Assembly: GCA_947305555.1 (NCBI GenBank)
Contig: CAMZDW010000001.1
Coordinates: 1 to 64,000 of the forward strand
Origin: an uncultured Elusimicrobium sp.
Lineage (GTDB): Bacteria; Elusimicrobiota; Elusimicrobia; Elusimicrobiales; Elusimicrobiaceae
Direction: 5' to 3'
DNA length: 64,000 nucleotides
Shown: one piece after another, positions 1-64,000 of the stretch
Layout of the letters: each line of letters starts with the position of its first letter
Position numbering within the stretch: the first letter of the stretch is position 1
Made by a program: the position numbers and the translations under genes
Notes under the pieces: model-generated
Seen by the model: the letters and a program-made list of their open reading frames with translations, nothing else
Database searches by the model: none
What the model was told of the DNA's origin: nothing

Positions 1-131
1 AGCGGAATATACGTTTCCACCATGGCTTCGTAAAACCAATCTTCTTCCAGGAAATCGGGATATTCCGGATGTTTAATAAACGGCAAGTGGGCGTGAAGTA
101 CAAGTGCTAAATAACCTTTTTCGTTTCCCAT
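1..131 (-). CDS. GH57 family glycoside hydrolase / 1,4-alpha-glucan branching enzyme, N-terminus only
   Basis: Partial gene: the reading frame opens at an ATG on the minus strand and runs off the left edge of the window. The 43 visible residues begin MGNEKGYLALVLHAHLPF and continue with 'HPEYPDFLEEDWFYEAMVETYIPL'. The 'LVLHAHLPF' followed by 'EE.W..EA..ETYIPL' is the characteristic start of GH57/DUF1957 branching enzymes, which form alpha-1,6 branches in glycogen-like glucans in the cytoplasm. Its ATG lies 2 bp after the stop of the DUF4912 gene, so the two are almost certainly co-transcribed, a pairing known in several phyla. Only the N-terminus is seen, so catalytic residues cannot be checked and alpha-amylase-type activity is not excluded. 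Confidence 0.8.
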   Translation of the reverse strand, partial: MGNEKGYLALVLHAHLPFIKHPEYPDFLEEDWFYEAMVETYIP

Positions 132-133
132 AC

Positions 134-1000
134 TTATTTCCCTTGCTCGCGCAGAGCCTTAATTTGAATGTGGCGCGTTTTGTCGCCTTTGGCATTGCGC
201 GCGTGAATGGGTAAATCTACTACGCTGCCGGCCGGTAAGTGCTGGCGAATAGAAAATTTCCCTTCTTTGAGTTCAATCTCTTTGCCATTAATGGTAACAA
301 TGGCATTTTTAGAAGCTGAACCATAAATGATAATTTCACAGTCAGCTTTGAGCCAAATATCTTCATCTTCTACTTTGTCCAAGTGTAGACTAAAGGAAGA
401 CCACGAACTAGGCGCCCCGGAAGAAGTAAGCTCGGTCAATTTCCAGCGTTGGCCGACTACATGCATTCGTTCGCTAGCCCCTAATCCAATATAATCGGCT
501 CCGGCCAATTTTAAGAGTTTTTGGAAATCGCCTTCCACAATCATCCACTTATCATCAATGATGTCCGAAATACGTCCTGGCGGAAGCGACGTAGCATTAC
601 TGCGTGAGACGAGGATGAATTGTCCGTCGGTGGTTAAGTACCCCAAATCTGCTACATATGCCCGGCCCGATTGAGGGGCGTTAATATACCAGCTGCGCGC
701 TTCAAAAATAACGGGCATATCGTAATAACAAACGGAATTTGTTCCATCAAAAAGGGCTACATCCGTTACATCATGCAAACGGATGATCGTGCGCGCTTGG
801 CGTAACGTTTCTTCCGGATATTGTTGTTTGATGCAGTCTAACGTGTTCTGGGTAATTTCCCAAAATAAGAACAACCAAGCCGGGTCTTTCGGCAACAAAT
901 AACTTTCCGTTTTTCCGTAGCCGACCGGAATATCGGCCTCAGCGGCCGGATCTTTTGTGATAGGTTCTTTGATAGAACCCGAAGAAGTAGCTTGCGACAT
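134..1000 (-). CDS. DUF4912 domain-containing protein
   Basis: A 288-residue cytoplasmic protein without signal peptide. After a short polar N-terminus, residues ~28-55 read 'YGKTESYLLPKDPAWLFLFWEIT', the signature opening of DUF4912 (a Rho-/SSAP-like fold). The middle contains 'RSWYINAPQSGRAYVADLGY', also typical of that family. The last ~70 residues look like a small beta-rich add-on ('CEIIIYGSASKNAIVTINGKEIELKEGKFSIRQHLPAGS'), resembling an Ig-like appendage. The start has a good RBS (GGTGAGG 9-13 bp upstream). It is the first gene of a unit with the GH57 enzyme. DUF4912 proteins often neighbour GH57 branching enzymes, so a role in glycogen metabolism is inferred from context; the biochemical function is unknown. 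Confidence 0.75.
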   Translation of the reverse strand: MSQATSSGSIKEPITKDPAAEADIPVGYGKTESYLLPKDPAWLFLFWEITQNTLDCIKQQYPEETLRQARTIIRLHDVTDVALFDGTNSVCYYDMPVIFEARSWYINAPQSGRAYVADLGYLTTDGQFILVSRSNATSLPPGRISDIIDDKWMIVEGDFQKLLKLAGADYIGLGASERMHVVGQRWKLTELTSSGAPSSWSSFSLHLDKVEDEDIWLKADCEIIIYGSASKNAIVTINGKEIELKEGKFSIRQHLPAGSVVDLPIHARNAKGDKTRHIQIKALREQGK

Positions 1001-1078
1001 ATTAAAACCTCACCCTATAAATTTTGTTCGTTCGTTAAGCCTATTTTATCTATTCTATTCTACCATTTTTAAGAGTGC

Positions 1079-1117
1079 AAAAAAAGCACCGCTAAATAGG
1101 AGGCGGTGCTTTTTTTA
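1079..1117 (-). terminator. Rho-independent terminator after the EamA transporter
   Basis: A GCACCGC/GCGGTGC stem is flanked by A-runs on the left and T-runs on the right, so it can terminate in either direction. It lies just beyond the stop of the minus-strand EamA gene and ends that transcript. It also separates it from the DUF4912 promoter region. Confidence 0.8.
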
Positions 1118-1130
1118 ATTAGTAAGGAAG

Positions 1131-2024
1131 TCAATTGACTTTCTTCTGGATCAGCCACAAACTGATAAAAATAAATATCATTCCTACCAGTTCGGGTAAA
1201 TGCGGGATGCGACCACGGAACAAAACATCTGTTCCCATGGCAATAATGGGAGAAAAATAAGTAACCGAAGCCATACGGGTAGCGCCCCACCGTTTTATCA
1301 GTGCAATCATTAGTAAGAAGGCAACCGCTGACGAAAATACACCGGCGCAAATAATGGAAAGAACGAGTTTTGTATTAAAAACCGCCCAAGAAGGAGTTGC
1401 CTCCGTTCCCAAAGAAATCAGTAGTAGGGCAACTGCTGCAAACAGATATTGATAGAACGTGTTTGCTTCCCAGGCAACCGTGTGATTATCTACCATAATT
1501 TTTTTCGTCATCACATTTCCCAAACCATAAGATAAAGCCATTACCAACAAAGCCCCGTATCCCCAAAGGGCCATTTTCCCGGCAGGAACATGGAGGGCGG
1601 CTTGCCATTGGGGGTGCATAATGACGAGCAGCCCGGCTAAGCCAATCAGCACGCCGGCGGCCCGGCGCCAGGTAAAGCGGTCTTCCCCCTTAAGTAAAAG
1701 GGCTCCGCCGATAAAACTCCAAATCGGCACAGTGCCGTTAAAAATTCCGGCAATGGTGGGCACGGTATATTGAATCCCCCAAGAAAGTGCCGCAAACGGG
1801 AGTAAAATGAGCATAAAACTAATCGCAATAGGCCGCCACAGTTCTTTGATAGGGCATTTGAAAGAAGCACGCCGTACGGTAAAAAATACGGTAAAGAATA
1901 ACAGCCCGGCCAATACCCGGTAGAATGCACCCCAATAAGGAGGCAGTACATCTACAATATTTTTGGAAGCCAAAAAGGCCGTTCCCCAACACATTGCCAA
2001 ACAAAATGCTAAAAAATAACTCAT
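1131..2024 (-). CDS. EamA/DMT-family inner-membrane transporter
   Basis: A 297-residue, very hydrophobic protein with about ten predicted transmembrane helices in two homologous halves, the EamA (drug/metabolite transporter) layout. The N-terminus 'FLAFCLAMCWGTAFLASKNIVDVLPPYWGAFYRVL' is the typical first EamA repeat. The second repeat starts near residue 155 ('WGYGALLVMALSYGLGNVMTKK'). These proteins export or import small metabolites; the substrate cannot be read from sequence. The ORF track starts at a TTG six bases earlier, but the AAGGAG box sits only 2 nt from that TTG and 8 nt from the ATG at 2024, so the ATG is chosen. Divergent from the metal ABC operon. Confidence 0.85.
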   Translation of the reverse strand: MSYFLAFCLAMCWGTAFLASKNIVDVLPPYWGAFYRVLAGLLFFTVFFTVRRASFKCPIKELWRPIAISFMLILLPFAALSWGIQYTVPTIAGIFNGTVPIWSFIGGALLLKGEDRFTWRRAAGVLIGLAGLLVIMHPQWQAALHVPAGKMALWGYGALLVMALSYGLGNVMTKKIMVDNHTVAWEANTFYQYLFAAVALLLISLGTEATPSWAVFNTKLVLSIICAGVFSSAVAFLLMIALIKRWGATRMASVTYFSPIIAMGTDVLFRGRIPHLPELVGMIFIFISLWLIQKKVN

Positions 2025-2096
2025 CCTCAAATCTCCTTTTTTATATTGTAGTAAATTTTGGAAATTTTAAATCCGCGAATAAGGTTTAATAAATCG

Positions 2097-2102
2097 TATA
2101 AT
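2097..2102 (+). promoter_or_regulatory. -10 box TATAAT for the metal ABC operon, predicted leaderless start
   Basis: A perfect TATAAT ends 7 bp before the ATG at 2110, placing +1 at 2109-2110. An AGGAG sequence abuts the ATG with no spacer, so it is badly placed for Shine-Dalgarno pairing. No convincing -35 is visible. Confidence 0.55.
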
Positions 2103-2109
2103 ATAGGAG

Positions 2110-3000
2110 ATGAAAAAAATCGTTTTTTTATTACTTACGCTACTTATTCTAGGTAGTTTGTTTTGGTGGGGAGTAAAACGAAGTGCTCCCTCGGTTAAAA
2201 CGGAACCTCGGTTGGTGGTGTCCGGATATGTACCCTATACCCTAGCCAAACAAATCGCTGGGGACAGTGCCGAAATTTTAATGCTCCTGCCACCGGGCGC
2301 AGAACCTCACTCCTTTGAGCCTACGCCAGGTGTTTTGATCGCGCTGAATCAAGCGGATGCGTTTATTTATATATCAGATGAATTGGAACCGTGGGCCAAG
2401 GAGTTAGCTCAAACAGTAGGAGCTAGAACGCAGGTATTAGCATTGGCAAAATCTTTTCCGACAGTGCAAGATCCGCACGTTTGGATGAATATCCAACAGG
2501 CCCAACTTATGGCTTATCAAATTGCAGCTTTACTGGCCAAAATCGCGCCTCAAAATAGGGCCGTAACGGATGAAAATTATTTCAAACTAGCTAGCGAATT
2601 GGACGATTTGCAAACTCAATTTTCCCAAGCGCTAGCTACTTGTAAGTACCATGAAGTGGTACATATTGGCCACTTGGCATTTGGCAATTTGTTGCAACCG
2701 TACGGATTGACGTTAACGGCTTTGTCCGGTACCGCCCATGAAGGCGAACATTCGGTCAAGAAATTAACCGAACTCATACGTGAGATTAAAGACAAACAAC
2801 TGCCGGCTATTTTTACGGAAGAATCCGTTTCACCCGGTCTGTCCCGGACAGTGGCTACCGAAACGGGTGTACAAATTTTGCCGCTTTATTCTATTGAACA
2901 TATTTCCAAACAAGATTTTGAAAATCAAGTAACTTATGCGGAACTGATGCGGCGTAATTTACAAAGTCTAACTCGGGGGCTGATATGTCAAGCGTCTTAA
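2110..3000 (+). CDS. Metal (zinc/manganese) ABC transporter substrate-binding protein
   Basis: A 296-residue ZnuA/TroA-like (cluster A-I) periplasmic metal-binding protein. Residues 1-22 form an N-terminal hydrophobic anchor or signal ('KKIVFLLLTLLILGSLFWWGV'); no lipobox cysteine is obvious. Metal-ligand motifs are 'PHSFEPTP' (first His, ~residue 67), 'DPHVWMN' (second), 'HIGHLAFGNLLQPYGL' (third) and a C-terminal acidic ligand region ('IFTEESVSPGLSRTVA'). The acidic/His-rich loop typical of ZnuA is absent, so zinc versus manganese stays open. It is first in a tight operon: the ATPase ATG overlaps its last 16 bases, and the permease follows. It delivers the metal ion to the permease in the inner membrane. 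Confidence 0.88.
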   Translation: MKKIVFLLLTLLILGSLFWWGVKRSAPSVKTEPRLVVSGYVPYTLAKQIAGDSAEILMLLPPGAEPHSFEPTPGVLIALNQADAFIYISDELEPWAKELAQTVGARTQVLALAKSFPTVQDPHVWMNIQQAQLMAYQIAALLAKIAPQNRAVTDENYFKLASELDDLQTQFSQALATCKYHEVVHIGHLAFGNLLQPYGLTLTALSGTAHEGEHSVKKLTELIREIKDKQLPAIFTEESVSPGLSRTVATETGVQILPLYSIEHISKQDFENQVTYAELMRRNLQSLTRGLICQAS

Positions 3001-3779
3001 AAACCGAGAATTTGTCTTTTGCCTATGAGCGCATCAACGTGTTGGAAAATATTTCGTTTGATGTACAAGCTGGGGATTATGTAGGGATTATCGGCCCTAA
3101 CGGAGGGGGAAAAACGACTCTGTTAAAAGTAATACTCGGCTTGGAAAAAGGGAAAGGTTCCATTCGTTGGTTTGGTACACCAAGCGCTCAATTTAAGGAC
3201 TGGTGGAAGATTGGGTATTTGGCACAAAAAAGCCCGGTTTCTCAGTCACGTTTTCCGATTTCGGCCGAAGAAGTCGTACTTATGGGATTGGCCGAACGAT
3301 GCGGGAGTGGGGTAAGTGTTGGGGAACTAAAAAGTATTTATGAAGCCATGCAGCAAACTAATACCCGGCAATATGTAGGAAAACTTTTCCACGATTTATC
3401 CATTGGCCAGCAACAACGCGTATTGTTGGCACGAGCATTGGTTAGCCGGCCACAAGTGCTGATTCTGGATGAACCGTCTACGGCGTTGGATGCCTCCTCG
3501 CGTGAGATGTTTTTTAATTTGCTGGGGGAGTTAAATCAAAAACACGGTGTAACCATTTTGCTGATTACTCATGATACCGGTGAAGTGGGAAAGCATATTT
3601 CCAAATTTATGTACATTGATAAACGCTTGGTATTTTTCGGTACCAAAGAGGAATTTTGTCATTCACCCGAAGTAGCCAAACAGTTGGGAGCTTTTGCTCA
3701 ACACACTATTGACCATTTGCACAATCGTCACGGGCATTGTCCGCTGGGCGATTCGTGCGTGGAGTGCCACCATGATTAG
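2985..3779 (+). CDS. Metal ABC transporter ATP-binding protein with Cys/His tail
   Basis: A 264-residue ZnuC-like ABC ATPase. Walker A 'GPNGGGKTT' is at ~residue 37, the signature 'LSIGQQQR' at ~138, Walker B 'VLILDEPST' at ~158, and the H-loop 'LLITHD' at ~192. It powers import of the metal bound by the preceding protein. Unusually, it ends in a ~25-residue tail containing H-L-H-N-R-H-G-H-C-P-L-G-D-S-C and then C-x2-C-H-H-D, which looks able to bind a metal. The start overlaps the substrate-binding gene by 16 bp, and the stop overlaps the permease start by 8 bp, implying translational coupling. Assignment to the metal-transport family is firm from context; the tail's role is inference. Confidence 0.88.
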   Translation: MSSVLKTENLSFAYERINVLENISFDVQAGDYVGIIGPNGGGKTTLLKVILGLEKGKGSIRWFGTPSAQFKDWWKIGYLAQKSPVSQSRFPISAEEVVLMGLAERCGSGVSVGELKSIYEAMQQTNTRQYVGKLFHDLSIGQQQRVLLARALVSRPQVLILDEPSTALDASSREMFFNLLGELNQKHGVTILLITHDTGEVGKHISKFMYIDKRLVFFGTKEEFCHSPEVAKQLGAFAQHTIDHLHNRHGHCPLGDSCVECHHD

Positions 3780-4590
3780 TGAATTTTTAAGTTACGGTTT
3801 TGTACAGAAAGGTTTATTAGCCGGTAGTTTGGTAGCGGCTTCGTGTGCAATCCTGGGTGTGTTTTTGGTGTTAAAGCGTTTGTCTTTAATCGGGGATGGA
3901 ATGAGCCACGTGTGTTTAACTGGGGTGGCTGTGGCTTTATTAACTTCCGCTAATCCGGTGTATGTGTCGGTACCGGTAGTGATGATTTCTTCCTTAGGGA
4001 TCATGAAACTGACACAAAAATTCCGTATTTACGGAGATGCTGCGATTGGAATTGTCAGTGCGGCCGGATTGTCGGTCGGGCTTTTGATTACAGCGCTTGC
4101 CGGTGGGTTTAATACCGATTTACTGAGCTTTTTATTTGGGAGTATTTTGACTGTTTCCTGGACAGAAGCTGCCCTGTGCGGTGGCCTCTTAGCGGTTATT
4201 TTGATTTTACTCCATGTTTTTTTCCGCGCATTAACGTCTACCTGTTTTGATGAGCCGTTTGCTAAAACACGCGGTATTTCGGTACAGTCGGTCAATACGG
4301 TATTGGTGGTAATCACTTCGGTAGCGGTGGTGCTGGCCTTTAAAGTGGTGGGGATTTTTCTTATTTCGGCGCTTTTAATTATTCCGCCTGTTTCTGCACT
4401 ACTTGTTTCGCGTACTTTCAAGCAGGTATTGTGGAAGGCTGTTATCTTTAGTGTAGGATGTGTGTGGACGGGAATATTCATTTCGTTTATGTGGGACATC
4501 CCATCCGGGGCGGCTATTATTCTGATGAATTTGGCGGTGCTTAGTAGTTGTTTTGGCTGGTCTAAAATAAGAGGAAAACAGCATGACTAA
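3772..4590 (+). CDS. Metal ABC transporter permease
   Basis: A 272-residue ZnuB/TroC-like (ABC-3 family) inner-membrane permease with about eight hydrophobic helices. The segment 'ISEFLSYGFVQKGLLAGSLVAASCAILGVFLVLKRLSLIGDGMSH' is the classic ABC-3 N-terminus, including the 'GD.MSH' motif. The ORF track opens 26 codons upstream inside the ATPase gene; I choose the ATG at 3772, which overlaps the ATPase stop (ATGATTAG) and has GGAG 8 bp upstream. It forms the membrane pore of the importer with the two preceding products. Confidence 0.88.
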   Translation: MISEFLSYGFVQKGLLAGSLVAASCAILGVFLVLKRLSLIGDGMSHVCLTGVAVALLTSANPVYVSVPVVMISSLGIMKLTQKFRIYGDAAIGIVSAAGLSVGLLITALAGGFNTDLLSFLFGSILTVSWTEAALCGGLLAVILILLHVFFRALTSTCFDEPFAKTRGISVQSVNTVLVVITSVAVVLAFKVVGIFLISALLIIPPVSALLVSRTFKQVLWKAVIFSVGCVWTGIFISFMWDIPSGAAIILMNLAVLSSCFGWSKIRGKQHD

Positions 4591-5215
4591 AAAAGAGATC
4601 CTGCCGCTTTTAAAAGAACTAAAAAAACTCTATCCGAAGCATGTTATTCCTTTACACCACCAAAACGCATGGCAACTATTGTGTGCAGTGATTTTATCTG
4701 CGCAATGTACCGATGCACGTGTCAATACGATTACGCCTCATCTATTTAAGAAATATCCCACCGTGTATGACTTGGCAAAGGCCGATATCAAAGAGGTGGA
4801 AAAAATTATTCATTCCGCAGGGTTTTTCCATAGTAAAGCCCTTAGCTTAATTGAAATGTCTAAGCGGATTTGTGAGGCATATGGCGGCGAAGTACCGCAA
4901 ACCATGGATGATTTATTAACCCTTCGGGGCGTAGCGCGCAAGACGGCCAACGTGATGTTAGGGGATTACTTCAAAAAGCCAGCCGGAATTGTGGTAGATA
5001 CGCACGTGAAACGTTTAGCTTTTCGCTTGGGACTGACGAAAAACACTGATCCCGTTAAAATAGAGAAAGACTTAACTAAAATTATTCCCTATGAGTATTG
5101 GGGATGGATTGCAATCGCGCTTATTTTGCATGGGCGCAGTATTTGCCCGGCTCGTAAGCCAAATTGCGCGCAGTGTACACTAGCTAAATTTTGTAAGCGG
5201 CATGGTGTCGCTTAA
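4583..5215 (+). CDS. nth: Endonuclease III (DNA glycosylase/AP lyase)
   Basis: A 210-residue protein of standard Nth length. The helix-hairpin-helix with catalytic Lys is visible as 'LRGVARKTANVML' (~residue 110-122), the catalytic Asp in 'VVDTHVKRLAFRLGL' (~138), and the [4Fe-4S] cluster ligands at the C-terminus as C-x6-C-x2-C-x5-C ('CPARKPNCAQCTLAKFC'). It removes oxidised pyrimidines from DNA in base excision repair. The ATG overlaps the permease stop by 8 bp and has AGAGG upstream, so it is the last gene of the metal-importer operon, an incidental partnership as far as I can tell. A bidirectional terminator follows. Confidence 0.95.
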   Translation: MTKKEILPLLKELKKLYPKHVIPLHHQNAWQLLCAVILSAQCTDARVNTITPHLFKKYPTVYDLAKADIKEVEKIIHSAGFFHSKALSLIEMSKRICEAYGGEVPQTMDDLLTLRGVARKTANVMLGDYFKKPAGIVVDTHVKRLAFRLGLTKNTDPVKIEKDLTKIIPYEYWGWIAIALILHGRSICPARKPNCAQCTLAKFCKRHGVA

Positions 5216-5240
5216 AAACAACATTGATTGTAAAAATAAT

Positions 5241-5268
5241 AAAGGCCTGAACTTTTATTCAGGCCTTT
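5241..5268. terminator. Bidirectional terminator between nth and the secreted HExxH gene
   Basis: A perfect 11-bp stem AAAGGCCTGAA/TTCAGGCCTTT with a 6-nt loop separates two convergent genes. It is A-rich on the left and T-rich on the right. Confidence 0.85.
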
Positions 5269-5273
5269 GTCTA

Positions 5274-6371
5274 TTAATAATATCCGGTCGGAGCGGGCGG
5301 TGCCGGGTAGGGTTGTAGTAGATTTAGCAAGAGTGCTTTTATTTTGCTTGTATTCTTTTGCAAGTACTTTTCATAACTGTCAGAATACTTTTTCCATTCC
5401 CGACTCTTAGATCCTTTAGGCAGTGAAGCAACTTGGTCTAGTTGATTTAAAAAATCATCCAAAAAACCAGCCACATTTTCCTGTTGCTCCGGAAGTACAT
5501 TAATCAATTTAACGTACTTTCTTAAGGAGACGGGCTGCCCGTTGAACAACAATTTACCACGATAAATATCTATAAGATCCGTTAGCAAAACATCCAAGGT
5601 AAAGGAAGAAAGTTCCAACTTCGCAGCTGTAACAGGACGCAAATTTTGAGCATCTAACATATCGGCAAAGGTATCTTGTTGTAATAGAGCAAAAAGTCCC
5701 TGGGCATAAGACCAAGACAAACTTTGTGTGCCACGCAGCTCGTTGACCAAATTGCGGGTACCTTGTGGCGAGTCAGAAGGATGGGTTGGTAAGCCATAAA
5801 AGAGCTGGGCAGATAAAGGCACTAATTCGGATAAATTATCTTCCGGGGATTCGGAAACAATCCCATAACAGATGAAGGGAATCATATGGGCCCCTTCGTG
5901 GATGCCGCTGTCGACAGTTTGTACAAAAGAATTTTCCAGGGAAATATTGATTTGCCGTGTACCGGCAGATGAATTATATGCCGGAAGGAGAGCTACTTTA
6001 TGTACTTGATTTAGGTTCTCTTTACAATGAGAAGCTGTATAATATACACCTAAAAAACCGGCGAGTATTGTTACATCCTCGGAATTTTTCGGGGGGAATG
6101 AAGTATATTCATCTATGTATTTTTCATTAAAAATTTTTGTTAGAGTGGCTTCATTTTGTTTCACCCATTTCAAAAAATTATCTACCCGATACCATCCGTT
6201 GGTATGGCTCGGATCTGAAAAATTGTTATGTTTATAATAGGATTCAATGTTCTTGCGCGTGAATCGATACAGCGAAAAATCGTCCCTTGCAGGCGCATTC
6301 AATTGCTGTGCATTGACGGGCACAGAGAAAAAAGTAAATATTATAATAAAACTAATGACTTTGTTTAGCAT
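5274..6371 (-). CDS. Secreted protein with HExxH motif (putative metallopeptidase-like), unrecognised family
   Basis: I do not recognise a named family. The protein is 365 residues when started at the ATG at 6371. That start gives a clean signal peptide (MLNKVISFIIIFTFFSVPVNA, cleavage before QQ), whereas the track start adds a 28-residue non-signal-like extension. Residues ~153-166 contain 'GIHEGAHMIPF', an HExxH zinc-protease signature, with acidic residues ~20 positions downstream ('SESPEDNLSEL') that could supply the third ligand. The rest is alpha-helical, with a proline/tyrosine-rich C-terminus (PAPPAPTGYY). The gene has its own TTGAAA-17-TATAAT promoter with no leader. Periplasmic or exported location is likely; peptidase activity is a guess from one motif. 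Confidence 0.7.
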   Translation of the reverse strand: MLNKVISFIIIFTFFSVPVNAQQLNAPARDDFSLYRFTRKNIESYYKHNNFSDPSHTNGWYRVDNFLKWVKQNEATLTKIFNEKYIDEYTSFPPKNSEDVTILAGFLGVYYTASHCKENLNQVHKVALLPAYNSSAGTRQINISLENSFVQTVDSGIHEGAHMIPFICYGIVSESPEDNLSELVPLSAQLFYGLPTHPSDSPQGTRNLVNELRGTQSLSWSYAQGLFALLQQDTFADMLDAQNLRPVTAAKLELSSFTLDVLLTDLIDIYRGKLLFNGQPVSLRKYVKLINVLPEQQENVAGFLDDFLNQLDQVASLPKGSKSREWKKYSDSYEKYLQKNTSKIKALLLNLLQPYPAPPAPTGYY

Positions 6372-6377
6372 ATACTC

Positions 6378-6406
6378 ATTATAAGAGTTCTTTTTCGTAT
6401 TTTCAA
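6378..6406 (-). promoter_or_regulatory. Sigma-70-type leaderless promoter of the HExxH gene
   Basis: On the minus strand TTGAAA (6406-6401) is separated by exactly 17 bp from TATAAT (6383-6378). The expected +1 is the A of the ATG at 6371. No Shine-Dalgarno lies upstream of that ATG. Confidence 0.75.
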
Positions 6407-6410
6407 GTGT

Positions 6411-6446
6411 CAAAAAGGCAGAGGCAAAAGTATTATGCCCCTGCCT
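6411..6446 (-). terminator. Terminator of the oadB transcript
   Basis: On the minus strand an AGGCAGGGGC/GCCTCTGCCT stem with one mismatch is followed by a T run (TTTTTG). It lies directly after the oadB stop codon. Confidence 0.75.
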
Positions 6447-6465
6447 ATAAAACATGAAGGAATTT

Positions 6466-7632
6466 TTATTTCCCCAGTAACGCCAGGAGTACGCCAGCCG
6501 CTACCGCACTGCCGATTACGCCCGCCACGTTGGGGCCCATCGCGTGCATCAGCAGGTAGTTTTGCTTATCGTATTCCAAACCGACTTTGTTGGAAACACG
6601 TGCGGCCATCGGAACAGCGGAAACACCGGCCGAACCGATAAGCGGGTTGATTTTCGTTTTGCTAAAGCAGTTCATCAGTTTAGCCAGTAACACACCGGAA
6701 GCCGTGGCCACGGAGAAGGCAATAATGCCCAGTACCAAGATGCCGAGCGTTTCGGTGGTCAAGAAGTGATCATATTGGAGTTTGGAACCAACCGATAAAC
6801 CAAGCAAAATCGTTACGATATTGCAAAATTCGTTTTGCAACGTTTTGCTCAAACGTTCGGCCACGCCGGATTCTTTGACTAAGTTACCAAACGTAAGTGC
6901 GCCGATTAAGGGAGCCGCGGAAGGCAGTAAAAATGCACACAAAAGCAAAATCACGAGCGGGAATAAGATTTTTTCGCGTTTAGATACAGCGCGAAGTTGC
7001 GTCATGCGAATTTTGCGTTCGGCATCTGTCGTCAAAAGTTTCATAATCGGCGGTTGGATGACCGGCACGAGCGCCATGTATGAATAAGCCGCAACGGCAA
7101 TAGAGCCCAAGAGTTGCGGTGCTAGACGGGCTGTTAGGTAAATGGAAGTCGGGCCGTCCGCTCCGCCGATAATACCGATAGAAGCAGCCTCTTTAAGCCC
7201 AAAGGCAAAGAGTTGTTTGTCCCCAATGTAAATGTAAGACAATGCCACCGCGCCAACGAGCGTAGCAAAAATACCAAATTGTGCCGCTCCGCCCAATAGC
7301 GCCATTTTCGGGTTGGCAATCAGCGGTCCAAAGTCGGTCATCGCGCCTACCGCCATAAAGATAAATAGCGGGAACAACCCGGTGTTAATTCCGGCATTAA
7401 ATACAATGCCTAAAAAGCCATTCGGCCCAGCAATAGCTTCGCCGGGTGGCATGGGGATATTGGCCAAAAGTCCGCCAAAGGCAATCGGAATTAAGAGTAG
7501 CGGTTCAAATTGCTTTTTGATGCCCAGCCACAAGAGGAACAAACAAACGGCAATCATAACCCCTTGTTGCCATACCATGGAATAGATCCCGGTTGTTTGC
7601 CATATTTGGAAAAATGCTTGTGTGAAATCCAT
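6466..7632 (-). CDS. oadB: Sodium-pumping decarboxylase beta subunit (oxaloacetate/methylmalonyl-CoA type)
   Basis: A 388-residue integral membrane protein with about ten helices. The family hallmark '[16 protein letters not shown]' (~residue 150-165) contains the Na+-coordinating Asp, and the C-terminal half has the typical '[23 protein letters not shown]' and '[22 protein letters not shown]'. The beta subunit decarboxylates carboxybiotin on the alpha subunit and couples this to Na+ export, building a sodium-motive force. It is last in the operon birA-oadG-oadA-oadB, 11 bp after oadA, and is followed by a terminator. It has a good AGGGG RBS. Oxaloacetate versus methylmalonyl- or glutaconyl-CoA specificity is set by the alpha subunit, which here is the oxaloacetate/pyruvate type. 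Confidence 0.92.
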
Positions 7633-7643
7633 AGCGTTTCCCC

Positions 7644-9443
7644 TTATTTAATTTCCGCCAAGGCGTGGCCGGTTTGTACTTGGTCGCCCTGTTTGGCAAG
7701 GAAGTGTACCGTTCCGGCGGCAGGCGCCGCAACGGGGGTTTCCATTTTCATGGCTTCCATCACTAAAATTTCCTGACCTTCGCTGACCGTGTCGCCTTCT
7801 TTGGCGGAAAAACGTAAAACGGCACCCGGTACCGGAGCATTTACAATTGTGGCAGCTCCGCCAGCCGGTTTTGCAGCGGCAGCCGGTGCAGCGGCCGCGG
7901 CGGTTCCCGTTCCAACGGTGTAACGTTTGCCGTTTACAACGGCCGTGGAGTCGTTTTCAAAGGAAACAGTATAGGTTTTACCTTCTACGGTTACGTTGAC
8001 AGGACCGTCGGCTTTAGTGGCCGGTTTCGCATCGGCCGCCCAGCGGATACCGTTTACTTTGGCTTCGCCTTTCAAATATAAAATCCCTTTGTCGGCACAA
8101 GTGGCTACGATAAAAGCATTTTCTTCATTTACCGGAAGACCCGCTTCGCGCAATTTTGCTTCGGCTACTTTAAGGCCTTTCTTGGGATCGGCGTTGTTGA
8201 TTTCTAAAACAGTCTTTTTGGTAGGTTCCAATCCCAGTTGTTCGCTGGCGGCTTTGACTACTTCCGGCGCCGGTTCTACCGGGGTTTTGCCGAAATAACC
8301 CAGTACCATTTTCCCATAACCGGGCGTGATTTTTTTCCAGCGGCCGAACATCACGTTGGAATAGGCCTGTTGGAAGTAAAATTGGGAAACCGGCGTAACA
8401 GACGTACCGAATCCGCCCAACTTCACACATTCGCCCATGGCCGTTACTACTTCGGGGAATTTATCAAACGTGCCGTTATCGCGCATCATTTGCGTATTGG
8501 CGGTTAACGCTCCGCCGGGTAAAGGCGAGAACGGGATAATCGGGTTGACTTTTTTGGCTTCGGGCGGTAAGAAGTATTTGCTCATGCAGTCTTGGAATAC
8601 GTTTTCGGCTTCCTGAATTTTCTTCGGGTCAATATCCAGAGTATATTCTGTTCCGCGTAAAGCGTGCCACATGGTTAAAATATCGGGTTGGCAGGTGCCG
8701 CCGGAAACGGGTTGCATGGAAAGATCCAAACTGTCGGCCCCATTTCTAATAGCTTCCAAACAGCAAGCAATGGAGTTACCGGCTGTTTCGTGGGTATGGA
8801 ACACAATCTTGGTGCCTTTGGGAAGTACGCGGCGCGCCATGGCCATCGTTTCGCCGACGGTTTTTGGCGTGGAAGTGCCGGAAGCATCTTTAAAACAAAC
8901 GGAGTCAAACGGCACGCCCGATTTCAAAATATCGCGCAATACTTTTTCGTAAAATTCAGCCGTGTGGATTTTACCGGTGGTGTCCCAGCCCGGAGCTAAT
9001 GACATCATGGTTACGCAGACTTCGTGTTTGAGTCCCGCGTCGTGAATGCATTGACCGGAATAGATTAAATTGTTTACGTCATTTAACGCATCAAAGTTGC
9101 GAATCGTGGTAGTGCCGTGTTTCTTAAAAAGTTCGGCGTGGGCTTTGATAACGTCCCCCGATTGGCTTTCCAACCCTACTACGTTTACGCCGCGGGCTAA
9201 TGTTTGTAAATTGGCATCCGGCCCGGCCGTTTTGCGGAAGGTATCCATCATATCAAAAGCATTTTCGTTGCAGTAGAAGAAAAGTGCCTGAAAGCGCGCA
9301 CCGCCGCCAAATTCCATATGGTTAATGCCGGCATGGCGAGCCGCTTCTACGGCTGGCATAAAGTCTTTGGTAAGTACGCGCGCTCCGTAGACGGATTGAA
9401 ACCCGTCGCGAAACGCAGTGAGCATAAAGTTTATTTTTTTCAT
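7644..9443 (-). CDS. oadA: Oxaloacetate decarboxylase alpha subunit / PycB-like carboxyltransferase with biotin carrier domain
   Basis: A 599-residue protein. The HMGL-like carboxyltransferase TIM barrel (residues ~5-280) has 'TAFRDGFQS' (metal-binding Asp), '[12 protein letters not shown]' (catalytic Lys) and 'HTHETAGNS' (metal-binding His pair). A conserved PYC_OADA domain follows (~300-470). An Ala/Pro-rich linker then leads to a biotinyl domain with 'MEAMKMET', whose Lys (~residue 565) is biotinylated. It transfers the carboxyl group of oxaloacetate to biotin for Na+-coupled decarboxylation with OadB and OadG. Neighbouring birA encodes the ligase needed to biotinylate it. An anaplerotic pyruvate carboxylase B-subunit role is possible, but the adjacent beta and gamma subunits favour the membrane pump. 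An AGAGGA RBS precedes the ATG. Confidence 0.92.
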
Positions 9444-9460
9444 AATATTCCTCTTTAAAA

Positions 9461-9685
9461 TTATTTTCCTTGAAATCTTTTCGCAGCGGCAATAGCAACG
9501 GCGATCAGGGTGTTATCTGTTCCGGCGGCCGCAGGTACAGCAGCAGGCCAACGTTTTTCGGCCCATTGGACCAAGTCCCCCAAAAATTTAACTACCAAAA
9601 TCAGTACCCCTAAAAAGGTGAATACAATCAACATCCCGATTACCGTGATATTGACGGCTTGCATCATTAAACTATCTGCACTCAT
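9461..9685 (-). CDS. oadG: Sodium-pumping decarboxylase gamma subunit
   Basis: A 74-residue protein with one transmembrane helix near the N-terminus (residues ~10-35, 'VNITVIGMLIVFTFLGVLILVVKFLGDL') followed by an Ala/Pro-rich linker and a short cytoplasmic C-terminus. This is the OadG layout, the subunit that anchors alpha to beta and assists assembly. The ATG overlaps the birA stop (ATGA), and oadA follows 17 bp downstream. The C-terminal 'TLIAVAIAAAKRFQGK' resembles the conserved C-terminal segment of gamma subunits. Identification rests mainly on size, topology and position. Confidence 0.85.
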   Translation of the reverse strand: MSADSLMMQAVNITVIGMLIVFTFLGVLILVVKFLGDLVQWAEKRWPAAVPAAAGTDNTLIAVAIAAAKRFQGK

Positions 9686-10386
9686 ACGATAACGTCTCCT
9701 ATATATATTTCTTTCAATTGTCCGGCTGAACGCAACAGCAGCGTTCCACGGGAGGAAATATCCTCCGCCGTTCCTAAAATTGTTTGGGTCCCGTTTCGGA
9801 TGGAAATTTCTTTTCCTAAAGCTGCAAAACGGCGCAGATACTCAGGGCGAATTCCTTCAAAACCGCATGAAATGAGGGTTTCGTAATGGTTCCAAAAATA
9901 GGTTAACACGTTAGACAACAGGACTAATTTATCTGCGGTTGCGCCCATTTCTTTTAACGAGGTTGCGGGTTGATCTATTTGGTCTAAACCGTCTTGAGAA
10001 ATATTGATTCCTACCCCTAATACCAAAGAACAAGATTTATTTTTTGCAAACATAGCTTCACTTAAAATACCACAAATTTTTTGACCGTTTATCTGCACGT
10101 CATTAGGCCATTTAAGGGTGGGAGTAAGGTCCAAATCTTCTAAGGCATGACACACGGATAATGCCATCAGTTGTGTTAAATTAGGTAAAAAATCTGTTTT
10201 AACAGGTTTTACTAACACGGAGAAATAAAGCCCTCCCGGACGGGAAATCCACTTACGGTCGTAACGGCCGCGCCCGGCTGTTTGACGTTCGGCGCAGACT
10301 ACAGTAGCGTGCGGTAAAGTGGCGGCCTGTTGTTTGAGGTACGTTTGAGTAGAGTCCAACTCCTCAAAATATAGCAAATTCTCCAT
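9682..10386 (-). CDS. birA: Biotin--[acetyl-CoA-carboxylase] ligase, catalytic domain only
   Basis: A 234-residue biotin protein ligase without the N-terminal DNA-binding HTH, so it is a ligase and not a biotin-operon repressor. The motif 'AERQTAGRGRYDRKWISRPGGLYFSVLVKP' carries the biotinyl-AMP GRGR loop. 'LKWPNDVQINGQKICGIL' contains the catalytic K-W-P-N-D segment, and a short SH3-like C-terminus follows ('FAALGKEISIRNGTQTILGTAEDISSRGTLLL'). It activates biotin and attaches it to OadA, encoded two genes downstream. It starts with an extended -10 (TGATATAAT) whose +1 is the start codon, so the decarboxylase operon can be expressed independently of pdxA upstream. Confidence 0.93.
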   Translation of the reverse strand: MENLLYFEELDSTQTYLKQQAATLPHATVVCAERQTAGRGRYDRKWISRPGGLYFSVLVKPVKTDFLPNLTQLMALSVCHALEDLDLTPTLKWPNDVQINGQKICGILSEAMFAKNKSCSLVLGVGINISQDGLDQIDQPATSLKEMGATADKLVLLSNVLTYFWNHYETLISCGFEGIRPEYLRRFAALGKEISIRNGTQTILGTAEDISSRGTLLLRSAGQLKEIYIGDVIV

Positions 10387-10392
10387 ACTAAA

Positions 10393-10401
10393 ATTATATC
10401 A
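10393..10401 (-). promoter_or_regulatory. Extended -10 promoter (TGATATAAT) of the birA-oad operon, leaderless
   Basis: On the minus strand TGATATAAT occupies 10401-10393, and the first T of the -10 hexamer is 12 bp upstream of the birA ATG. No Shine-Dalgarno and no clear -35 are present. Confidence 0.75.
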
Positions 10402-10429
10402 AATTTAGAGAAGGTGCGCGGCGAAAGAG

Positions 10430-11341
10430 TTAGGACCGAACCGCCGTTAAAATAGCGGCAATCATGCTGGAAGGATCAGCTTTGTTTTTCCCGGCAATAT
10501 CAAAGGCGGTCCCATGGGTAGGCGAGGTGCGTACAAACGGTAATCCGGCGGTGATATGCACAATCGGCTCACGTGTGGCTAATTTTAAAGGCAGGAGGGC
10601 TTGATCGTGATACATACATAAAATACCGTCATATTTTCCCTGGCGGTGCGCTGCCCAGGCACTATCACACGGAAGGGGCCCTTCCATAAAAATTCCTTCT
10701 TTTTGTAACGCACGGAGGGCCGGTTGAATGCGACACTTTTCTTCCTTGCCAAATTGACCATTGTCACTAGCGTGTGGGTTTAGCGCGCACACCACGATGC
10801 GCGGTTTTTTAAATCCCATTTTTTGCAGTGTTTGATAAAAACTTTTGGCGCGCAGGGCGATTAAATTTTTAGTAAGTATCTTTGGCAAATCAGCCATTGC
10901 AAAATGCTCCGTAACCAGTGCACAATGCAAAGCCCCACTGATAAACATCATCAGTCCCTCTTTTTTAGTAGCAGCGCGTAATGCTTCCGTATGCCCGGTA
11001 AACGGCACGTGCGCTAGAGCCCAGCTTTGTTTGTTAATAGGTGCGGTCACTAAAGGTAACTTCCTTTCCAGTGCCCACTTCATGGCCAAGCGAAGTGCTT
11101 GAAAACTAATTCGTCCGGCCTCGGCTGAGGGTTGAGGAATAGCCGGTAAGGGAGAAAAATTTTCTAACGCAATTAAATCTGCCAAGTCATCAGTAAATCC
11201 GGCACGGTACAGAGATTGCGGCTCCGCAATCACAACGGCGCGACATACGCGGCCAACACGCGGATTTTTCAGTGCTTTAACGGTGATTTCCGGGCCGATC
11301 CCCAGAGGGTCCCCAGCAGTAATGAGTAGTGTTTTTTTCAT
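10430..11341 (-). CDS. pdxA: 4-hydroxythreonine-4-phosphate dehydrogenase family protein
   Basis: A 303-residue PdxA-family dehydrogenase. 'ITAGDPLGIGPEITVKAL' is the conserved N-terminus, 'APINKQSW' and 'FTGHTEAL' follow, and metal-ligand motifs are 'CALNPHASDNG' and 'MYHDQALLPLKL'. 'GLPFVRTSPTHGTAFDIAGKNKADPSS' is the C-terminal signature. PdxA oxidises 4-phosphohydroxy-L-threonine (NAD-dependent) in pyridoxal phosphate synthesis; PdxA2-like paralogues act on other substrates. pdxJ is not in the window, so a true PLP role is unproved. A terminator-like hairpin lies between it and the upstream PpiC gene. The ATG is preceded by only 'TATAGG', so the RBS is weak. Confidence 0.9.
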   Translation of the reverse strand: MKKTLLITAGDPLGIGPEITVKALKNPRVGRVCRAVVIAEPQSLYRAGFTDDLADLIALENFSPLPAIPQPSAEAGRISFQALRLAMKWALERKLPLVTAPINKQSWALAHVPFTGHTEALRAATKKEGLMMFISGALHCALVTEHFAMADLPKILTKNLIALRAKSFYQTLQKMGFKKPRIVVCALNPHASDNGQFGKEEKCRIQPALRALQKEGIFMEGPLPCDSAWAAHRQGKYDGILCMYHDQALLPLKLATREPIVHITAGLPFVRTSPTHGTAFDIAGKNKADPSSMIAAILTAVRS

Positions 11342-11346
11342 CCTAT

Positions 11347-11376
11347 AAAAAAGGGAAGAGAGTCCTCTTCCCTTTT
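11347..11376 (-). terminator. Hairpin with T-run between the PpiC gene and pdxA
   Basis: A perfect 12-bp stem (AAAAGGGAAGAG/CTCTTCCCTTTT, 4-nt loop) runs into TTTTTT on the minus strand. It would end or attenuate the two-chaperone transcript just before the pdxA start codon. Confidence 0.75.
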
Positions 11377-11393
11377 AACTTTACAACAAAAAC

Positions 11394-12560
11394 TTATTTT
11401 TTAGCCGCTTCATCTTGGGCAGCTTTAGCGGCTTGTTCTTCCAATAGTTTGTCTGATTCAAACGTTTTGGTTACTTTCACATCCGCTTTGTTATACAGAC
11501 TTTCAATGTACTCGGCCATGGCCAGTTGTACACGTTGTTGAGCCAGGTATTGGCCTAAGTCGTTGGCGATATCTTCAAAAGTAACCGTTTTTTCGGCACG
11601 TTTTTCTTTGATTTTGATAATGTGATAGCCTACATCACTTTTAATAGGAGCACTTACCTTGCCCACGGCTAAAGAAAATGCTTTTTCATCAACCGCTTTA
11701 GGTGCAATTCCTTTAATTAAAATCATGTCTCCGCCGGTGGTAAGAGCGGCCGAATCTTCCGTATATTTTTTAACGGCTGCTGAAAAATCTAACCCACCAT
11801 CCAGCTCTTTTTTAATTTTATTGGCTAATTCTTCTTTTTTCTTTACGTCTTCGGGTTTCATATCCTTAGTTACCGCTAAATAGATGTGTCCGATTAATAC
11901 CCGTTCGGCAGTGAGCTGTTTAAGTTTGGCCGCAATCAGCTGCGCTTCTTTTAATTTGGCAGGATCTTCTTTTTCCAATGCTTTTAATTTTTTGGTGTTG
12001 TTCTTCATAACGGCTTCTACACGGTCATAAAGTTCTCTGGCATCGGCTTCTTCTACAGGTTTAATCGTTTCACGCAATTTTTCTTCCATCAGTTTGCGTA
12101 CGGCTACGTCTTTTTTGATTTTTTCCTGGTAGCGTTTTAAGGTAAGCCCCTGTTTTTTAAGCGCCTCATTAAAGCGTTTATCAGCGCCTTTAGGATCTTC
12201 CTTCCCTGTTTTTTCATCTATAATAAAACGGCTTTTAATTTCGTTGATTCCGGCATCAATTTCCGAATCTTTCACAACTACTTTAGCTTCTTCGGCGGCC
12301 TGATATAGGAGTTCTTTGGAAATAAGTTCCTTTAATACTTCATGCCCCAGCATATCGGTTGCATAAGGTTGTTGCAATACTTCGGGGGCAGCTGCTTTGT
12401 ATTGGGAAATGACACTTTCCAAATAGGCGTCATATTCCGAAGCAAGCACCGGCCGTCCGTTCACAGTAGCCACGGAGGCTTCCATCAATTTAGCAGAAGC
12501 CGTTATCCCACACAGGGTAAGTAAAGCCACTGCCAAGCATAGTTTATTCGTCTTTATCAT
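11394..12560 (-). CDS. Periplasmic PpiC/SurA-type peptidyl-prolyl isomerase and chaperone
   Basis: A 388-residue protein with a signal peptide (residues ~1-23, 'LCLAVALLTLCGITASA'). A SurA_N-like region begins at 'VATVNGRPVLASEYDAYLES'. A long charged helical section is followed by a parvulin domain (~220-330: 'VLIGHIYLAVTKD', 'DFSAAVKKYTEDSAALTTGGDMILI', 'SDVGYHIIKIKEKR'). The C-terminus is an Ala/Lys-rich tail. It should assist folding of outer-membrane and secreted proteins in the periplasm. Its start overlaps the end of the preceding PpiC gene by 17 bp, so the pair is translationally coupled and possibly works as a two-chaperone set. A strong hairpin follows. Confidence 0.87.
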   Translation of the reverse strand: MIKTNKLCLAVALLTLCGITASAKLMEASVATVNGRPVLASEYDAYLESVISQYKAAAPEVLQQPYATDMLGHEVLKELISKELLYQAAEEAKVVVKDSEIDAGINEIKSRFIIDEKTGKEDPKGADKRFNEALKKQGLTLKRYQEKIKKDVAVRKLMEEKLRETIKPVEEADARELYDRVEAVMKNNTKKLKALEKEDPAKLKEAQLIAAKLKQLTAERVLIGHIYLAVTKDMKPEDVKKKEELANKIKKELDGGLDFSAAVKKYTEDSAALTTGGDMILIKGIAPKAVDEKAFSLAVGKVSAPIKSDVGYHIIKIKEKRAEKTVTFEDIANDLGQYLAQQRVQLAMAEYIESLYNKADVKVTKTFESDKLLEEQAAKAAQDEAAKK

Positions 12561-13386
12561 AAATGATAACCTCGTATTTATTTTGTAAATTTTTTAACAG
12601 CCCGTCCAACTTTCTATTTTCCAACACTGCTTGAATACGGGGAGTTGCTTCCGACAAAGAAAGGCGCTTCTCACCCGTCTTCTTTATTATATGAAATCCG
12701 TACGCGGTTTTGAAAAAACCTTGCACACTTCCTACCGCTGAATTGGCCGCAATCGCTTCAATATCAGGTAAAAATTCCCCAGGCATAAAAGCAATTTCGC
12801 CTTGCATGGATTCAGGGGCTTTATTATATTGACGAGATAGTTCATTCCACCTTGCGGGAGACCCTTTTAATGAGCGTAGCAACTGGTCGGCGGTTTCTGC
12901 ATTATCCACAATAATTTGGCGGATGGTCATTTCGTAGGGGTATTTTTGGTGGTAATCGTTAATTTCTTCTTCTGTGATGGTGAGGGCCCCATTTTGGCGG
13001 TGCCGTTCATACCAGAGCGTTTCCAATGTTTGGGCCGCGTAATCTTGATAGATTTTATCGAGCTTAGCACGTTTTTCTGTCAGCAGGGTGAGGTAATCCG
13101 GGTGTTTGGTTAATCCTTCTTCCTGCGCCGCCAGCGCGATTAGTTTTTCCCTGGCAATCACTTGCAACAAATTTTGCCGACCGATCGGGGTGCTGGCAAA
13201 AGCCCGGTCTTGCGGAGATAAAAAGGGTAATCGTTCTTCAATATCTTTTTGCGATACCATCTTAGAGGAGGCTACCGAAGATTTAGGGGCAGCAGAAGAT
13301 GCCTCCGGGGTGGTTGAAACCGATTCTGCCGGTTGGCATGCACAAAACAAAAGTGTAAAAAATAACCCGAATAACCAATATCGCAT
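12544..13386 (-). CDS. PpiC-type peptidyl-prolyl isomerase, probable lipoprotein
   Basis: A 280-residue protein. The N-terminal hydrophobic stretch 'YWLFGLFFTLLFCACQPAES' ends in a possible lipobox (F-C-A|C), suggesting an outer- or inner-membrane lipoprotein. After a Ser/Ala-rich linker, a SurA_N-like helical region (~50-150) precedes a PpiC rotamase domain (~155-255, 'IRQIIVDNAETADQLLRSLKG', 'GEIAFMPGEFLPDIE', 'TAYGFHIIKKTGEKR'). Its own leaderless extended -10 promoter (TGATATAGT) lies across the stop codon of mfd. It is coupled to the downstream PpiC gene by a 17-bp overlap. Confidence 0.85.
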   Translation of the reverse strand: MRYWLFGLFFTLLFCACQPAESVSTTPEASSAAPKSSVASSKMVSQKDIEERLPFLSPQDRAFASTPIGRQNLLQVIAREKLIALAAQEEGLTKHPDYLTLLTEKRAKLDKIYQDYAAQTLETLWYERHRQNGALTITEEEINDYHQKYPYEMTIRQIIVDNAETADQLLRSLKGSPARWNELSRQYNKAPESMQGEIAFMPGEFLPDIEAIAANSAVGSVQGFFKTAYGFHIIKKTGEKRLSLSEATPRIQAVLENRKLDGLLKNLQNKYEVIIYDKDE

Positions 13387-13392
13387 ACGTAT

Positions 13393-13401
13393 ACTATATC
13401 A
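13393..13401 (-). promoter_or_regulatory. Extended -10 (TGATATAGT) of the PpiC pair, overlapping the mfd stop codon
   Basis: The TGA stop codon of mfd (13401-13399) supplies the TG dinucleotide of the extended -10, and TATAGT follows directly. The first T of the hexamer is 12 bp from the ATG at 13386, so +1 is the start codon. Confidence 0.7.
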
Positions 13402-16400
13402 TTTTTGGGGGGCAAGTAACGAAGAAAAAAATGTTAAAACGGTTGTGGTGAAAACGATAGGGTTTTGTTTGTTAGGTGCCGTTAAATGCAACCCATCCCC
13501 ATTTTTGGAAGTGGTAAATTTAACATTTTGCGTGCCGAACCGATTAAATAATTCTCCCGGGAAGTTAGCAGGCATTTTAAAACGACGTGTAAATAACAGT
13601 TCCAATTGGTCGTCCACCCAATCTACATGGTAAATTTCCAAGTTCCCGGCTTGGACAGAAAAGGAGAAAAGTTGTACAAGATTTAAAATTTCCGGAGGGA
13701 CCGGCCCACAGAGTTGGGTCAGTTTGTTTAAAATTTCTTGTGTTTTTGAAGCATCTGCCTCCATTAGTTCCTTATAGTAACGCAAACGGTCGGCCTCATC
13801 CGGCAGATAATCCGGGGGGATATAAGCGGCTACGGGTAAATTGATGGTCGCTCGCAGTGTACGTTGGGGGGATTGCCCGCGCAATTTTTTTACTTCAGCC
13901 GCAACTAATTCGCAATACAAGGAAAGCCCCACCTCATTGACATAACCGTGCTGTTTTACGCCCATTAATTCACCGGCTCCCCGGATTTCCATATCCCGCA
14001 GGGCCAAGCGAAATCCGCTTCCCAAATCACTAAATTCCATGAGCGCAGCTAAGCGTTTTTTGGCTTCTTCGGTGGGGTCTTTTTCTTCTTTAGTTTTATA
14101 ATACATAGCCGCTAAACTGGCAAAATTATCTTCGCTTTGTTCGGTTTTTTTAAATAACCAATCGGGATGGAAAAGATAACAATAGGCTTTGACATCTCCC
14201 CGGCCGATACGTCCGCGGAGTTGATATAACTGCGCTAAACCGAAGTTTTGTGCATCTTCTACAATGAGCGTGTTGGCATTGGTAATATCAATGCCGGATT
14301 CAATGATGGTGGACGCGAGGAGCAAATCGTATTTCCCGTTGTTAAAATCCCATAGGGTTTGTTCAAGTTCTTTTTCATCCATTTGGCCGTGGGCCATGCA
14401 AATGCGAGCTTGCGGTACCAGATTGCGTAAAAATAACAAACGAGATTGCATGCTTTGCACGCTGTTATATACATAATAAATTTGCCCGCCCCGAGCTAGT
14501 TCTTGGTTAATCGCCGCGGCGGCCAGCTCGTTATTCCAGGTGGTAACGACCGTTTTTATGGGAGTTCTTCCTCGGGGAGGAGTATCAATTAGGGAAATAT
14601 CACGCAGGGCGGAAAGGGACTGATTAAGGGTGCGCGGAATAGGGGTTGCACTTAACATAAGTGAATGGACCCCCGCACTTTTAGCACGGATTTTTTCCTT
14701 CTGTTTTACCCCAAAACGATGCTCTTCATCAATGATGACTAGCCCTAGGTCATGGAAAGAAATATCGCGGCTCATTAATCGGTGTGTGCCGATAATAATG
14801 TCGCACACGCCATTTTTAAGTTCTTGGATTACTTGGCGTTGTTCTTTTGGGGTTTGGAAACGGCATAACATTCGCACTTGAACGGGGAATCCGGCCAACC
14901 GTTTTAAAAACGTTTTATAATGTTGGGCAGCTAAAATCGTAGTGGGAACGAGCATCATGACTTGCTTACCGGAAAGCACCACTTTGAGTGCCGCACGCAA
15001 GGCAACTTCGGTCTTCCCGAATCCCACATCCCCTACCAGTACGCGGTCCATGGGTTTGGGTAAATCCAAGTCATGTAGAACGGCACGAATAGCTTCCTCT
15101 TGCCCGGAAGTTAATGCGTAGGGAAAGGAATCGGCAAATTCTTGTTCCATGCGTGGGTCCCCTGTGATAGCAGGGGCTGGGGTGGCTTGGCGTAAGGCTT
15201 CTAATTTTAAGATTTCTTTAGCTGTTTTCTGTGCTTCTTCTTTCACGCGTTTTTTTACTTCCTTCCACGTGATGCCCCCTAACACAGACAGGGTCGGTCG
15301 TTTGCCGCCGGCGCCTATATATTTTTGTACTTTTTTAAAATCATACATGGGAACGTACAAGCGGCTTCCTCGCCGGTATTCAATAATTAAGCAATCGGTT
15401 GGATTTTTTTCCGGGTCTAGCACTTCTAATCCTAAATAACGCCCGATACCATGTTCTTGATGAACGACGTAATCGCCCGTTTCCAATTCTTTAAAACGGA
15501 CCCGGCGTGCTCCCTCTATATCAAAACGGCGTAGTAATTGAGTGGCGTTGTAGCGCCGGTTTAAAATTTCGTTGGATGTGATAAAAGCAATTTTATCTGT
15601 GGGGCTGTAAAAACCTTGCGTAAGAGGAGAAAGAACAAGCGGCACGTTTCGCAGGTGTGGATATTCTACCGTGATTTCGGACAGACGGTCCAATTCTCCT
15701 TTATTTAAGCAACAAATCTGTACCGAAAATCCCTGCTGTTGAAAAGAAGCTACCTCTCGGTCTAACAAATTCCAATTTGCGTGGAAATCAATGTTGGCTT
15801 TTAAACCGGCATCGGTTGCAGTGGCGTGAGGGAGTTGTGTAATTAGAGCCGTGGGAGCAAGTTCCTGCCAGGAAAAATCAGAAGCCGGCTCATCTAAAAT
15901 GAGGGCGGCTTGCGCAAGATAATCCTGCCATCTTGCCGGAGTTTGCTCAAACGCAAGGGGTAAAATAACGCCTTCATCTACCGTTGATTGCGTATTTTGG
16001 GTATCCGGGTCAAAAGTGCAGATGGCCTCTATTCGGTTTCCCGCAAAATAGACGCGTAAGGGTAAATCATTCATTGGTGTAAAAATATCCACCACACTGC
16101 CTCGGGCGGCATATTCACCGGGGACTTCGGTGTAATCAGTCCGCGTGTATCCGCAAGTCTCTAGGCGATCCAGCAACTCTTGTCGACGTAGTGTATCCCC
16201 AGCATGCACGCGGAAGGTGTGTTTTTGTAAGTCGGCCGGGGCAGGTAATGTTGTTTGCAACGAACTGTAAGAAAGGTGCATTAATAAGGAGTCAGCAGGG
16301 GGGCAAGTCAGTAATTCATACAAAGCTGCCAGCCGGCCGGTATCACTGTCCGGAACGGATAAAATACGTGTGTTCCGAGGAGCAAAAGTGTGGGCCGCTG

Positions 16401-16545
16401 CTTCAAAATCAGCGGCATCTTGCTGAGAAATAAAACAGATGCGCGGATGAATTTTAAGGTATTTTTGACAAATAAAATAGGCTTTGGCGGCCTCATTAGG
16501 CAGCCCATAAAAAAGGGAGGGATTTTTTAATTGGGAACCGCTCAT
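13399..16545 (-). CDS. mfd: Transcription-repair coupling factor
   Basis: A 1048-residue SF2 translocase, slightly shorter than E. coli Mfd. Visible in order: a UvrB-homology module ('RREELLDRLETCGYTR'-like region around 'RQELLDRLETCGYTRTDYTEVPGEYAARGSVVDIF'), the RNA-polymerase-interacting CarD-like domain ('LETGDYVVHQEHGIGRYLGLE'), Walker A 'VGDVGFGKTEVALRAA', DEEH box 'VIIDEEHRFGVKQKE', motif III 'MLSATPIPRTL', the 'QLRGRIGRGDVKAYCYLF' motif VI, and the C-terminal TRCF domain. It removes RNA polymerase stalled at lesions and recruits UvrA. It lies 27 bp downstream of the PBP1A gene. No good RBS is seen close to the ATG (AAGGAAG is ~16 bp away). Confidence 0.95.
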   Translation of the reverse strand: MSGSQLKNPSLFYGLPNEAAKAYFICQKYLKIHPRICFISQQDAADFEAAAHTFAPRNTRILSVPDSDTGRLAALYELLTCPPADSLLMHLSYSSLQTTLPAPADLQKHTFRVHAGDTLRRQELLDRLETCGYTRTDYTEVPGEYAARGSVVDIFTPMNDLPLRVYFAGNRIEAICTFDPDTQNTQSTVDEGVILPLAFEQTPARWQDYLAQAALILDEPASDFSWQELAPTALITQLPHATATDAGLKANIDFHANWNLLDREVASFQQQGFSVQICCLNKGELDRLSEITVEYPHLRNVPLVLSPLTQGFYSPTDKIAFITSNEILNRRYNATQLLRRFDIEGARRVRFKELETGDYVVHQEHGIGRYLGLEVLDPEKNPTDCLIIEYRRGSRLYVPMYDFKKVQKYIGAGGKRPTLSVLGGITWKEVKKRVKEEAQKTAKEILKLEALRQATPAPAITGDPRMEQEFADSFPYALTSGQEEAIRAVLHDLDLPKPMDRVLVGDVGFGKTEVALRAALKVVLSGKQVMMLVPTTILAAQHYKTFLKRLAGFPVQVRMLCRFQTPKEQRQVIQELKNGVCDIIIGTHRLMSRDISFHDLGLVIIDEEHRFGVKQKEKIRAKSAGVHSLMLSATPIPRTLNQSLSALRDISLIDTPPRGRTPIKTVVTTWNNELAAAAINQELARGGQIYYVYNSVQSMQSRLLFLRNLVPQARICMAHGQMDEKELEQTLWDFNNGKYDLLLASTIIESGIDITNANTLIVEDAQNFGLAQLYQLRGRIGRGDVKAYCYLFHPDWLFKKTEQSEDNFASLAAMYYKTKEEKDPTEEAKKRLAALMEFSDLGSGFRLALRDMEIRGAGELMGVKQHGYVNEVGLSLYCELVAAEVKKLRGQSPQRTLRATINLPVAAYIPPDYLPDEADRLRYYKELMEADASKTQEILNKLTQLCGPVPPEILNLVQLFSFSVQAGNLEIYHVDWVDDQLELLFTRRFKMPANFPGELFNRFGTQNVKFTTSKNGDGLHLTAPNKQNPIVFTTTVLTFFSSLLAPQK

Positions 16546-16572
16546 AAAACGTTGGGTATGGGAAATTCTTCC

Positions 16573-18708
16573 TTAAAAACTTTGTGGTTCAGTACCGGAA
16601 ATAAAGGCTTCCAAAAATTTGTTTTTATCGGTAGGCATGGCTAGTTTACCGGTGTTGGGGTTAATGTAAGCAAAAGAAATCCCTTCCGGTACGGCGAAGT
16701 CATCATTGGGTTCGTTTTGAAGGATTTGTTCCATGATTTCTGTCCACCAACGAGCGGTCGTGCTTCCGGTAAAGCGCGCTCCGTTTTCATGGGAAGTATC
16801 ATCGTCGTACCCCATCCATGCGGCGGCCGCGGTATAAGGAGTCATGCCGACAAACCACATATCCCGGTGGCTTTGGGTAGTCCCTGTTTTCCCGGCGATA
16901 TTGCGCCCCAAGCGGTTGACATACGCGCCACTTCCACGTTGAGTAACACCTTTCATCATATTAATCAGTAAATATGAATTTTGGGGAGTAAATTGGGCTG
17001 TTTCAATGGGGATATGTTGTTCCAAAACGCGCCCGTTGGCATCTTCTACCCGTTCAATGTAATAATTATCGGTATGGATACCTCCGTTAGCAAACGTAGT
17101 GAGTGCGGCGAGGTGTTCATCCAACTCTACCACGCTGACGCCCAGCGCTAAAGCCGGTACGCGCGGTAGGTTAGCCGTTATACCGGCCCGGCGTGCCACA
17201 CGAATAACAGCGGCCGGCCCTACGGCGTCAATTAAATTAACGGCTACTAAATTTTTAGATTTTTCCAGCGCGCGGCGCAGCGTAATCCAGCCATCACTTT
17301 TTCCGCCGTAATTTTGAGGGACCCATACATTAAAATCTTTACTGGAAACGAACGTTTGTTTAGCTAGGTCCAAGGAATATAAGTCAGCATTTTCATCAAA
17401 AGCATGCCAGTTTTTCCCGTCGTAATAGAACATGGTGGGGAGGTCTTTTACTAAGGTAGCCGGGGTGTAGCCTTTTTCCAAGGCGGCCATCCATACGTAC
17501 GGTTTAAAAGAAGATCCCGGTTGCCGTTTGGCTTGGGTAGCCCGGTTGAATTTACTTTCATCAAATCCGCGTCCTCCCACCAGCACGCGCACCGCGCCTG
17601 TCTTGACATCGCGAACCATAAAGGCCCCTTGCAAACGTGGATACTCTGTTTTGGGCTCGGCAGGAGCATCTTCATCTTCGTTTGGATTGGGTGCATCTGC
17701 TTCGGCATCATTGGGATCAATTTCAATGCCCAGTCCCTTGGCTACTTGTTCATCATATTCCTGCAGTTTTTGGTTCATGATTTTTTCGGCCAAGGCTTGT
17801 TGTTCTATATCGATAGTAGTGTAAATGTTGAGTCCCGCTTTCCACAAGACATCCAGCCCGTATTTAGGTTCCAAAACGCGGCGGATATATTCAATAAAGT
17901 ATTGGCCCGGTTTTGTTTCGGTGGGAGCCGGCGGCCTGACGGGCAGAGGCTCCTCTTTGGCTTTTTGAAGTTCTTCGGTTGAAATATAGTTCTGTTCGTG
18001 CATTACGTCCAATACTAAGTTGCGGCGTTGGCGAGAAATGTCCGGATTGGCAAAGGGATTATACCGTGCCGGTGCTGGAATTAGGCCTACGAGTAATGCG
18101 GCCTCTCCCGTTGTAATTTCTTCCAAATCTTTATCAAAATATTTTTTTGCCGCTGCTTTCACACCGTAAGCGCCACTTCCTAAGTAAATTTCATTTAGAT
18201 AAAGCTGTAAAATCTCCGGCTTGCTGAAACGGTGCTCTATTTGAATAGCTAAAATAATTTCGCGGATTTTGCGGATAAACTTTTTCTCTTGAGTTAAAAA
18301 CACCCCGCGCGAAAGTTGTTGGGTTAGTGTAGAAGCTCCCTGCTTGGCGCGTCCGGTAGCTAAATCGTACAGGAGTGCACGCCCAATCCCGCGCAGAGAA
18401 AATCCAGCGTGTTTAAAGAAGTCACGATCTTCCATAGCTACTACGGCATTTTGCAAATCCACCGGTATATTTTCCAAAGGAACCATGGTTCGTTTTTCAA
18501 TAGAAAATTCATGAATAACATTGTGGTTGCGATCATACACTTTGGTGGTGAGAGAGGGGGTATATTCTTCCATTTCATAAACGGGGGGAAGCCCGGAAAA
18601 AATGTAGCGCATAAACACGGCAACGGCTAAAATAACAACAACCATCCCCGCCAATACCATGAATAGGATTGGTTTAGAGAAGAAAAAGTGTTTTAATTTA
18701 CGACCCAT
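16573..18708 (-). CDS. Class A penicillin-binding protein (PBP1A-type transglycosylase/transpeptidase)
   Basis: 711 residues from the ATG at 18708: a single N-terminal membrane helix (~15-40), GT51 glycosyltransferase with 'AVVAMEDRDFFKHAGFSLRGI' and 'GASTLTQQLSR', an extra acidic insertion ('DPNDAEADAPNPNEDEDAPAEP') between domains, and a transpeptidase with catalytic 'PGSSFKPY' (SxxK), 'SKN' and 'AGKTGTT' (KTG). It polymerises and cross-links peptidoglycan. The ORF-track start adds 54 residues that include a second hydrophobic block. The extended -10 TGATATAAT lies 13 bp before the ATG at 18708 and inside that extension, so the shorter leaderless start is preferred. Confidence 0.93.
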   Translation of the reverse strand: MGRKLKHFFFSKPILFMVLAGMVVVILAVAVFMRYIFSGLPPVYEMEEYTPSLTTKVYDRNHNVIHEFSIEKRTMVPLENIPVDLQNAVVAMEDRDFFKHAGFSLRGIGRALLYDLATGRAKQGASTLTQQLSRGVFLTQEKKFIRKIREIILAIQIEHRFSKPEILQLYLNEIYLGSGAYGVKAAAKKYFDKDLEEITTGEAALLVGLIPAPARYNPFANPDISRQRRNLVLDVMHEQNYISTEELQKAKEEPLPVRPPAPTETKPGQYFIEYIRRVLEPKYGLDVLWKAGLNIYTTIDIEQQALAEKIMNQKLQEYDEQVAKGLGIEIDPNDAEADAPNPNEDEDAPAEPKTEYPRLQGAFMVRDVKTGAVRVLVGGRGFDESKFNRATQAKRQPGSSFKPYVWMAALEKGYTPATLVKDLPTMFYYDGKNWHAFDENADLYSLDLAKQTFVSSKDFNVWVPQNYGGKSDGWITLRRALEKSKNLVAVNLIDAVGPAAVIRVARRAGITANLPRVPALALGVSVVELDEHLAALTTFANGGIHTDNYYIERVEDANGRVLEQHIPIETAQFTPQNSYLLINMMKGVTQRGSGAYVNRLGRNIAGKTGTTQSHRDMWFVGMTPYTAAAAWMGYDDDTSHENGARFTGSTTARWWTEIMEQILQNEPNDDFAVPEGISFAYINPNTGKLAMPTDKNKFLEAFISGTEPQSF

Positions 18709-18715
18709 ATACTTC

Positions 18716-18724
18716 ATTATATCA
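18716..18724 (-). promoter_or_regulatory. Extended -10 (TGATATAAT) of the PBP1A gene, leaderless
   Basis: On the minus strand TGATATAAT spans 18724-18716, with 7 bp between the hexamer and the ATG at 18708. This predicts +1 at the start codon. An alternative ATG at 18717 overlaps the -10 itself and so cannot be used from this promoter. Confidence 0.7.
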
Positions 18725-18826
18725 AAAATAACTGATAGAAACTTGGGGAGGATTTCTAAACCTTTTGGGTAGTAAAAGTAATGCAAACTATAGTACAATA
18801 ATAGTAGAGAATAATGGAAGATGCTT

Positions 18827-19897
18827 ATGAAAAAAAGAACGGTTTCATCTCGTACGATAGCTGCTGCCAAACGAGCAGTTCAAGCCGCTAAACAGGACTT
18901 TCACGGATACGATTTTATTTTGTTGGTGGATAGCAAAACCTATAAGGCCGAAGCATTGGGAGGTAGGGATGCATCCGCTCATATTACTATGTATGAGAAG
19001 GGAATCATCCATCGACAAGCCTTAAAAGAAGCGTTGAAAAACGGGATCTATCACTACGAATGGAGCGAAGATGTTTCCGGCCAAACAACCTGGTTTCAAA
19101 CGACGTGTGTGGTGCTTTCTCAATCGGTTGGCCGGGCAAATAAGGTGCTTTCTCTCTCTCGCAATATTTCACGCTGGGGAAGGCAGTATACCGTTTCCCG
19201 ATCCATTCGAGAATGGGCCGAACCGAAAACATTTTCCCAAATCTTGCTGGCTACCCGTGAAGCGGAAAAAAGAGAGATTTCCAAAGCCTTGCATGATGAA
19301 GTGGGTTCTTCCTCTGTTATTTTAACAGCGTTACTGAGTCTGGTCAAATTGGACGTTCAGAAAGGGGCCACCAAACGCGCCCTGCGAGATATTGAACAAC
19401 TGGACCAACAGATTAAGGAAGGCATTGAACGGTTGCGCAACATTATCATTTCGTTGCGTCCGCCTATGCTGGATAATCCGGGAGGACTGTGTGGGGCCAT
19501 CCGCGACCTTTTGGAAAATGTGAGTGCTCTAAATCATTTACCCTATCAGTTTAATTGTAAAACCGGGGATGATGAAATGGGGCTAACCGAAAATGTACGG
19601 ATTTTATTATATAGAATCGTTCAGGAAGCTGTAACGAATATCGTTAAACATGCCCGAGCCAAGCATATAGACGTTTCACTTAAACAAATGGGCTCCAAAG
19701 TATGCTTGCAAGTGAAGGATGATGGGGTCGGCTTTGATACTACTCAGTTTGTTTCCATTCAGCATATCGGGTTACTGGCCATGAAGGATAGTGTGGAAAT
19801 GATGGGGGGAACGATTACAATCAAAAGTGCCTTGGGCAAGGGAACGCGGATTGAGGTAACTTGTCCAAGCGTAGTATATGGGGGAAAAAATAAATGA
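18827..19897 (+). CDS. Sensor histidine kinase, NarL/HisKA_3 type
   Basis: 356 residues, no transmembrane segment, so a cytoplasmic sensor. The N-terminal ~25-130 region is PAS-like ('YDFILLVDSKTYKAEALGG', 'GIYHYEWSEDVSGQTTWFQTTCVVL'). The HisKA_3 dimerisation helix contains the phospho-acceptor His in 'EISKALHDEVGSSSVIL' (~residue 155). The HATPase_c domain has 'RIVQEAVTNIVKHA' (N box), 'LQVKDDGVGFD' (G1) and 'GLLAMKDSVEMMGGTI' (G2). It phosphorylates the response regulator that overlaps it by 4 bp. The ATG at 18827 is chosen over 18821 because GGAAG is 6 bp upstream of the former and abuts the latter. The signal is unknown. Confidence 0.9.
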   Translation: MKKRTVSSRTIAAAKRAVQAAKQDFHGYDFILLVDSKTYKAEALGGRDASAHITMYEKGIIHRQALKEALKNGIYHYEWSEDVSGQTTWFQTTCVVLSQSVGRANKVLSLSRNISRWGRQYTVSRSIREWAEPKTFSQILLATREAEKREISKALHDEVGSSSVILTALLSLVKLDVQKGATKRALRDIEQLDQQIKEGIERLRNIIISLRPPMLDNPGGLCGAIRDLLENVSALNHLPYQFNCKTGDDEMGLTENVRILLYRIVQEAVTNIVKHARAKHIDVSLKQMGSKVCLQVKDDGVGFDTTQFVSIQHIGLLAMKDSVEMMGGTITIKSALGKGTRIEVTCPSVVYGGKNK

Positions 19898-20538
19898 AAA
19901 AAATTGTATTGGCGGATGATCATGCTATTGTGCGTCAAGGAGTGCGTGCCGTACTTGAGAATTTGGGCAAAGATTTAAAAATCGTAGCCGAGCTTTCAAA
20001 CGGGAAAGAGTTGGTAGAATATGCTCGAACACACCAGGCGGATGTGTACGTGGTGGATATTTCTATGCCCGTACTGAACGGGATAGAGGCCGTGGAACGG
20101 ATGGTTAAACACGATCCGAAGGTGAAAGTAATTATTTTGAGTATGTATGATGACCGGATTTCGGTAGAGAAATCGTTGAAAGCCGGCGCGAAGGGATTTA
20201 TTGTCAAAGTATCCACTGCAGATGAAATTGTAGATGCGATAGAAGAAGTGTCTGCCGATCGTTTCTACTTATGCAATAAAGTGTCTAAATATATCGTGCA
20301 GGGTTTTTTGGGAAAAACGGGCAGTCGCCGTCGAGATGCTTCCGGGCTTACCCCAAAAGAAAAAGAAGTATTGCAGTTGATTGCGGAAGGATACAGCAGC
20401 AAACAAATTGCAAAAAATTTTAATTTGTCGTTAAACACAATCCATGTGCACCGCAACAATATCATGAAAAAACTGGGCATTCACAAACAAGCTGAATTGG
20501 TGCGCTATGCCATTAAAGAAGGCATTGCTCAGTTATAG
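19894..20538 (+). CDS. NarL/FixJ-family response regulator
   Basis: 214 residues. The receiver domain (1-120) has acidic 'ADDH' (residue ~8), phospho-acceptor Asp in 'DVYVVDISMPVLNG' (~55), and Lys in 'GAKGFIVK' (~105). A LuxR-type HTH follows at ~148-210 ('LTPKEKEVLQLIAEGYSSKQIAKNFNLSLNTIHVHRNNIMKKLG'). It is a DNA-binding partner of the preceding histidine kinase (ATGA-type 4-bp overlap; GGGGG RBS). Target genes cannot be read from this window. The RsmD-like gene follows 8 bp downstream in the same operon. Confidence 0.93.
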   Translation: MKKIVLADDHAIVRQGVRAVLENLGKDLKIVAELSNGKELVEYARTHQADVYVVDISMPVLNGIEAVERMVKHDPKVKVIILSMYDDRISVEKSLKAGAKGFIVKVSTADEIVDAIEEVSADRFYLCNKVSKYIVQGFLGKTGSRRRDASGLTPKEKEVLQLIAEGYSSKQIAKNFNLSLNTIHVHRNNIMKKLGIHKQAELVRYAIKEGIAQL

Positions 20539-20546
20539 GAAAACTT

Positions 20547-21143
20547 ATGCGAATTATTGCAGGAACGGCTCGAGGCCGGAAAATTTTTTCTGTTTCTAAA
20601 AATTTACCGGTAAAACCAATTTCGGATCGGATTAAACAGTCTGTTTTTGATATCATTCGCCCTCGTATTACGGGGGCCTATATGCTGGATTTATTTGCCG
20701 GAACGGGGAATGTATCATTAGAAGCGCTTTCCCGGGGGGCCGCTAAAACGGTAATGGTGGACCGCGAGCCGGCTTGTATTAAAAACATACACCGCAACCT
20801 GACGCACTTGGGTTTTGAAGAACGTGCTAAAGTTTTGCGCGGGGATGTACTTAAGCCGCTGGATTGGTTACTTGCCTACAGCAATAATGAAGGGTATGAT
20901 ATTATTTTCATGGGGCCGCCGTATCGCGATATCAACAATAAGATGTTGTCTTTTTCTGAACCGGCCTTGAAAAATGTGGCAGAGGCCGGATTGTTGGCCC
21001 CGAATGGCATCATTATTTTGCAAACGCATAAAACCGAAGAATTTGCAGTTCCTTCTACGTTAGAAATTTACCGCGTAGAAAAATATGGTGACACGTTGGT
21101 TCACTTTCTGCGAGCCGCGCGGCCAGGAAAAGAAAATGTATAG
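20547..21143 (+). CDS. rsmD: RsmD-family 16S rRNA (guanine966-N2)-methyltransferase-like protein
   Basis: 198 residues, typical RsmD length. 'MRIIAGTARGRKIFSV' and 'RPISDRIKQSVFDII'-like region (seen as 'VKPISDRIKQSVFDIIRPRI') are the RsmD N-terminal signature. SAM-binding motif I is 'MLDLFAGTGNVSLEALSRGA', and 'VMVDREPACIKNIHRNL' follows. The catalytic motif IV, normally (D/N)PPY, reads G-P-P-Y here ('IIFMGPPYRD'). In the family this residue helps hold the target guanine amino group, so activity may be altered. Last 8 bp overlap the next gene. It sits behind the two-component pair with an AGGAAAACTT RBS. Confidence 0.82.
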   Translation: MRIIAGTARGRKIFSVSKNLPVKPISDRIKQSVFDIIRPRITGAYMLDLFAGTGNVSLEALSRGAAKTVMVDREPACIKNIHRNLTHLGFEERAKVLRGDVLKPLDWLLAYSNNEGYDIIFMGPPYRDINNKMLSFSEPALKNVAEAGLLAPNGIIILQTHKTEEFAVPSTLEIYRVEKYGDTLVHFLRAARPGKENV

Positions 21144-21858
21144 TGATGTATACGAATTAAATTTTTCAAAAATTAAAACTTACCGGGAATGTCCGCTCCA
21201 ATATTATCTCAAGTATGTCTTGGGGAAAAGGGAAGGATTGGTGCCGGCTTCTTCGCTGGGTGTATCCATTCACCGCACCTTGGAAGAATACCACCGCAAT
21301 AGTAATGACCCTTCGGAAATTTTAGCCTATTATGATGACTGTTGGTTAGGGGCCGGATACGCCAGTGCCGGTGAGCAAATGGAATGGTACTTAAAAGGGA
21401 AAAAAATGCTGGAAGTATACGCCGAGCGTGAGTACGAACGCAAAACCACGGTGGACAGCACTGAGCGTGAATTTATTTTTGAAGAAAAGCCATGGACCTT
21501 TCGCGGGAAGATTGATCGTATCGATAAACACCCGGACGGCAGTTGGGAAGTGATTGATTATAAAACGGGGACGGACGTGGATCTGGAAATGAAAGTGACG
21601 GATTCACTCCAATTGGGAATTTATGCAGTCGGTGCACGTAAGGCATGGAATTTACAAAGAGGAAAAGCCACTTTTTATTATGTTGCATTTGATAAAACCG
21701 TCAGTGCGCCGTTTGAAGCTTTTGATGAACGGAAAATTTTAGATACTTTTATTGAAGTAGGGAAAAAAATAGAAGTAAACGATTTCGAACCGAATTTGGC
21801 GCAATGTGAGCATTGTCCTTTCAACACGCGTTGTGACAAAACAGCCCCAAAACTATAG
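21136..21858 (+). CDS. PD-(D/E)XK nuclease-family protein with Fe-S-type cysteines (RecB/Cas4-like)
   Basis: 240 residues from the ATG at 21136, which overlaps the rsmD stop; the track start 17 codons upstream lies inside rsmD. The N-terminus 'NFSKIKTYRECPLQYYLKYVLGKREG' resembles AddB/Cas4/RecB nucleases, with the first cluster Cys in 'REC'. Nuclease motifs are 'RGKIDRIDKHPDGSWEVIDYKTG' (D and D-Y-K), followed by 'LQLGIYAVG'. The C-terminus has C-x2-C-x5-C ('CEHCPFNTRC'), completing a probable 4-Cys [4Fe-4S] site. It is likely a stand-alone exonuclease acting on DNA ends. No cas genes are nearby, so it is not a CRISPR Cas4. The stop is 6 bp from the convergent undecaprenyl pyrophosphatase stop. 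Confidence 0.82.
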   Translation: MYSDVYELNFSKIKTYRECPLQYYLKYVLGKREGLVPASSLGVSIHRTLEEYHRNSNDPSEILAYYDDCWLGAGYASAGEQMEWYLKGKKMLEVYAEREYERKTTVDSTEREFIFEEKPWTFRGKIDRIDKHPDGSWEVIDYKTGTDVDLEMKVTDSLQLGIYAVGARKAWNLQRGKATFYYVAFDKTVSAPFEAFDERKILDTFIEVGKKIEVNDFEPNLAQCEHCPFNTRCDKTAPKL

Positions 21859-21864
21859 GAAGGA

Positions 21865-22656
21865 TTACTTCCAAAAGTAAAACCCGATAACGAGAAGCCC
21901 CAGCAGTAGGCGATAGTAAACAAACACGTCAAAGCGGTGCGTTTTGATAAAGCGCATCAGCCCGCCGATGACGAAAATTGCCGCTACAAAAGCGGTTAAA
22001 AAACCCCACAACAGCGGTGCATTAAAATCAGCCAGTGATAGCTTCCCGGCCTCGAGCACGGCCGCTCCGGCGATAATCGGCGCCGAAAGGAGAAACGAAA
22101 TGCGCGCACTGACACTGCGTGAAAGCCCCAAGAATAGCGCGGCCGTAATTGTGATGCCGCTGCGCGATACGCCGGGCATAATCGCCAGTGCTTGCGCACA
22201 GCCGATTAAAAATACCGTTAAAAACGGGACATCAAAAATTTCGGCGTTGGTCGATTTTTTGTCGGCCCAGCGGTCGGCCACCCATAAAATACAAGCAAAA
22301 ATCATTAAGCACGCGGCAATCATCAGTGGACTGCGAAACGTGTGTTCCGCCCAATCATTGAATAAAAATCCAGCGATAGCTGCCGGTAAGGTGGCGGCGG
22401 CTAAATACCAAAGCATTTTTCCTTCGCGGCTTTTGGGGGCGGTAAGACCGTTTTTAAGTAGGATCCACCAATCTTTCCAAAAGTAGAGTAGCACAGCCAG
22501 TAACGTGGCTGCGTGTAACATAACATCAAAAGCCAACCCTTGATATTGCTGCCCGCGCAAGTAGGGAAGCAACACCAAGTGTGCCGAGCTGGAAATGGGT
22601 AAAAATTCACCCAAGGCTTGTAATAACCCTAATAAAACAGCGTCAAAAATAGTCAT
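21865..22656 (-). CDS. uppP: Undecaprenyl-diphosphatase (bacitracin-resistance type)
   Basis: 263-residue inner-membrane protein with about eight helices. The family motif (E/Q)-rich 'LGLLQALGEFLPISSSAHL' is at the N-terminus, and 'MPGVSRSGITITAALFLGLSR' is the second signature with catalytic Ser/Arg. It recycles undecaprenyl pyrophosphate to the lipid carrier for peptidoglycan synthesis, and its loss sensitises cells to bacitracin. The ORF track begins at a TTG seven codons upstream. I prefer the ATG at 22656 because the encoded 'MTIFDAVLLG' matches the usual UppP N-terminus, although its RBS is weak. Confidence 0.92.
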   Translation of the reverse strand: MTIFDAVLLGLLQALGEFLPISSSAHLVLLPYLRGQQYQGLAFDVMLHAATLLAVLLYFWKDWWILLKNGLTAPKSREGKMLWYLAAATLPAAIAGFLFNDWAEHTFRSPLMIAACLMIFACILWVADRWADKKSTNAEIFDVPFLTVFLIGCAQALAIMPGVSRSGITITAALFLGLSRSVSARISFLLSAPIIAGAAVLEAGKLSLADFNAPLLWGFLTAFVAAIFVIGGLMRFIKTHRFDVFVYYRLLLGLLVIGFYFWK

Positions 22657-22713
22657 CTTCTTTGAAACCAGGTCCAAAAATGTAATAATAAGATAAGTCT
22701 ATTTTACTATTTT

Positions 22714-25700
22714 ATGGGCTGGGATATGGAACTTTTTTACGCACATTATCCTTCTTTAGAGAAATCATTTCTGAACTATGTAGCTGCGGAACGTAAGAAT
22801 CCGTTAGAGCCGTGGCTAGTGGTGTGCGCATCCTCTTTTCTAGCTCAGCGGTTGGCTGCCTGTTTAGCAAGAGAAAATGGAGTTGTTGCCAATATTCATT
22901 TCATAACGGGATCCACGCTTTTGTATCGGCTAGATAGTGAAGCGGGTCCCGAAAAACCTCCTTTTCCACAAGATCATTTGCGAGATTTTTTACTGAAAGA
23001 AATCTTAAAGGAGCCCGGTTTGGACCGTTATGCTTCCACGCGCGGTTTTGTGCAAGCATTGAAAAATTCATTACGGGATTTGGCAGATTCGCTGGCAGAT
23101 CCGGCCGTGTTAGAGGAACATTTGCAAACCACGTCAGACTCTTTTTTGGAACAAGATTACGAGCGGTTACGTTGGTTATTAAACGTATATCGCCGTTACA
23201 CGGAACGGGAAGCACAGGTGCCGGGGTATCGCCCTTATCAGGCTTTATTTGAACGCGCTTTGGCTCAAATCAAAAAATCTATTTATTTGAAAACTTTTAA
23301 GCGTTTGATTTGGTATGGATTTTATGATATGCCAGGCCGTCAGTTGGAAGTAGTTAATGAGTTAAAAACATATTATCCTTTGACGGTTTTCGCGCCATAT
23401 GCTTCGTATCCGGGGTACCGGTTTGCAAAGAAATTTTTTGAAACTAATTGGTTGGGAGCTACTTCCCAGGTGACGGATGTGGAACAATCGTTACCGCTTG
23501 TTTTGACTTCTGCTCAAAACTATCTATTTGCTTCGCAAGGCAGCGTGCCTACACAGGGAATAAAAATTGTATCCGCGGCAGATCCGGCCGGGGAAGTGTT
23601 TTTTGTTGCTAAAGAAATTTTGAGGCTTGTGGAGCAAGAAGGGTTTCAGTTTGAAGATATTGCTGTTCTCACACGTACGCTTTCTTCTTATCAAGAAGAA
23701 GTTCGGCATACGTTTGCCCAAAATTATATTCCGCTAAACGCCTCTTTTAGCTATCCGATTTCTAAATTCCCGCTGGGGATTTTTTGCTTGAATTTATTTT
23801 CTTTAGTTGCCAATGGCTTTGACCGGGAAACTATTTTAGCTATTTTAGCTTCCCCTTATTTTAAAAATCCGCGCAAATTTACTTGGCGTGCATTGGCGGC
23901 CCGCTCTTTAGCGAAGCGAGATCTAAATCAGTGGCGTGATTTATTGCCGCATACGGTTGGATTTGATCCAGCCCTTTTAGATTGGATGGAACGCTGTCAG
24001 GCACAGTTAGCGGATTTAGAGCGTCCTCAGCGTTGGGAAACTGCCGCTGCAAAAGCGTTTTCTTTTTTGAAAGAGAATGTAGATCAAACCGTGCTCAGTG
24101 GGAAAGAAATAGAAATTTTTGAAGCTGTTTGCGAACAAATTTCTTCATTAGCAACGTATGGGACGCTTCGTGCAGAAAGCCGTTTAGGGGAGTTCGTTCG
24201 TGAACTGCTGGACGCACTTAATGCAATTTGTTTTAACGAAGTAGAAGCGGTCAAGAAAGGCGTTACTTTTACCGATGTGTTACGAGGGCGCGGACTTCAA
24301 TTTAAGGTTGTATTTTTAGTAGGACTTAATGAGAAAAATTTCCCCTTGTTATACGCGGAAGACCCTATTTTACGGGACCGTTACCGCTACGTGCTGCGGG
24401 ATGTGTTGGGGTATTGGATTAATCAACAGGTAGAACGCGCGGATGAAGAACGGCTCCTTTTCTTTACGGCAGTTACAAGCGCGCAGCAACGCCTTTATCT
24501 GTCTTATGCACACACGGCTCCTGATGGAAAAGAGAGTGTGCCCTCGGTATATTTGGCCGAGCTAGCCCGTGCCGCCCAACTGGATTGGAAAGCAACCGCC
24601 GGGGTAGAAATTAGCGGCCGGGTAAGCGAACGAATTTCTACCGTGAATACAGATTTTTTGACTCCAAAAGAAATTTCCTGTTCTTTGATTGCAGATCTTT
24701 CCCACGCATCTACACATTACCAGCAAGCAGGTTTATGGTCATCCGAAAAAGAGCGCGCTTTGCAAGCAGCCCAACAGTTTCGTTCCTTGGGAGATTTAAC
24801 TCCTCACGATGGGATTTTATCCAGTGGAAAGATGATTTTTTCACAAACGGATCAGGGCGCTGGATTTTCTCCTTCGGCTCTGCAGGAGTTGGCTTCTTGC
24901 CCCATGAAATATTTTTTCAATCGGGGGCTTCACTTGGAGGAAGTGGAAGAACCGTTAAGCCGGCGTGAACTTTCTGCAGATAGGCAAGGAACAGCCTATC
25001 ATGAAGTATTACAGAGTTTTTATCAAGCCTTGTTGCGTCAAGGAATAACCCATCAGTTATCGGATAGTGCGGTGGAGGTGCATATGGAGCGTGCCTTGGC
25101 AAAGCACTATACACAAGCCAGTGGTCAACGATTTGGGATTTATCCGTTGGTGTGGGAACTTATTTTAGAAGAAATGCGTACTCAGTTGACCGCTTTTGCC
25201 CAAGAGGACATCAAACAGTTGGGTGAATTTACGCCTACTTTTTTTGAACAAGCATTTTCGCAAGTAAGAGTGCCGGGAATCCCTTTTTCTTTGCAAGGGA
25301 TTATGGATAGGATAGATTTAAATGAAAAGGAAAAGACGTTTATTGTGGCTGATTATAAATCTTCCAAAAAAGGGGGAAATGATCTTGCACGTGTATTTTT
25401 TACCCATCTTATTTTTCAACCTTTTTTGTATGTATTAGCCGCTATGCAACTTCCTTTGTTGAAACAGTATAAGTCGGCCGGATCGTGTTTATTATCCATC
25501 CATAAGAAATATTGCCGGCGTGATTTATCGGCCCCTCAGTGGGAAGAACTTCGTCCGCAAGCTGAACGATTTTTAACTCTTCTAGCCGATTTGATAAAGA
25601 AAGGACAATTTTTCCTAAATCCTTCGGAGGCATGCCAATATTGTCCTTATGGAACTATTTGTCGTAAAGACAGTTTTGCCTGTTTGATGCGTGCGCGTAA

Positions 25701-25743
25701 AAGTGCGCCGAGTCGCCAGTTAGAGGAGGTGCGCCATGTATAA
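22714..25743 (+). CDS. addB: AddB/RecB-like PD-(D/E)XK nuclease-helicase subunit
   Basis: 1009 residues. The N-terminal part is an inactivated helicase-like scaffold ('WLVVCASSFLAQRLAACLARENG' where a Walker A would be; no GKT). A UvrD-C-like centre includes 'VVFLVGLNEKNFP'. The C-terminal nuclease (~700-1000) has 'LQELASCPMKYFFNRG', 'GIMDRIDLNEKEKTFIVADYKSS', then 'CQYCPYGTIC', which supplies the remaining Fe-S cysteines. With the downstream helicase it forms an AddAB-type complex that resects double-strand breaks for RecA. The next gene's ATG overlaps its end by 8 bp. The start is uncertain: ATG at 22714 or 22726, neither with a good RBS. Confidence 0.85.
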   Translation: MGWDMELFYAHYPSLEKSFLNYVAAERKNPLEPWLVVCASSFLAQRLAACLARENGVVANIHFITGSTLLYRLDSEAGPEKPPFPQDHLRDFLLKEILKEPGLDRYASTRGFVQALKNSLRDLADSLADPAVLEEHLQTTSDSFLEQDYERLRWLLNVYRRYTEREAQVPGYRPYQALFERALAQIKKSIYLKTFKRLIWYGFYDMPGRQLEVVNELKTYYPLTVFAPYASYPGYRFAKKFFETNWLGATSQVTDVEQSLPLVLTSAQNYLFASQGSVPTQGIKIVSAADPAGEVFFVAKEILRLVEQEGFQFEDIAVLTRTLSSYQEEVRHTFAQNYIPLNASFSYPISKFPLGIFCLNLFSLVANGFDRETILAILASPYFKNPRKFTWRALAARSLAKRDLNQWRDLLPHTVGFDPALLDWMERCQAQLADLERPQRWETAAAKAFSFLKENVDQTVLSGKEIEIFEAVCEQISSLATYGTLRAESRLGEFVRELLDALNAICFNEVEAVKKGVTFTDVLRGRGLQFKVVFLVGLNEKNFPLLYAEDPILRDRYRYVLRDVLGYWINQQVERADEERLLFFTAVTSAQQRLYLSYAHTAPDGKESVPSVYLAELARAAQLDWKATAGVEISGRVSERISTVNTDFLTPKEISCSLIADLSHASTHYQQAGLWSSEKERALQAAQQFRSLGDLTPHDGILSSGKMIFSQTDQGAGFSPSALQELASCPMKYFFNRGLHLEEVEEPLSRRELSADRQGTAYHEVLQSFYQALLRQGITHQLSDSAVEVHMERALAKHYTQASGQRFGIYPLVWELILEEMRTQLTAFAQEDIKQLGEFTPTFFEQAFSQVRVPGIPFSLQGIMDRIDLNEKEKTFIVADYKSSKKGGNDLARVFFTHLIFQPFLYVLAAMQLPLLKQYKSAGSCLLSIHKKYCRRDLSAPQWEELRPQAERFLTLLADLIKKGQFFLNPSEACQYCPYGTICRKDSFACLMRARKSAPSRQLEEVRHV

Positions 25744-28700
25744 AGAAGACCGAGATAAGGTGCAAACACTCCTTGATAAAAATTTAGTGGTAGAGGCTGG
25801 AGCCGGAACGGGTAAAACTTCTTTGCTAATTATGCGGTTATGCGTAGCCGTACTGGTACAAGGTAGCCCGGTAGAAAAGCTGGTGGCGCTCACTTTTACA
25901 GAAAAAGCAGCAGCGGAAATTAAAACCCGGTTTATTGCCCAGTTGCATGAAGTAGCGCAAGCACTCCAAACCGGCGAAAAAACTCCGTTAATTACGTTAC
26001 TCACGGAGCATTTTCAAATTGCGAAAGATGTGTTGGCTTCCCGGGCAGAGGCGGCTTTGGCTCGATTAGATCATGCCCACATGGGAACAATCCACGGTTT
26101 TTGTGCCGATATTTTGAAAACATTTCCGTTGGAAGCCGGTTTATCTCCTAGCGTAGAAATAGATGCTGGGCAAAGAGCTCGTCATCTTTTTGAAGCACGC
26201 TGGAATACATTCTTAGATCAAGAATTGGGAACTAATCCTCTGCATGGCGAAAGTTGGAAACAGGTACTTCCGCGCATTTCACTTCCGGACTTAAAATTAT
26301 TTGCACAAGAATTGTGCAGCGGTAAAATCGCTCATTACGATTATTTTTCACATCGTGAAATGATAATCTCTCTTTGCGAAGAAAAAGCCGCACAAGCAAC
26401 CCGGTGGAGTACCGCCTTTTTGGAAGACGCTAAAAAACAGCCTCGTAACAGTGAAAAAGCGCTTGCCTGGGCGGCCCAATCCATGCTCCGGACGGTTGCT
26501 TTTTTACGAGGTGAACAAGTCCCTCCACTGCTGCAAGAAGAACCTCCTGCCTTCCCGGCAGTTGTTAGCAAAGGATGGGAGGCGGATCTATTTGAAGAGG
26601 CACGTGGGTTGGTTGCTTTTGCCCAAAAATTAACGCCGGAAAATCAGCAATTATTTTTGCAGGCATTGCAGTTGGTTTTACCTCTTACTGAGCAAGTACG
26701 GCAAGATTATGCGCGCGAAGGTATTTTAAGTTTTGATGATTTGATTGTAAAAACGCGTGATTTATTACAACGTGATTTTTATGTGCGTCGTTTGCTCAAA
26801 GAAAAGTTTGACAGGTTGTTTATTGACGAGTTTCAAGATACGGACCCCGTACAAGGGGAATTATTGCTGTTTTTGGCGGAGGAAAAATTATCTTCCGCTT
26901 CCCGGTGGCAGGAAATTCGCTTGGAACCGGGTAAATTATTTGTAGTGGGAGATCCAAAGCAATCGATTTATCGTTTTCGCGGAGCAGATATTACAGCTTA
27001 TGAATTATTTACAGCGCTGATTTTAAAACAAGGCGGCGAAAAATGTTTCTTGCAGAAAAATTTCCGCAGTGCTCCGGAAATTGTCAGTGTGGCAAATGAA
27101 GTGTGTCAACGCGCTATGGTACAGCAAACCGCTTTTCAGCCGGCTTATGTTCCTATTTTGCCAACGAAAAAGGTTCAGCCGGATGCTGTGGAATGGTTGT
27201 TTATTGAACCGCCATCAGAGGATCCTTTAGCAGATGATTACCGCCATAATCAGGCAGAACAAATTGCCCGTTGGATCGAAAAAAACGTCGGGAAGTTGAC
27301 CTTAGCGGATGGCCGAAAACTTTCTTATGGGGATATTGCACTTTTATCGCGAGCGGCTACGACGGCCGGACCTTATACGGACGCGTTACGCCGTCATGGA
27401 ATTGCTTTTAATGTGGAAGTGGACAAAGATTTTTATCACAAACAGGAAATCAATGATTTTCTCAATTTTCTTCGTGTGGTAGCAGATCCTACAGACCGCA
27501 CGGCTTTGGTGGGAGTGTTGCGCAGCCCATGGGGAGGATTTACGGATGAGGAAATTTATCAAATTGTACTGCGTAAAGAATTGGATTTAAAGGCTCCTAC
27601 CGCCGACCCGGCATTGGCTCGGTGTTACCAGCAGATTTCCCATTTTGTTCAAAAAGCAGGGCGTACTCCAATTAAACAATTACTCCATGACGTGTTAGAA
27701 CAAACATTCCTGCCGGAAGCCTGCATGGCCGCTTATGAAGGAGAACAAACGCTGGCTAGTTTGCAACGTTTACTGCGGATGACGGAAGAATTCACGGAAG
27801 GGATGTCCGGCTCTCTAAGTCAATTTTTAGCTTCTGTGCAACAAATTATTACCGAGGAGCCGGAACGCTTGGGCGCCAGTGCGGTGGATAATACCAAAAA
27901 TGCGGTTTCTGTCATGACGGTACACAAATCAAAGGGGTTGGGTTTCCCGGTGGTCATTTTAGCTGATTTATCAAAACGGGAAGCTGTGTCCGCTGCTAAA
28001 CCGCAAAATCACGTATTTTCGTGGCAATATAATATGCATGGGTTACGTGCCGGGAAAATCTGTGATGCCAATTTAGCTTTTTTAGAAGAAGAACAGAAGA
28101 AACACCATCGTTGCGAAGAGGTACGTATTTTGTATGTAGCTCTTACCCGTGCCAAGGAAAAGATGTTGCTAGTTGCCGACGGACGAAAAGGGGCTGAAAA
28201 GGCTGCGGCCGCTTTTGCTTCGGTGGGTTTATTCCCTCAAGGGAAGGAAGCGGTTGTTACGGCCGGTGAAACTTCAATCCCGGTGCATTCCTTTCCGTAT
28301 AACGAGCCGGAAAATTTCCTATATCTGCGCACATTGCCTTCGGTCCCCACGTTGCCACAAAATGTATTAACTTCGTGGAAAGAAAAAGCGGAAAAACGGC
28401 GTTCGCATTACGAAGCGTTATTGGAAGCTACTCCCAAAGCTCCTAGTGAACAAGTGCAAGCCGGCATTACCTTTTCTGCATCACAACGCCGGGGGGCGGA
28501 AGTAGGGACCGTTTGCCATGAGGCGTTACGCTTATTACTTACACAGAAAGAATTAGACGGCGCTCAAGCGATTCACCAAGCAGCACTAAATACCGGATTG
28601 GAAGATCGGGAAGCAGAAGGACGGCAAATTTTAGAACCATTTATCGTTTCTCCCTTGTTTGAGCAGATAAAGGCCAATTCCGTTCTGGCATGTGAAATGC

Positions 28701-28951
28701 CGTTTTCGCTTGCACAGGAGGGGGGCATTCAATCCGGCGTGATGGATGCGGTGCTGTTACAAGCGGATGGAAAGGTGTGGGTGATTGATTATAAAACAGA
28801 TATAATTCCCCCGACAGGTACGCGGGCTTTATTGGAGAAATACCGTCCGCAACTGACTGTTTACCAACGTGCCGCCCGGCAGATTTTTCCGGGGAGACAA
28901 GTGCGCACCTCGGCTGTATTTGTGCGTGCGTTTGCAGTAGAAGATTTATAA
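25736..28951 (+). CDS. addA: AddA-like UvrD-family helicase-nuclease
   Basis: 1071 residues. Walker A is 'VEAGAGTGKTSLLIMRL' (~residue 25), motif Ia 'ALTFTEKAAAEIKTR', motif II 'LFIDEFQDTDPVQGELL', 'VVGDPKQSIYRFRGAD' motif III, 'VSVMTVHKSKGLGFPVVILA' (motif V) and 'ILYVALTRAKEKMLLV' (motif VI). The C-terminus is a RecB-like nuclease domain ('GTVCHEALRLLL', 'GVMDAVLLQADGKVWVIDYKTD'). It is the motor and second nuclease of the AddAB complex. The stop is separated from ybaB by 35 bp containing a possible internal promoter. The AGGAGG-like RBS sits inside the upstream gene. Confidence 0.92.
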   Translation: MYKEDRDKVQTLLDKNLVVEAGAGTGKTSLLIMRLCVAVLVQGSPVEKLVALTFTEKAAAEIKTRFIAQLHEVAQALQTGEKTPLITLLTEHFQIAKDVLASRAEAALARLDHAHMGTIHGFCADILKTFPLEAGLSPSVEIDAGQRARHLFEARWNTFLDQELGTNPLHGESWKQVLPRISLPDLKLFAQELCSGKIAHYDYFSHREMIISLCEEKAAQATRWSTAFLEDAKKQPRNSEKALAWAAQSMLRTVAFLRGEQVPPLLQEEPPAFPAVVSKGWEADLFEEARGLVAFAQKLTPENQQLFLQALQLVLPLTEQVRQDYAREGILSFDDLIVKTRDLLQRDFYVRRLLKEKFDRLFIDEFQDTDPVQGELLLFLAEEKLSSASRWQEIRLEPGKLFVVGDPKQSIYRFRGADITAYELFTALILKQGGEKCFLQKNFRSAPEIVSVANEVCQRAMVQQTAFQPAYVPILPTKKVQPDAVEWLFIEPPSEDPLADDYRHNQAEQIARWIEKNVGKLTLADGRKLSYGDIALLSRAATTAGPYTDALRRHGIAFNVEVDKDFYHKQEINDFLNFLRVVADPTDRTALVGVLRSPWGGFTDEEIYQIVLRKELDLKAPTADPALARCYQQISHFVQKAGRTPIKQLLHDVLEQTFLPEACMAAYEGEQTLASLQRLLRMTEEFTEGMSGSLSQFLASVQQIITEEPERLGASAVDNTKNAVSVMTVHKSKGLGFPVVILADLSKREAVSAAKPQNHVFSWQYNMHGLRAGKICDANLAFLEEEQKKHHRCEEVRILYVALTRAKEKMLLVADGRKGAEKAAAAFASVGLFPQGKEAVVTAGETSIPVHSFPYNEPENFLYLRTLPSVPTLPQNVLTSWKEKAEKRRSHYEALLEATPKAPSEQVQAGITFSASQRRGAEVGTVCHEALRLLLTQKELDGAQAIHQAALNTGLEDREAEGRQILEPFIVSPLFEQIKANSVLACEMPFSLAQEGGIQSGVMDAVLLQADGKVWVIDYKTDIIPPTGTRALLEKYRPQLTVYQRAARQIFPGRQVRTSAVFVRAFAVEDL

Positions 28952-28961
28952 AAGTTACAAT
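28932..28961 (+). promoter_or_regulatory. Possible promoter for the ybaB operon
   Basis: TTGCAG (28932-28937) and TACAAT (28956-28961) are separated by 18 bp, ending 25 bp before the ybaB ATG. It lies partly inside the addA 3' end. Confidence 0.45.
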
Positions 28962-28986
28962 ATAACCACCTTGTGAAGGAGAAAAT

Positions 28987-29283
28987 ATGTTTGATAAATT
29001 AGGACAATTAAAAGATTTATGGAAGCTCAAAAGCCAGATGGACGAAATTAAAAAACGGTTGGACAATATGGTCATTAAAGTAGAAAGTCCCCGTCATTTA
29101 ATTGAAGTGACTATCTCCGGCTCGCAAGAAGTTAAAGAAGTGCGGGTAGAACCGCTTGCAAAAAACTTTACGGAAGCTGAACTAGCAGAAGATTTGAAAG
29201 CTGTTATCAATAAAGCGGTGCGTGATAGCCAAATGATGGCTGCCCAGGCAATGGGAAATTTTGGCGGCATGCCGCAAGCATAA
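28987..29283 (+). CDS. ybaB: YbaB/EbfC nucleoid-associated protein
   Basis: 98 residues, the usual YbaB size. The pattern 'LGQLKDLWKLKSQMDEIKKRLDNM' (N-terminal helix), 'VTISGSQEVKEVRVEP' (beta hairpin) and 'LAEDLKAVINKAVRDSQMMAAQAMGNFGGMP' (C-terminal helix and Gly/Met tail) is diagnostic. These small homodimers bind DNA and affect nucleoid organisation. ybaB often lies near recombination genes (recR, dnaX); here it follows addA, consistent with a DNA maintenance neighbourhood. The RBS AAGGAG is well placed (5 nt). Confidence 0.9.
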   Translation: MFDKLGQLKDLWKLKSQMDEIKKRLDNMVIKVESPRHLIEVTISGSQEVKEVRVEPLAKNFTEAELAEDLKAVINKAVRDSQMMAAQAMGNFGGMPQA

Positions 29284-29286
29284 AGC

Positions 29287-29652
29287 ATGTATCAAAATAA
29301 AGTGATTGCTGTATTTGGCGCTTCGCAAGATCCGGCCAAGTATGGTTATAAAATTTTTTCTACTTTGCGTGCTCTTTCCATGCAAGTGTATGGGATTAAT
29401 CCCAAAGGCGGTGAAGTAGAAGGACAGCCGTTTTTCACCAACTTGGCAGCGCTTCCGGTTGCGGCGGATGTGGCAGTGTTAGTGATACCGCCAGTGGCGC
29501 TGGTGCAAGCGGTGGAACAATGTATCCAGGGTGGAGTAAAGGAAATTTGGTTTCAGCCGGGGGCGCGCTCGCCGGAGGCATTTGAACGAGCCCAGCACGC
29601 CGGAATAAAAGCCATAAACGGGTGTTTTATGGCAGAAAATGGTTTTTGGTAA
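29287..29652 (+). CDS. CoA-binding domain protein
   Basis: 121-residue Rossmann-fold protein of the CoA_binding_2 type. 'VIAVFGASQDPAKYGYKIFSTL' is the N-terminal nucleotide/CoA-binding loop, and 'ADVAVLVIPPVALVQAVEQCIQGGVKEIWFQPGA' is the conserved second half. It resembles the CoA-binding part of succinyl-CoA synthetase but stands alone; the physiological role of this widespread family is unclear. It is 3 bp downstream of ybaB and overlaps the aldo/keto reductase start by one base (TAATG), so it belongs to a single operon. Confidence 0.85.
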   Translation: MYQNKVIAVFGASQDPAKYGYKIFSTLRALSMQVYGINPKGGEVEGQPFFTNLAALPVAADVAVLVIPPVALVQAVEQCIQGGVKEIWFQPGARSPEAFERAQHAGIKAINGCFMAENGFW

Positions 29653-30587
29653 TGATGCGTTTTAAAACGTTGGGAAAATCCGGGTTAGAGGTATCGGTTA
29701 TTGGGTTAGGTACGTGGCCTTTAGGGGGCGGTTACGATTGGGGAGATGTGAGTGAATCCCAAGCAATAGACACTGTTTGTACCGCACTGGACCATGGAAT
29801 CAATCTATTAGACACAGCACCCGTTTATGGAAACGGGGCCAGTGAAAATTTGCTGGGGCGCGTACTCAAAAACAAACGGCACGAAGTCATTTTAGCCACT
29901 AAGTGCGGTTTAGTGAAACAGGGTTCATGGACCGTTCATGATTTAAATCCAACTTCCATCCGGGTGCAACTAGAGGATTCGCTTTCCCGTTTACACACCG
30001 ATTATATTGACTTATATCTCATCCATTATCCGGATCCGAAAGTGCCGCTGGTAGATGCGGTGGGGGAGTTGGCCCAATTGAAGCAAACCGGAAAGATACG
30101 GGCCATCGGCTTATGCAATGTATCTGCTTCCCAAATCAGTCAGGTTGCCCAAGAAACTGAAATTGCGTGTGTTCAAAACGAGTATTCTTTGTTACATCCG
30201 CAAGGCGGAGCTTCGGTATTGGAAGTTTGCCAAAAGCATGGAATCTCTTTCATGGGGTACGGCACGTTAGGTGGGGGATTACTAAGCGCAAAGTATACGC
30301 GCGAACCTAATTTGCGCCGGGCAGATGCCCGTAATTATTTTTATAAGGTAGCTCGAGGCGCCGCTTTTCAAAAGGCGCAACAAATTGCCCAACGTGTAAA
30401 AGAAGTAGCGAAGCGGCATGATTGTGCCCCAACGGTAGTAGCGGCTGCTTGGGCGTTGCAAAGGGCGGACGTTGTATTGTGCGGAGCCAAAAAGCCGCAA
30501 CAGGTGCAGCAAAATGTGGCGGTGGGAGCGTGGATGCTTCCGCCGGAAGAAGTTTCTTTTTTGGAGCAAGCGTGTGAACGAGATTGA
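29652..30587 (+). CDS. Aldo/keto reductase
   Basis: 311 residues from the ATG at 29652 (a second ATG follows immediately). 'LGKSGLEVSVIGLGTWPLGGG' is the AKR N-terminus. The catalytic tetrad regions are visible: 'LLDTAPVYGNGASENLLG' (Asp/Tyr), 'LATKCG' (Lys) and 'DLYLIHYPDP' (His). 'GLCNVSASQI' and 'CVQNEYSLLH' line the active site and NADPH pocket. It is a cytosolic NAD(P)H-dependent carbonyl reductase of unknown substrate. The stop overlaps the following radical SAM gene start by 14 bp, so the two products may be functionally linked. Confidence 0.9.
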   Translation: MMRFKTLGKSGLEVSVIGLGTWPLGGGYDWGDVSESQAIDTVCTALDHGINLLDTAPVYGNGASENLLGRVLKNKRHEVILATKCGLVKQGSWTVHDLNPTSIRVQLEDSLSRLHTDYIDLYLIHYPDPKVPLVDAVGELAQLKQTGKIRAIGLCNVSASQISQVAQETEIACVQNEYSLLHPQGGASVLEVCQKHGISFMGYGTLGGGLLSAKYTREPNLRRADARNYFYKVARGAAFQKAQQIAQRVKEVAKRHDCAPTVVAAAWALQRADVVLCGAKKPQQVQQNVAVGAWMLPPEEVSFLEQACERD

Positions 30588-31869
30588 ATTAGAAAATTAT
30601 GTGCGTAGCATCTTGCCCAAACTGGGCATTAATAAATTGCGTGAATTAACCCGGTTGGTGTATGAAATTTGTAAACGTGAAAAAGTGGCGCTGGAGGAAG
30701 TATTAACCGCTTCTAAAAATCTCCAATTTGAAGCGGCTAAAACACAGTTGCTTCGTCGTCGTTACCCGGTTAATTTTGATTCTGCTGCAAAAAACCGCTT
30801 TTATTTACCAAAGCTGGAATTGTCGCAAGCCGTTTCAGCCAATCTGACGCCACGGCCCTTTTATCCCAAAACAGTTTATATAGAAACGTCAGTGCTAAAT
30901 TCGCCGCTTGCCGCGCGTGCACGCAAGTTTTTTCCGCATGCCCAATTCAAAGAAACTGATGGAAAAACACACGTGGGCAGTAGTGATTTTTCCAAACGCA
31001 CCGAAACGTTGCTTATTCATCGGGAGAAATATGATTTCTTAAAACCGTGTCCGTGCAGTTGTGGCTCGGCCGGCTGTGGATATAATTTAGTGAATTTAGG
31101 GTTTGGTTGCCGTTTTGAATGTGAATATTGTTTTTTGCAACAGTATCAAAATCTGCATGCGATTTTATTGCCGGCTAACCTGGAAGATTTTTTAACTCAA
31201 ATTGAACAAGGTTCCTTTCGTAAAGGACCTTTTGTGCGGCCGCGAATTGGTAGCGGGGAATTTACAGATTCTCTTGTTTTTGATGATTTAACCCAATATT
31301 CTCGGCAGATTGTTCCCTTTTTCCAAAGACATCCGGAATTGGATTTTGAGTTCAAAACAAAAAGCGTCAATATTGAAGGGGTGTTGCAAGCTGGCGGATG
31401 TGAAAATGTGGTGGTTTCTTGGTCGGTTAATGCGGATAAAATTACGCGCGAAGTGGAGCATTTTACGCCGGATTTGACGTCCCGTTTAGCCGCCGCGTGT
31501 GAAGTGGCGCGCGCTGGATATCGGCTTGGTTTTCACTTTGATCCGGTGGTTATTTACGAGGGGTACCAAGCGGATTACGCACACACGGTGGAGCAAATGG
31601 CCGACACACTGCCCAAAGATAAAATTGCGTGGATTAGCGTGGGCACGCTGCGCTTTAGCCGGGAGCTTAAAAAGCAAATTGAAACACGCTTCCAACAGAA
31701 TTTTATTTTAGATGGTGAATTCTTGCTGGATTTTGACGGTAAAATGCGTTATGGCGAGCGGCAACGATTGGAAGCCTACCGGTTTTTAATTCCGCTGTTG
31801 CGTAAAACTTTTCCAAAAGCGATTGTTTATTTGTGTATGGAAGACCCGAAAATAGCCAAGCAGTTTTAA
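30574..31869 (+). CDS. Spore-photoproduct-lyase-like radical SAM protein
   Basis: 431 residues from a GTG at 30574 (GGAG 7 bp upstream). The track start lies 34 codons inside the aldo/keto reductase gene. The radical SAM cluster motif is C-x3-C-x2-C in 'GFGCRFECEYCFLQQYQN', followed by 'RIGSGEFTDSLVFDDLTQYS' and 'FEFKTKSVNIEGVL', which match the SplB family. Just before the cluster is an unusual run 'CPCSCGSAGCGYN' with four extra cysteines. No cysteine occurs for about 45 residues and more after the cluster, where Bacillus SPL carries its catalytic Cys141, so genuine spore-photoproduct repair is doubtful. The genome context (YbaB, AddAB) is DNA-related. Function unknown. Confidence 0.8.
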   Translation: MNEIELENYVRSILPKLGINKLRELTRLVYEICKREKVALEEVLTASKNLQFEAAKTQLLRRRYPVNFDSAAKNRFYLPKLELSQAVSANLTPRPFYPKTVYIETSVLNSPLAARARKFFPHAQFKETDGKTHVGSSDFSKRTETLLIHREKYDFLKPCPCSCGSAGCGYNLVNLGFGCRFECEYCFLQQYQNLHAILLPANLEDFLTQIEQGSFRKGPFVRPRIGSGEFTDSLVFDDLTQYSRQIVPFFQRHPELDFEFKTKSVNIEGVLQAGGCENVVVSWSVNADKITREVEHFTPDLTSRLAAACEVARAGYRLGFHFDPVVIYEGYQADYAHTVEQMADTLPKDKIAWISVGTLRFSRELKKQIETRFQQNFILDGEFLLDFDGKMRYGERQRLEAYRFLIPLLRKTFPKAIVYLCMEDPKIAKQF

Positions 31870-31901
31870 CTTTTTTTGATTTTTTTCTTCTAAAGTACTC
31901 C

Positions 31902-31930
31902 TTGACAAGGTGCTTTTTTAAGAATAGAAT
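31902..31930 (+). promoter_or_regulatory. Strong sigma-70 promoter of the large pilin-like gene
   Basis: A consensus TTGACA (31902-31907) lies exactly 17 bp before TAGAAT (31925-31930), the best -35/-10 pair I found in the window. Expected +1 is near 31937. Confidence 0.8.
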
Positions 31931-31936
31931 TTAAGC

Positions 31937-32049
31937 AGTGAGTGAGGAGCAATGTGCCGTGGATGAAAGGTTTTTCCTCACATGCACGACAGGAAAAGCC
32001 CTCGGAGCAGGGCTTATTTTGCACTGGGGAAAACTTTTGGGAGAATAAT
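31937..32049 (+). promoter_or_regulatory. Structured ~113-nt 5' leader of the pilin-like gene
   Basis: The leader contains a GTGAGGA/TCCTCAC long-range pair and a compact AAGCCCT/AGGGCTT hairpin with a 6-nt loop. A GGGAG RBS sits just before the ATG. Most other promoters here give short or no leaders, so this long structured one stands out. I could not match it to a riboswitch class by eye. Confidence 0.45.
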
Positions 32050-33648
32050 ATGCGTTGCAAAAATAAAAAGAATGCTTTTACGTTAACGGAACTACTGGTG
32101 GTAGTTGTTATTATCGGGACACTCGCCGTAGTGATATTACCAAAATACAATAAAGTCATGGAAACGCGTAAGACTACAGAAGCGGAAGAAGTGATGGGGG
32201 CTGTGCGTACGGAACAGGAGGCACGTTGCGCACTTGATAAACCGTACATCGGGAATATTTCGAAGTTATCCCACATTATTCCGCAGGAAACCACATCAAA
32301 TTTTAGCTATCAATTAGAAAGTACGGGTATGTTGGCATCCAGTCAAGGGAAATACACCTACAATTTGAAGATGCTTTCGTACGCGGATGGCCGTATATGT
32401 TGCGACGGGGACGATTGTGATAAATTAAATAAAAATTACCTTACTTGTTCCGAACTGCAAAGTAAGCCGGATTATCAGGAAGCCACGGAATGTTCGGCAA
32501 CAGAACCTGCGGCCTCTTGTACCGATACACCGCATACCAGCGAGCCTTGTTCTACAGGGTGTGGTATCCGCACCCGTGATCATCATTGTGTAAATGGCGA
32601 ATGGAAATATGGCGAGTGGAGTGAGTGCGAGCCCAAGCCGGATGAAGAACAAACGTGCCACGGGTGTGGAACGCAAACACGTACGGTAACCTGTACTCCT
32701 GGGGGAAGTTGGGACACTTCCGACTGGGGGGCTTGTTCAAAAACAGAAGAAGAATGTACACCCCAGTGCGGAGACAAACCCTGCACGTGTAGTGAATGGG
32801 CTGCCTATTGGCCTACCCACAATTATGGGCAAACCTTAAATGAGGCGTGTAATGATGAGTTACGAGTAGCCAATCTTTCAGGGTCTACTAAGTATACCAC
32901 TGAGAGTGATGCTCTTCAGCAGGGCCATTGTTGTAAAGATAGCGACTATAAGTCTGTTAAGAAAATGCTCGTTGAATTGGATTACACTAAAGTTTATGGG
33001 CCAAAAGAGTACTATTTGGCGGATGGTTATGGCGAAGGTATTGATGATAATACTCAGAGTCAGGACTGTCTCTCTACTGGCCACGGGTGCTACACCACTA
33101 GCACTGCTTGTGGGATTGGGCCCTTCAACTTTACGAACGTGGAAGCAGCCAATGTGGAATATTTAGAGAAGAGTTCCTATTCTGAAGATCCTTGCCGATA
33201 TTGTGACGGAACGTCCTCCTGCCTCAATAAATATTACAAAGCGGGCTCGCAATCTACGGCTATAACCGATGGATATGCTGTATCGCCTAAAATAGATGAG
33301 ACAAACTATGGTAAGACCGGTACCGGGTTTTACTGTAAGGAAATGTATGGCGCTTGTGAAGGAGAATCCTGGGGGGCCGGAGATAAAGGGCATGACTCAG
33401 ATGGCGAATGGCATTATTACCCGAGTTCTTATAGCGGAGATGTAGAGGGGGTTAAAGAATATCTGGGGAGTGGTGAATTTTGTGAGAATAGCGCTGGGGA
33501 ATGGATGCGTCGGGTAACGGGTATGAGTGTGACGTGTCTACCTATTGGAGATACTCCTGCTGGACAGCAGCCTTGCACGGCGCCTGTGGCAGTGTATTAC
33601 CGTCCGAAAATCAGCGTTATGGACGTGATAAAGTGTGTGCATAAATAG
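32050..33648 (+). CDS. Large cysteine-rich type IV pilin-like protein with TSP1-like repeats
   Basis: 532 residues from the ATG at 32050 (the track adds 36 residues of leader). The N-terminus is a class III/prepilin signal: short basic leader 'RCKNKKNA', cleavage before F of 'FTLTELLVVVVIIGTLAVVILP', with the canonical Glu5. Residues ~60-150 resemble a pilin head. About residues 160-250 contain thrombospondin type-1-like units ('CGIRTRDHHC', 'GEWSECE', 'CGTQTRTVTC', 'SDWGACS'). The rest is Cys/Tyr/Gly-rich and not recognised. It should be processed by the prepilin peptidase encoded near 44.5 kb and displayed on a pilus or pseudopilus, with many disulfides. It is transcribed alone from a strong promoter. 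Confidence 0.82.
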   Translation: MRCKNKKNAFTLTELLVVVVIIGTLAVVILPKYNKVMETRKTTEAEEVMGAVRTEQEARCALDKPYIGNISKLSHIIPQETTSNFSYQLESTGMLASSQGKYTYNLKMLSYADGRICCDGDDCDKLNKNYLTCSELQSKPDYQEATECSATEPAASCTDTPHTSEPCSTGCGIRTRDHHCVNGEWKYGEWSECEPKPDEEQTCHGCGTQTRTVTCTPGGSWDTSDWGACSKTEEECTPQCGDKPCTCSEWAAYWPTHNYGQTLNEACNDELRVANLSGSTKYTTESDALQQGHCCKDSDYKSVKKMLVELDYTKVYGPKEYYLADGYGEGIDDNTQSQDCLSTGHGCYTTSTACGIGPFNFTNVEAANVEYLEKSSYSEDPCRYCDGTSSCLNKYYKAGSQSTAITDGYAVSPKIDETNYGKTGTGFYCKEMYGACEGESWGAGDKGHDSDGEWHYYPSSYSGDVEGVKEYLGSGEFCENSAGEWMRRVTGMSVTCLPIGDTPAGQQPCTAPVAVYYRPKISVMDVIKCVHK

Positions 33649-33669
33649 TGTATTTATAAGTATTTAGGC

Positions 33670-33704
33670 AATAACCGGGACAAATATTATTTGCCCCGGT
33701 TATT
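33670..33704 (+). terminator. Terminator of the pilin-like gene
   Basis: Perfect 10-bp stem AATAACCGGG/CCCGGTTATT with a 15-nt loop, followed by a T-rich stretch. It starts 21 bp after the stop codon. Confidence 0.7.
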
Positions 33705-33727
33705 ATTTTAATGCTACTTCTCACAAT

Positions 33728-33765
33728 TCCCTCACGCACATAAAGAAGTTTATGTGCTCCCCACA
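33728..33765. repeat. 38-bp direct repeat, copy 1
   Basis: Identical over 38 bases to 33885-33922, at a spacing of 157 bp. It contains a perfect 9-bp inverted repeat (GCACATAAA/TTTATGTGC) with a GAAG loop. Confidence 0.85.
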
Positions 33766-33884
33766 GAAAGGACTTGGCCACAAGTCGGCTCGTTGACCCT
33801 CGCCGCTCGCGGCCCCGCCTCGCCATGCTCGCCTTGCGGCTCACAAGTTCGCACGCAAACTCGCATAAGGCTGCGGCTTTCAAG
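33766..33884. other. GC-rich gene-poor segment between the direct repeats
   Basis: Visibly richer in G+C than its surroundings, with runs such as CTCGCCGCTCGCGG. Degenerate internal echoes are present (CACAAGTCGGCTCG and CACAAGTTCGCACG). Short ORFs cross it on both strands, but none resembles a protein family or carries an RBS, so I treat it as noncoding. Its origin is unknown. Confidence 0.5.
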
Positions 33885-33922
33885 TCCCTCACGCACATAA
33901 AGAAGTTTATGTGCTCCCCACA
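33885..33922. repeat. 38-bp direct repeat, copy 2
   Basis: Exact copy of 33728-33765, including the internal 9-bp hairpin. It ends six bases before the tRNA-Leu terminator. Confidence 0.85.
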
Positions 33923-33928
33923 AAATTC

Positions 33929-33956
33929 AAAGAGCCACGCATTTGCGTGGCTCTTT
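33929..33956 (-). terminator. Terminator of tRNA-Leu
   Basis: Perfect 12-bp stem AAAGAGCCACGC/GCGTGGCTCTTT with a 4-nt loop, 6 bp beyond the 3' end of the tRNA on the minus strand. Confidence 0.85.
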
Positions 33957-33962
33957 AAATTT

Positions 33963-34046
33963 TACCGGGGAAGGGACTTGAACCCTTAAGCCCGTGCGGG
34001 CAATAGTTTTTGAGACTATCCTGTATACCAATTCCAGCACCCCGGC
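33963..34046 (-). tRNA. tRNA-Leu (anticodon CAA)
   Basis: 84 nt on the minus strand. The acceptor stem GCCGGGG pairs with CCCCGGT (one G-U), with discriminator A and no encoded CCA. The D-arm region contains TGGAATTGGTATACA, typical of leucine tRNAs. The anticodon stem ATAGT/ACTAT encloses the loop CTCAAAA, giving anticodon CAA (reads UUG). A long class II variable arm (GCCCGCACGGGC) and T arm AAGGG-TTCAAGT-CCCTT follow. It has its own extended -10 promoter and a strong terminator. Confidence 0.95.
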
Positions 34047-34064
34047 ATAAAATCGGCTACATTT

Positions 34065-34073
34065 ATTGTAGCA
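34065..34073 (-). promoter_or_regulatory. Extended -10 promoter (TGCTACAAT) of tRNA-Leu
   Basis: TGCTACAAT on the minus strand predicts +1 about 12 bp upstream of the mature tRNA 5' end. It has the same element as the protein-coding promoters in the window. Confidence 0.65.
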
Positions 34074-34124
34074 AATTAATACGCTTAAGGGAAATAATAT
34101 TCTTTGCTTGAACAATCCCATTGT

Positions 34125-35033
34125 TTAGAAGCAAAGCATTCCGGTATATTCTTTCAAGCGTTTTTTAATATCTCGTTGAGTAAGACTAGATAAGCGGTTG
34201 ACGCTAAACGATTCAATCGTAAAAGAAGCCATGACGTTTCCAATCATCATAGCCCGTTTGATAGATTGCAATGTGTCCCAATTTTTTTGGCTGGCCAAAT
34301 AACCGGTAAAGCCGCCGCCGAATGTATCTCCGGCACCGGTGGTATCGTGTACGTGCTCTAAGATATAAGGCGGTTGTTGGGCGATTCCTTTTTTGCTAAC
34401 CAGCATCGAGCCGTTAGAGCCTAATTTGATAATCACGTATTTGACGCCTTTGTTGAGCAGTTGCCGCCCGGCTTTGATGAGATTATATTCTCCGGTAAGT
34501 AACCGGGCTTCGGTTTCATTTAAGAAGAAAATATCAATCTTTTTGACTACTTCCATCAAAGCATCTTTTTTGGAAGAAATCCAATAATTCATGGTATCGC
34601 ACGCCACCAGCCGCGGTTTCTTGACTTGTTTAAGAACGGAGAGCTGAAGTTCCGGGTCAATATTAGCTAAAAAAACAGCTTTTGCGTTGCGTTGGGTTGT
34701 GGAAAGCGTAGGATTAAAATCTTGGAAAACATTAAGCTCTGTAAATTTGGTAACGGCGGTGTTGAAATCTTTATCATAGCTGCCGCCCCAATGAAAAGTT
34801 TTTCCTTTTTTTACTTCCAAGCCGGAAAGATCTACACCCCGTTTTACAAAGGGAGCCCGGTCTTCTTCAGTAAAATCCGTACCGACTACTGCCACCACGG
34901 AAGGTTGGGCAAAATAACTGGCGCAAATGGAGGCATAACTGGCCGCTCCACCCAGTACCCGTTTAACGCTGCCGTTAGCATTATCAATAGAATCAAATGC
35001 CACAGAACCCACAATAAGGACTTCGTTTGCCAT
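34125..35033 (-). CDS. PfkB-family carbohydrate/nucleoside kinase
   Basis: 302-residue ribokinase-like protein. 'LIVGSVAFDSI' begins the fold, 'VLGGAASYASICASYFA' is the substrate-binding GG motif, 'FLNETEARLLTG' precedes the ATP site, and 'DTTGAGDTFGGGFTGYLA' carries the anion hole and catalytic Asp. Adenosine/ribokinase-type sugar kinases have this layout; the substrate is not evident. It follows the SurA_N-type gene by 2 bp (AGGA RBS), so it belongs to the bactofilin operon as its last gene. Confidence 0.88.
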   Translation of the reverse strand: MANEVLIVGSVAFDSIDNANGSVKRVLGGAASYASICASYFAQPSVVAVVGTDFTEEDRAPFVKRGVDLSGLEVKKGKTFHWGGSYDKDFNTAVTKFTELNVFQDFNPTLSTTQRNAKAVFLANIDPELQLSVLKQVKKPRLVACDTMNYWISSKKDALMEVVKKIDIFFLNETEARLLTGEYNLIKAGRQLLNKGVKYVIIKLGSNGSMLVSKKGIAQQPPYILEHVHDTTGAGDTFGGGFTGYLASQKNWDTLQSIKRAMMIGNVMASFTIESFSVNRLSSLTQRDIKKRLKEYTGMLCF

Positions 35034-35035
35034 AA

Positions 35036-35719
35036 TTAATCCTGTAAGAATGTTTTAATTGTTACGTTCTGGTTAAACTGATCAAAAAATGCTTGTTGTG
35101 CAGTACCCATTTTGGTATCCAACAGCTGTTCTGCAAAATCCCGTTTGTTCTGGTCAAAATCTTTTAGAGAACCATGTTGTTCCTGATAAGAATGTTTAAT
35201 TTCAGCCGGAGTTAATTTATAATACGCATACAAAACTTGGCGGAACCGGTTGGAAAGTTTCCCGCGGCGTAGTTGCTCTTCAAATTCGGCCGGGGTCATG
35301 TGGTAGGTGCGGCGAATCGCATTCTCATAAGCTACTTTATTTACGTGGCCCCCTTGATTAAATAGAGGAGAGTGAGAAATATCGTAGGCAATTTCATAAT
35401 CCGCTACGGCCAAACCGGCTTGATGCGCTGCTTGGTTGAGGACTTCTTCACTAATTAACGCAGCTAACATTTGCTGACGTAAAAAAGAAAGAATTTGTTC
35501 ATCTACTTCCAACCCTTGGTTGCGTAGTAAGCTGGCTCGCTCGTCCGTTACGCGATAAAGCTGACGGTAAGAAATAGATTGGGATCCTACTTTGGCGGCA
35601 ATTTGTGCACCACCACTGCGCGAGTACGCATTAGCACCTAAATAAACGATACTACCCAAGAAAAAAGCCAAGGTAATAATGAGAATAATTTTTTTGTATT
35701 TGATGAGAAACGAGATCAT
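35036..35719 (-). CDS. Membrane-anchored SurA_N-type periplasmic chaperone domain protein (no PPIase domain)
   Basis: 227 residues. One N-terminal transmembrane helix (~10-30, 'IILIITLAFFLGSIVYLGANA') anchors it to the inner membrane. The periplasmic part matches a SurA/PpiD N-terminal chaperone fold ('AAKVGSQSISYRQLYRV', 'LRQQMLAALISEEVLNQAAHQAGLAVADYEIAYDISH', 'FEEQLRRGKLSNRFRQVLYAYYKLTPAEI'). The parvulin domain expected after that is absent; the protein ends shortly after. It resembles PpiD without its catalytic domain. Likely periplasmic folding or envelope assembly role, in operon with bactofilin and M23 peptidase. Confidence 0.78.
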   Translation of the reverse strand: MISFLIKYKKIILIITLAFFLGSIVYLGANAYSRSGGAQIAAKVGSQSISYRQLYRVTDERASLLRNQGLEVDEQILSFLRQQMLAALISEEVLNQAAHQAGLAVADYEIAYDISHSPLFNQGGHVNKVAYENAIRRTYHMTPAEFEEQLRRGKLSNRFRQVLYAYYKLTPAEIKHSYQEQHGSLKDFDQNKRDFAEQLLDTKMGTAQQAFFDQFNQNVTIKTFLQD

Positions 35720-35737
35720 AATATTAACTAAACTCCT

Positions 35738-36133
35738 TTATTTTTTAGATTCTTTTTTTTGCGGTTCTGCGGTTTCTTGTTCTGCAGTACCAATTACGCA
35801 GCGGCCATCAATTCGGCCACCTTCTTCCACGATCATTTTTTTGGCGCGGATGTCCCCTAAAATAGAAGCGGGTGCTAAAATTTCCAGCATGTCGGCACAA
35901 ACATTTCCTTCAATTACACCACCACAGACTACAATTTGTGCGCTAACATCACCTACGATTTTTCCATCGGTTCCCACAATGACGTTGCGTGCGTTGTCCA
36001 CGCTTCCTTCTAAGGTTCCGTCCACACGCAGAGAACCTTGTACGCTCAGCGTTCCCTGAAAATAACATTCTGCGCTAACCACAGAGTAATGTTCACCGGA
36101 AGCAAAATCAGAGTCTTTCTTTAAAAATCCCAT
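35738..36133 (-). CDS. Bactofilin (polymer-forming cytoskeletal protein)
   Basis: 131 residues with a central DUF583/bactofilin beta-helix: repeating hydrophobic-Gly triplets 'GTLSVQGSLRVDGTLEGSVDNARNVIVGTDGKIVGDVSAQIVVCGGVIEGNVCA'. Flexible termini flank it, with a Lys/Glu-rich C-terminus. Bactofilins form nucleotide-independent filaments near the membrane and position cell-wall enzymes. It lies 14 bp after the M23 peptidase gene, the well-known bactofilin/M23 module that controls cell shape in several phyla. AGGAGG RBS. Confidence 0.93.
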   Translation of the reverse strand: MGFLKKDSDFASGEHYSVVSAECYFQGTLSVQGSLRVDGTLEGSVDNARNVIVGTDGKIVGDVSAQIVVCGGVIEGNVCADMLEILAPASILGDIRAKKMIVEEGGRIDGRCVIGTAEQETAEPQKKESKK

Positions 36134-36147
36134 ACTTCCTCCTAAAA

Positions 36148-37068
36148 TTATTTAAAATAGTTGCGTGGATTAACCACTTGCCCATCTTTCCACACTTCAT
36201 AATGTAAGTGGGTACCAGTAGACCTACCGCTAGAACCCATTGTAGCAATTTTGTCGCCTCGTTTGACTACATCTCCTGCTTTTACCTGGATTTCAGTCGT
36301 GTGTGCATACAGGGTAGAGTAGCCAAATCCGTGGTCCACTAAAATTGCCTGCCCGTAACTAGGCACCCATCCGGCATGCCGCACCACCCCGTCGGCCGTT
36401 ACCACGATGGGACTATCCGGTTTTCCGGCGAAATCTACCCCGTTATGCCGCTTGGACGAACGTTGCCCGAACGGATCTAACCGGTAGCCAAAGCCGGAGC
36501 TGATGGGAGCCGCTGAAGGCCGTATGGAAGGAGTAGAGTTGAGCCCTTCCCGGCGGTTGGCGTAGTACCAGGCAATTTCCTGAAAACTAGCCAAACGTGT
36601 TTTGGCATTTTCTTCAATGGTTTCAATATATTTCTCAAATTCCTCTACGGATAAATCTTTTAAATCTTTTGCAAAAAGAGCTTGAGCTCTTTCTTCTTCT
36701 TTTTCTTTAGAAGATTCCCATCCTTTGGGTAAATTTACAAATTTACCGCCGGGCATTCCCAGCATTTGGCGCATTTGGCTATCCGTGTTGTGCGTAAGTT
36801 CCAGGTAATGACGGCCTCGCTCCAACTCGTCCCCAATTAAACGCATCTTTAAGCGCATGAGCTCATTATCCGCTTTGGTAATGTTATAATCGTAACCGCG
36901 TACGAAGAAGAATAAACTCCCTAGCGTAATGAGTAGCCAAACAAACCCTACCAGTACAAGTGTAATAACACGTACTTTGAATTTCATGGAAGAGCCCAAA
37001 CGAGGCATAATGAGTATATCTACCCGTTCTCCCAACAAACGCCCTAAGGAATTGATTAATTTCCCCAT
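36148..37068 (-). CDS. M23-family peptidoglycan endopeptidase, membrane anchored
   Basis: 306 residues from the ATG at 37068. A short cytoplasmic N-terminus precedes a transmembrane helix (~35-60, 'VITLVLVGFVWLLITLGSLFFFV'), then a coiled-coil region and the LytM/M23 domain (~195-300). Zinc ligands are in 'SKRHNGVDFAG' (H, D) and 'STGTHLHYEVW' (H-x-H), with 'VDHGFGYSTLYAH' between. It cleaves peptide cross-links to allow growth or curvature, directed by the adjacent bactofilin. The track start is 19 codons upstream. The extended -10 (TGATAGAAT) at 37084-37076 implies a leaderless start at 37068. Confidence 0.9.
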   Translation of the reverse strand: MGKLINSLGRLLGERVDILIMPRLGSSMKFKVRVITLVLVGFVWLLITLGSLFFFVRGYDYNITKADNELMRLKMRLIGDELERGRHYLELTHNTDSQMRQMLGMPGGKFVNLPKGWESSKEKEEERAQALFAKDLKDLSVEEFEKYIETIEENAKTRLASFQEIAWYYANRREGLNSTPSIRPSAAPISSGFGYRLDPFGQRSSKRHNGVDFAGKPDSPIVVTADGVVRHAGWVPSYGQAILVDHGFGYSTLYAHTTEIQVKAGDVVKRGDKIATMGSSGRSTGTHLHYEVWKDGQVVNPRNYFK

Positions 37069-37075
37069 CTTTTGT

Positions 37076-37084
37076 ATTCTATCA
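37076..37084 (-). promoter_or_regulatory. Extended -10 (TGATAGAAT) of the M23/bactofilin operon, leaderless
   Basis: The first T of the hexamer is 13 bp upstream of the ATG at 37068, and no RBS is present. The divergent TlpA-like gene starts 67 bp away, so both promoters share this short region. Confidence 0.65.
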
Positions 37085-37134
37085 TATACGGAGCCCTTCG
37101 GGGCAGATTTCCTGAAAACCAACAAGGAGTGTTT

Positions 37135-37617
37135 ATGAAAAAAATAGTTGTAACGGCGTTACTTGCCTTGGGATTAGCAGCTTGTATCAAATCCATTCCG
37201 GCACCCATGGAACTAGGGGAAGTGCAACTTCCGGTTGTGGGTGAAGAAACAGTGTGGAATTCTACCGATTACAAGGGAAAACCGGTATTTATTGTATTTA
37301 TGGGATCTTGGTGTCCATACTGCCAAATGTCCATGCCTGCATTGACCGAAGCGGCCGAGGCTTATGGCGATAAAGTAGAAATTGTGGGCATCTTTATGGA
37401 TAATGATGCTGAAGATGTGAAAACGGTTGCCAAAGAACACGGTCTGACGGTTAAAGCCTTGTATGATGGCGGCGATGTGGCCCAGAGTTTGGGTGTAACC
37501 GGTTTACCGCATGCGATTGTGTTTGATAAAAAACACCGGGAAATTCGCAAATGGGAAGGGTTTAAACCGACGTTAGCTGAAGAATACAAAGCGGCTTTAG
37601 CGAAAGTAGCTAAGTAA
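37135..37617 (+). CDS. Thioredoxin-like (TlpA/ResA) lipoprotein
   Basis: 160 residues from the ATG at 37135 (AAGGAG 5 nt upstream; the track start is 21 codons too early). The lipoprotein signal 'KKIVVTALLALGLAAC' has an L-A-A-C lipobox. The thioredoxin fold carries the redox motif W-C-P-Y-C in 'MGSWCPYCQMSMP', and the cis-Pro in 'GVTGLPHAIVFD'. It is probably a periplasmic thiol reductase for cytochrome maturation or disulfide repair. In this window its likely clients are cysteine-rich exported proteins such as the pilin, but that is inference. Confidence 0.9.
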   Translation: MKKIVVTALLALGLAACIKSIPAPMELGEVQLPVVGEETVWNSTDYKGKPVFIVFMGSWCPYCQMSMPALTEAAEAYGDKVEIVGIFMDNDAEDVKTVAKEHGLTVKALYDGGDVAQSLGVTGLPHAIVFDKKHREIRKWEGFKPTLAEEYKAALAKVAK

Positions 37618-37648
37618 TCATATCTGACGAAATTACGGAGGAGATGTT

Positions 37649-39256
37649 ATGGTCCTATTAGGAATGTTTACCATAATTGTAGCCTTGGGTGGGTTTATTT
37701 GGCTGATGGTATTACAAGATGAAGTCAGCACACTCAAAGTTCGTATTGCTAAATTGCAATCTGCCCAAGAAAAGCCATCTTGCGCGGCGGAAACAGCAAA
37801 GGTTCAAACTTCTCCAGCTGTTCAAAACGCTCAAGTAGCTCAAGCGAAGCAAACAGCACCTGTGCAACAACCGGTTATCCCGGCCCAAAAGTCCACCATG
37901 CCAGTGAAAGAAACGCCCCAGGAGTCCATGTCGATAGTACAAGTGTTTTCCTGGGTGGGAGGGTTCGCTTTACTTTTGGGAATCGGGTTTGTGGTTAAAT
38001 ATGCGATTGACAACCAGTGGCTTTCTGCGCAAGTGCGTATTATGGGAAGTATTATCCTAGGGGTAGGCTTGTGGGTGACTGGGATTTGTATGGACAATCC
38101 TTCACATAGAACCACAGCCAATACTTTATCTGCCAGCGGAGTAGCCATTTATTACATTGCTTTTTTTGCCGCCTTCCATTATTATTCCTTGGTTGGGTTA
38201 AGCACTGTATTTGTGATGCTGACCTTTACTTCCTTGTTGGCATTTGGCACTTCGTTATGGAAAGATTCCCAAGGGATTGGGGTGCTGGCCCAAATCATTG
38301 GGTTTATCGTGCCGTTCTTGTTGCCCTCAGAGCAACCCAATTGGTTTTTCTTGTTATCTTACACGGCGTTTATTTCGTTAGCTTCTATCGGCGTAGCTTG
38401 GAAAAAAAATTGGGATAGTTTGCTTTTCGTTTGTTTGGGATTTGTAGGCTTTTCCCTGTTAGTGGTTTTATGCCGAATGCCGCTAGCCCAGCTTAACCTT
38501 TTATTCGGGTTTTGTTTGTTGTTTGGGGCTATTTTTGGAGGAGTTTCATACCAAAGAAAGCGAGGAGATTTCCTGTTAGGATCGGCGCTCGTAACCTTTA
38601 TGATATTGGGGGGATATTTGATGCGTTGTTTAGGTGTTATTCTCCCAACACAGGCTCCCTATTTCCTTACATGGACAATTGCGCTCATTTTGCTTTATTC
38701 GGTGCCGATATTTATTTTTCCGGCACGTTTCTCGGATAGTATTTCTTCCTGGATTACGCTGCTGTTTGTCTTGGGATTTGGAGCGGCTTACATCTATTTT
38801 GTTGGCTACTTTACATACGATATTAAAAGTGGAATACTGCCGTTTTTGTTTATGTGTGTGTCTGGGTTGGTGTTTTACGGTGTATCCGTGTGGCTTCCCA
38901 AACAAGCACTGCAGCGTTCTTTTGCTTTAGCCGGATTGGGGATTTTAAGCATTTTCTTCTTAACGTGGGGAATTATTTGCCAGTTTGATAAAGAATTCCT
39001 AACGTTATTCTTGGCATTAGAAGGATGTGCATTCCTCTTCCTTGCAAAGTACAAACGAGTGCCGTGGCTGCACGGAGTAAGTATCGGACTGGTGGGGCTT
39101 GCCTTAACAAAGTTATTTTTTGTGGATATATGGGCCCTGGAAATTCTACCCAGAATCATTGTACTAATCGGGGTAGCGGCGGTACTTATTTTGGGAGCCT
39201 TTCTGTACCAGAATTTTAAACCGGAACAACAGGTTGCTTCGGAAGAAAATAAATAG
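37649..39256 (+). CDS. DUF2339-family polytopic membrane protein
   Basis: 535 residues. An N-terminal helix is followed by a short coiled coil ('LQDEVSTLKVRIAKLQ') and a Gln/Pro/Ala-rich linker (~45-95). A very hydrophobic region with roughly 13-14 transmembrane helices follows. 'VFSWVGGFALLLGIGFVVKYAIDNQWLS' is the DUF2339 signature start. Function of the family is unknown. It has an AGGAG RBS and lies 32 bp downstream of the TlpA-like gene, so they probably form one transcript closed by a strong terminator. Confidence 0.82.
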   Translation: MVLLGMFTIIVALGGFIWLMVLQDEVSTLKVRIAKLQSAQEKPSCAAETAKVQTSPAVQNAQVAQAKQTAPVQQPVIPAQKSTMPVKETPQESMSIVQVFSWVGGFALLLGIGFVVKYAIDNQWLSAQVRIMGSIILGVGLWVTGICMDNPSHRTTANTLSASGVAIYYIAFFAAFHYYSLVGLSTVFVMLTFTSLLAFGTSLWKDSQGIGVLAQIIGFIVPFLLPSEQPNWFFLLSYTAFISLASIGVAWKKNWDSLLFVCLGFVGFSLLVVLCRMPLAQLNLLFGFCLLFGAIFGGVSYQRKRGDFLLGSALVTFMILGGYLMRCLGVILPTQAPYFLTWTIALILLYSVPIFIFPARFSDSISSWITLLFVLGFGAAYIYFVGYFTYDIKSGILPFLFMCVSGLVFYGVSVWLPKQALQRSFALAGLGILSIFFLTWGIICQFDKEFLTLFLALEGCAFLFLAKYKRVPWLHGVSIGLVGLALTKLFFVDIWALEILPRIIVLIGVAAVLILGAFLYQNFKPEQQVASEENK

Positions 39257-39273
39257 AGTTTTGTCTGATTGAA

Positions 39274-39307
39274 AAAAGCCCTTCCAAGACTAATTGGAAG
39301 GGCTTTT
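39274..39307 (+). terminator. Terminator after the DUF2339 gene
   Basis: Perfect 14-bp stem (AAAAGCCCTTCCAA/TTGGAAGGGCTTTT) with a 6-nt loop, 18 bp after the stop codon. Confidence 0.9.
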
Positions 39308-39365
39308 CTATTTAATTTCACAAACCGAATAATAGAAACAGATTATTTTTTTACCGATCTTATCT

Positions 39366-39374
39366 TGCTACAAT
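39366..39374 (+). promoter_or_regulatory. Extended -10 (TGCTACAAT) of the outer-membrane protein gene, leaderless
   Basis: TACAAT starts 12 bp before the ATG at 39381, so +1 coincides with the start codon. The six bases between contain no RBS. Confidence 0.75.
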
Positions 39375-39380
39375 AAAACT

Positions 39381-39995
39381 ATGAAAAAATGGCAAGCATT
39401 ATTTTTGATTAGTTTTTTGGCTTATGTTCCTGTGTCTGCCCAAGTGTATCACGCGGGGCAATCCGTCCAAACCGGTACGCCGCGTGAATGGGTGGAAGTT
39501 TCGGGCGGATGGGGGACTTCCTTTTCTCGGTTGGAAGATGGAGCGAACGACAAACAGCTTTCTCATCAAGAGGGAATTTCCGGCCGTGCGCTTTTCTGGG
39601 CAACCCCGTGGCTAGGTGTCGGTGGGGAAGGAATTTGGTTTAAAACAGAAAAAGGAATTCCCATGGTTCCTCAATACAAGATGCGGCGGTATGGATTGAT
39701 TACCAAGTGGGTACTTACCCCCGATACTCAACCACGTGCCTATTTATTATTGGGAATGGGAAATACCAAGCGCGAGTTCCATTACCAATTTTCGCCTTTT
39801 TATCAGTATACGGAAACGAACAAAAGTTCCTATGGATTGGCCGGCGCAGGGTTAGAAGTGACGATGTGGCGTAATTTGTTCTTGGCTGGGGAAATCCAAC
39901 TGCTTTATAATCAGCATAAACACGTAAGTGAGTTTTTCCGGTTGCATAGCCGGTTTGAAACAGGGGCTTCTTTACGTGCGGGTTTGCGTTTCTAA
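39381..39995 (+). CDS. Outer-membrane beta-barrel protein
   Basis: 204 residues with a signal peptide (~1-20, 'ALFLISFLAYVPVSA', cleavage before QV). The mature part alternates hydrophobic and polar residues in Gly/aromatic-rich strands ('WVEVSGGWGTSFSRL', 'ISGRALFWATPWLGVGGEGIWF', 'RAYLLLGMGNTKREFHYQFSP', 'SYGLAGAGLEVTMWRNLFLAGEIQLLY'). It ends in 'TGASLRAGLRF' with a terminal Phe, the classic outer-membrane barrel signature. About eight strands, OmpA/OmpW-like size. Function unknown (porin, adhesin or structural). It has its own promoter and a downstream terminator. Confidence 0.83.
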   Translation: MKKWQALFLISFLAYVPVSAQVYHAGQSVQTGTPREWVEVSGGWGTSFSRLEDGANDKQLSHQEGISGRALFWATPWLGVGGEGIWFKTEKGIPMVPQYKMRRYGLITKWVLTPDTQPRAYLLLGMGNTKREFHYQFSPFYQYTETNKSSYGLAGAGLEVTMWRNLFLAGEIQLLYNQHKHVSEFFRLHSRFETGASLRAGLRF

Positions 39996-40010
39996 TCTAC
40001 AACTTCTTTG

Positions 40011-40044
40011 ACGGTTTGGTACTGATTACCAAACCGTTATTTTT
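40011..40044 (+). terminator. Terminator between the outer-membrane protein and amidase genes
   Basis: Perfect 11-bp stem ACGGTTTGGTA/TACCAAACCGT with a 5-nt loop, then TTATTTTTT on the plus strand. It overlaps the stop codon of the convergent amidase gene. Confidence 0.85.
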
Positions 40045-41953
40045 TGGAAGGTGCCGCTTTCAAAACGGGAGGAGGTGCCGCCCGTAGATACGTTTTTTTA
40101 GGGGATTTCTTAACGGGGGCCGGTGGAGGTTTCACTCCGTAGAAATTTAAAATTCCCTCATACAATGCCTGTACTAGCGGCTTTCGTCCTTCGGCTGTTT
40201 TAGCCATTTCTTCTTGTTCCGGTAAGATAATAAAGGCATTTTCAACTAAAATGCTTGGCAGTTGTGAAATACGCGGAATGAATAACACATCATTTACAAT
40301 TAGGCCATTATCAGCCACGGGAGCAAGCCGGTTGTAGGCTTTATAAACGGCTTGTGCCAGTGCAAAACTATGAGGATACGTATAGTACACGGAATAACCG
40401 CGTGGCCGGGACAAAGGATTGACTGTATCCGGCAGGGCATTATAATGTAAGCTAATGAATAAGTGTGCATTTTCTTCCAATGCTTTTTGATAACGTCCCT
40501 GCAAACTGACATGATTGTTCCCTTTCCGCGTCAAAATAACAGTAGCCCCTAATTTTTCAAGCAAGGGTTTTAATTCGTTGGCCAGGGCTAAAGTAGCTTC
40601 GTATTCCAAGTAACCGGTGGGACCTACTGCTCCATCATAGGGAGGGGTCCTTTTGGGGCTGTGCCCGGCATCAATCAAAATACGGGCGCCCAACAACGGT
40701 TTCTGTTCCGTGGACTGTAGTTGTGGCCGGTGCATGACGTCTACCCATAAATTATTTTCCTCAAAGTCGTACCCATGCCCCCACGGAGATTGCCCGGGTT
40801 TAAAATAAATTTTAAATAAGATGGTATGGTCTGCGAGTACGGTCCAGCTAATGTTTTCAACGATAGGGCTTCCACTATCAAAACTAAAATTTTCCTCAGG
40901 CATGTCTGTGTAATACATCACTACTTCCAAACGGTCCTTAAATTCCTGGATGCTTATGGGTACCTGCCGGGTTCCTTCAAAAGTAAATCGTGTTTTAAAA
41001 TCCGATACACTCATGGATAAGGAGCTTAACAAGTTGGCTTCCTGAATCGGACTTTCTGCCATTTTCAAATTGGATTTTTCCAACCAGGCAGTTTCTTGTT
41101 CGTTGAGTACTAGCCGGTATTGGTTTGCCTTTTCACCGCTGATATTTATTTGCCCGTAAGCACGATAGTAGGGGTATAGATTGCCTTGAGCTGTGGGTAA
41201 TTTGCGTAATTTAGTGCCCGGAGCCGTAATAATAACTTGTTTTAAAGGAGTCGTCGGCCAAATAGTCAATTTGGCCGGAGCTGTTACCTTAGCTTTCGAG
41301 TGATCTTCGGCGAATTTCATTCGGTAAGAGATTTTTGCTTCCTTCGGTTTTTGGTTAGGGTCTATTACAAAGCGTGCCCGGTAAGTGCCCGGGGCTTTGG
41401 AATCTTCCTTTAACGAAATATTTTTGCCGCCTTTTAAACCACTTAGCGTGGCCGTTACTTCCGCTTTGGGAGTGCCACGTACGTAAAGATCCACAGTATC
41501 TCCCGGAAGGAGGGCTACCGGGCGTTGCGGAAAGACCTCTTCTTCGTCAAAAGAGGCCGTTTGTTCAAACTCTTTAATATTCGCACCTGGTACGACAATA
41601 TTTCGCACAGCTTGAAAGGTTTGGCCTTGACTGGTTGCCGTTAGTACAAATTGGAAAGGGCCCCTTTCTACCGGTAGAAAAGTTAAAAAACCGCCGTTTT
41701 TATAAACGGGTACGGTGGAACCATTGATTTCCAACGTAACGGGAGAAGGTAAACGGACTTGCCCAAAGATAAAAATATTTTTTGCACCATGGGTCACCTT
41801 CATATTTTCTTGAGGATATTGTACGGTAATGGGGGCAGTAGCCGGAGCTGTTTTTTCTTGGCCGGGCAAAAAAGGAGCTACCGGAAGGGTGTCTTCCGCC
41901 AAGACAAAAGAGCCAAAACAGAGGAATAATACTAAGAAAAGTGTTTTTTTCAT
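40037..41953 (-). CDS. N-acetylmuramoyl-L-alanine amidase (AmiC/Amidase_3 type)
   Basis: 638 residues. Signal peptide (~1-19, 'TLFLVLFLCFGSFVLA'). A long N-terminal beta-rich region (~45-400) contains Ig-like stretches ('NIFIFGQVRLPSPVTLEINGSTVPVY') and an AMIN-like part. The Amidase_3 domain (~425-620) has zinc ligands in 'ILIDAGHSPKR' (His), 'GYLEYEATLALANEL' (Glu) and 'FISLHYNALPD' (His), with 'SILVENAFIILPEQEEM' carrying the catalytic Glu. It cleaves the lactyl-amide bond of peptidoglycan, typically at septation. Lys/Pro-rich C-terminus. Start predicted nearly leaderless (3 nt) from TGTTATCAT shared with the divergent Nif3 gene. Confidence 0.9.
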   Translation of the reverse strand: MKKTLFLVLFLCFGSFVLAEDTLPVAPFLPGQEKTAPATAPITVQYPQENMKVTHGAKNIFIFGQVRLPSPVTLEINGSTVPVYKNGGFLTFLPVERGPFQFVLTATSQGQTFQAVRNIVVPGANIKEFEQTASFDEEEVFPQRPVALLPGDTVDLYVRGTPKAEVTATLSGLKGGKNISLKEDSKAPGTYRARFVIDPNQKPKEAKISYRMKFAEDHSKAKVTAPAKLTIWPTTPLKQVIITAPGTKLRKLPTAQGNLYPYYRAYGQINISGEKANQYRLVLNEQETAWLEKSNLKMAESPIQEANLLSSLSMSVSDFKTRFTFEGTRQVPISIQEFKDRLEVVMYYTDMPEENFSFDSGSPIVENISWTVLADHTILFKIYFKPGQSPWGHGYDFEENNLWVDVMHRPQLQSTEQKPLLGARILIDAGHSPKRTPPYDGAVGPTGYLEYEATLALANELKPLLEKLGATVILTRKGNNHVSLQGRYQKALEENAHLFISLHYNALPDTVNPLSRPRGYSVYYTYPHSFALAQAVYKAYNRLAPVADNGLIVNDVLFIPRISQLPSILVENAFIILPEQEEMAKTAEGRKPLVQALYEGILNFYGVKPPPAPVKKSPKKTYLRAAPPPVLKAAPSKK

Positions 41954-41962
41954 TCTTATAAA

Positions 41963-41972
41963 ATGATAACAT
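41963..41972. promoter_or_regulatory. Shared divergent -10 element for the amidase and Nif3 genes
   Basis: One 10-bp stretch (ATGATAACAT) reads TGATAACAT on the plus strand, with its hexamer 12 bp from the ATG at 41979. On the minus strand it reads TGTTATCAT, with its hexamer 15 bp from the ATG at 41953. Both are extended -10 motifs, and neither gene has an RBS. No separate -10 fits better in the 25-bp intergenic gap. Confidence 0.65.
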
Positions 41973-41978
41973 AATTTT

Positions 41979-42731
41979 ATGGTCCATTGTGAAGACGTGA
42001 TTAATTTTATGAGTACCTACCTAGCTAGTGCCCAAATCCCGGATGCCAGCTATAATGGTTTACAAGTGGCCGGAACGCCGGAAATTAAAAAAGTGGTGTT
42101 CGGGGTGTCTGCTTCCATGGAATTATTCCGTCAGGCTTCCTACGCCGGGGCAGATTTAATTGTGGTACACCACGGCCTCTTATGGGGGCAAGAGCAACCG
42201 CTTACGGGGTTGTTCCGGGAACGGGTAGCTTTTCTACTTCACAATAATATTAATTTGGCGGCGTACCATTTACCGTTGGATAAACATCCGGTGGTAGGTC
42301 ACAATGCCTGTTTGATGCGTGCTCTGAATGCGGAGCGGGTACAACCGTTTGGCACCTATCATGGAGTAGAAATTGGATATAGCGGTTTTGTAAACCAGCC
42401 GCTGGAACAGGTAGTGAAAACATTGGAGAATTTGTGCCAAACCAAAGCGCAAGTGCTTCCTTTCGGTCCGGAGCAGATCAAGCGGATAGCGGTGGTTAGT
42501 GGTGGAGCACATAGTTTGTTGCCGCAAGCCATTGAGTCAAAGATAGACCTCTACATTACGGGAGTACTTGATGAGCCGGTGCAGGAATGGTGTCGGGAAG
42601 GAAATATCCATTGTATTGCGTTGGGCCATTATAATTCCGAAAAGCCCGGCGTGTGGGCATTACAAGATTTGGTAGCTAAACATTTCTCAGGGGTAGAAAC
42701 CCAGTTTATAGATGTGCCAAATTCGATTTAA
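41979..42731 (+). CDS. Nif3-like dinuclear metal centre hexameric protein
   Basis: 250 residues, the short bacterial YbgI/Nif3 form without the PII-like insert. 'SYNGLQVAG' and 'ADLIVVHHGLLWG' (metal-binding His pair), 'AYHLPLDKHPVVGHNACLMRAL' (Asp/His) and 'ALGHYNSEKPGVWALQDLV' (C-terminal His/Glu ligands) are conserved. It is annotated in databases as GTP cyclohydrolase I type 2 homologue; real function unresolved. It is divergent from the amidase with only 25 bp between start codons, and 13 bp upstream of the M20 hydrolase. Confidence 0.9.
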   Translation: MVHCEDVINFMSTYLASAQIPDASYNGLQVAGTPEIKKVVFGVSASMELFRQASYAGADLIVVHHGLLWGQEQPLTGLFRERVAFLLHNNINLAAYHLPLDKHPVVGHNACLMRALNAERVQPFGTYHGVEIGYSGFVNQPLEQVVKTLENLCQTKAQVLPFGPEQIKRIAVVSGGAHSLLPQAIESKIDLYITGVLDEPVQEWCREGNIHCIALGHYNSEKPGVWALQDLVAKHFSGVETQFIDVPNSI

Positions 42732-42744
42732 AGGAGATAAAAAC

Positions 42745-43980
42745 ATGACGGGAAAAGAATTGTTGAAAAAAATTGATACCTATAAGCAGGACGTAATTGA
42801 TTTGCAAACAAACATGATTGCCTGCCCGGCGGTTTCGCCTTCCCAAGGGGGAAAAGGGGAAGGGGCCAAAGCAGCTTATTTGATGAGCGTGCTGAAAAAA
42901 ATGAAATTTGATGAAATTAAAACGATTCAAGTTAAAGATCCGCAAGCGGAAGGCGGGGTGCGGCCCAACATTATAGCGACCTACTATGGTCAAGACCGCA
43001 GTAAAACGTTATGGGTGATGGCCCACATGGACGTAGTCCCTGCCGGGAATTTGTCAGATTGGAAGACAGATCCGTTTAAGGCTGTCATCAAAGGAGATAA
43101 AATTTACGGGCGCGGTGCGGAAGATAACCACCAGGGCATTGTGTGTGGCCTTTTAGCGGTAAAAGCCTTTATGGATTGCGGTATCCGACCTCCTTGTAAT
43201 TATGCGTTATTGCTCAATGCGGACGAAGAAATCGGAAGCGAATTTGGCATCTTGGAAATTTTGAAAAAATATCCCAAAACGTTCGGGAAAAATGACGTAT
43301 TTATCGTACCGGATGGGGGCGTAGCCGACGGAACGATGGTAGAAATCGCTGAAAAAACGGTAATGTGGTTCGAATTTACCGTTCATGGTAAAGCCACCCA
43401 TGGTTCTACTCCCAAAACGGGTATCAACGCACACCATGCCAGTGCTCACTTAATTGTTCAATTAATTGATCAATTACACAAGAAATTTAACAAGAAGAAC
43501 CCGCTGTTTGCCCCGGAATCTGCCAGCACCTTTGCGGCTACTAAACACCAGGCGAATGTACCGAATGTAAACACAATTCCAGGCGTTGATGTGTTCTGCA
43601 TGGACTGCCGCGTTTTGCCTTGCTACACGCAAAAAGAAGTGTATGACGAAGTGATGAAAATCGTCAAAAAAATTGAAAAACAGTGCAAGGTAAAAGTGCA
43701 AGTAAAAGTATTGCATCAGGAAACTTCTAAACCAACCGATAAAAATGAACCGTTGGTGAAGTTGATGTTGCAGTCCGTCCGGCAGGTATATAAAAACTCC
43801 CCGAAAGTCGTTGGCGTGGGAGGCGGTACCGTCGCGGCGGCTTTACGTAACAAAGGGTACCCGGCTGTAGTATATGCTAAATTGGATGAAACTATGCACC
43901 AACCCAATGAATATACCAGCATTAAAAATACGCTGGGGGATAGCAAGATTTTTGCCTTGATTGCTTATCAATTCAAGTAA
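42745..43980 (+). CDS. M20-family metallo-hydrolase (DapE/ArgE-like)
   Basis: 411 residues from the ATG at 42745 (AAGGAG 8 nt upstream); the track start 11 codons earlier overlaps nif3. Zinc-site motifs: 'LWVMAHMDVVPAG' (H, D), 'YGRGAEDNHQGIVCGLLAV' (bridging D), 'LNADEEIGS' (catalytic Glu and ligand Glu) and 'VPDGGVADG'. The dimerisation domain is at ~190-300 ('FTVHGKATHGSTP'), and the final His ligand lies in 'MHQPNEYTSI'. It probably hydrolyses an acylated amino acid or dipeptide; it has been seen annotated as M20 family metallo-hydrolase or diaminopimelate-type enzyme. Exact substrate unknown. Confidence 0.9.
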   Translation: MTGKELLKKIDTYKQDVIDLQTNMIACPAVSPSQGGKGEGAKAAYLMSVLKKMKFDEIKTIQVKDPQAEGGVRPNIIATYYGQDRSKTLWVMAHMDVVPAGNLSDWKTDPFKAVIKGDKIYGRGAEDNHQGIVCGLLAVKAFMDCGIRPPCNYALLLNADEEIGSEFGILEILKKYPKTFGKNDVFIVPDGGVADGTMVEIAEKTVMWFEFTVHGKATHGSTPKTGINAHHASAHLIVQLIDQLHKKFNKKNPLFAPESASTFAATKHQANVPNVNTIPGVDVFCMDCRVLPCYTQKEVYDEVMKIVKKIEKQCKVKVQVKVLHQETSKPTDKNEPLVKLMLQSVRQVYKNSPKVVGVGGGTVAAALRNKGYPAVVYAKLDETMHQPNEYTSIKNTLGDSKIFALIAYQFK

Positions 43981-43991
43981 AAGGAGAGGAT

Positions 43992-44408
43992 ATGAAAAGA
44001 GGATTTAGCTCTATTGAAATCCTGGTCTTAGGGGTTATTTTCGCACTGCTTTTTGCATTTACAGTGCCGAAATTTAAATCACTCGTATACAAAGCTAAAG
44101 AAGGCAGCACAAAGCACCAGCTCGTACGTGTGCGTAATGCCATCGCTGCGTATTATGGGGAACACCAGGGCGTGTATCCGACGGATGATTTGCACAGTTT
44201 AGTGCCTCAGTATTTGGAAAAAATGCCACCGGCCCGAGTGCCCGGGTTACCTCCTACGGCGCATGTGTCAACAGGCAATTTCGAACAGGCTTTTACCAAA
44301 ACGGGCGGTTGGGCGTATGTGAATGATCCGACTGACCCGCGGTTTGGGGATTTCTTTGTCAACACCGATAAGGAAGACAGTTACGGAAAAGCTTGGTATA
44401 CGCACTAG
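43992..44408 (+). CDS. Type II secretion/type IV pilus pseudopilin (GspG-like)
   Basis: 138 residues. The prepilin motif 'KRG|FSSIEILVLGVIFALLFAFTVPKF' has the basic leader, Gly before the cleavage site, Phe+1 and Glu+5. The globular part shows the GspG-like pattern 'HQLVRVRNAIAAYYGEHQGVYPTDDLHSLVPQYLEKMP' with the usual Y-P and late 'DSYGKAWYTH'. It is likely a minor pilin or pseudopilin, made into a fibre after cleavage by the peptidase encoded immediately downstream. It lies 11 bp after the M20 gene with an AAGGAGAGG RBS. Confidence 0.88.
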   Translation: MKRGFSSIEILVLGVIFALLFAFTVPKFKSLVYKAKEGSTKHQLVRVRNAIAAYYGEHQGVYPTDDLHSLVPQYLEKMPPARVPGLPPTAHVSTGNFEQAFTKTGGWAYVNDPTDPRFGDFFVNTDKEDSYGKAWYTH

Positions 44409-44450
44409 GTTTTAAACGTCAGTTTGTAGCTACCCAGGGATAAAAACGCT

Positions 44451-45233
44451 ATGGAAACGCTAATACTTGTTTTGGCCGGCTTATTTGGGCTTATATTTGG
44501 TAGTTTTTTGAATGTATGTATCTACCGCATTCCACGCAATAAATCGATTGTGTGGCCACCTTCGGGCTGTCCAAAATGTAATGCGCCGATTAAGTGGTAC
44601 GACAATATTCCACTACTTAGTTTTATATTTTTGTTGGGTAAATGCCGCCATTGTAAAAATCCAATTTCCTGGCAGTATCCCATTGTGGAATTGTTTACGG
44701 GTATTTTGACCGTATTATGTGTGTGGCGTTTTCATTTAACACCGTGGACTTTCGTTGTAATTACCGCGGTGTATGCGTTAATTGCGCTTTCCGTTATTGA
44801 TTTAGAACTCATGATTATTCCGGATCGCTTTTCGCTGGGACTCATTGTGCTGGGACTGGCTTTTGCCTGGTTGAATCCCAATTTCTCGGGAGCGTGGTGG
44901 CAAAAAGAATTGGCTTCTTTGTTAGGGGCCGGCGTAGGTCTTTTTGGAGTGCTGGGCATTGCGTTAGTGGGCACTTGGATTTTTAAGAAAGACGCTATGG
45001 GTGGAGGAGATGTAAAACTAATGGGCGGTGTGGGTGCGCTGATTGGTTGGCAGGGGGTCCTTACCACGATTATGATGGCTTCTTTCTTTGGTTTGGTGTA
45101 CGCGCTTTTCTTAATGATCTTTAAAGGGAAAAAGGGGGGAGATGCAATCCCCTTTGGGCCTTTTTTAAGTTTGGGTGCGTTGATTAATTTGTTCTATTTA
45201 ATAACCCCAACCATGTTAGTCATTGAATTTTAG
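44451..45233 (+). CDS. pilD: Prepilin peptidase / N-methyltransferase (PilD/GspO)
   Basis: 260 residues, polytopic. N-terminal 'GLIFGSFLNVCIYRIPRNKS' and a zinc-type cytoplasmic loop with two C-x2-C pairs ('CPKCNAPIKWYDNIPLLSFIFLLGKCRHC') mark the bifunctional PilD form. The catalytic Asp pair of this GXGD aspartic protease lies in 'VIDLELMIIPD' and 'AMGGGDVKLMGGVGALIGW'. It removes the prepilin leader and methylates the new N-terminus. Its substrates include the upstream pseudopilin and probably the 532-residue pilin-like protein at 32 kb. A terminator follows. Confidence 0.95.
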   Translation: METLILVLAGLFGLIFGSFLNVCIYRIPRNKSIVWPPSGCPKCNAPIKWYDNIPLLSFIFLLGKCRHCKNPISWQYPIVELFTGILTVLCVWRFHLTPWTFVVITAVYALIALSVIDLELMIIPDRFSLGLIVLGLAFAWLNPNFSGAWWQKELASLLGAGVGLFGVLGIALVGTWIFKKDAMGGGDVKLMGGVGALIGWQGVLTTIMMASFFGLVYALFLMIFKGKKGGDAIPFGPFLSLGALINLFYLITPTMLVIEF

Positions 45234-45250
45234 TTGATTAGTACACTATA

Positions 45251-45278
45251 AAAAAACAGGCTTTTGGCCTGTTTTTTT
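45251..45278. terminator. Bidirectional terminator between pilD and the DsbD-like gene
   Basis: ACAGGC/GCCTGT stem extended by A/T runs on both sides (AAAAAACAGGC ... GCCTGTTTTTTT), between convergent genes. Confidence 0.85.
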
Positions 45279-45299
45279 ATGGTTTTTTTTGTCCTTATA

Positions 45300-46457
45300 T
45301 TACATAAAAAGTAACAATAAAAGCAGCCCTAAAAACACACAGCAAAGCAAGAATTTAGAGAGCCCCAAATGCTTTTTCAACCAGTCATTGAAGGTGGCAG
45401 ATTCCTTGCCGCATAAGGTTAAGACAAATACCAAAATGAGTGGGGCGATAAACATGAGGTTATAAATGATCAAGTAGGAAGCTGCTTTGAAAAAATACTG
45501 GTTGGCTTCCTTTAGGATTACGCGAATGGTTGGTAAATATACTTGACCGGTGCACACAGCCTCTACTCCGGACACCACAAACCCTACCACAAATGCGGAA
45601 ATTAATAGCCGGCCTAACGAGTTTTGTTTATCCTTTAGGAAAGTGCGCATCACTTTATGGATAAATGTTTTTTGGTTTTTGGAGAGTTGCAAGAGCATTT
45701 TCTCCGATTTTTTGGTCTTTTGATAGATGATAAAGTCATACACGCACAGTACGAAAAACACGGCACACAGTGCAATAATGCCCCACTGAATAATCAAGGC
45801 AGCATAGCGGAAACCTTCTAGTGCATACAATACGTGAAATACACCCAACCCCATCAGTACATAGGCCAAAAATACAGCGAAACAGTAGGCGGTTCCAACG
45901 ACGATAATTTCTTTTTTGCTATATTTGTAAGCCGCCAAGAAGGATACGAAAAATACAATGACGGCAAAAGCACAAGGATTAATCCCGTCAACTAGCCCGG
46001 CCCCAATGATAGTCCAAAGTGTAATTTGATTAAAGAAATTTTGTTGGGCGGTTAAATCATGCGCTACATTGTCTAAAGGAGGGACACGTAATACTTCGTG
46101 ATTTTCCCGTGCTTTTTTTAAGGCATTTTCCAATCCTGAGCCGATTTGATTGGGGTAACCCTGCAGTACGTTTTCTCCAACCACAAGCAGCGGAATTCCT
46201 TTTGATTTAATCTCATTTTTTTTAAGGACTTCATTAAAGAGGAGATTGCTTTGCGGATTTGTTACGTCATAGGTATAAAGGGGAATATCGGGGTTGTTTT
46301 TTCGAAAATGTTCAATAAAACCGTCCGCCTTTAAGTGTTGACAATGAGGACACCAAGGGGCGGTAAACAACATGGCTTGCGTTTCTTGCGCAACAAGAAA
46401 TCCCGTCCAAGCCAACATAACGGCGAGGACTAGTAAAAAAATACGTACTAATTTCAT
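45300..46457 (-). CDS. DsbD/CcdA-like membrane protein with N-terminal thioredoxin/glutaredoxin domain
   Basis: 385 residues. Signal or anchor helix (~5-23) followed by a thioredoxin-like domain with C-P-H-C in 'FTAPWCPHCQHLK' and a possible cis-Pro in 'SKGIPLLVVGENVLQGYPNQI'. The C-terminal half (~140-385) has about six transmembrane helices with the CcdA/DsbD signature 'GLVDGINPCAFAVIVFFVSFL' and a second Cys in 'FVVSGVEAVCTGQVYLPTI'. It should carry electrons from cytoplasmic thioredoxin to periplasmic thiols. This fits a genome with many cysteine-rich exported proteins. The domain order (thioredoxin first) differs from E. coli DsbD. AGGAG RBS. Confidence 0.87.
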   Translation of the reverse strand: MKLVRIFLLVLAVMLAWTGFLVAQETQAMLFTAPWCPHCQHLKADGFIEHFRKNNPDIPLYTYDVTNPQSNLLFNEVLKKNEIKSKGIPLLVVGENVLQGYPNQIGSGLENALKKARENHEVLRVPPLDNVAHDLTAQQNFFNQITLWTIIGAGLVDGINPCAFAVIVFFVSFLAAYKYSKKEIIVVGTAYCFAVFLAYVLMGLGVFHVLYALEGFRYAALIIQWGIIALCAVFFVLCVYDFIIYQKTKKSEKMLLQLSKNQKTFIHKVMRTFLKDKQNSLGRLLISAFVVGFVVSGVEAVCTGQVYLPTIRVILKEANQYFFKAASYLIIYNLMFIAPLILVFVLTLCGKESATFNDWLKKHLGLSKFLLCCVFLGLLLLLLFM

Positions 46458-46579
46458 AAGACTCCTATATGATTTTTTAAAAAGCTAGCGGGATAACCCG
46501 TTTTCTTTATTTTACAAAATTCCTTAGCAGCTCAGTAAGGGCCTTTTGTAGGGGACGAAGCAAAATTTAGGCTGAGCAG

Positions 46580-46609
46580 TTGGCAGGGAGCAACGGGAAA
46601 AGGTACAAT
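46580..46609 (+). promoter_or_regulatory. Sigma-70 promoter with 3-4-nt leader for the exported HAD gene
   Basis: TTGGCA (46580-46585) and TACAAT (46604-46609) are 18 bp apart. +1 falls at about 46616, four bases before the ATG, and there is no RBS. Confidence 0.65.
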
Positions 46610-46619
46610 ATCTTATAAG

Positions 46620-47612
46620 ATGAAAAAGGTAATGCGAACTATTTTACTTGGGATTTGTTTAGTGGGGGTAGGTTCCCTGGCTTTGCCTGCGTATGCACAG
46701 CGAAATCCGCTTGGTCCGTTTCGTCAGGGAAAACGTATACTATCCAAATCCAAGCGGCCAAATATACGTCCCGTAAATCCTTCCTTTCAGATTCCCCTTA
46801 TTTCTTTGGAGAGGATTATCTGGCAAACGAAAGTTCAGCCTCCTCGGCTATTGTCACCTTTTCCAACAGGGAGTTCTTCTTCCTTTGTGCTGGATGTTTC
46901 CGTTTTACAGGTGGTTCCTCCCTTGCGGCCACAAGTAAATTTCCCGGGGAAAGAACAAATTGATGCAATTATTTTTGATATGGATGGGACGTTGTTGGAT
47001 TCATTGCCTGCCTGGAAGAACTCCGCTTCTAATTTCTTACGTTCTCAAGGTATAGAGCCTCCTCCGGGATTAGATGACGAAATGTCAAAATTGTCCTTGA
47101 TGGAAGGAGCGCGTATTATTAAGGAGCGTTATGGTTTTTCCCAATCAGCGGAAGAAATTTTGGAAAGTACATTAGCCCCTATTTGGGAGCATTATTTAAC
47201 CGATATCCAAGCTAAGCCGGGGGCCCTACAATTACTTAAAGACTTGCATAAACAGGGAATTAAAATAAGTGTAGCTACTGCCAGCCACAAAGAGTTGGCC
47301 CAGCGGGCTTTTGAACGGTTGGGGATGTTACCTTACATTGATTTTATTATTACTTGTGATGAAGTTGGAATTGGCAAACAAAGCCCGGACGTATATGATA
47401 GTGCATTAAAGCGGTTGGGGACCCGTAAAGAACGTACACTTGTAGTGGAAGATGCCTTGTATGCCTTACAAACAGCCAAAAAGGCCGGTTATCTAACAGC
47501 CGGTATCGCGGAACCATTTCACTCCCCGCAACACGAACGGGATGTTTTTTCTACTGGAGATTATTTCATTATCTCTTTTGACAAGCCGGTTATTATCGTT
47601 AATTATCAATAA
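46620..47612 (+). CDS. Exported HAD-superfamily hydrolase (beta-PGM/phosphatase-like)
   Basis: 330 residues. A signal peptide (~1-26, 'ILLGICLVGVGSLALPAYA', cleavage before QR) is followed by a ~90-residue Pro/basic-rich region of unknown role. A complete HAD domain (~115-330) has motif I 'IIFDMDGTLLDS' (nucleophile and acid/base Asp), motif II 'VATASHK', and motif III/IV 'GKQSPDVYDSALKRL...VVEDALYAL'. It resembles cytoplasmic sugar-phosphate phosphatases or phosphoglucomutases, so periplasmic targeting is unusual. It may scavenge phosphate from sugar phosphates; substrate unknown. It is followed 7 bp later by a small membrane protein. Confidence 0.83.
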   Translation: MKKVMRTILLGICLVGVGSLALPAYAQRNPLGPFRQGKRILSKSKRPNIRPVNPSFQIPLISLERIIWQTKVQPPRLLSPFPTGSSSSFVLDVSVLQVVPPLRPQVNFPGKEQIDAIIFDMDGTLLDSLPAWKNSASNFLRSQGIEPPPGLDDEMSKLSLMEGARIIKERYGFSQSAEEILESTLAPIWEHYLTDIQAKPGALQLLKDLHKQGIKISVATASHKELAQRAFERLGMLPYIDFIITCDEVGIGKQSPDVYDSALKRLGTRKERTLVVEDALYALQTAKKAGYLTAGIAEPFHSPQHERDVFSTGDYFIISFDKPVIIVNYQ

Positions 47613-47619
47613 GTAGTGT

Positions 47620-48009
47620 ATGCTTCATCTCCTGCTAAAATTAATCGTCAAAATTTTTCCCTCAACGGAGTTTATTGTAGCAGCGCTAGTTTACGGGTGT
47701 TTTTTTGGTTGGGGTGGAATAAACACGTGGAAATATCTGCGTTTTTTCCGAAAGGCTTTTTTGGTTTCAGGAAGAGTACGAGGGGAAGATCGCGTTTGTT
47801 TTGAATGGGAAGGGCGCCAGCACTATATTCAAGACACGGTTATAAAGCCGTTATTTTGTAAAAGGCCCGAGGTAGTAAAAGTAGGGGTGGATTTACAGAA
47901 TATTTCTAATTCGCGCGTGCGGCAAGGCGTTAAATTAGCCTTATATGTAGGTGCTTTTTTGTTTGGATTGGCGGGTTTAATAGTATGTTACTTTGTCGGT
48001 AGAGGATAA
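47620..48009 (+). CDS. Small membrane protein, DUF3592-like
   Basis: 129 residues. Transmembrane helices near the N-terminus (~15-38) and C-terminus (~105-127) flank a beta-rich central part ('LVSGRVRGEDRVCFEWEGRQHYIQDTVI') resembling the DUF3592 core. Function unknown. It starts 7 bp after the HAD gene with no clear RBS. A second protein of the same general plan lies at 48.9 kb on the other side of the aquaporin gene. Confidence 0.65.
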   Translation: MLHLLLKLIVKIFPSTEFIVAALVYGCFFGWGGINTWKYLRFFRKAFLVSGRVRGEDRVCFEWEGRQHYIQDTVIKPLFCKRPEVVKVGVDLQNISNSRVRQGVKLALYVGAFLFGLAGLIVCYFVGRG

Positions 48010-48033
48010 TATAGCTATTTAGTGTTTAATTAT

Positions 48034-48065
48034 ATACTCCCAGCAGCGAAAACTGCTGGGAGTAT
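48034..48065. terminator. Strong hairpin terminator between the DUF3592-like and aquaporin genes
   Basis: Perfect 13-bp stem (ATACTCCCAGCAG/CTGCTGGGAGTAT) with a 6-nt loop between convergent genes. Confidence 0.85.
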
Positions 48066-48076
48066 TATGTTAGAGG

Positions 48077-48754
48077 TTATTTGGAAGTGTTCAAGTTTTT
48101 CCAAATTAAGGCAGCTAGAGCAGCCCCTACCAGTGGAGCTACAATAAATAGCCACACTTGTTTCAAGGCAATTCCACCTAAAACTAAGGCCGGGCCAAAG
48201 CTGCGGGCGGGGTTAACGGAAGTCCCTGTTAACGGGATACCCATAATATGAACAAAGACGAGCGTTAAACCGATTACCAGCCCAGCAATGACGCTGGTTT
48301 TTTCGCCATCGGTTACTCCCAAAATGGTCAGCACAAATACAGTGGTTAAGATGACTTCCACACAAAAGGCTCCAGTAGCAGGTAAGCCAACGGAGGATGC
48401 AATTCCATAGCCATTGGTACCCAAACCGGTTGTGTCTACGCCGCCCAGATTAGACATAGCAATCAAGGTGGCTAGTAAAAACGCAGCTAAAATAGCTCCA
48501 AGGGTTTGAGCTAATACATAGCCACAAAAATCTTTTCCGGTCATTTTCCCGGTTAAAAATACACCCAAAGAAACTGCCGGGTTAATGTGACAGCCGGATA
48601 TATTCCCGATGGCATAAGCCATGGCCACGATGGATAAACCAAAGGCAAAAGCAATGCCCAGGGTGCCTAAAGTGGCGCCGGCAATTGCGGCGGAACCGCA
48701 ACCGAAAAACGTAAGCACAAATGTGCCTAAGAGTTCTGCAGAATATTTTTTCAT
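48077..48754 (-). CDS. Aquaporin (MIP family, AqpZ-like)
   Basis: 225 residues from the ATG at 48754, which has AGGAGAAGAA upstream; the track start adds 16 non-conserved residues. Six helices and two NPA boxes are visible: 'CHINPAVSLGVFL' and 'GTSVNPARSFGPALV'. The residues around the second box (T-S-V-N-P-A-R-S) and the small pore residues match water-selective AqpZ rather than GlpF. It conducts water, possibly also small solutes, across the inner membrane. It faces a strong terminator. Confidence 0.93.
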   Translation of the reverse strand: MKKYSAELLGTFVLTFFGCGSAAIAGATLGTLGIAFAFGLSIVAMAYAIGNISGCHINPAVSLGVFLTGKMTGKDFCGYVLAQTLGAILAAFLLATLIAMSNLGGVDTTGLGTNGYGIASSVGLPATGAFCVEVILTTVFVLTILGVTDGEKTSVIAGLVIGLTLVFVHIMGIPLTGTSVNPARSFGPALVLGGIALKQVWLFIVAPLVGAALAALIWKNLNTSK

Positions 48755-48880
48755 TTCTTCTCCTATTTTTCTACCTGAAAAATCAGGCAGTGACCTACGC
48801 ATTCATTATACAATTTCTGATAGATCTCATTGGCATGAATTACTAAAAATTATATAGTGTTCAAAACAATAAAGGGGCGG

Positions 48881-49282
48881 ATGAATGCTGGAATTTTTTT
48901 ATTTTTTATAGGATATTTTTGTAGAAAAAATGACAAAAAATTTTTTAAAACGGCAATCAAAGTTGAGGGGAAAGTTACAGCTTATAAGCCAGGTCAAATT
49001 TATAATTGGGAAATAAAACGTTATGAAACCGTATATTATCCCATCGTTTCCTTTTATTTTAATGAAGAAAGCCGAGAAGTTACGGATAAAAATTATAGTC
49101 GTTATAAACCGCTGATGGGGCAGCGGCGCCAGGTGGGTATCAATCCACAAGATTTCAAAGATGTACGTGTTTATCCCGGAGGAAATGAATTGATGGACTG
49201 GATCCGGATGATATTAGGTGTTTTGTTTATGTTGGGCGGCGGATTTCTTAGTATACTTAGCTTAATTTTATTACTCGTTTAG
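48881..49282 (+). CDS. Small membrane protein, DUF3592 family
   Basis: 133 residues from the ATG at 48881 (AGGGG 3 nt upstream); a GTG at 48857 would add eight residues, so the start is uncertain. One helix at each end (~2-12 and ~105-130, 'MDWIRMILGVLFMLGGGFLSILSLILLLV') encloses a beta domain with 'KVEGKVTAYKPG' and 'YYPIVSFYFNEESREVTDKNYSRYKPLMGQRRQVGINPQD', the DUF3592 pattern. Function unknown. Its stop codon overlaps the stop of the convergent helicase gene. Confidence 0.7.
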   Translation: MNAGIFLFFIGYFCRKNDKKFFKTAIKVEGKVTAYKPGQIYNWEIKRYETVYYPIVSFYFNEESREVTDKNYSRYKPLMGQRRQVGINPQDFKDVRVYPGGNELMDWIRMILGVLFMLGGGFLSILSLILLLV

Positions 49283-50589
49283 TAAGGTCCTTTGGGCCCG
49301 CGTACCTGTTCAAAAAATTGTTGCACGCGTTTATCGCACTGGACATCCCGCACAGAAATATCCTTTTTTAGATGTACTCCGCCTAACGTGCGGCAACGGC
49401 TTAACGCTACGTATGTTTGACCGGTAGCAAATGCGCCGCGGCCAATATCCAAATAAATGTGGTCAAACGTCAGCCCTTGCGATTTATGAATGGTAATAGC
49501 CCAGGCTAATTTGAGGGGATATTGTTTGAAGAAACCCTGCACACGCGGTTCCAATTTTTGTGTGAGCGCATTGAATTCGTATTTGACATCTTCCCAAACA
49601 TGGGGTTCTACTTGATAAACACAACCCTTGAGTTCTACCTCAATAAAATCCGGTCCCAAATCATACACGGTGCCAATATCGCCGTTGACCCAATGGTCAT
49701 CGTTCATCAGCATCATAATTTTGGCTCCTTTTTTGAGCCGCAACGTTTGTTCGGCCGGAGTCGTTTTCTTTTGAAATCCTTCATCCAGCGTAGCTTCGTA
49801 AACAAATTCCTCTCCCGGAAGTTGCGCTAAATAATGCAGGTTTCGCCAGGCAGCCTCACGGTTGGTGGGAGATAGAATAATGCAGTTATCAAAATTTTCG
49901 GGTAGTTCAAATGTTTTATGGGTATTAAGCAACGTATCTAATTGCGGTTGGGTGGCTTTTCCTTCCCGAATCAGATTGAGTAGATGGGCAAAATCCGGGT
50001 CGGCTTTTTGGCGGAAAATCCGTTTCAGTTCAAACACTTCCAGCGGCAAACGTTTTAATACGTGCGCCTCAAAAAAGTAGGGGCTGGCGTATGTTTCACG
50101 AAAAAGGTCAAATAAACCGCCGCTCGTTTGTTCTTCTACCGGAGGAAGTTGAAATAAATCGCCAAATAAAATAATTTTCTTGCCGCCAAAAGGTTCATCG
50201 CTATGCGTAGAAATTTGCAGAATATAATCCAGCGCGTCTAATAAATCGGCCCGAAGCATAGAAACTTCATCAATGATAATCGTATCTACCGCTTCAATGG
50301 TACGCCGCGGAAGTCGTTTTAAGTTAGCTAGGTCGAGCAAATTTCCCGGTTTTAAATGGAAAAAGGAATGAATGGTTTGCCCGCGTACATTGATGGCCGC
50401 TAGTCCCGTAGTTGCCAGGACGACCGTGTTTTGAGCGGTATGTTCAGCAAAGTATTTCAAAAGAGTGGTTTTCCCCGTTCCGGCGCGCCCCGTGATAAAA
50501 ATAAGCGGTTGCACCGCCGGTTTTGATTCTAAAAGGGCCAGCGCATCCTTAAATTCATCAGTGAAAATGGGGGAAAAAGTTTCAGACAT
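49279..50589 (-). CDS. PIF1/RecD-like SF1 helicase
   Basis: 436 residues. Walker A 'ITGRAGTGKTTLLKYF' (~residue 35), motif Ia 'VVLATTGLAAINVRGQTIHSFF', Walker B 'TIIIDEVSMLRADLLDAL', motif III 'ILFGDLFQLPPVEE', and C-terminal 'WAITIHKSQGLTFDHIYLDIG' and 'TYVALSRCRTLGGVHL' (motifs V/VI). This is the compact PIF1-like form found in many bacteria, a 5'-3' DNA helicase acting on forks or G-quadruplexes. It starts from a -10 (TATAAT) exactly 12 bp before the ATG and is therefore predicted leaderless. Confidence 0.92.
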   Translation of the reverse strand: MSETFSPIFTDEFKDALALLESKPAVQPLIFITGRAGTGKTTLLKYFAEHTAQNTVVLATTGLAAINVRGQTIHSFFHLKPGNLLDLANLKRLPRRTIEAVDTIIIDEVSMLRADLLDALDYILQISTHSDEPFGGKKIILFGDLFQLPPVEEQTSGGLFDLFRETYASPYFFEAHVLKRLPLEVFELKRIFRQKADPDFAHLLNLIREGKATQPQLDTLLNTHKTFELPENFDNCIILSPTNREAAWRNLHYLAQLPGEEFVYEATLDEGFQKKTTPAEQTLRLKKGAKIMMLMNDDHWVNGDIGTVYDLGPDFIEVELKGCVYQVEPHVWEDVKYEFNALTQKLEPRVQGFFKQYPLKLAWAITIHKSQGLTFDHIYLDIGRGAFATGQTYVALSRCRTLGGVHLKKDISVRDVQCDKRVQQFFEQVRGPKGPY

Positions 50590-50595
50590 ACGAAT

Positions 50596-50601
50596 ATTAT
50601 A
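50596..50601 (-). promoter_or_regulatory. -10 box (TATAAT) of the PIF1-like helicase, leaderless
   Basis: On the minus strand TATAAT is followed by six bases and the ATG at 50589. No RBS is present. Confidence 0.7.
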
Positions 50602-50643
50602 CTATTTATAAAATTGGGGCCATTTTTAATCTATTTTTTAAGT

Positions 50644-50671
50644 TTGTACAGGGTATTCTTTTTGCTAGAGT
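50644..50671 (+). promoter_or_regulatory. Promoter of the ZIP transporter gene, leaderless
   Basis: TTGTAC (50644-50649), 16-bp spacer and extended -10 TGCTAGAGT. The hexamer begins 12 bp before the ATG at 50678, so +1 is the start codon. Confidence 0.7.
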
Positions 50672-50677
50672 ATACCC

Positions 50678-51451
50678 ATGGATGGATCAATTCAATTCTC
50701 ACTAGGGTTAAGTTTTTTAGCAGGAGCTGCCACCATGCTTGGCGGTGCCCTGGCCTTTGTAATCAAAAAGGACAATTTGGCTGTTTTATCACTTGGACTG
50801 GGTTTTTCGGCTGGAGTCATGGTTTACGTGTCCTTTGTGGAACTTTTGCCGCAAGCCTCTATCACATTGGAAAAAATATATGGCACGTTTTCGGGTCGTT
50901 GGTTAAGTACCGGGATTTTTTTTGCCGGAATTTTGGCGGCGTGGCTGATTGATGTGCTGCTTCCCTCTCATCATGTGGGACTACACACACTGGATCCACA
51001 GGATAAACTCAAGCGCCTTGGCTTATTCACAGCTTTGGCGTTGGCGATTCATAATTTCCCGGAAGGATTGGCCACGTTTATGGCGGATTTACAAGAGCCG
51101 TCTCTGGGGATTTCCGTTGCGGTGGCTGTAGCCATTCATAATATTCCGGAAGGGGTGGCGGTGGCCTTACCGGTCTATCATGCTACCGGGAGCCGATATA
51201 AAGCATTTAGTTATAGTGCTTTATCGGGACTGGCGGAACCGGCAGGAGCACTTCTTGGTTTTTGGATACTCCGGGCAGTGCTACAGGAGGCCTTGTTCGG
51301 AGTGATGTTTGCTTTCGTTGCCGGGATTATGGTGTATATTTCGCTGGATGAATTGTTGCCTACTGCCCACGAATACGGCGAAGGTCATCGAGTTATCTTG
51401 GGTGTAATTGCCGGAATGGCGGTGATGGCATTTTCTCTACTGATTTTCTAA
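50678..51451 (+). CDS. zupT: ZIP-family divalent metal transporter (ZupT-like)
   Basis: 257 residues, about eight helices. The metal-binding helices are 'ALALAIHNFPEGLATF' and 'VAVAIHNIPEGVAVALPV' (two H-N-x-P-E-G motifs), with 'FSAGVMVYVSFVELLPQA' at the N-terminus and 'GIMVYISLDELLPTAHEYG' near the C-terminus, all diagnostic of ZupT. It imports zinc and other divalent metals across the inner membrane. Together with the ABC importer at 2.1 kb it gives the cell two metal-uptake routes. It is followed by the ECF sigma gene 65 bp downstream. Confidence 0.93.
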   Translation: MDGSIQFSLGLSFLAGAATMLGGALAFVIKKDNLAVLSLGLGFSAGVMVYVSFVELLPQASITLEKIYGTFSGRWLSTGIFFAGILAAWLIDVLLPSHHVGLHTLDPQDKLKRLGLFTALALAIHNFPEGLATFMADLQEPSLGISVAVAVAIHNIPEGVAVALPVYHATGSRYKAFSYSALSGLAEPAGALLGFWILRAVLQEALFGVMFAFVAGIMVYISLDELLPTAHEYGEGHRVILGVIAGMAVMAFSLLIF

Positions 51452-51516
51452 AATAGTGTGATACTTTTCGCGCAGCTGGATAATCTAAGTAGAGGCGTAT
51501 CCAGCGCGAGGCAGTT

Positions 51517-52011
51517 ATGCATTTTGAAGAAATTTATAATCGGCTATTTAAACCAGTGTTGGCGTATATTCGCAGCCGCATTAACCAGGAGCATGCGGCA
51601 GAAGAAATTGCTTCGCTTACCTGGCAGAAAGTATACGAACACCAACAACAATTTGATGCCACCCGAGGGCTTGCGGAACAATGGATTTTCACCATTGCTC
51701 GTAATGAGGTTAATAAATATTATCGGTTTTGGCAGCTCAAACGTTTTTTCTCGTTAACTGAACAAGAGGAAAAATGGACCGCAGATGATAAAACTCCGTT
51801 TGAGCAGTTGGCTATTAGCGAGCAGAACAAATTATTAGTAGCGGCGCTGACACAATTATCATCCAAGGAAAGAGATCTTATTGCCTTAAAATTTTATTCC
51901 GGTTTAAATAACCGTCAAATTGCAGCAATGACCGGGCTAAGCGAAAGCAACGTAGGGACTATTTTAAATCGGGCTTTACAAAAATTACGTGGCCGGTTGG
52001 AGGCGTTATGA
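51517..52011 (+). CDS. ECF-type sigma-70 family RNA polymerase sigma factor
   Basis: 164 residues. Region 2 at ~5-70 ('FKPVLAYIRSRINQEHAAEEIASLTWQKVYEH', 'WIFTIARNEVNKYYR') and region 4 at ~105-160 ('LSSKERDLIALKFYSGLNNRQIAAMTGLSESNVGTILNRALQKLRGRL'). No region 3, so ECF type. It redirects RNA polymerase to a small regulon. The stop overlaps the next ATG (ATGA), and that product looks like a membrane anti-sigma factor, followed by a secreted protein as possible signal or output. A weak hairpin lies in the leader. Confidence 0.92.
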   Translation: MHFEEIYNRLFKPVLAYIRSRINQEHAAEEIASLTWQKVYEHQQQFDATRGLAEQWIFTIARNEVNKYYRFWQLKRFFSLTEQEEKWTADDKTPFEQLAISEQNKLLVAALTQLSSKERDLIALKFYSGLNNRQIAAMTGLSESNVGTILNRALQKLRGRLEAL

Positions 52012-52340
52012 AGTGGGCAGAAGATAAACTGATCACACGTTATCAGCAAGTGGATTTAGATGAAAGTAAGGCCTTGCAACACAAGGTGTACAAGCAGATT
52101 TGCGCAGAAAAAAATTCTTTTAAAAGAAAAACGGTATGGGGATTATGTGCGGCCGGAGTTACGGTGCTTGTGTTTCTCTCTATTTGGCAATTAACCGCGC
52201 ACCAATCCACATACTTGCCGGATCCGGGGGAGTTTAACCGCATGCAGTTTGCTTTTTACCGGGAACTGGCTTTACCGGGGCAAGATTTGGGAATTTCGTA
52301 TGATGATTTCCCACAAGAAGTCCCAATTACAAGGAGCTAA
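52008..52340 (+). CDS. Single-pass membrane protein, candidate anti-sigma factor
   Basis: 110 residues. A cytoplasmic N-terminal ~43 residues are helical and charged ('WAEDKLITRYQQVDLDESKALQHKVYKQICAEK'). A single transmembrane helix (~45-65) and a ~45-residue periplasmic tail follow. The size, topology and ATGA overlap with the ECF gene fit a cognate anti-sigma factor. The zinc-binding H-x3-C-x2-C motif of ZAS-type anti-sigmas is absent, so this is context-based inference. No family recognised. Confidence 0.6.
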   Translation: MKWAEDKLITRYQQVDLDESKALQHKVYKQICAEKNSFKRKTVWGLCAAGVTVLVFLSIWQLTAHQSTYLPDPGEFNRMQFAFYRELALPGQDLGISYDDFPQEVPITRS

Positions 52341-52342
52341 AT

Positions 52343-53044
52343 ATGCGGAAATTTATTATCAGTGTGATATTGCTTAGTTTGGTTGTTCCTCTTACGGCGG
52401 CCCAGGGAGAGTTGACCCCCAAAACGCCTTTACCTCCGAAAAATTCGGTGAGTGATTTGGACAAAGTCAAACACGAACGAGATGCAAAAATATCGGCCAT
52501 TAGCGCCAAAGTACAAGATATCGAGGCTCGGTATTATGCACGCCAAGTGCAGCAAGGGAACTTATTAATGGGGACCTTAGAGGAAAATGCCAAAAGCTGG
52601 TTAGGATTGCCGGAGGAAAACGAGCGCTTCGTAGCCTTGGTTAAGCAGTATGCGGATGGTCCTCAAGTTCCCGCGTTAACGCCGGAAGAAATGGAACAGT
52701 TAGATGAAAATAAGCGCGAAATTCGAGCGTTTTTAAATAACGGAAGGGAAAATCCGGCTGCCGCAAAATTGGCGGAACGTAATCGTAAAATCCGGGAGTT
52801 AAAAGAACCGGTGTTTGAGTTGGAGGCACGCTATTGGGCTTGGCGTGTATCCAAGGTAAAAGATACGACGATAGAAGAGTTGGCGGCATTCTCTCAAAAT
52901 TGGATTGGAGAGCGTGCCTATAACCAAAAACTAATTGCCAAAATCCGTGAGAATGTGCAAAGTGGCAACACAAAACAGCTGACAAAAAAAGAAGAGAAAA
53001 AATTAGAAGCCGTAAACCAACAAGTACGTGCGCTGCTGAATTAA
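52343..53044 (+). CDS. Secreted helical protein made of two tandem repeats
   Basis: 233 residues, not a family I recognise. Signal peptide (~1-20, 'FIISVILLSLVVPLTAA', cleavage before Q). The mature part is two homologous ~85-residue units. Unit 1 contains 'VQDIEARYYARQV', 'ENAKSWLGL', 'LDENKREIRAFLN'; unit 2 contains 'VFELEARYWAWRV', 'AFSQNWIGE', 'LEAVNQQVRALLN'. Each is predicted helical with high charge. It is the third gene of the ECF sigma triad (AAGGAG RBS, 2 bp after the previous stop). It is therefore a candidate signal-sensing or effector protein of that system. A strong terminator follows. Confidence 0.7.
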   Translation: MRKFIISVILLSLVVPLTAAQGELTPKTPLPPKNSVSDLDKVKHERDAKISAISAKVQDIEARYYARQVQQGNLLMGTLEENAKSWLGLPEENERFVALVKQYADGPQVPALTPEEMEQLDENKREIRAFLNNGRENPAAAKLAERNRKIRELKEPVFELEARYWAWRVSKVKDTTIEELAAFSQNWIGERAYNQKLIAKIRENVQSGNTKQLTKKEEKKLEAVNQQVRALLN

Positions 53045-53066
53045 TCTTTTAGGGATAGATATAAAT

Positions 53067-53097
53067 AAAAAACCCTGGGAAAATCCCAGGGTTTTTT
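53067..53097. terminator. Strong terminator between the ECF triad and the 53-kb membrane gene
   Basis: Perfect 14-bp stem (AAAAAACCCTGGGA/TCCCAGGGTTTTTT) with a 3-nt loop, between convergent genes. Confidence 0.9.
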
Positions 53098-53109
53098 ATA
53101 GCACGTATA

Positions 53110-53871
53110 CTAAAATAAAATTGGAGCTAAGACGAAAGAAAGCATCATGCCTAAAGAGTAACTCGTTACATTTATCACTAAGCTGAGCACAAACGATTCG
53201 CCCAATGACATTTGCTTAAGGTTCATATAGCGAATGATTAGCGTTTCCGCCACTAAGCCAAACAACCAAAGTAGCGTGCTTTCCGGTACATACCAGGCCA
53301 AGTATAACCATGATACGGTCGTTGTGAGTAGGTTAGCGATTGCCACACTATAGAGAATGCGAAAACTTTTACGTTTATAAATTACGTATGCAGAGGCGGC
53401 TAGCAATTCCAAAATCAAAATAATGAATAACGACACCCAGGCATCCAGACGCGTCCAACCGCTGGCATCCGGAATAAGGTCGGTGGGTTCGACCATTAAA
53501 GCCTTTTCAAATACGTATACGTTAAACCGTGCGCGCAATTTGCGCGGGGCCAGAAAAATATTACTTTCACGTACGGAACCGTCCGTGAAAGCAATCACTA
53601 ATTTTTGATAGTCCGTATATTCATACGCAACGGAGAAACATTTCCCGGCTGAGCAATACAACTTTTGGATCCCGTAGTGCCCCAAAGGTTTACTTTCTAA
53701 GCATTGGTTATCACTACATTGGATTTGCTCACTGTGTGCCGGGTCAATAAGCGGTTTGTTTTGGGTTTCGTAAATGAACGAAAATTCCATCTCAGGCTTG
53801 GGGGACACATCCGCCCAGGCCGGCACTACAAAACAACTTACAAGCATCAAAAATACAAGTTTTTTTATCAT
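53110..53871 (-). CDS. Exported membrane protein of unknown function
   Basis: 253 residues, family not recognised. Signal peptide (~1-20, 'LVFLMLVSCFVVPAWA'), then a ~115-residue periplasmic domain with four cysteines in two pairs ('CSDNQC', 'CSAGKC'), probably disulfide-bonded. Four transmembrane helices fill the C-terminal half (~140-250). It has TGTTATAAT as a -10 with an 18-nt leader carrying an AGAGGA RBS, so it is not leaderless. It is divergent from the aminopeptidase gene; the two -10 regions overlap. Confidence 0.7.
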   Translation of the reverse strand: MIKKLVFLMLVSCFVVPAWADVSPKPEMEFSFIYETQNKPLIDPAHSEQIQCSDNQCLESKPLGHYGIQKLYCSAGKCFSVAYEYTDYQKLVIAFTDGSVRESNIFLAPRKLRARFNVYVFEKALMVEPTDLIPDASGWTRLDAWVSLFIILILELLAASAYVIYKRKSFRILYSVAIANLLTTTVSWLYLAWYVPESTLLWLFGLVAETLIIRYMNLKQMSLGESFVLSLVINVTSYSLGMMLSFVLAPILF

Positions 53872-53894
53872 TTTAAGATGTCCTCTATATTTTG

Positions 53895-53904
53895 TATTAT
53901 AACA
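53895..53904. promoter_or_regulatory. Overlapping divergent -10 elements (53-kb membrane gene and M29 peptidase)
   Basis: Minus strand: TGTTATAAT, an extended -10 for the gene starting at 53871. Plus strand: TATTAT over the same bases, with +1 near 53907 and an AAGGAG RBS before the ATG at 53929. The plus assignment is less certain because CATTAT a few bases on is an alternative. Confidence 0.5.
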
Positions 53905-53928
53905 TTATACGAGAAAAAGGAGAGAAAA

Positions 53929-55131
53929 ATGTTTACTAAAACACAATTAGAAAAATATGCAGATGTAATGATTTGGGCATTGCAGGCAGCCCGGCGCAAC
54001 GGAAAATTTAAAAAATATGACAGCGTTTTACTGCGTACCGATTTAGCCGCTCTTCCTTTGGCGGAACAAATTTATCATAAGTTGCTTACAGCCCGGTTAC
54101 AGCCGGTACTTCGCATTCAAGCACCGGAAGGACTTTCTAAAGATTTTTACACCGTGGCAGATGATAAGCAACTTGCTTTTTTAGCTCCCGGTGAAAAAGA
54201 ATTCCAGGGGGGAATCAATGGATTAATTGCGCTGCATGCTCCGCAGGATTTGACGTACCTTAAGAATGTAGATCCGGCCCGTATCGGGAAAAGTGCGGTG
54301 GCACGTAAGCCGATTCGTGAAATTTTAGACCAACGGGAACAAGAAGGATTTTTTTCCTGGACCCTTTGTAATTACCCAACGCCGGAATTGGCTAAGCGTG
54401 CCGGGCTGACCCCCAAAGAGTATGCAAACCAAATCGTTCGGGCTTGTTTCTTAAATGAAAAAGATCCGGTCAAAAAATGGCAAGAAGTTACCAAACAAAT
54501 TAATGAAATTGGCGCTTGGCTTTCCTCTCTGCCGATTGAGACGCTACACATTGAATCGGAGCATATGGATTTTACCGTATTATTAGGTGATAAACGTAAA
54601 TTTATTGCCGGCGGTGGATGCAATATTCCTTCATTTGAAATTTTTACTTCGCCTGATTGGCGCGGTACGAAGGGTATCTACTTCGCGGATTTATCTTCCT
54701 ATCGGAGCGGCAATTATGTCAAAGGCGTTCGTTTAGAATTTAAAAACGGACGTGCGGTAAAAGCCGATGCCGAAAAAGGTGGCGAGTTTGTACGCAAAAT
54801 GCTTGCCATGGACCGGGGCGCTGCCCAAATCGGCGAATTTTCACTTACGGACCGCCGCTTCTCTAAAATCAACAAGTTTATGGCCGATATTTTGTTTGAT
54901 GAAAACTTCGGCGGAAAATATGGGAATTGCCACGTAGCTGTCGGGGCCAGTTATGCTGATACGTATACCGGTGTACAAAAAGAACTTACCAAAGAAGTTA
55001 AAAAGTCATTAGGTTTTAATGATTCGTCGCTGCATTGGGACTTAATCAATACCGAAAATAAACGTGTCAAAGCCAAACTTAAAAACGGTACAGAAGTAAC
55101 TGTATACGAAAAAGGGGAGTTTTCCTACTAA
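53929..55131 (+). CDS. M29-family aminopeptidase (AmpS/thermophilic type)
   Basis: 400 residues from the ATG at 53929; the track starts 75 codons too early, inside the divergent gene. Family features: 'LHIESEHMDFTVLLGDKRKFIAGGGCNIPSFEIFTSPDWRGTKGIYFADL' carries a metal-ligand Glu, 'GEFSLTDRRFSKINKFMADILFDENFGGKYGNCHVAVGASY' contains the Glu and conserved Asn/His region, and 'SSLHWDLINTENKRVKAKLKNGTEVTVYEKGEF' is the C-terminal H-x-D-x-I signature. It is a cytosolic metallo-aminopeptidase. RBS AAGGAG with 6-nt spacing. Confidence 0.9.
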   Translation: MFTKTQLEKYADVMIWALQAARRNGKFKKYDSVLLRTDLAALPLAEQIYHKLLTARLQPVLRIQAPEGLSKDFYTVADDKQLAFLAPGEKEFQGGINGLIALHAPQDLTYLKNVDPARIGKSAVARKPIREILDQREQEGFFSWTLCNYPTPELAKRAGLTPKEYANQIVRACFLNEKDPVKKWQEVTKQINEIGAWLSSLPIETLHIESEHMDFTVLLGDKRKFIAGGGCNIPSFEIFTSPDWRGTKGIYFADLSSYRSGNYVKGVRLEFKNGRAVKADAEKGGEFVRKMLAMDRGAAQIGEFSLTDRRFSKINKFMADILFDENFGGKYGNCHVAVGASYADTYTGVQKELTKEVKKSLGFNDSSLHWDLINTENKRVKAKLKNGTEVTVYEKGEFSY

Positions 55132-55174
55132 TAAATGGGTCCAATGACCCAGGTCTTTTTAGGACAAAAGGCCC

Positions 55175-55203
55175 TTGTTGAAAAAGTTTAGAAACGATAC
55201 AGT
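55175..55203 (+). promoter_or_regulatory. Promoter of the first GWG-repeat paralogue
   Basis: TTGTTG (55175-55180), 17-bp spacer, TACAGT (55198-55203). It is embedded in a segment (CCCTTGTT ... AACGATACAGTATA) nearly repeated upstream of the second paralogue. Confidence 0.6.
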
Positions 55204-55238
55204 ATAAACTTAGGAAAATAAAAGAATAGGAGATTGGT

Positions 55239-56126
55239 ATGAGGAAAATGTTAATGACGTTTTTCGTGCTAGCAATATTAGCACCAGGTGCGTGGGCACA
55301 GCAGGGGCAAAATTTAATGCCCGAAGGAATTTTGCGCAAGATTCAATCGGCGGTGAAAGCGGATCGAGTAGATGTTACGTTTGTGCTTGATCTTTTGGAT
55401 TCAGTCCGTTCTGGGGTTGCCGAAATGAAACAAGAACATCCCAGTGAAATTTTGCAATCCATGCTTTTTCTGTATGAAGGTTTGGTATCCGAAGCAGCGA
55501 AAAATCCGCAGCAAGTGTTAGCCGGCGATGCTTTCGAGGCTAAAGATGCGGATGTTTTAAAACAGCTATGTGAAGAAATTAATCGCCCAATGAAAACAGG
55601 TTGGGGAAAAACAATTTCCGTCTCTGATTATATTACAGAGCATATGAATGAAGCTCGCCAAGCATGGACTGCTGCCGAACCGGTTAATCGGTTAGATGCA
55701 TTTGCTGATCTGTTAATTGATAATGCCGGCTTTCCATTTCCACCCATGACGGATGCAGAATTGAAAGCTGTCAATCAGATTTTGAAAAATATTGAAAAAG
55801 TACGTTCTGGGTTGGCGACGAGTAAACAAGAAAAGGATATCGCTGTTTTAATGAGTTTTCTGAATCTTTACGAAAAACTTGCTGAAAAATTTGCGGATAA
55901 TTCAGACATTGCAAGCCGGTTCGTAGCCAAAAATCCGCAAGTCGTAAAAGCCTTGGCACGCGAAATGCAAAAGCCGATGAAAGTGGGTTGGAGAGAAGGA
56001 AAAACGATCGTGATGGGCCAATATATTGAGGAACATTTGCAGGGTGCCTCTGACGAGTGGTTTTCATCAGAATCGGCAGATGAGTTATTTGCCTTTAACC
56101 GCGATATTCTCTACGGTATCCAATAA
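55239..56126 (+). CDS. Secreted GWG-motif tandem-repeat protein, copy 1
   Basis: 295 residues, family not recognised. Signal peptide (~1-20, 'MTFFVLAILAPGAWA', cleavage before QQ). The mature helical protein holds two homologous halves. Each half ends with a signature: 'INRPMKTGWGKTISVSDYI..H' at ~residue 122 and 'MQKPMKVGWREGKTIVMGQYI..H' at ~residue 247, followed by a Trp ~9 residues later. The start has an AGGAG RBS. It is the first of three tandem paralogues (55.2-58.1 kb). Periplasmic or extracellular location is expected; function unknown. Confidence 0.75.
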   Translation: MRKMLMTFFVLAILAPGAWAQQGQNLMPEGILRKIQSAVKADRVDVTFVLDLLDSVRSGVAEMKQEHPSEILQSMLFLYEGLVSEAAKNPQQVLAGDAFEAKDADVLKQLCEEINRPMKTGWGKTISVSDYITEHMNEARQAWTAAEPVNRLDAFADLLIDNAGFPFPPMTDAELKAVNQILKNIEKVRSGLATSKQEKDIAVLMSFLNLYEKLAEKFADNSDIASRFVAKNPQVVKALAREMQKPMKVGWREGKTIVMGQYIEEHLQGASDEWFSSESADELFAFNRDILYGIQ

Positions 56127-56144
56127 GGTTCATTTTCGTTTACA

Positions 56145-56172
56145 AAAACCGCTCTTTTTAGGGCGGTTTTTT
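56145..56172 (+). terminator. Terminator after GWG-repeat copy 1
   Basis: AAAACCGC/GCGGTTTT 8-bp stem with a 10-nt loop, followed by T residues. Confidence 0.75.
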
Positions 56173-56301
56173 ATTGTTGAAAACCTGCATTTGTGCACTA
56201 TATAAACGTCATGGACGGCAGTAGGGAGTGCCTATGAGAAACGCGAATTTGGTTGCTAGGGCCTAGGCATAGACCCATTTGGTATCTAGGACCAAAGACC
56301 C

Positions 56302-56330
56302 TTGTTTCGGGAAAAAAGAACCGATATAGT
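56302..56330 (+). promoter_or_regulatory. Promoter of the second GWG-repeat paralogue
   Basis: TTGTTT (56302-56307), 17-bp spacer, TATAGT (56325-56330). Spacing and flanking bases closely match the promoter of copy 1, so the two were duplicated with the genes. Confidence 0.65.
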
Positions 56331-56378
56331 ATAGATAGAGGAGTTGGAAATCCTCAAATTATTCTTAAGGAGAATGGT

Positions 56379-57203
56379 ATGAAAAAAATTTTGGTGATGG
56401 TCCTCGCGCTAGCAGTTATGGCGCCGTGTGCATTGGCTCAGAAGGGGAAGAAAACTACTTCCACAGTTAAAAAAATAGAAGCTGTTCCCCTCTCGCAGCT
56501 TGAATCAGTTGTCCATTCGAAAGTAGAACTAAAAGCTGCGGGTGGTGTATTTCATGTATTGGCAGATTTTCGTCGACATGTAAGTACTTGTGAACAAGAG
56601 AGATCTTCTTTTATATTACAGTCATTAGCCACTAATATGGCAGATGCCATGGATGAGCTTTTGGCAACAAAAGATACCGAACTTATCAAGAGAGTTTGTA
56701 AAGAAGTAAACAAACCAATTAAAACCGGTTGGGGTGAAACCATCGTGATTTCCCAATACATTGTAGATCATATTGATGATGTTAGAGGTCATTGGATGTC
56801 CGATGAGCCGATTAACGCACTATACGAATTAAATAGAGTATTAGTACAATATGCCGGTGTACCGGAAAAACCGCTTTCTGCCGAAGCAGAAGAACTGTTT
56901 GGTTACATTGAGGTATGGAGAAAATATGTAGGAAAAATGGGGGAGGAAAATGTTTCTCACGTTTTTCAGCAAGCATTGAGCATCTCCGAAGCTTTTGATG
57001 AACACCAAGTGCAAGATAAAAAAGAGTTAGTTCGTTTAGCGAAGATTCTGAACGAACCAGTGAAAACCGGTTGGGGTGAAACGATTGTATTTTCCGATTA
57101 TGTTGCAGCTCAACAAGAAACCGACATCCATTGGTTTGATGCGAGTTTAACCAACGAAGTATTCCTCTTTGGTAAATATATCGGGGAATTAGCAGCTAAC
57201 TAA
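56379..57203 (+). CDS. Secreted GWG-motif tandem-repeat protein, copy 2
   Basis: 274 residues from the ATG at 56379 (AGGAG RBS); the track start lies 42 codons upstream in the promoter region. Signal peptide (~1-20, 'VMVLALAVMAPCALA', cleavage before QK). Two repeat halves carry the best-preserved motif: 'VNKPIKTGWGETIVISQYIVDH' (~residue 110) and 'LNEPVKTGWGETIVFSDYV' (~residue 228), each followed by a Trp/His-Trp. The linker between halves is acidic and helical. It shares fold and motif with the flanking genes; function unknown. The third paralogue begins 20 bp downstream. Confidence 0.75.
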   Translation: MKKILVMVLALAVMAPCALAQKGKKTTSTVKKIEAVPLSQLESVVHSKVELKAAGGVFHVLADFRRHVSTCEQERSSFILQSLATNMADAMDELLATKDTELIKRVCKEVNKPIKTGWGETIVISQYIVDHIDDVRGHWMSDEPINALYELNRVLVQYAGVPEKPLSAEAEELFGYIEVWRKYVGKMGEENVSHVFQQALSISEAFDEHQVQDKKELVRLAKILNEPVKTGWGETIVFSDYVAAQQETDIHWFDASLTNEVFLFGKYIGELAAN

Positions 57204-57223
57204 AAATTGATGGCAGTGCGTTT

Positions 57224-58108
57224 ATGAAAAAAGCATTGATATTCATGGGATTATTGGTCATGGTTGTTGGGGAAGCTTCTGCCCAAAGACCGGATCTTGC
57301 ACCGAGTCAGCCGCCGAGAGATCTCCCCATGCAGGTGGAGGATATGGGGGCTCCCTTATCGGAACAGATAACGCAGGTGCAAATGGCGGTTGAAAGAGAA
57401 ATAGCTGCCAGAAGAGAGAATCCCTTGAAAGATGCTTATAAACAGCTAAGTCAATTCAACCAATTTGCAGCGATTAATATACCGGACGAAAGCGCAAAGG
57501 AAAAATTTCTTCCAATATTGTTTAACTTACAAGAAGATTTTTTGACTTTGGTTTCTGCACAGCAACAGGCAATTCGATCCGGGGAAAGCCAAACAGCGCA
57601 ACAGCAAGAAGAAGATTTGGCTAAGTTGGCCAGTGCCTTAGTGTCACCAGTGACTTCATCTTATGGTACAACGGTTGTGCGGCCGATTAGCTACATCAAA
57701 CAATATTGTTTGAAGAAAGATGACAAGAAAGTATTCAGCAAATTTGTTTCTGCGGTAGAAAAACGATTGGTTAGGCCCACAGCTTCCGGAATGAATGAGG
57801 AAACGAAGGAGATAGCGTTTAAAGGTGCATGGCCCAAAAACGCTAAAGATTGGAATGCTATTGAGTACTTGGACCAACATTTGATGTATCTCCAGCGTGC
57901 TAACCAAAGCTATTTGGAAGACCCAGAAACGAGTGCAACGGTTAAAAAAACGATTGCTACGACTCAGCTTAACCAAGTGTATGTAACGGCAGATGGGTAT
58001 CGGTTTACAATATCTACAGTTGTAAATGATGCTATTTTCCGAAAAAAACTGCCGCATTGGGAAGAGTTGCGAGCATTTAGTTCTCTCCTTGAGATTAATT
58101 CTAAATAA
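57224..58108 (+). CDS. Secreted GWG-motif repeat protein, divergent copy 3
   Basis: 294 residues. Signal peptide (~1-20, 'ALIFMGLLVMVVGEASA', cleavage before QR), then a Pro-rich stretch. The repeat signature is eroded: 'LVSPVTSSYGTTVVRPISYI' (~residue 145) stands where the others have 'K-T-G-W-G-x-T-I', and the second is 'NQVYVTADGYRFTISTVV' followed by 'HW' (~250-275). Spacing of the motif relative to the end of the protein matches the other two, so I treat it as a diverged paralogue. Probably co-transcribed with copy 2 (20-bp gap, weak RBS). Function unknown. A strong terminator follows. Confidence 0.68.
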   Translation: MKKALIFMGLLVMVVGEASAQRPDLAPSQPPRDLPMQVEDMGAPLSEQITQVQMAVEREIAARRENPLKDAYKQLSQFNQFAAINIPDESAKEKFLPILFNLQEDFLTLVSAQQQAIRSGESQTAQQQEEDLAKLASALVSPVTSSYGTTVVRPISYIKQYCLKKDDKKVFSKFVSAVEKRLVRPTASGMNEETKEIAFKGAWPKNAKDWNAIEYLDQHLMYLQRANQSYLEDPETSATVKKTIATTQLNQVYVTADGYRFTISTVVNDAIFRKKLPHWEELRAFSSLLEINSK

Positions 58109-58110
58109 AC

Positions 58111-58142
58111 AAATCCCCAGGGTTTCTCCTGGGGATTTTTAT
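58111..58142 (+). terminator. Terminator after GWG-repeat copy 3
   Basis: Perfect 11-bp stem AAATCCCCAGG/CCTGGGGATTT with a 6-nt loop and a T run. It also separates the convergent nrdG. Confidence 0.9.
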
Positions 58143-58160
58143 TTCTTGAAAGCATTTTAA

Positions 58161-58784
58161 CTAAATCTCTTTGTGCATTACTTTAAGCACATTCTTTTCC
58201 TTGGCCACGGGTAAACACTCTTGTACGTGGTAATTTTTACGTAGGGTCAATTCCTCTAAAGCGGTAATATCCGCCTCGGTAAGTACTTCTTTATCGTAAG
58301 TGGTGCGAAATTCGTATTCAAGACCACTTTGAAGAATTAGATTCATCGATTCTTTTAAAATAGTGGGATTCGTTTCTACGCCGGTAATAGCGGCATACTT
58401 TTCCAACGGAGCTTTTAGATCCATTGCAATAAAATCCACCAGTTTTTTATCAATGAGTTCTTTTAGGACACTGGGCCGGGAACCATTTGTATCGATTTTG
58501 GTTGCATAACCCATTTCTTTTAAACGGCCCATAAAGGCAGGCAAATCTTCATGGAGGGTAGGTTCTCCCCCGGAAATAACAACGCCTTCTAAGGTGCCTT
58601 GACGGCGTCTTAAAAAGGACCAGATTTCTTCCTCAGTAACGGGTTCCGTGAACAAATGGGGATAGACAAGCTCCGGATTATGGCAATAGCGGCAACGAAA
58701 ATTACAACCTTGTGTGAAAACAATCGCTGCCGGCCGGCCCGGAAAGTCTATTAAGGTAAATTTTACCAGTCCACCTATCTTCAT
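58161..58784 (-). CDS. nrdG: Anaerobic ribonucleotide reductase activase (radical SAM)
   Basis: 207 residues. The radical SAM cluster motif C-x3-C-x2-C is in 'FTQGCNFRCRYCHNPEL'. 'GVVISGGEPTLHEDLPAFMGRLKEMGYATKIDTNGSRP' is the SAM-binding GGEP region, and the N-terminus 'GGLVKFTLIDFPGR' is typical of the NrdG2/PflA-like branch. It abstracts hydrogen from the glycyl-radical Gly, here carried on the separate 73-residue protein encoded 26 bp upstream. It is the last gene of the nrdD operon. RBS weak. Confidence 0.9.
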   Translation of the reverse strand: MKIGGLVKFTLIDFPGRPAAIVFTQGCNFRCRYCHNPELVYPHLFTEPVTEEEIWSFLRRRQGTLEGVVISGGEPTLHEDLPAFMGRLKEMGYATKIDTNGSRPSVLKELIDKKLVDFIAMDLKAPLEKYAAITGVETNPTILKESMNLILQSGLEYEFRTTYDKEVLTEADITALEELTLRKNYHVQECLPVAKEKNVLKVMHKEI

Positions 58785-58810
58785 GGAAGCCCGTTACTGT
58801 GAAAGAGAGA

Positions 58811-59032
58811 TTATTTGTCGCTGGAGCAATCACATCCGCAGCTGCAGCCGCCGACGTTCATGTTTTTGCGCATGGCAAATTCTTCTTTCTTCCCTTTGTT
58901 CCAGTTTTGTACCGGGCGCAGGTAACCGACTACGCGAGAGTACACTTCACATTTAGAGCCTTTTACTTCGCTCATTTCTTTTTTAAGTTCGGAAATTTGG
59001 TTTTCTACTACTTTTCTTTCTTGTGCGGTCAT
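58811..59032 (-). CDS. Stand-alone glycyl-radical domain of class III ribonucleotide reductase
   Basis: 73 residues. The core 'KCEVYSRVVGYLRPVQNWNKGKKEEF' is the C-terminal tail of class III NrdD. Gly36 in R-V-V-G-Y is the predicted radical site. Here it is a separate protein with its own AGGAG RBS and start codon. The N-terminal 23 residues form a clean heptad pattern (V9, I13, L16, M20, V23), suggesting a coiled coil. The C-terminus is an unusual cysteine cluster ('GGCSCGCDCSSDK'). It lies between nrdD, which lacks this segment, and nrdG, its activase. Activity requires docking onto NrdD, which is inference. Not a pseudogene remnant: start, RBS and motif are intact. Confidence 0.85.
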   Translation of the reverse strand: MTAQERKVVENQISELKKEMSEVKGSKCEVYSRVVGYLRPVQNWNKGKKEEFAMRKNMNVGGCSCGCDCSSDK

Positions 59033-59187
59033 AACTTTCTCCTAATTATTTTTGGGTACGTCTTGGGTCGGTTGCCGGGAATGGGGCCGTGAAAACCCAT
59101 TACTTTGTTGCTGCGTAAGCCAGCGTCCGTTCAACATTTAGGTCAATTTCAGCAAGAAATTGCCTAAAAAGTATTGTTTCAGAAGAA

Positions 59188-61248
59188 CTATTTGCTGTAA
59201 AGCTGTTCTTCCAAGAGTCTAACTTTGCGTTCCAGTTCCTGCATGCGTTCGGCTTTGCATTTGGGGCATTCGAAATGTTCGCCTTCGATGTAGCCGCATT
59301 TGGGGCAGACACTAAACGTGGGCGTAATAGAGAAATACGGTAAAGTGTATTTCTCGCATACGGTGCGGATGAATTTCTTCATCGCGTCTAAGTTTTTAAT
59401 CTTTTCACCGGTAAAAATGTGCTGCACGGTACCGCCGGTGTATTTGGATTGGATGGTGCTTTGCAAGTCCAACATTTCAAAAACATCGTCAGTATAATTT
59501 ACCGGTAATTGTGAAGAATTGGTGTAGAACGGTTGATGCCCTTGTTTGTACAAATCTTCGTTTGCACAAATGATATCGGGATAACGTTCTTTATCCAGTT
59601 TGGCCAAGCGGTAGGAAGTTCCTTCCGCCGGGGTCGCTTCTAAATTGTAATTATTGCCGGTTTCTTCTTGGAATTTGACCAAGGTTTCGCGCATAAACGT
59701 AAGCACTTTTTCGGCAAACGCGCGGCCTTTTTCCGAGCCGATATCCGTTCCGATTAAATTGACAGCGGCTTCATTGAGTCCGACCAAACCGATAGTGGAA
59801 AAATGGTTTTTCCAGTATTCATTAAAGCGTTGGCGTACCGAGCGCAAGTAGAAACTCATATACGGATAGAGGTTTCCTTTGGTAAAACGTTCAATCACTT
59901 TACGTTTAATTTCTAAGCTGGTGCGCGCTACTTCCATACGGTCTTTCAAGTTAGCGAAAAACTCTTCTTCGTTTTTGGATAAATAGCCAAGTCTTGGCAA
60001 GTTAATCGTTACTACGCCGATAGAACCCGTCAACGGAGCAGAACCGAATAAGCCACCGCCGCGTTTGCGAAGTTCGCGGTTATCAATACGTAAACGACAG
60101 CACATGGAACGGGCATCTTCGGGGTTCATATCCGAATTAATGAAGTTTGCAAAATACGGGATTCCGTATTTCGCAGTCATTTCCCATAAGGGTTCCAATT
60201 TCGGGTTTTCCCAATCAAAATCTTTGGTAATATTGTAGGTTGGGATCGGAAAGGTAAACACGCGGCCTTTTGCATCCCCGGCGAGCATTACTTCGCAGAA
60301 GGCACGGTTGAGCATGTCCATTTCTTCCTGGAATTCGCCGTAGGTTTTATCCTGTAATTTTCCGCCGATAATGACCGGCTGGTCTTTATAATAAGAAGGA
60401 ACCGTTAAATCCAAGGTTAAGTTCGTAAACGGGGTTTGGAAACCGACGCGGGTCGGCACGTTGACGTTAAACAAAAACTCCTGCAACGCTTGCTTTACTT
60501 CATCATAAGAAAGTTTATCATAGTAAATAAAAGGTGCTAAGAGCGTATCAAAATTGCTGAAGGCCTGAGCCCCGGCACTTTCTCCTTGCAATGTGTAGAA
60601 GAAATTGACCACTTGGCCCAAGGCGGTGCGGAAGTGTTTAGCCGGTTTACTTTCTGCTTTACCGACTACGCCCGTAAAACCGCTAAGCAGTAAATCTTGC
60701 AAATCCCAACCCACGCAGTAGGCACCTAACAACCCCAAATCGTGCAAATGAAAATCGCCTTCCGAGTGCATTCGTTTTACGTTGGCGGGATAAATTTTAT
60801 TAAGCCAGTACACTTTACTAATTTCCGAAGAGATATAGTTGTTAAGCCCTTGCAATGAATAGCCCATGTTGCTATTTTCATTGACTTGCCAGTCAATTTT
60901 CTGCAAGTATTGATCTACCAAATCTACATTGAATTTAGAAGAAATTTCGCGCATGCGGGCATGTTGATCGCGGTACAAGATGTAAGCTTTGGCGGTTTTA
61001 TGATAGTTGGAAGTTAATAGTACATCTTCCACAATATCTTGTACATTTTCTACGTTCGGAACGGTATCCGAATAAAGTTGTTGGATGATATTAATGGCGC
61101 GAATGGTTAGTTTTTTAGCTGTTTCTTCGTCGAATTCGCTAGTTGCTTCAGCGGCTTTAGCGATAGCTTTAGTAATTTTTTTAGAATCAAATTTTTGGGT
61201 AGAACCGTCTCTTTTGACGATGTGGGTAATGACTTCCGAGTTTTCCAT
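59188..61248 (-). CDS. nrdD: Anaerobic (class III) ribonucleoside-triphosphate reductase, large fragment lacking the glycyl-radical tail
   Basis: 686 residues. ATP-cone at ~1-95 ('HIVKRDGSTQKFDSKKITKAIAKA'), then the ten-stranded barrel with 'GDFHLHDLG', 'TPFTNLTLDL', 'MCCRLRIDNRELRKRGGGLFGS' (active-site loop) and 'GSIGVVTINLPRLGYLS'. The zinc site is C-x2-C-x9-C-x2-C ('CPKCGYIEGEHFECPKC'). Full-length enzymes continue into an R-V-x-G-Y glycyl-radical loop; here the protein ends 22 residues after the zinc site with a heptad-patterned helix ('MQELERKVRLLEEQL'). The missing tail is the next gene. It reduces ribonucleoside triphosphates to dNTPs without oxygen. RBS AGGGAAG. Confidence 0.93.
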   Translation of the reverse strand: MENSEVITHIVKRDGSTQKFDSKKITKAIAKAAEATSEFDEETAKKLTIRAINIIQQLYSDTVPNVENVQDIVEDVLLTSNYHKTAKAYILYRDQHARMREISSKFNVDLVDQYLQKIDWQVNENSNMGYSLQGLNNYISSEISKVYWLNKIYPANVKRMHSEGDFHLHDLGLLGAYCVGWDLQDLLLSGFTGVVGKAESKPAKHFRTALGQVVNFFYTLQGESAGAQAFSNFDTLLAPFIYYDKLSYDEVKQALQEFLFNVNVPTRVGFQTPFTNLTLDLTVPSYYKDQPVIIGGKLQDKTYGEFQEEMDMLNRAFCEVMLAGDAKGRVFTFPIPTYNITKDFDWENPKLEPLWEMTAKYGIPYFANFINSDMNPEDARSMCCRLRIDNRELRKRGGGLFGSAPLTGSIGVVTINLPRLGYLSKNEEEFFANLKDRMEVARTSLEIKRKVIERFTKGNLYPYMSFYLRSVRQRFNEYWKNHFSTIGLVGLNEAAVNLIGTDIGSEKGRAFAEKVLTFMRETLVKFQEETGNNYNLEATPAEGTSYRLAKLDKERYPDIICANEDLYKQGHQPFYTNSSQLPVNYTDDVFEMLDLQSTIQSKYTGGTVQHIFTGEKIKNLDAMKKFIRTVCEKYTLPYFSITPTFSVCPKCGYIEGEHFECPKCKAERMQELERKVRLLEEQLYSK

Positions 61249-61432
61249 AATTTATTACTTCCCTGGTAGAGTTTTAGCCGCGCATACTATCCGCGGTTCT
61301 TAAATTTTCGCAAAAACAGAGTAAAAATGCAAATTACGTCTGAGCATTTAAACTAAAAACGGATATAAAATGTTTGTTTACGTCGGAAAAACGAAAAAAA
61401 TTTTGTTTTTAACAACGGTCGCTCATTTTTGC

Positions 61433-61452
61433 TTAATAATAATTATTACTAA
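61433..61452. promoter_or_regulatory. 20-bp near-palindrome, candidate operator upstream of nrdD
   Basis: TTAATAATAATTATTACTAA is a palindrome apart from one symmetric mismatch pair. It lies ~185 bp upstream of nrdD and ~100 bp upstream of the divergent gene. It does not match an FNR box or the usual NrdR box that I know, so the regulator is unknown. Confidence 0.4.
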
Positions 61453-61495
61453 TAAGGAGAGGTCTGTCAAGCATTTTTTAATTGGTTTTTAGCTC

Positions 61496-61524
61496 TTGAC
61501 GGATACGGCGGAAACTGGTTTAAT
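61496..61524 (+). promoter_or_regulatory. Sigma-70 promoter of the DUF948 gene
   Basis: TTGACG (61496-61501), 17-bp spacer, TTTAAT (61519-61524). The leader of about 22 nt carries GAGGAGG before the ATG at 61553. Confidence 0.7.
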
Positions 61525-61552
61525 AAAATAAATAGGTTGTGAGGAGGATTTT

Positions 61553-61807
61553 ATGGACTTTTACCAATGGTGTGTGTTAGTAGCGGTAATTACCTTTGTG
61601 ATTTTGGTGATTTATGCAGTACGCACTTTCTTGCAAATTACGCGTACCGCTGAAGCGGTGGAATATCTAGCGATGACCACGGCGGAAAATATTGAAAAAA
61701 CGAAAAGCACCTTTGCGTTACTGGATAACGTTTCTTCTTTTTTGGATTCGGGTTTTTACAAAGCCGCCAAATTTGGAGTGGATTTAGTTCGCAAATTACA
61801 AAAATAA
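61553..61807 (+). CDS. DUF948-like small membrane protein
   Basis: 84 residues. One N-terminal transmembrane helix (~5-28, 'CVLVAVITFVILVIYAVRTFLQI') is followed by a helical, coiled-coil-like segment ('RTAEAVEYLAMTTAENIEKTKSTFALLDNVSSFLDSG') and a basic C-terminus. This matches the DUF948/YtxG general-stress type, of unknown function. Strong RBS (GAGGAGG) and a clear promoter suggest good expression. A 13-bp hairpin terminator follows. Confidence 0.75.
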   Translation: MDFYQWCVLVAVITFVILVIYAVRTFLQITRTAEAVEYLAMTTAENIEKTKSTFALLDNVSSFLDSGFYKAAKFGVDLVRKLQK

Positions 61808-61822
61808 ACAAGACACTTGTAC

Positions 61823-61861
61823 TAAAGAGGGGACCTCTCAACTTGAAAGGTCCCCTCTTTT
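61823..61861. terminator. Strong terminator between the DUF948 and ACT genes
   Basis: Perfect 13-bp stem (AAAGAGGGGACCT/AGGTCCCCTCTTT) with an 11-nt loop, between convergent genes. Confidence 0.9.
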
Positions 61862-61882
61862 AGTCATAAAAATAATTGCAGA

Positions 61883-62293
61883 TTAAGTAAACAGCCCTGA
61901 CTCTTCCAACGCTTGGAGCGCTTTTGTAATATCGTTTACAACGACAATCCAACGGCTTAATCCATTTTCTTGGGCTGCCCCATAAATAGCGGTAATATTG
62001 ATGCGATGGTTAAAAAGAACGGCCCCAATATCACGTGCTAATCCGATTCGGTCGGGTGCATCAATGCAAAGGGCATCGGTTTTTACACTGGTGAAACCGG
62101 CTTTGGTCAATGCGTGGCTGAGCTCATTTTCATACTTTACAGCCAAACGAAACACAGCTGCATCGTAACGTACCCCTTGGGATAAAGCGATGGTGCTGAT
62201 GTTTTCGCGGACCAATAAATCGGCAAAATTTTTGAGGGAACCCGGCTCATTTACTAAGAAAACGCTGTATTGCTTCACAATGGTAACTGGCAT
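61883..62293 (-). CDS. Tandem ACT-domain protein
   Basis: 136 residues from the ATG at 62293 (AGGGG with 7-nt spacing; the track's TTG is two codons earlier). Two ACT domains: 'YSVFLVNEPGSLKNFADLLVRENISTIAL' (residues ~8-65) and 'KTDALCIDAPDRIGLARDIGAVLFNHRINITAIYG' (~70-135), each with the Gly-containing effector-binding turn. Stand-alone ACT proteins bind amino acids and modulate enzymes or regulators; the ligand is not evident. It is 51 bp downstream of the inositol monophosphatase gene, same strand, so possibly co-transcribed. Confidence 0.87.
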   Translation of the reverse strand: MPVTIVKQYSVFLVNEPGSLKNFADLLVRENISTIALSQGVRYDAAVFRLAVKYENELSHALTKAGFTSVKTDALCIDAPDRIGLARDIGAVLFNHRINITAIYGAAQENGLSRWIVVVNDITKALQALEESGLFT

Positions 62294-62344
62294 AATCAAA
62301 CCCCTTTTCTTTCATTCATTGTACCAAAAAACAGGCACCGCTGA

Positions 62345-63145
62345 TTACTTTTTATTTTTTGCTTGGGAATTTAGGTTCAACATAGACAACATTTGGCGAT
62401 GGATGTGCCCGTTACTAGCCAAAATAGTGTGCCCATACGATTCTAAATTTTTATATTTTTTCCCTCGATAATCGGTTGCTTTTCCACCCGCTTCTTGCAA
62501 AATAAGTATCCCTGCGCCTACATCCCATGGATTTAAATTTTCTTCCCAATAACCGTCTAATCTTCCGGCCGCTACCCAACATAAATCCAGCGCAGCCGAA
62601 CCCAAGCGGCGTACATCATGGCAAGAATTTAAAAAACGGCCGAAGCAGTCTAACAGCTCGGGTAACCGATTAAATCGGTTGTAGGGAAATCCCGTTACCA
62701 GCAGTGCATCGGCCAGCCGTTTGGTTTTAGAAACGTGGATTCTTTTGCCATTTAGGGTGGCTCCTTTGCCTTTTTGTGCCAAGAATGTTTCCCCGGTAAT
62801 AGGGTTCATTACGCCCCCTAATACGGGTGCATCCCCTTTGAACAGAGCGATGGAAATACTGCACTGCGGAAGTGTATGTGCAAAATTGGTTGTTCCGTCA
62901 ATGGGGTCAATGACCCACGTGTAAGGAGAACCGGTTTGTTTGCGTGCATCTTCTTCAGCGTAATAATCATGGGAGGGAAAATGCTTGCGAATAATTTTTA
63001 AAATAACTTCTTGGCTCGCTCGGTCTGCCTGGGTTACCAAATTTGCTTTTTCTTTTAATTCGTACGAAACTTTCCCGAATTTGCGCCGAACGGTTTTGGC
63101 CGCCTCACGCAGAGCAAGTTGCAATATTTCAAATTCTTTTTTCAT
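62345..63145 (-). CDS. Inositol monophosphatase family protein (SuhB-like)
   Basis: 266 residues. Metal-site motifs: 'YYAEED' (Glu), 'WVIDPIDGTTNFAHTLPQCSISIAL' (the family signature D-P-x-D-G-T) and 'LNPWDVGAGILILQEAGGKATD' (W-D-x-x-A/G). It dephosphorylates inositol phosphate or a related sugar phosphate; SuhB paralogues also have a ribosome-associated role. The start overlaps the 3' end of the upstream nuclease gene by 17 bp, so the two are coupled. Confidence 0.92.
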   Translation of the reverse strand: MKKEFEILQLALREAAKTVRRKFGKVSYELKEKANLVTQADRASQEVILKIIRKHFPSHDYYAEEDARKQTGSPYTWVIDPIDGTTNFAHTLPQCSISIALFKGDAPVLGGVMNPITGETFLAQKGKGATLNGKRIHVSKTKRLADALLVTGFPYNRFNRLPELLDCFGRFLNSCHDVRRLGSAALDLCWVAAGRLDGYWEENLNPWDVGAGILILQEAGGKATDYRGKKYKNLESYGHTILASNGHIHRQMLSMLNLNSQAKNKK

Positions 63146-64000
63146 GTTTAAAATCCAATATTTCCGAAACCTTTAATTTATCTTCCAGATCCAACATGGC
63201 TTTGCAATCATCCTCGTTGTACATAAGCACTTTTTGTAGCAAATCGTCTTGGCCTGTTTTCAGCCAATTGGTAAAGTAAACCATGCTATCCATGGCCCCG
63301 CAGTCATCTTGTCGCCAATTAAATCCAAAAGCCGGGGCTGCGGCCTTTAATGAAAAACTGGGTGCCGGCAGATAAAAGGCTTTATTAACGGCCACTTTTA
63401 AGTCGTAACAGATAGAACAAAGGGCATTTAATTTGGCAGCATCCTGTGGGTGGGCGGTTGCTAATTTTTTCATTTTGCGTACTTCATATTCCGTCCAGTG
63501 ATACAGAACCGTTTGGGAAAAATCAGAAATGTAATCGTAGAATTGTTCAAAAATTTTGATTTCTTCTTCGGGCGTCTTGGCTACAAAGCTAACGTATTTA
63601 TCTTTTTCTTTATCCCAGATGCCGATAAGATAGACGAAGGAGGTGTTTTCTTTGGTGAAAGTTTCCGTAGCTTCAAAATCAAAATACAAATTATATTTTT
63701 TATCGGGAGGGGGAAAGTGCCCCGCTTCGCGCAAAACAGGTTTTTGGTGCAGATACGCTAGGGCGTTGTAGTAGGAATCTGTTGCATGGGGTTCCTCTAA
63801 GATTCCTTGCAATTTTTCTAGACCGGCTCGTGCCACATCATCTGTGGTGTGTAATCCGTTGATTTTTAAACATTGGCGCATTTCTGTATTAAGGCCGGGA
63901 AGCATGAGTAAATCTTTGCTTTGTGTAATTACCTTGTTTGCATACACCCGCCACGGAGAAGAGGCCGCTTTGGGTGGTTTGTGCGCTTCCGGTCGGGCCA
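63129..64000 (-). CDS. RecB-like/RNase H-fold nuclease (TM0106-type), 5' end outside window
   Basis: The reading frame stays open to the right edge: upstream of the track's GTG it continues without a stop ('ARPEAHKPPKAASSPWR'), so this is the C-terminal part of a longer gene. Residues ~18-55 read as a helix-hairpin-helix-like segment ('LLMLPGLNTEMRQCLKINGLHTTDDVARAGLEKLQG'). A YprB-type RNase H-like domain follows: 'LYFDFEATE' (first acidic pair), 'LYHWTEYEVRKMKK', and 'YNEDDCKAMLDLEDKL' (final Asp pair). This matches the TM0106 RecB-like family, whose N-terminal PD-(D/E)XK half would lie beyond the window. Probable DNA repair or RNA-processing nuclease. Confidence 0.8.
   Translation of the reverse strand, partial: ARPEAHKPPKAASSPWRVYANKVITQSKDLLMLPGLNTEMRQCLKINGLHTTDDVARAGLEKLQGILEEPHATDSYYNALAYLHQKPVLREAGHFPPPDKKYNLYFDFEATETFTKENTSFVYLIGIWDKEKDKYVSFVAKTPEEEIKIFEQFYDYISDFSQTVLYHWTEYEVRKMKKLATAHPQDAAKLNALCSICYDLKVAVNKAFYLPAPSFSLKAAAPAFGFNWRQDDCGAMDSMVYFTNWLKTGQDDLLQKVLMYNEDDCKAMLDLEDKLKVSEILDFKHEKRI

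What the first reader, a model, noticed from the sequence alone, without database searches (positions are those of the whole stretch)
41954..41978. One 10-bp sequence serves as extended -10 for two divergent genes
ATGATAACAT (41963-41972) reads TGATAACAT on the plus strand (leaderless Nif3 start) and TGTTATCAT on the minus strand (3-nt-leader amidase start). The whole intergenic gap is 25 bp. This predicts mutually exclusive polymerase binding and reciprocal expression of a septal amidase and Nif3.
Basis: partly seen in the sequence, partly recalled or inferred. Interest (0 to 1): 0.62.

Follow-up and report, generated by a model that had tools for sequence, protein, structure and literature searches.

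The report
Shared two-way promoter between divergent genes
A 10-base, nearly self-complementary DNA element lying between two head-to-head genes of a gut Elusimicrobiaceae bacterium very probably starts transcription in both directions with almost no untranslated leader, and it has been kept nearly letter-perfect in 84 of 86 related genomes; this is a striking, deeply conserved case of a promoter type already known from E. coli, and nothing shows that it acts as a switch.

Summary
In detail: 41963-41972 reads ATGATAACAT, an extended -10 on the plus strand (TGATAACAT, 6 bp before the Nif3 ATG) and on the minus strand (TGTTATCAT, 9 bp before the amidase ATG), in a 25-bp gap. In 84 of 86 readable Elusimicrobiaceae loci the core ATG[A/G]TANCAT is present, and its only freely varying base is one that neither promoter needs. 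Nif3 spacing is exactly 6 bp in 81 of 83 loci, amidase spacing 8-10 bp in 80 of 83. Genome-wide, hexamers TANNWT pile up exactly 6 nt before start codons lacking a Shine-Dalgarno site (68 of 351 genes in one relative, about 6 at other offsets), so leaderless mRNAs are general in this family. Predicted start sites lie 23 bp apart, a preferred class of E. coli bidirectional promoters. Best reading: a bidirectional promoter giving one leaderless and one near-leaderless mRNA. Not supported: 'reciprocal expression'. Polymerase exclusion follows from the geometry, but E. coli bidirectional promoters show little competition at basal strength (PMC12825309). A dGTPase/coaD pair in another genus has the same design. 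No transcript data exist; an operator at the same place is not excluded.

The parts
41954..41978 (.). 25-bp divergent intergenic gap holding both promoters
   Evidence: Read directly; the amidase start codon sits exactly 25 bp away in 72 of 86 family loci and within 1-2 bp of that in most others
41963..41972 (.). Shared self-complementary core ATGATAACAT (general form ATG[A/G]TANCAT; TGNTANCA is its own reverse complement)
   Evidence: Next to the Nif3 start in 83 of 86 loci, plus one where an inserted element has moved Nif3 away; only one column varies freely
41964..41972 (+). Extended -10 of Nif3, TGATAACAT; hexamer TAACAT at 41967-41972
   Evidence: Hexamer ends 6 bp before the ATG, the register of the genome-wide leaderless peak
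41963..41971 (-). Extended -10 of the amidase, TGTTATCAT; hexamer TATCAT at 41968-41963
   Evidence: 5 of 6 matches to TATAAT plus TGn; conserved in the family
41979..41979 (+). Predicted transcription start of Nif3 (A of the ATG; leaderless)
   Evidence: Inferred: 7 bp after the last hexamer base; T at -1 as in 85 of 95 non-pilin leaderless genes sampled. Not mapped
41956..41956 (-). Predicted transcription start of the amidase mRNA (about 3-nt leader)
   Evidence: Inferred from a 7-bp discriminator; 23 bp from the predicted Nif3 start. Not mapped
41979..42731 (+). Nif3/DUF34 protein, 250 aa
   Evidence: PF01784 E 1e-53; TIGR00486 above its cut-off
40037..41953 (-). N-acetylmuramoyl-L-alanine amidase, 638 aa; starts MKKTLFLVLFLCFGSFVLA (signal-peptide-like); Amidase_3 domain at residues 425-602
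   Evidence: PF01520 E 3.3e-31
42745..43980 (+). M20 peptidase, gene after Nif3, with an ordinary Shine-Dalgarno site (contrast)
   Evidence: AAAGGAG at 42730-42736; PF01546

Best explanation
The gap is a bidirectional housekeeping-sigma promoter whose two extended -10 elements occupy the same 10 bp in opposite orientation. The TG of each extended -10 is the complement of the CA of the other's hexamer. RNA polymerase binds in one orientation or the other: rightward it starts at the A of the Nif3 ATG (leaderless mRNA), leftward about 3 nt before the amidase ATG (near-leaderless mRNA). Two polymerases cannot sit there together, but at the modest strength expected of a promoter without a -35 element this should give two steady, largely independent low-level mRNAs, not a switch. 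Overlap of two promoters with two start codons locks the 25 bp against change. Shown here: sequence, spacing, conservation, and the genome-wide leaderless -10 signal. Inferred: actual start sites, strengths, exclusion, and absence of regulation.
For: (1) Core in 84 of 86 family loci while Nif3 falls to about 45% identity and the amidase to about 30%. (2) Only one core column varies freely (A71 T8 G3 C1): the third hexamer base for Nif3 and the free n of TGn for the amidase. (3) Core-to-Nif3 distance is 6 bp in 81 of 83 and core-to-amidase 8-10 bp in 80 of 83, expected if start codons are tied to the promoter and not to a leader. (4) TANNWT ending exactly 6 nt before SD-less starts: 26 of 175 genes (own), 68 of 351 (G014), 25 of 177 (G088), against roughly 4-6 at other offsets; SD genes lack the peak; TGNTANAATN6ATG occurs 33, 45, 30 and 30 times in four genomes against 4, 1, 3 and 4 control hits. 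(5) The fourth hexamer base is invariant C in all 83 aligned loci, where extended -10 leaderless genes mostly have A (29 of 38) and hisS and mutS orthologues keep A; C is what the opposite TG demands. (6) The 23-bp start separation is a known preferred class. (7) The same design at an unrelated pair, dGTPase/coaD in G067, 23-bp gap with ATGATATCAT.
Against: No transcript data. One-way leaderless promoters are also well conserved in these genomes, so conservation alone does not prove use of both strands. The amidase spacing (9) is not the genome-wide optimum (6). Promoters with C at the fourth base are enriched upstream of divergent neighbours only weakly (12 of 15 against 12 of 26, Fisher p = 0.05, with the Nif3 locus counted three times). 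A palindrome could also bind a dimeric regulator.
Confidence: 0.8

Rival explanations
1. The conserved palindrome is mainly the operator of a dimeric regulator that also overlaps the promoter(s); its symmetry reflects protein binding, not two-way transcription.
For: The core is self-complementary, extends to AAAATGATANCATAA, and a similar TTATGGTATCATAA stands before dGTPase orthologues.
Against: Only two copies of AAATGRTANCATAA in the own genome, so no sizeable regulon; the element sits exactly at the -10 register for Nif3 and for dGTPase, and matches the consensus of unrelated leaderless promoters. Symmetry is required anyway if both TGs are used.
Confidence: 0.1
2. One reading: competition for the shared core makes Nif3 and amidase expression reciprocal in the cell, and this is its selected role.
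For: Overlap means simultaneous binding is impossible; deep conservation of the overlap. In E. coli, activation in one direction can repress the other (PMC12825309).
Against: At basal activity the five E. coli examples show little competition. No activator site, -35 element or functional link between the two genes was found.
Confidence: 0.1
3. Only one direction is a real promoter; the other match is a by-product of -10 symmetry, and the other gene is transcribed from elsewhere.
For: The divergent RNA of a symmetric -10 is often antisense and non-coding (PMC10268837); amidase spacing is looser than Nif3 spacing.
Against: Both genes start within 25 bp, so any other promoter would lie inside the opposite gene. 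The invariant C of the Nif3 hexamer and the T at the third base of the amidase hexamer (82 of 83) are needed only by the minus-strand reading. In G066 an inserted element parted Nif3 from the core, yet the core stayed intact beside the amidase.
Confidence: 0.1
4. Nif3 uses the upstream hexamer TAAAAT at 41959-41964, with an 8-nt leader.
For: It matches 5 of 6 consensus bases.
Against: Its first T is lost in 21 of 83 relatives (column -4), and it has no TGn.
Confidence: 0.03

Closest known systems
Bidirectional promoters with shared -10 elements (Warman, Grainger and co-workers; PMC12825309, PMC10268837; the 2021 Nature Microbiology paper is cited there but not held)
   Same: Opposed, overlapping -10 hexamers; predicted start sites 23 bp apart, one of the preferred distances 18, 10 and 23; serves two divergent mRNAs.
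   Different: Here the TGn parts are shared too (fully self-complementary TGNTANCA), one mRNA is leaderless and one nearly so, and the element is conserved across a bacterial family. 'Leaderless' is not mentioned in either paper.
Leaderless genes with a -10 motif adjacent to the ORF (Deinococcus-Thermus, Actinobacteria; PMC3160421, PMC12340547)
   Same: TANNNT about 12 bp upstream of the start codon, no Shine-Dalgarno site.
   Different: Described one-way; the motif here is an extended TGnTANNWT; Elusimicrobiota are not named in either paper.
Extended -10 promoters (Mitchell et al. 2003, as cited in PMC12825309)
   Same: TGn directly before the hexamer, no recognisable -35.
   Different: Two such elements occupy the same ten base pairs.

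Membership tests
Bidirectional (shared -10) promoter | -10 elements overlap on opposite strands | tested here: met
   Hexamers 41967-41972 (+) and 41968-41963 (-) share 2 bp; the extended elements share 8 bp (41964-41971) within the 10-bp core
Bidirectional (shared -10) promoter | Divergent start sites 7-25 bp apart | not testable with these tools
   Predicted 23 bp from a 7-bp discriminator on both sides; not mapped
Bidirectional (shared -10) promoter | Both directions produce RNA | not testable with these tools
   No transcript data for any Elusimicrobiaceae were found
Leaderless gene (Nif3) | -10 motif at the register that puts the start site on the start codon, no Shine-Dalgarno site | tested here: met
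   6-bp spacing in 81 of 83 relatives; genome-wide peak at the same offset
Leaderless gene (Nif3) | mRNA 5' end at the start codon | not testable with these tools
   Needs start-site mapping
Leaderless gene (amidase) | -10 at the exact leaderless register (6 bp) | tested here: not met
   Spacing is 9 bp here and in 71 of 83 relatives; 6 bp in a few. Called near-leaderless only
Extended -10 promoter | TGn before the hexamer on each strand | tested here: met
   TGA-TAACAT and TGT-TATCAT; both TGs invariant in 83 aligned loci

The most novel reading that the evidence does not exclude
Elusimicrobiaceae use a recurrent promoter class, a self-complementary extended -10 (TGNTANCA) with start codons on both sides at 6-9 bp, as a compact two-way promoter for leaderless gene pairs (Nif3/amidase in three genera, dGTPase/coaD in genus g2), and polymerase orientation itself sets the ratio of the two products.
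Probability: 0.2. Interest if true: 0.68.

Novelty: new variant of a known kind. Interest (0 to 1): 0.5.

Why it matters
Whether bidirectional bacterial promoters are selected for or are accidents of -10 symmetry is open. Here is a case in which the bases that only the second direction needs (the C of the Nif3 hexamer, the T at the third base of the amidase hexamer) are kept in more than 80 species of three genera, while the one base neither direction needs drifts. That is evidence of selection for two-way use, in a lineage where leaderless mRNAs are common but not reported in the papers found here, and it can be tested with one short DNA fragment.

Tried and rejected
-35 elements: by eye nothing like TTGACA at 17 bp on either side. 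Regulon search for the extended core: 2 hits only. Sister family f2 of the order (19 loci) and one more distant phylum member: Nif3 present, but no divergent amidase found beside it and no core. Enrichment of C-type promoters at divergent pairs: only p = 0.05 and not independent; one of the own genome's four C-type promoters (C3:50161) has a same-strand upstream neighbour, so C at that base is not proof of two-way use. Papers on leaderless mRNA in Elusimicrobiota: none found; papers on leaderless plus bidirectional promoters: none relevant. The simple ORF caller missed the Nif3 gene of G014 (L326 'INSIDE'); counts from it are approximate.

Full report
What is there. The window lies on contig 1 of a 1.36-Mb genome whose closest named relatives are uncultured Elusimicrobium / Elusimicrobiaceae from gut and rumen. 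At 41954-41978 a 25-bp gap separates a 638-aa Amidase_3 protein (minus) from a 250-aa DUF34/NIF3 protein (plus). The two hexamers overlap by the central TA, and each TG is the complement of the CA in the other hexamer, so TGNTANCA is its own reverse complement. Neither gene has a Shine-Dalgarno site; the gene after Nif3 (M20 peptidase, ATG at 42745) has a normal one.

Chance and conservation. Shuffling the 25 bases gives both extended -10s in register with frequency 1.45e-4. Much stronger: of 90 genomes of the family, 87 have Nif3. In 86 the upstream region could be read; 83 have ATG[A/G]TANCAT at the gap (ATGATAACAT 71, ATGATATCAT 8, ATGATAGCAT 2, ATGGTAGCAT 1, ATGATACCAT 1), and in one more (G066) the core is present but about 280 bp from Nif3. 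The two loci without it (genera g3 and g4) also lack a neighbouring amidase in the sequence fetched. Some flanking gap columns vary freely (information as low as 0.05 bit) while 14 of the 15 columns from -3 to +11 around the core carry 1.78-2 bits; the one free core column is 41969. Core to Nif3 is 6 bp in 81 of 83; core to amidase is 9 bp in 71 and 8-10 bp in 80. The sister family in the order has Nif3 but no such arrangement in the 19 loci looked at.

Leaderless start sites are general here. In about 464 kb of the own genome, 800 kb of G014 (same genus) and 400 kb of G088 (genus g5), hexamers TANNWT upstream of SD-less genes peak sharply at one offset, ending 6 nt before the start codon (26, 68 and 25 genes, against about 4-6 per other offset), with T at -1 in 85 of 95 after removing a pilin family; extended forms TGnTANNWT peak the same way (9, 46, 7). 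Genes with a Shine-Dalgarno site lack the peak. Pattern counts over four whole genomes agree: TGNTANAATN6ATG 33, 45, 30, 30 hits against 4, 1, 3, 4 in reversed-pattern controls. hisS and mutS keep such a promoter at this register in nearly all of about 30 species each. So the reading of Nif3 as leaderless rests on the lineage's own rule, not on analogy alone.

Why two-way. In extended -10 leaderless genes the fourth hexamer base is usually A (29 of 38). At Nif3 it is C in all 83, the base that the minus-strand TG requires. The minus hexamer reads TATCAT with T at its third base in 82 of 83. In G066 an element with 28 of 30 matching terminal inverted repeats has inserted between core and Nif3 ATG; the core is still intact beside the amidase. 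A separate pair, dGTPase and coaD in G067, has a 23-bp gap with ATGATATCAT, 6 bp from one ATG and 7 bp from the other, and dGTPase orthologues in genus g1 keep TATGGTATCATAA next to a divergent gene that appears to have a Shine-Dalgarno site. Predicted start sites at Nif3/amidase are 23 bp apart, one of the three common distances at E. coli bidirectional promoters (PMC12825309).

How it probably works, and what is not shown. Polymerase with the housekeeping sigma binds the shared core either way round and starts a leaderless Nif3 mRNA or an amidase mRNA with a leader of about 3 nt. Steric exclusion follows. Reciprocal expression does not: in the E. coli work basal activity was too low for one direction to affect the other, and competition came only with strong activation (PMC12825309). 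No activator site is visible here. The likelier reason for the conservation is lock-in of two promoters and two start codons on the same bases. No start site, strength or regulation has been measured; a dimeric regulator at the palindrome remains possible (about 0.1).

Standing. Both ingredients are known: bidirectional shared -10 promoters and leaderless mRNAs. The combination, with fully shared extended -10s and conservation through three genera of one family, was not found in the papers searched, so it is filed as a new variant of a known kind.

Noticed in passing
G014:C1 (L115-L134, L155-L174), for example position 265093: At least 26 type IV pilin-like genes (MSKIYQK...GFTLIELLVVVLIIGILAAIALPQY) in 800 kb each carry a near-identical leaderless promoter, TTTTTTTTTTTTGATAAATTTTGNNT-ATG, which looks like a dispersed promoter-plus-N-terminus cassette; none in the window or in the G088 tiles.
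   Followed up: partly
L076 1981-2274 (genome G066): Insertion of about 270 bp with 30-bp terminal inverted repeats (28 of 30 match) and a possible GTA target duplication, between the shared core and the Nif3 ATG: a natural separation of the two genes.
   Followed up: partly
L317 (G067:C1, about 110652-110669, minus): dGTPase and coaD share a 23-bp divergent gap with ATGATATCAT, a second leaderless/near-leaderless shared-core case.
   Followed up: partly
G014:C1 266441-268796 (L128): Divergent pair with a 33-bp gap and two back-to-back extended -10s, both exactly 6 bp from their ATGs, not overlapping.
   Followed up: no
window 53871-53877 and L112 9541-9543: Two divergent ORF pairs with gaps of only 6 and 2 bp by the simple ORF caller; promoters would have to lie inside the opposite gene, or the start codons are wrong.
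   Followed up: no
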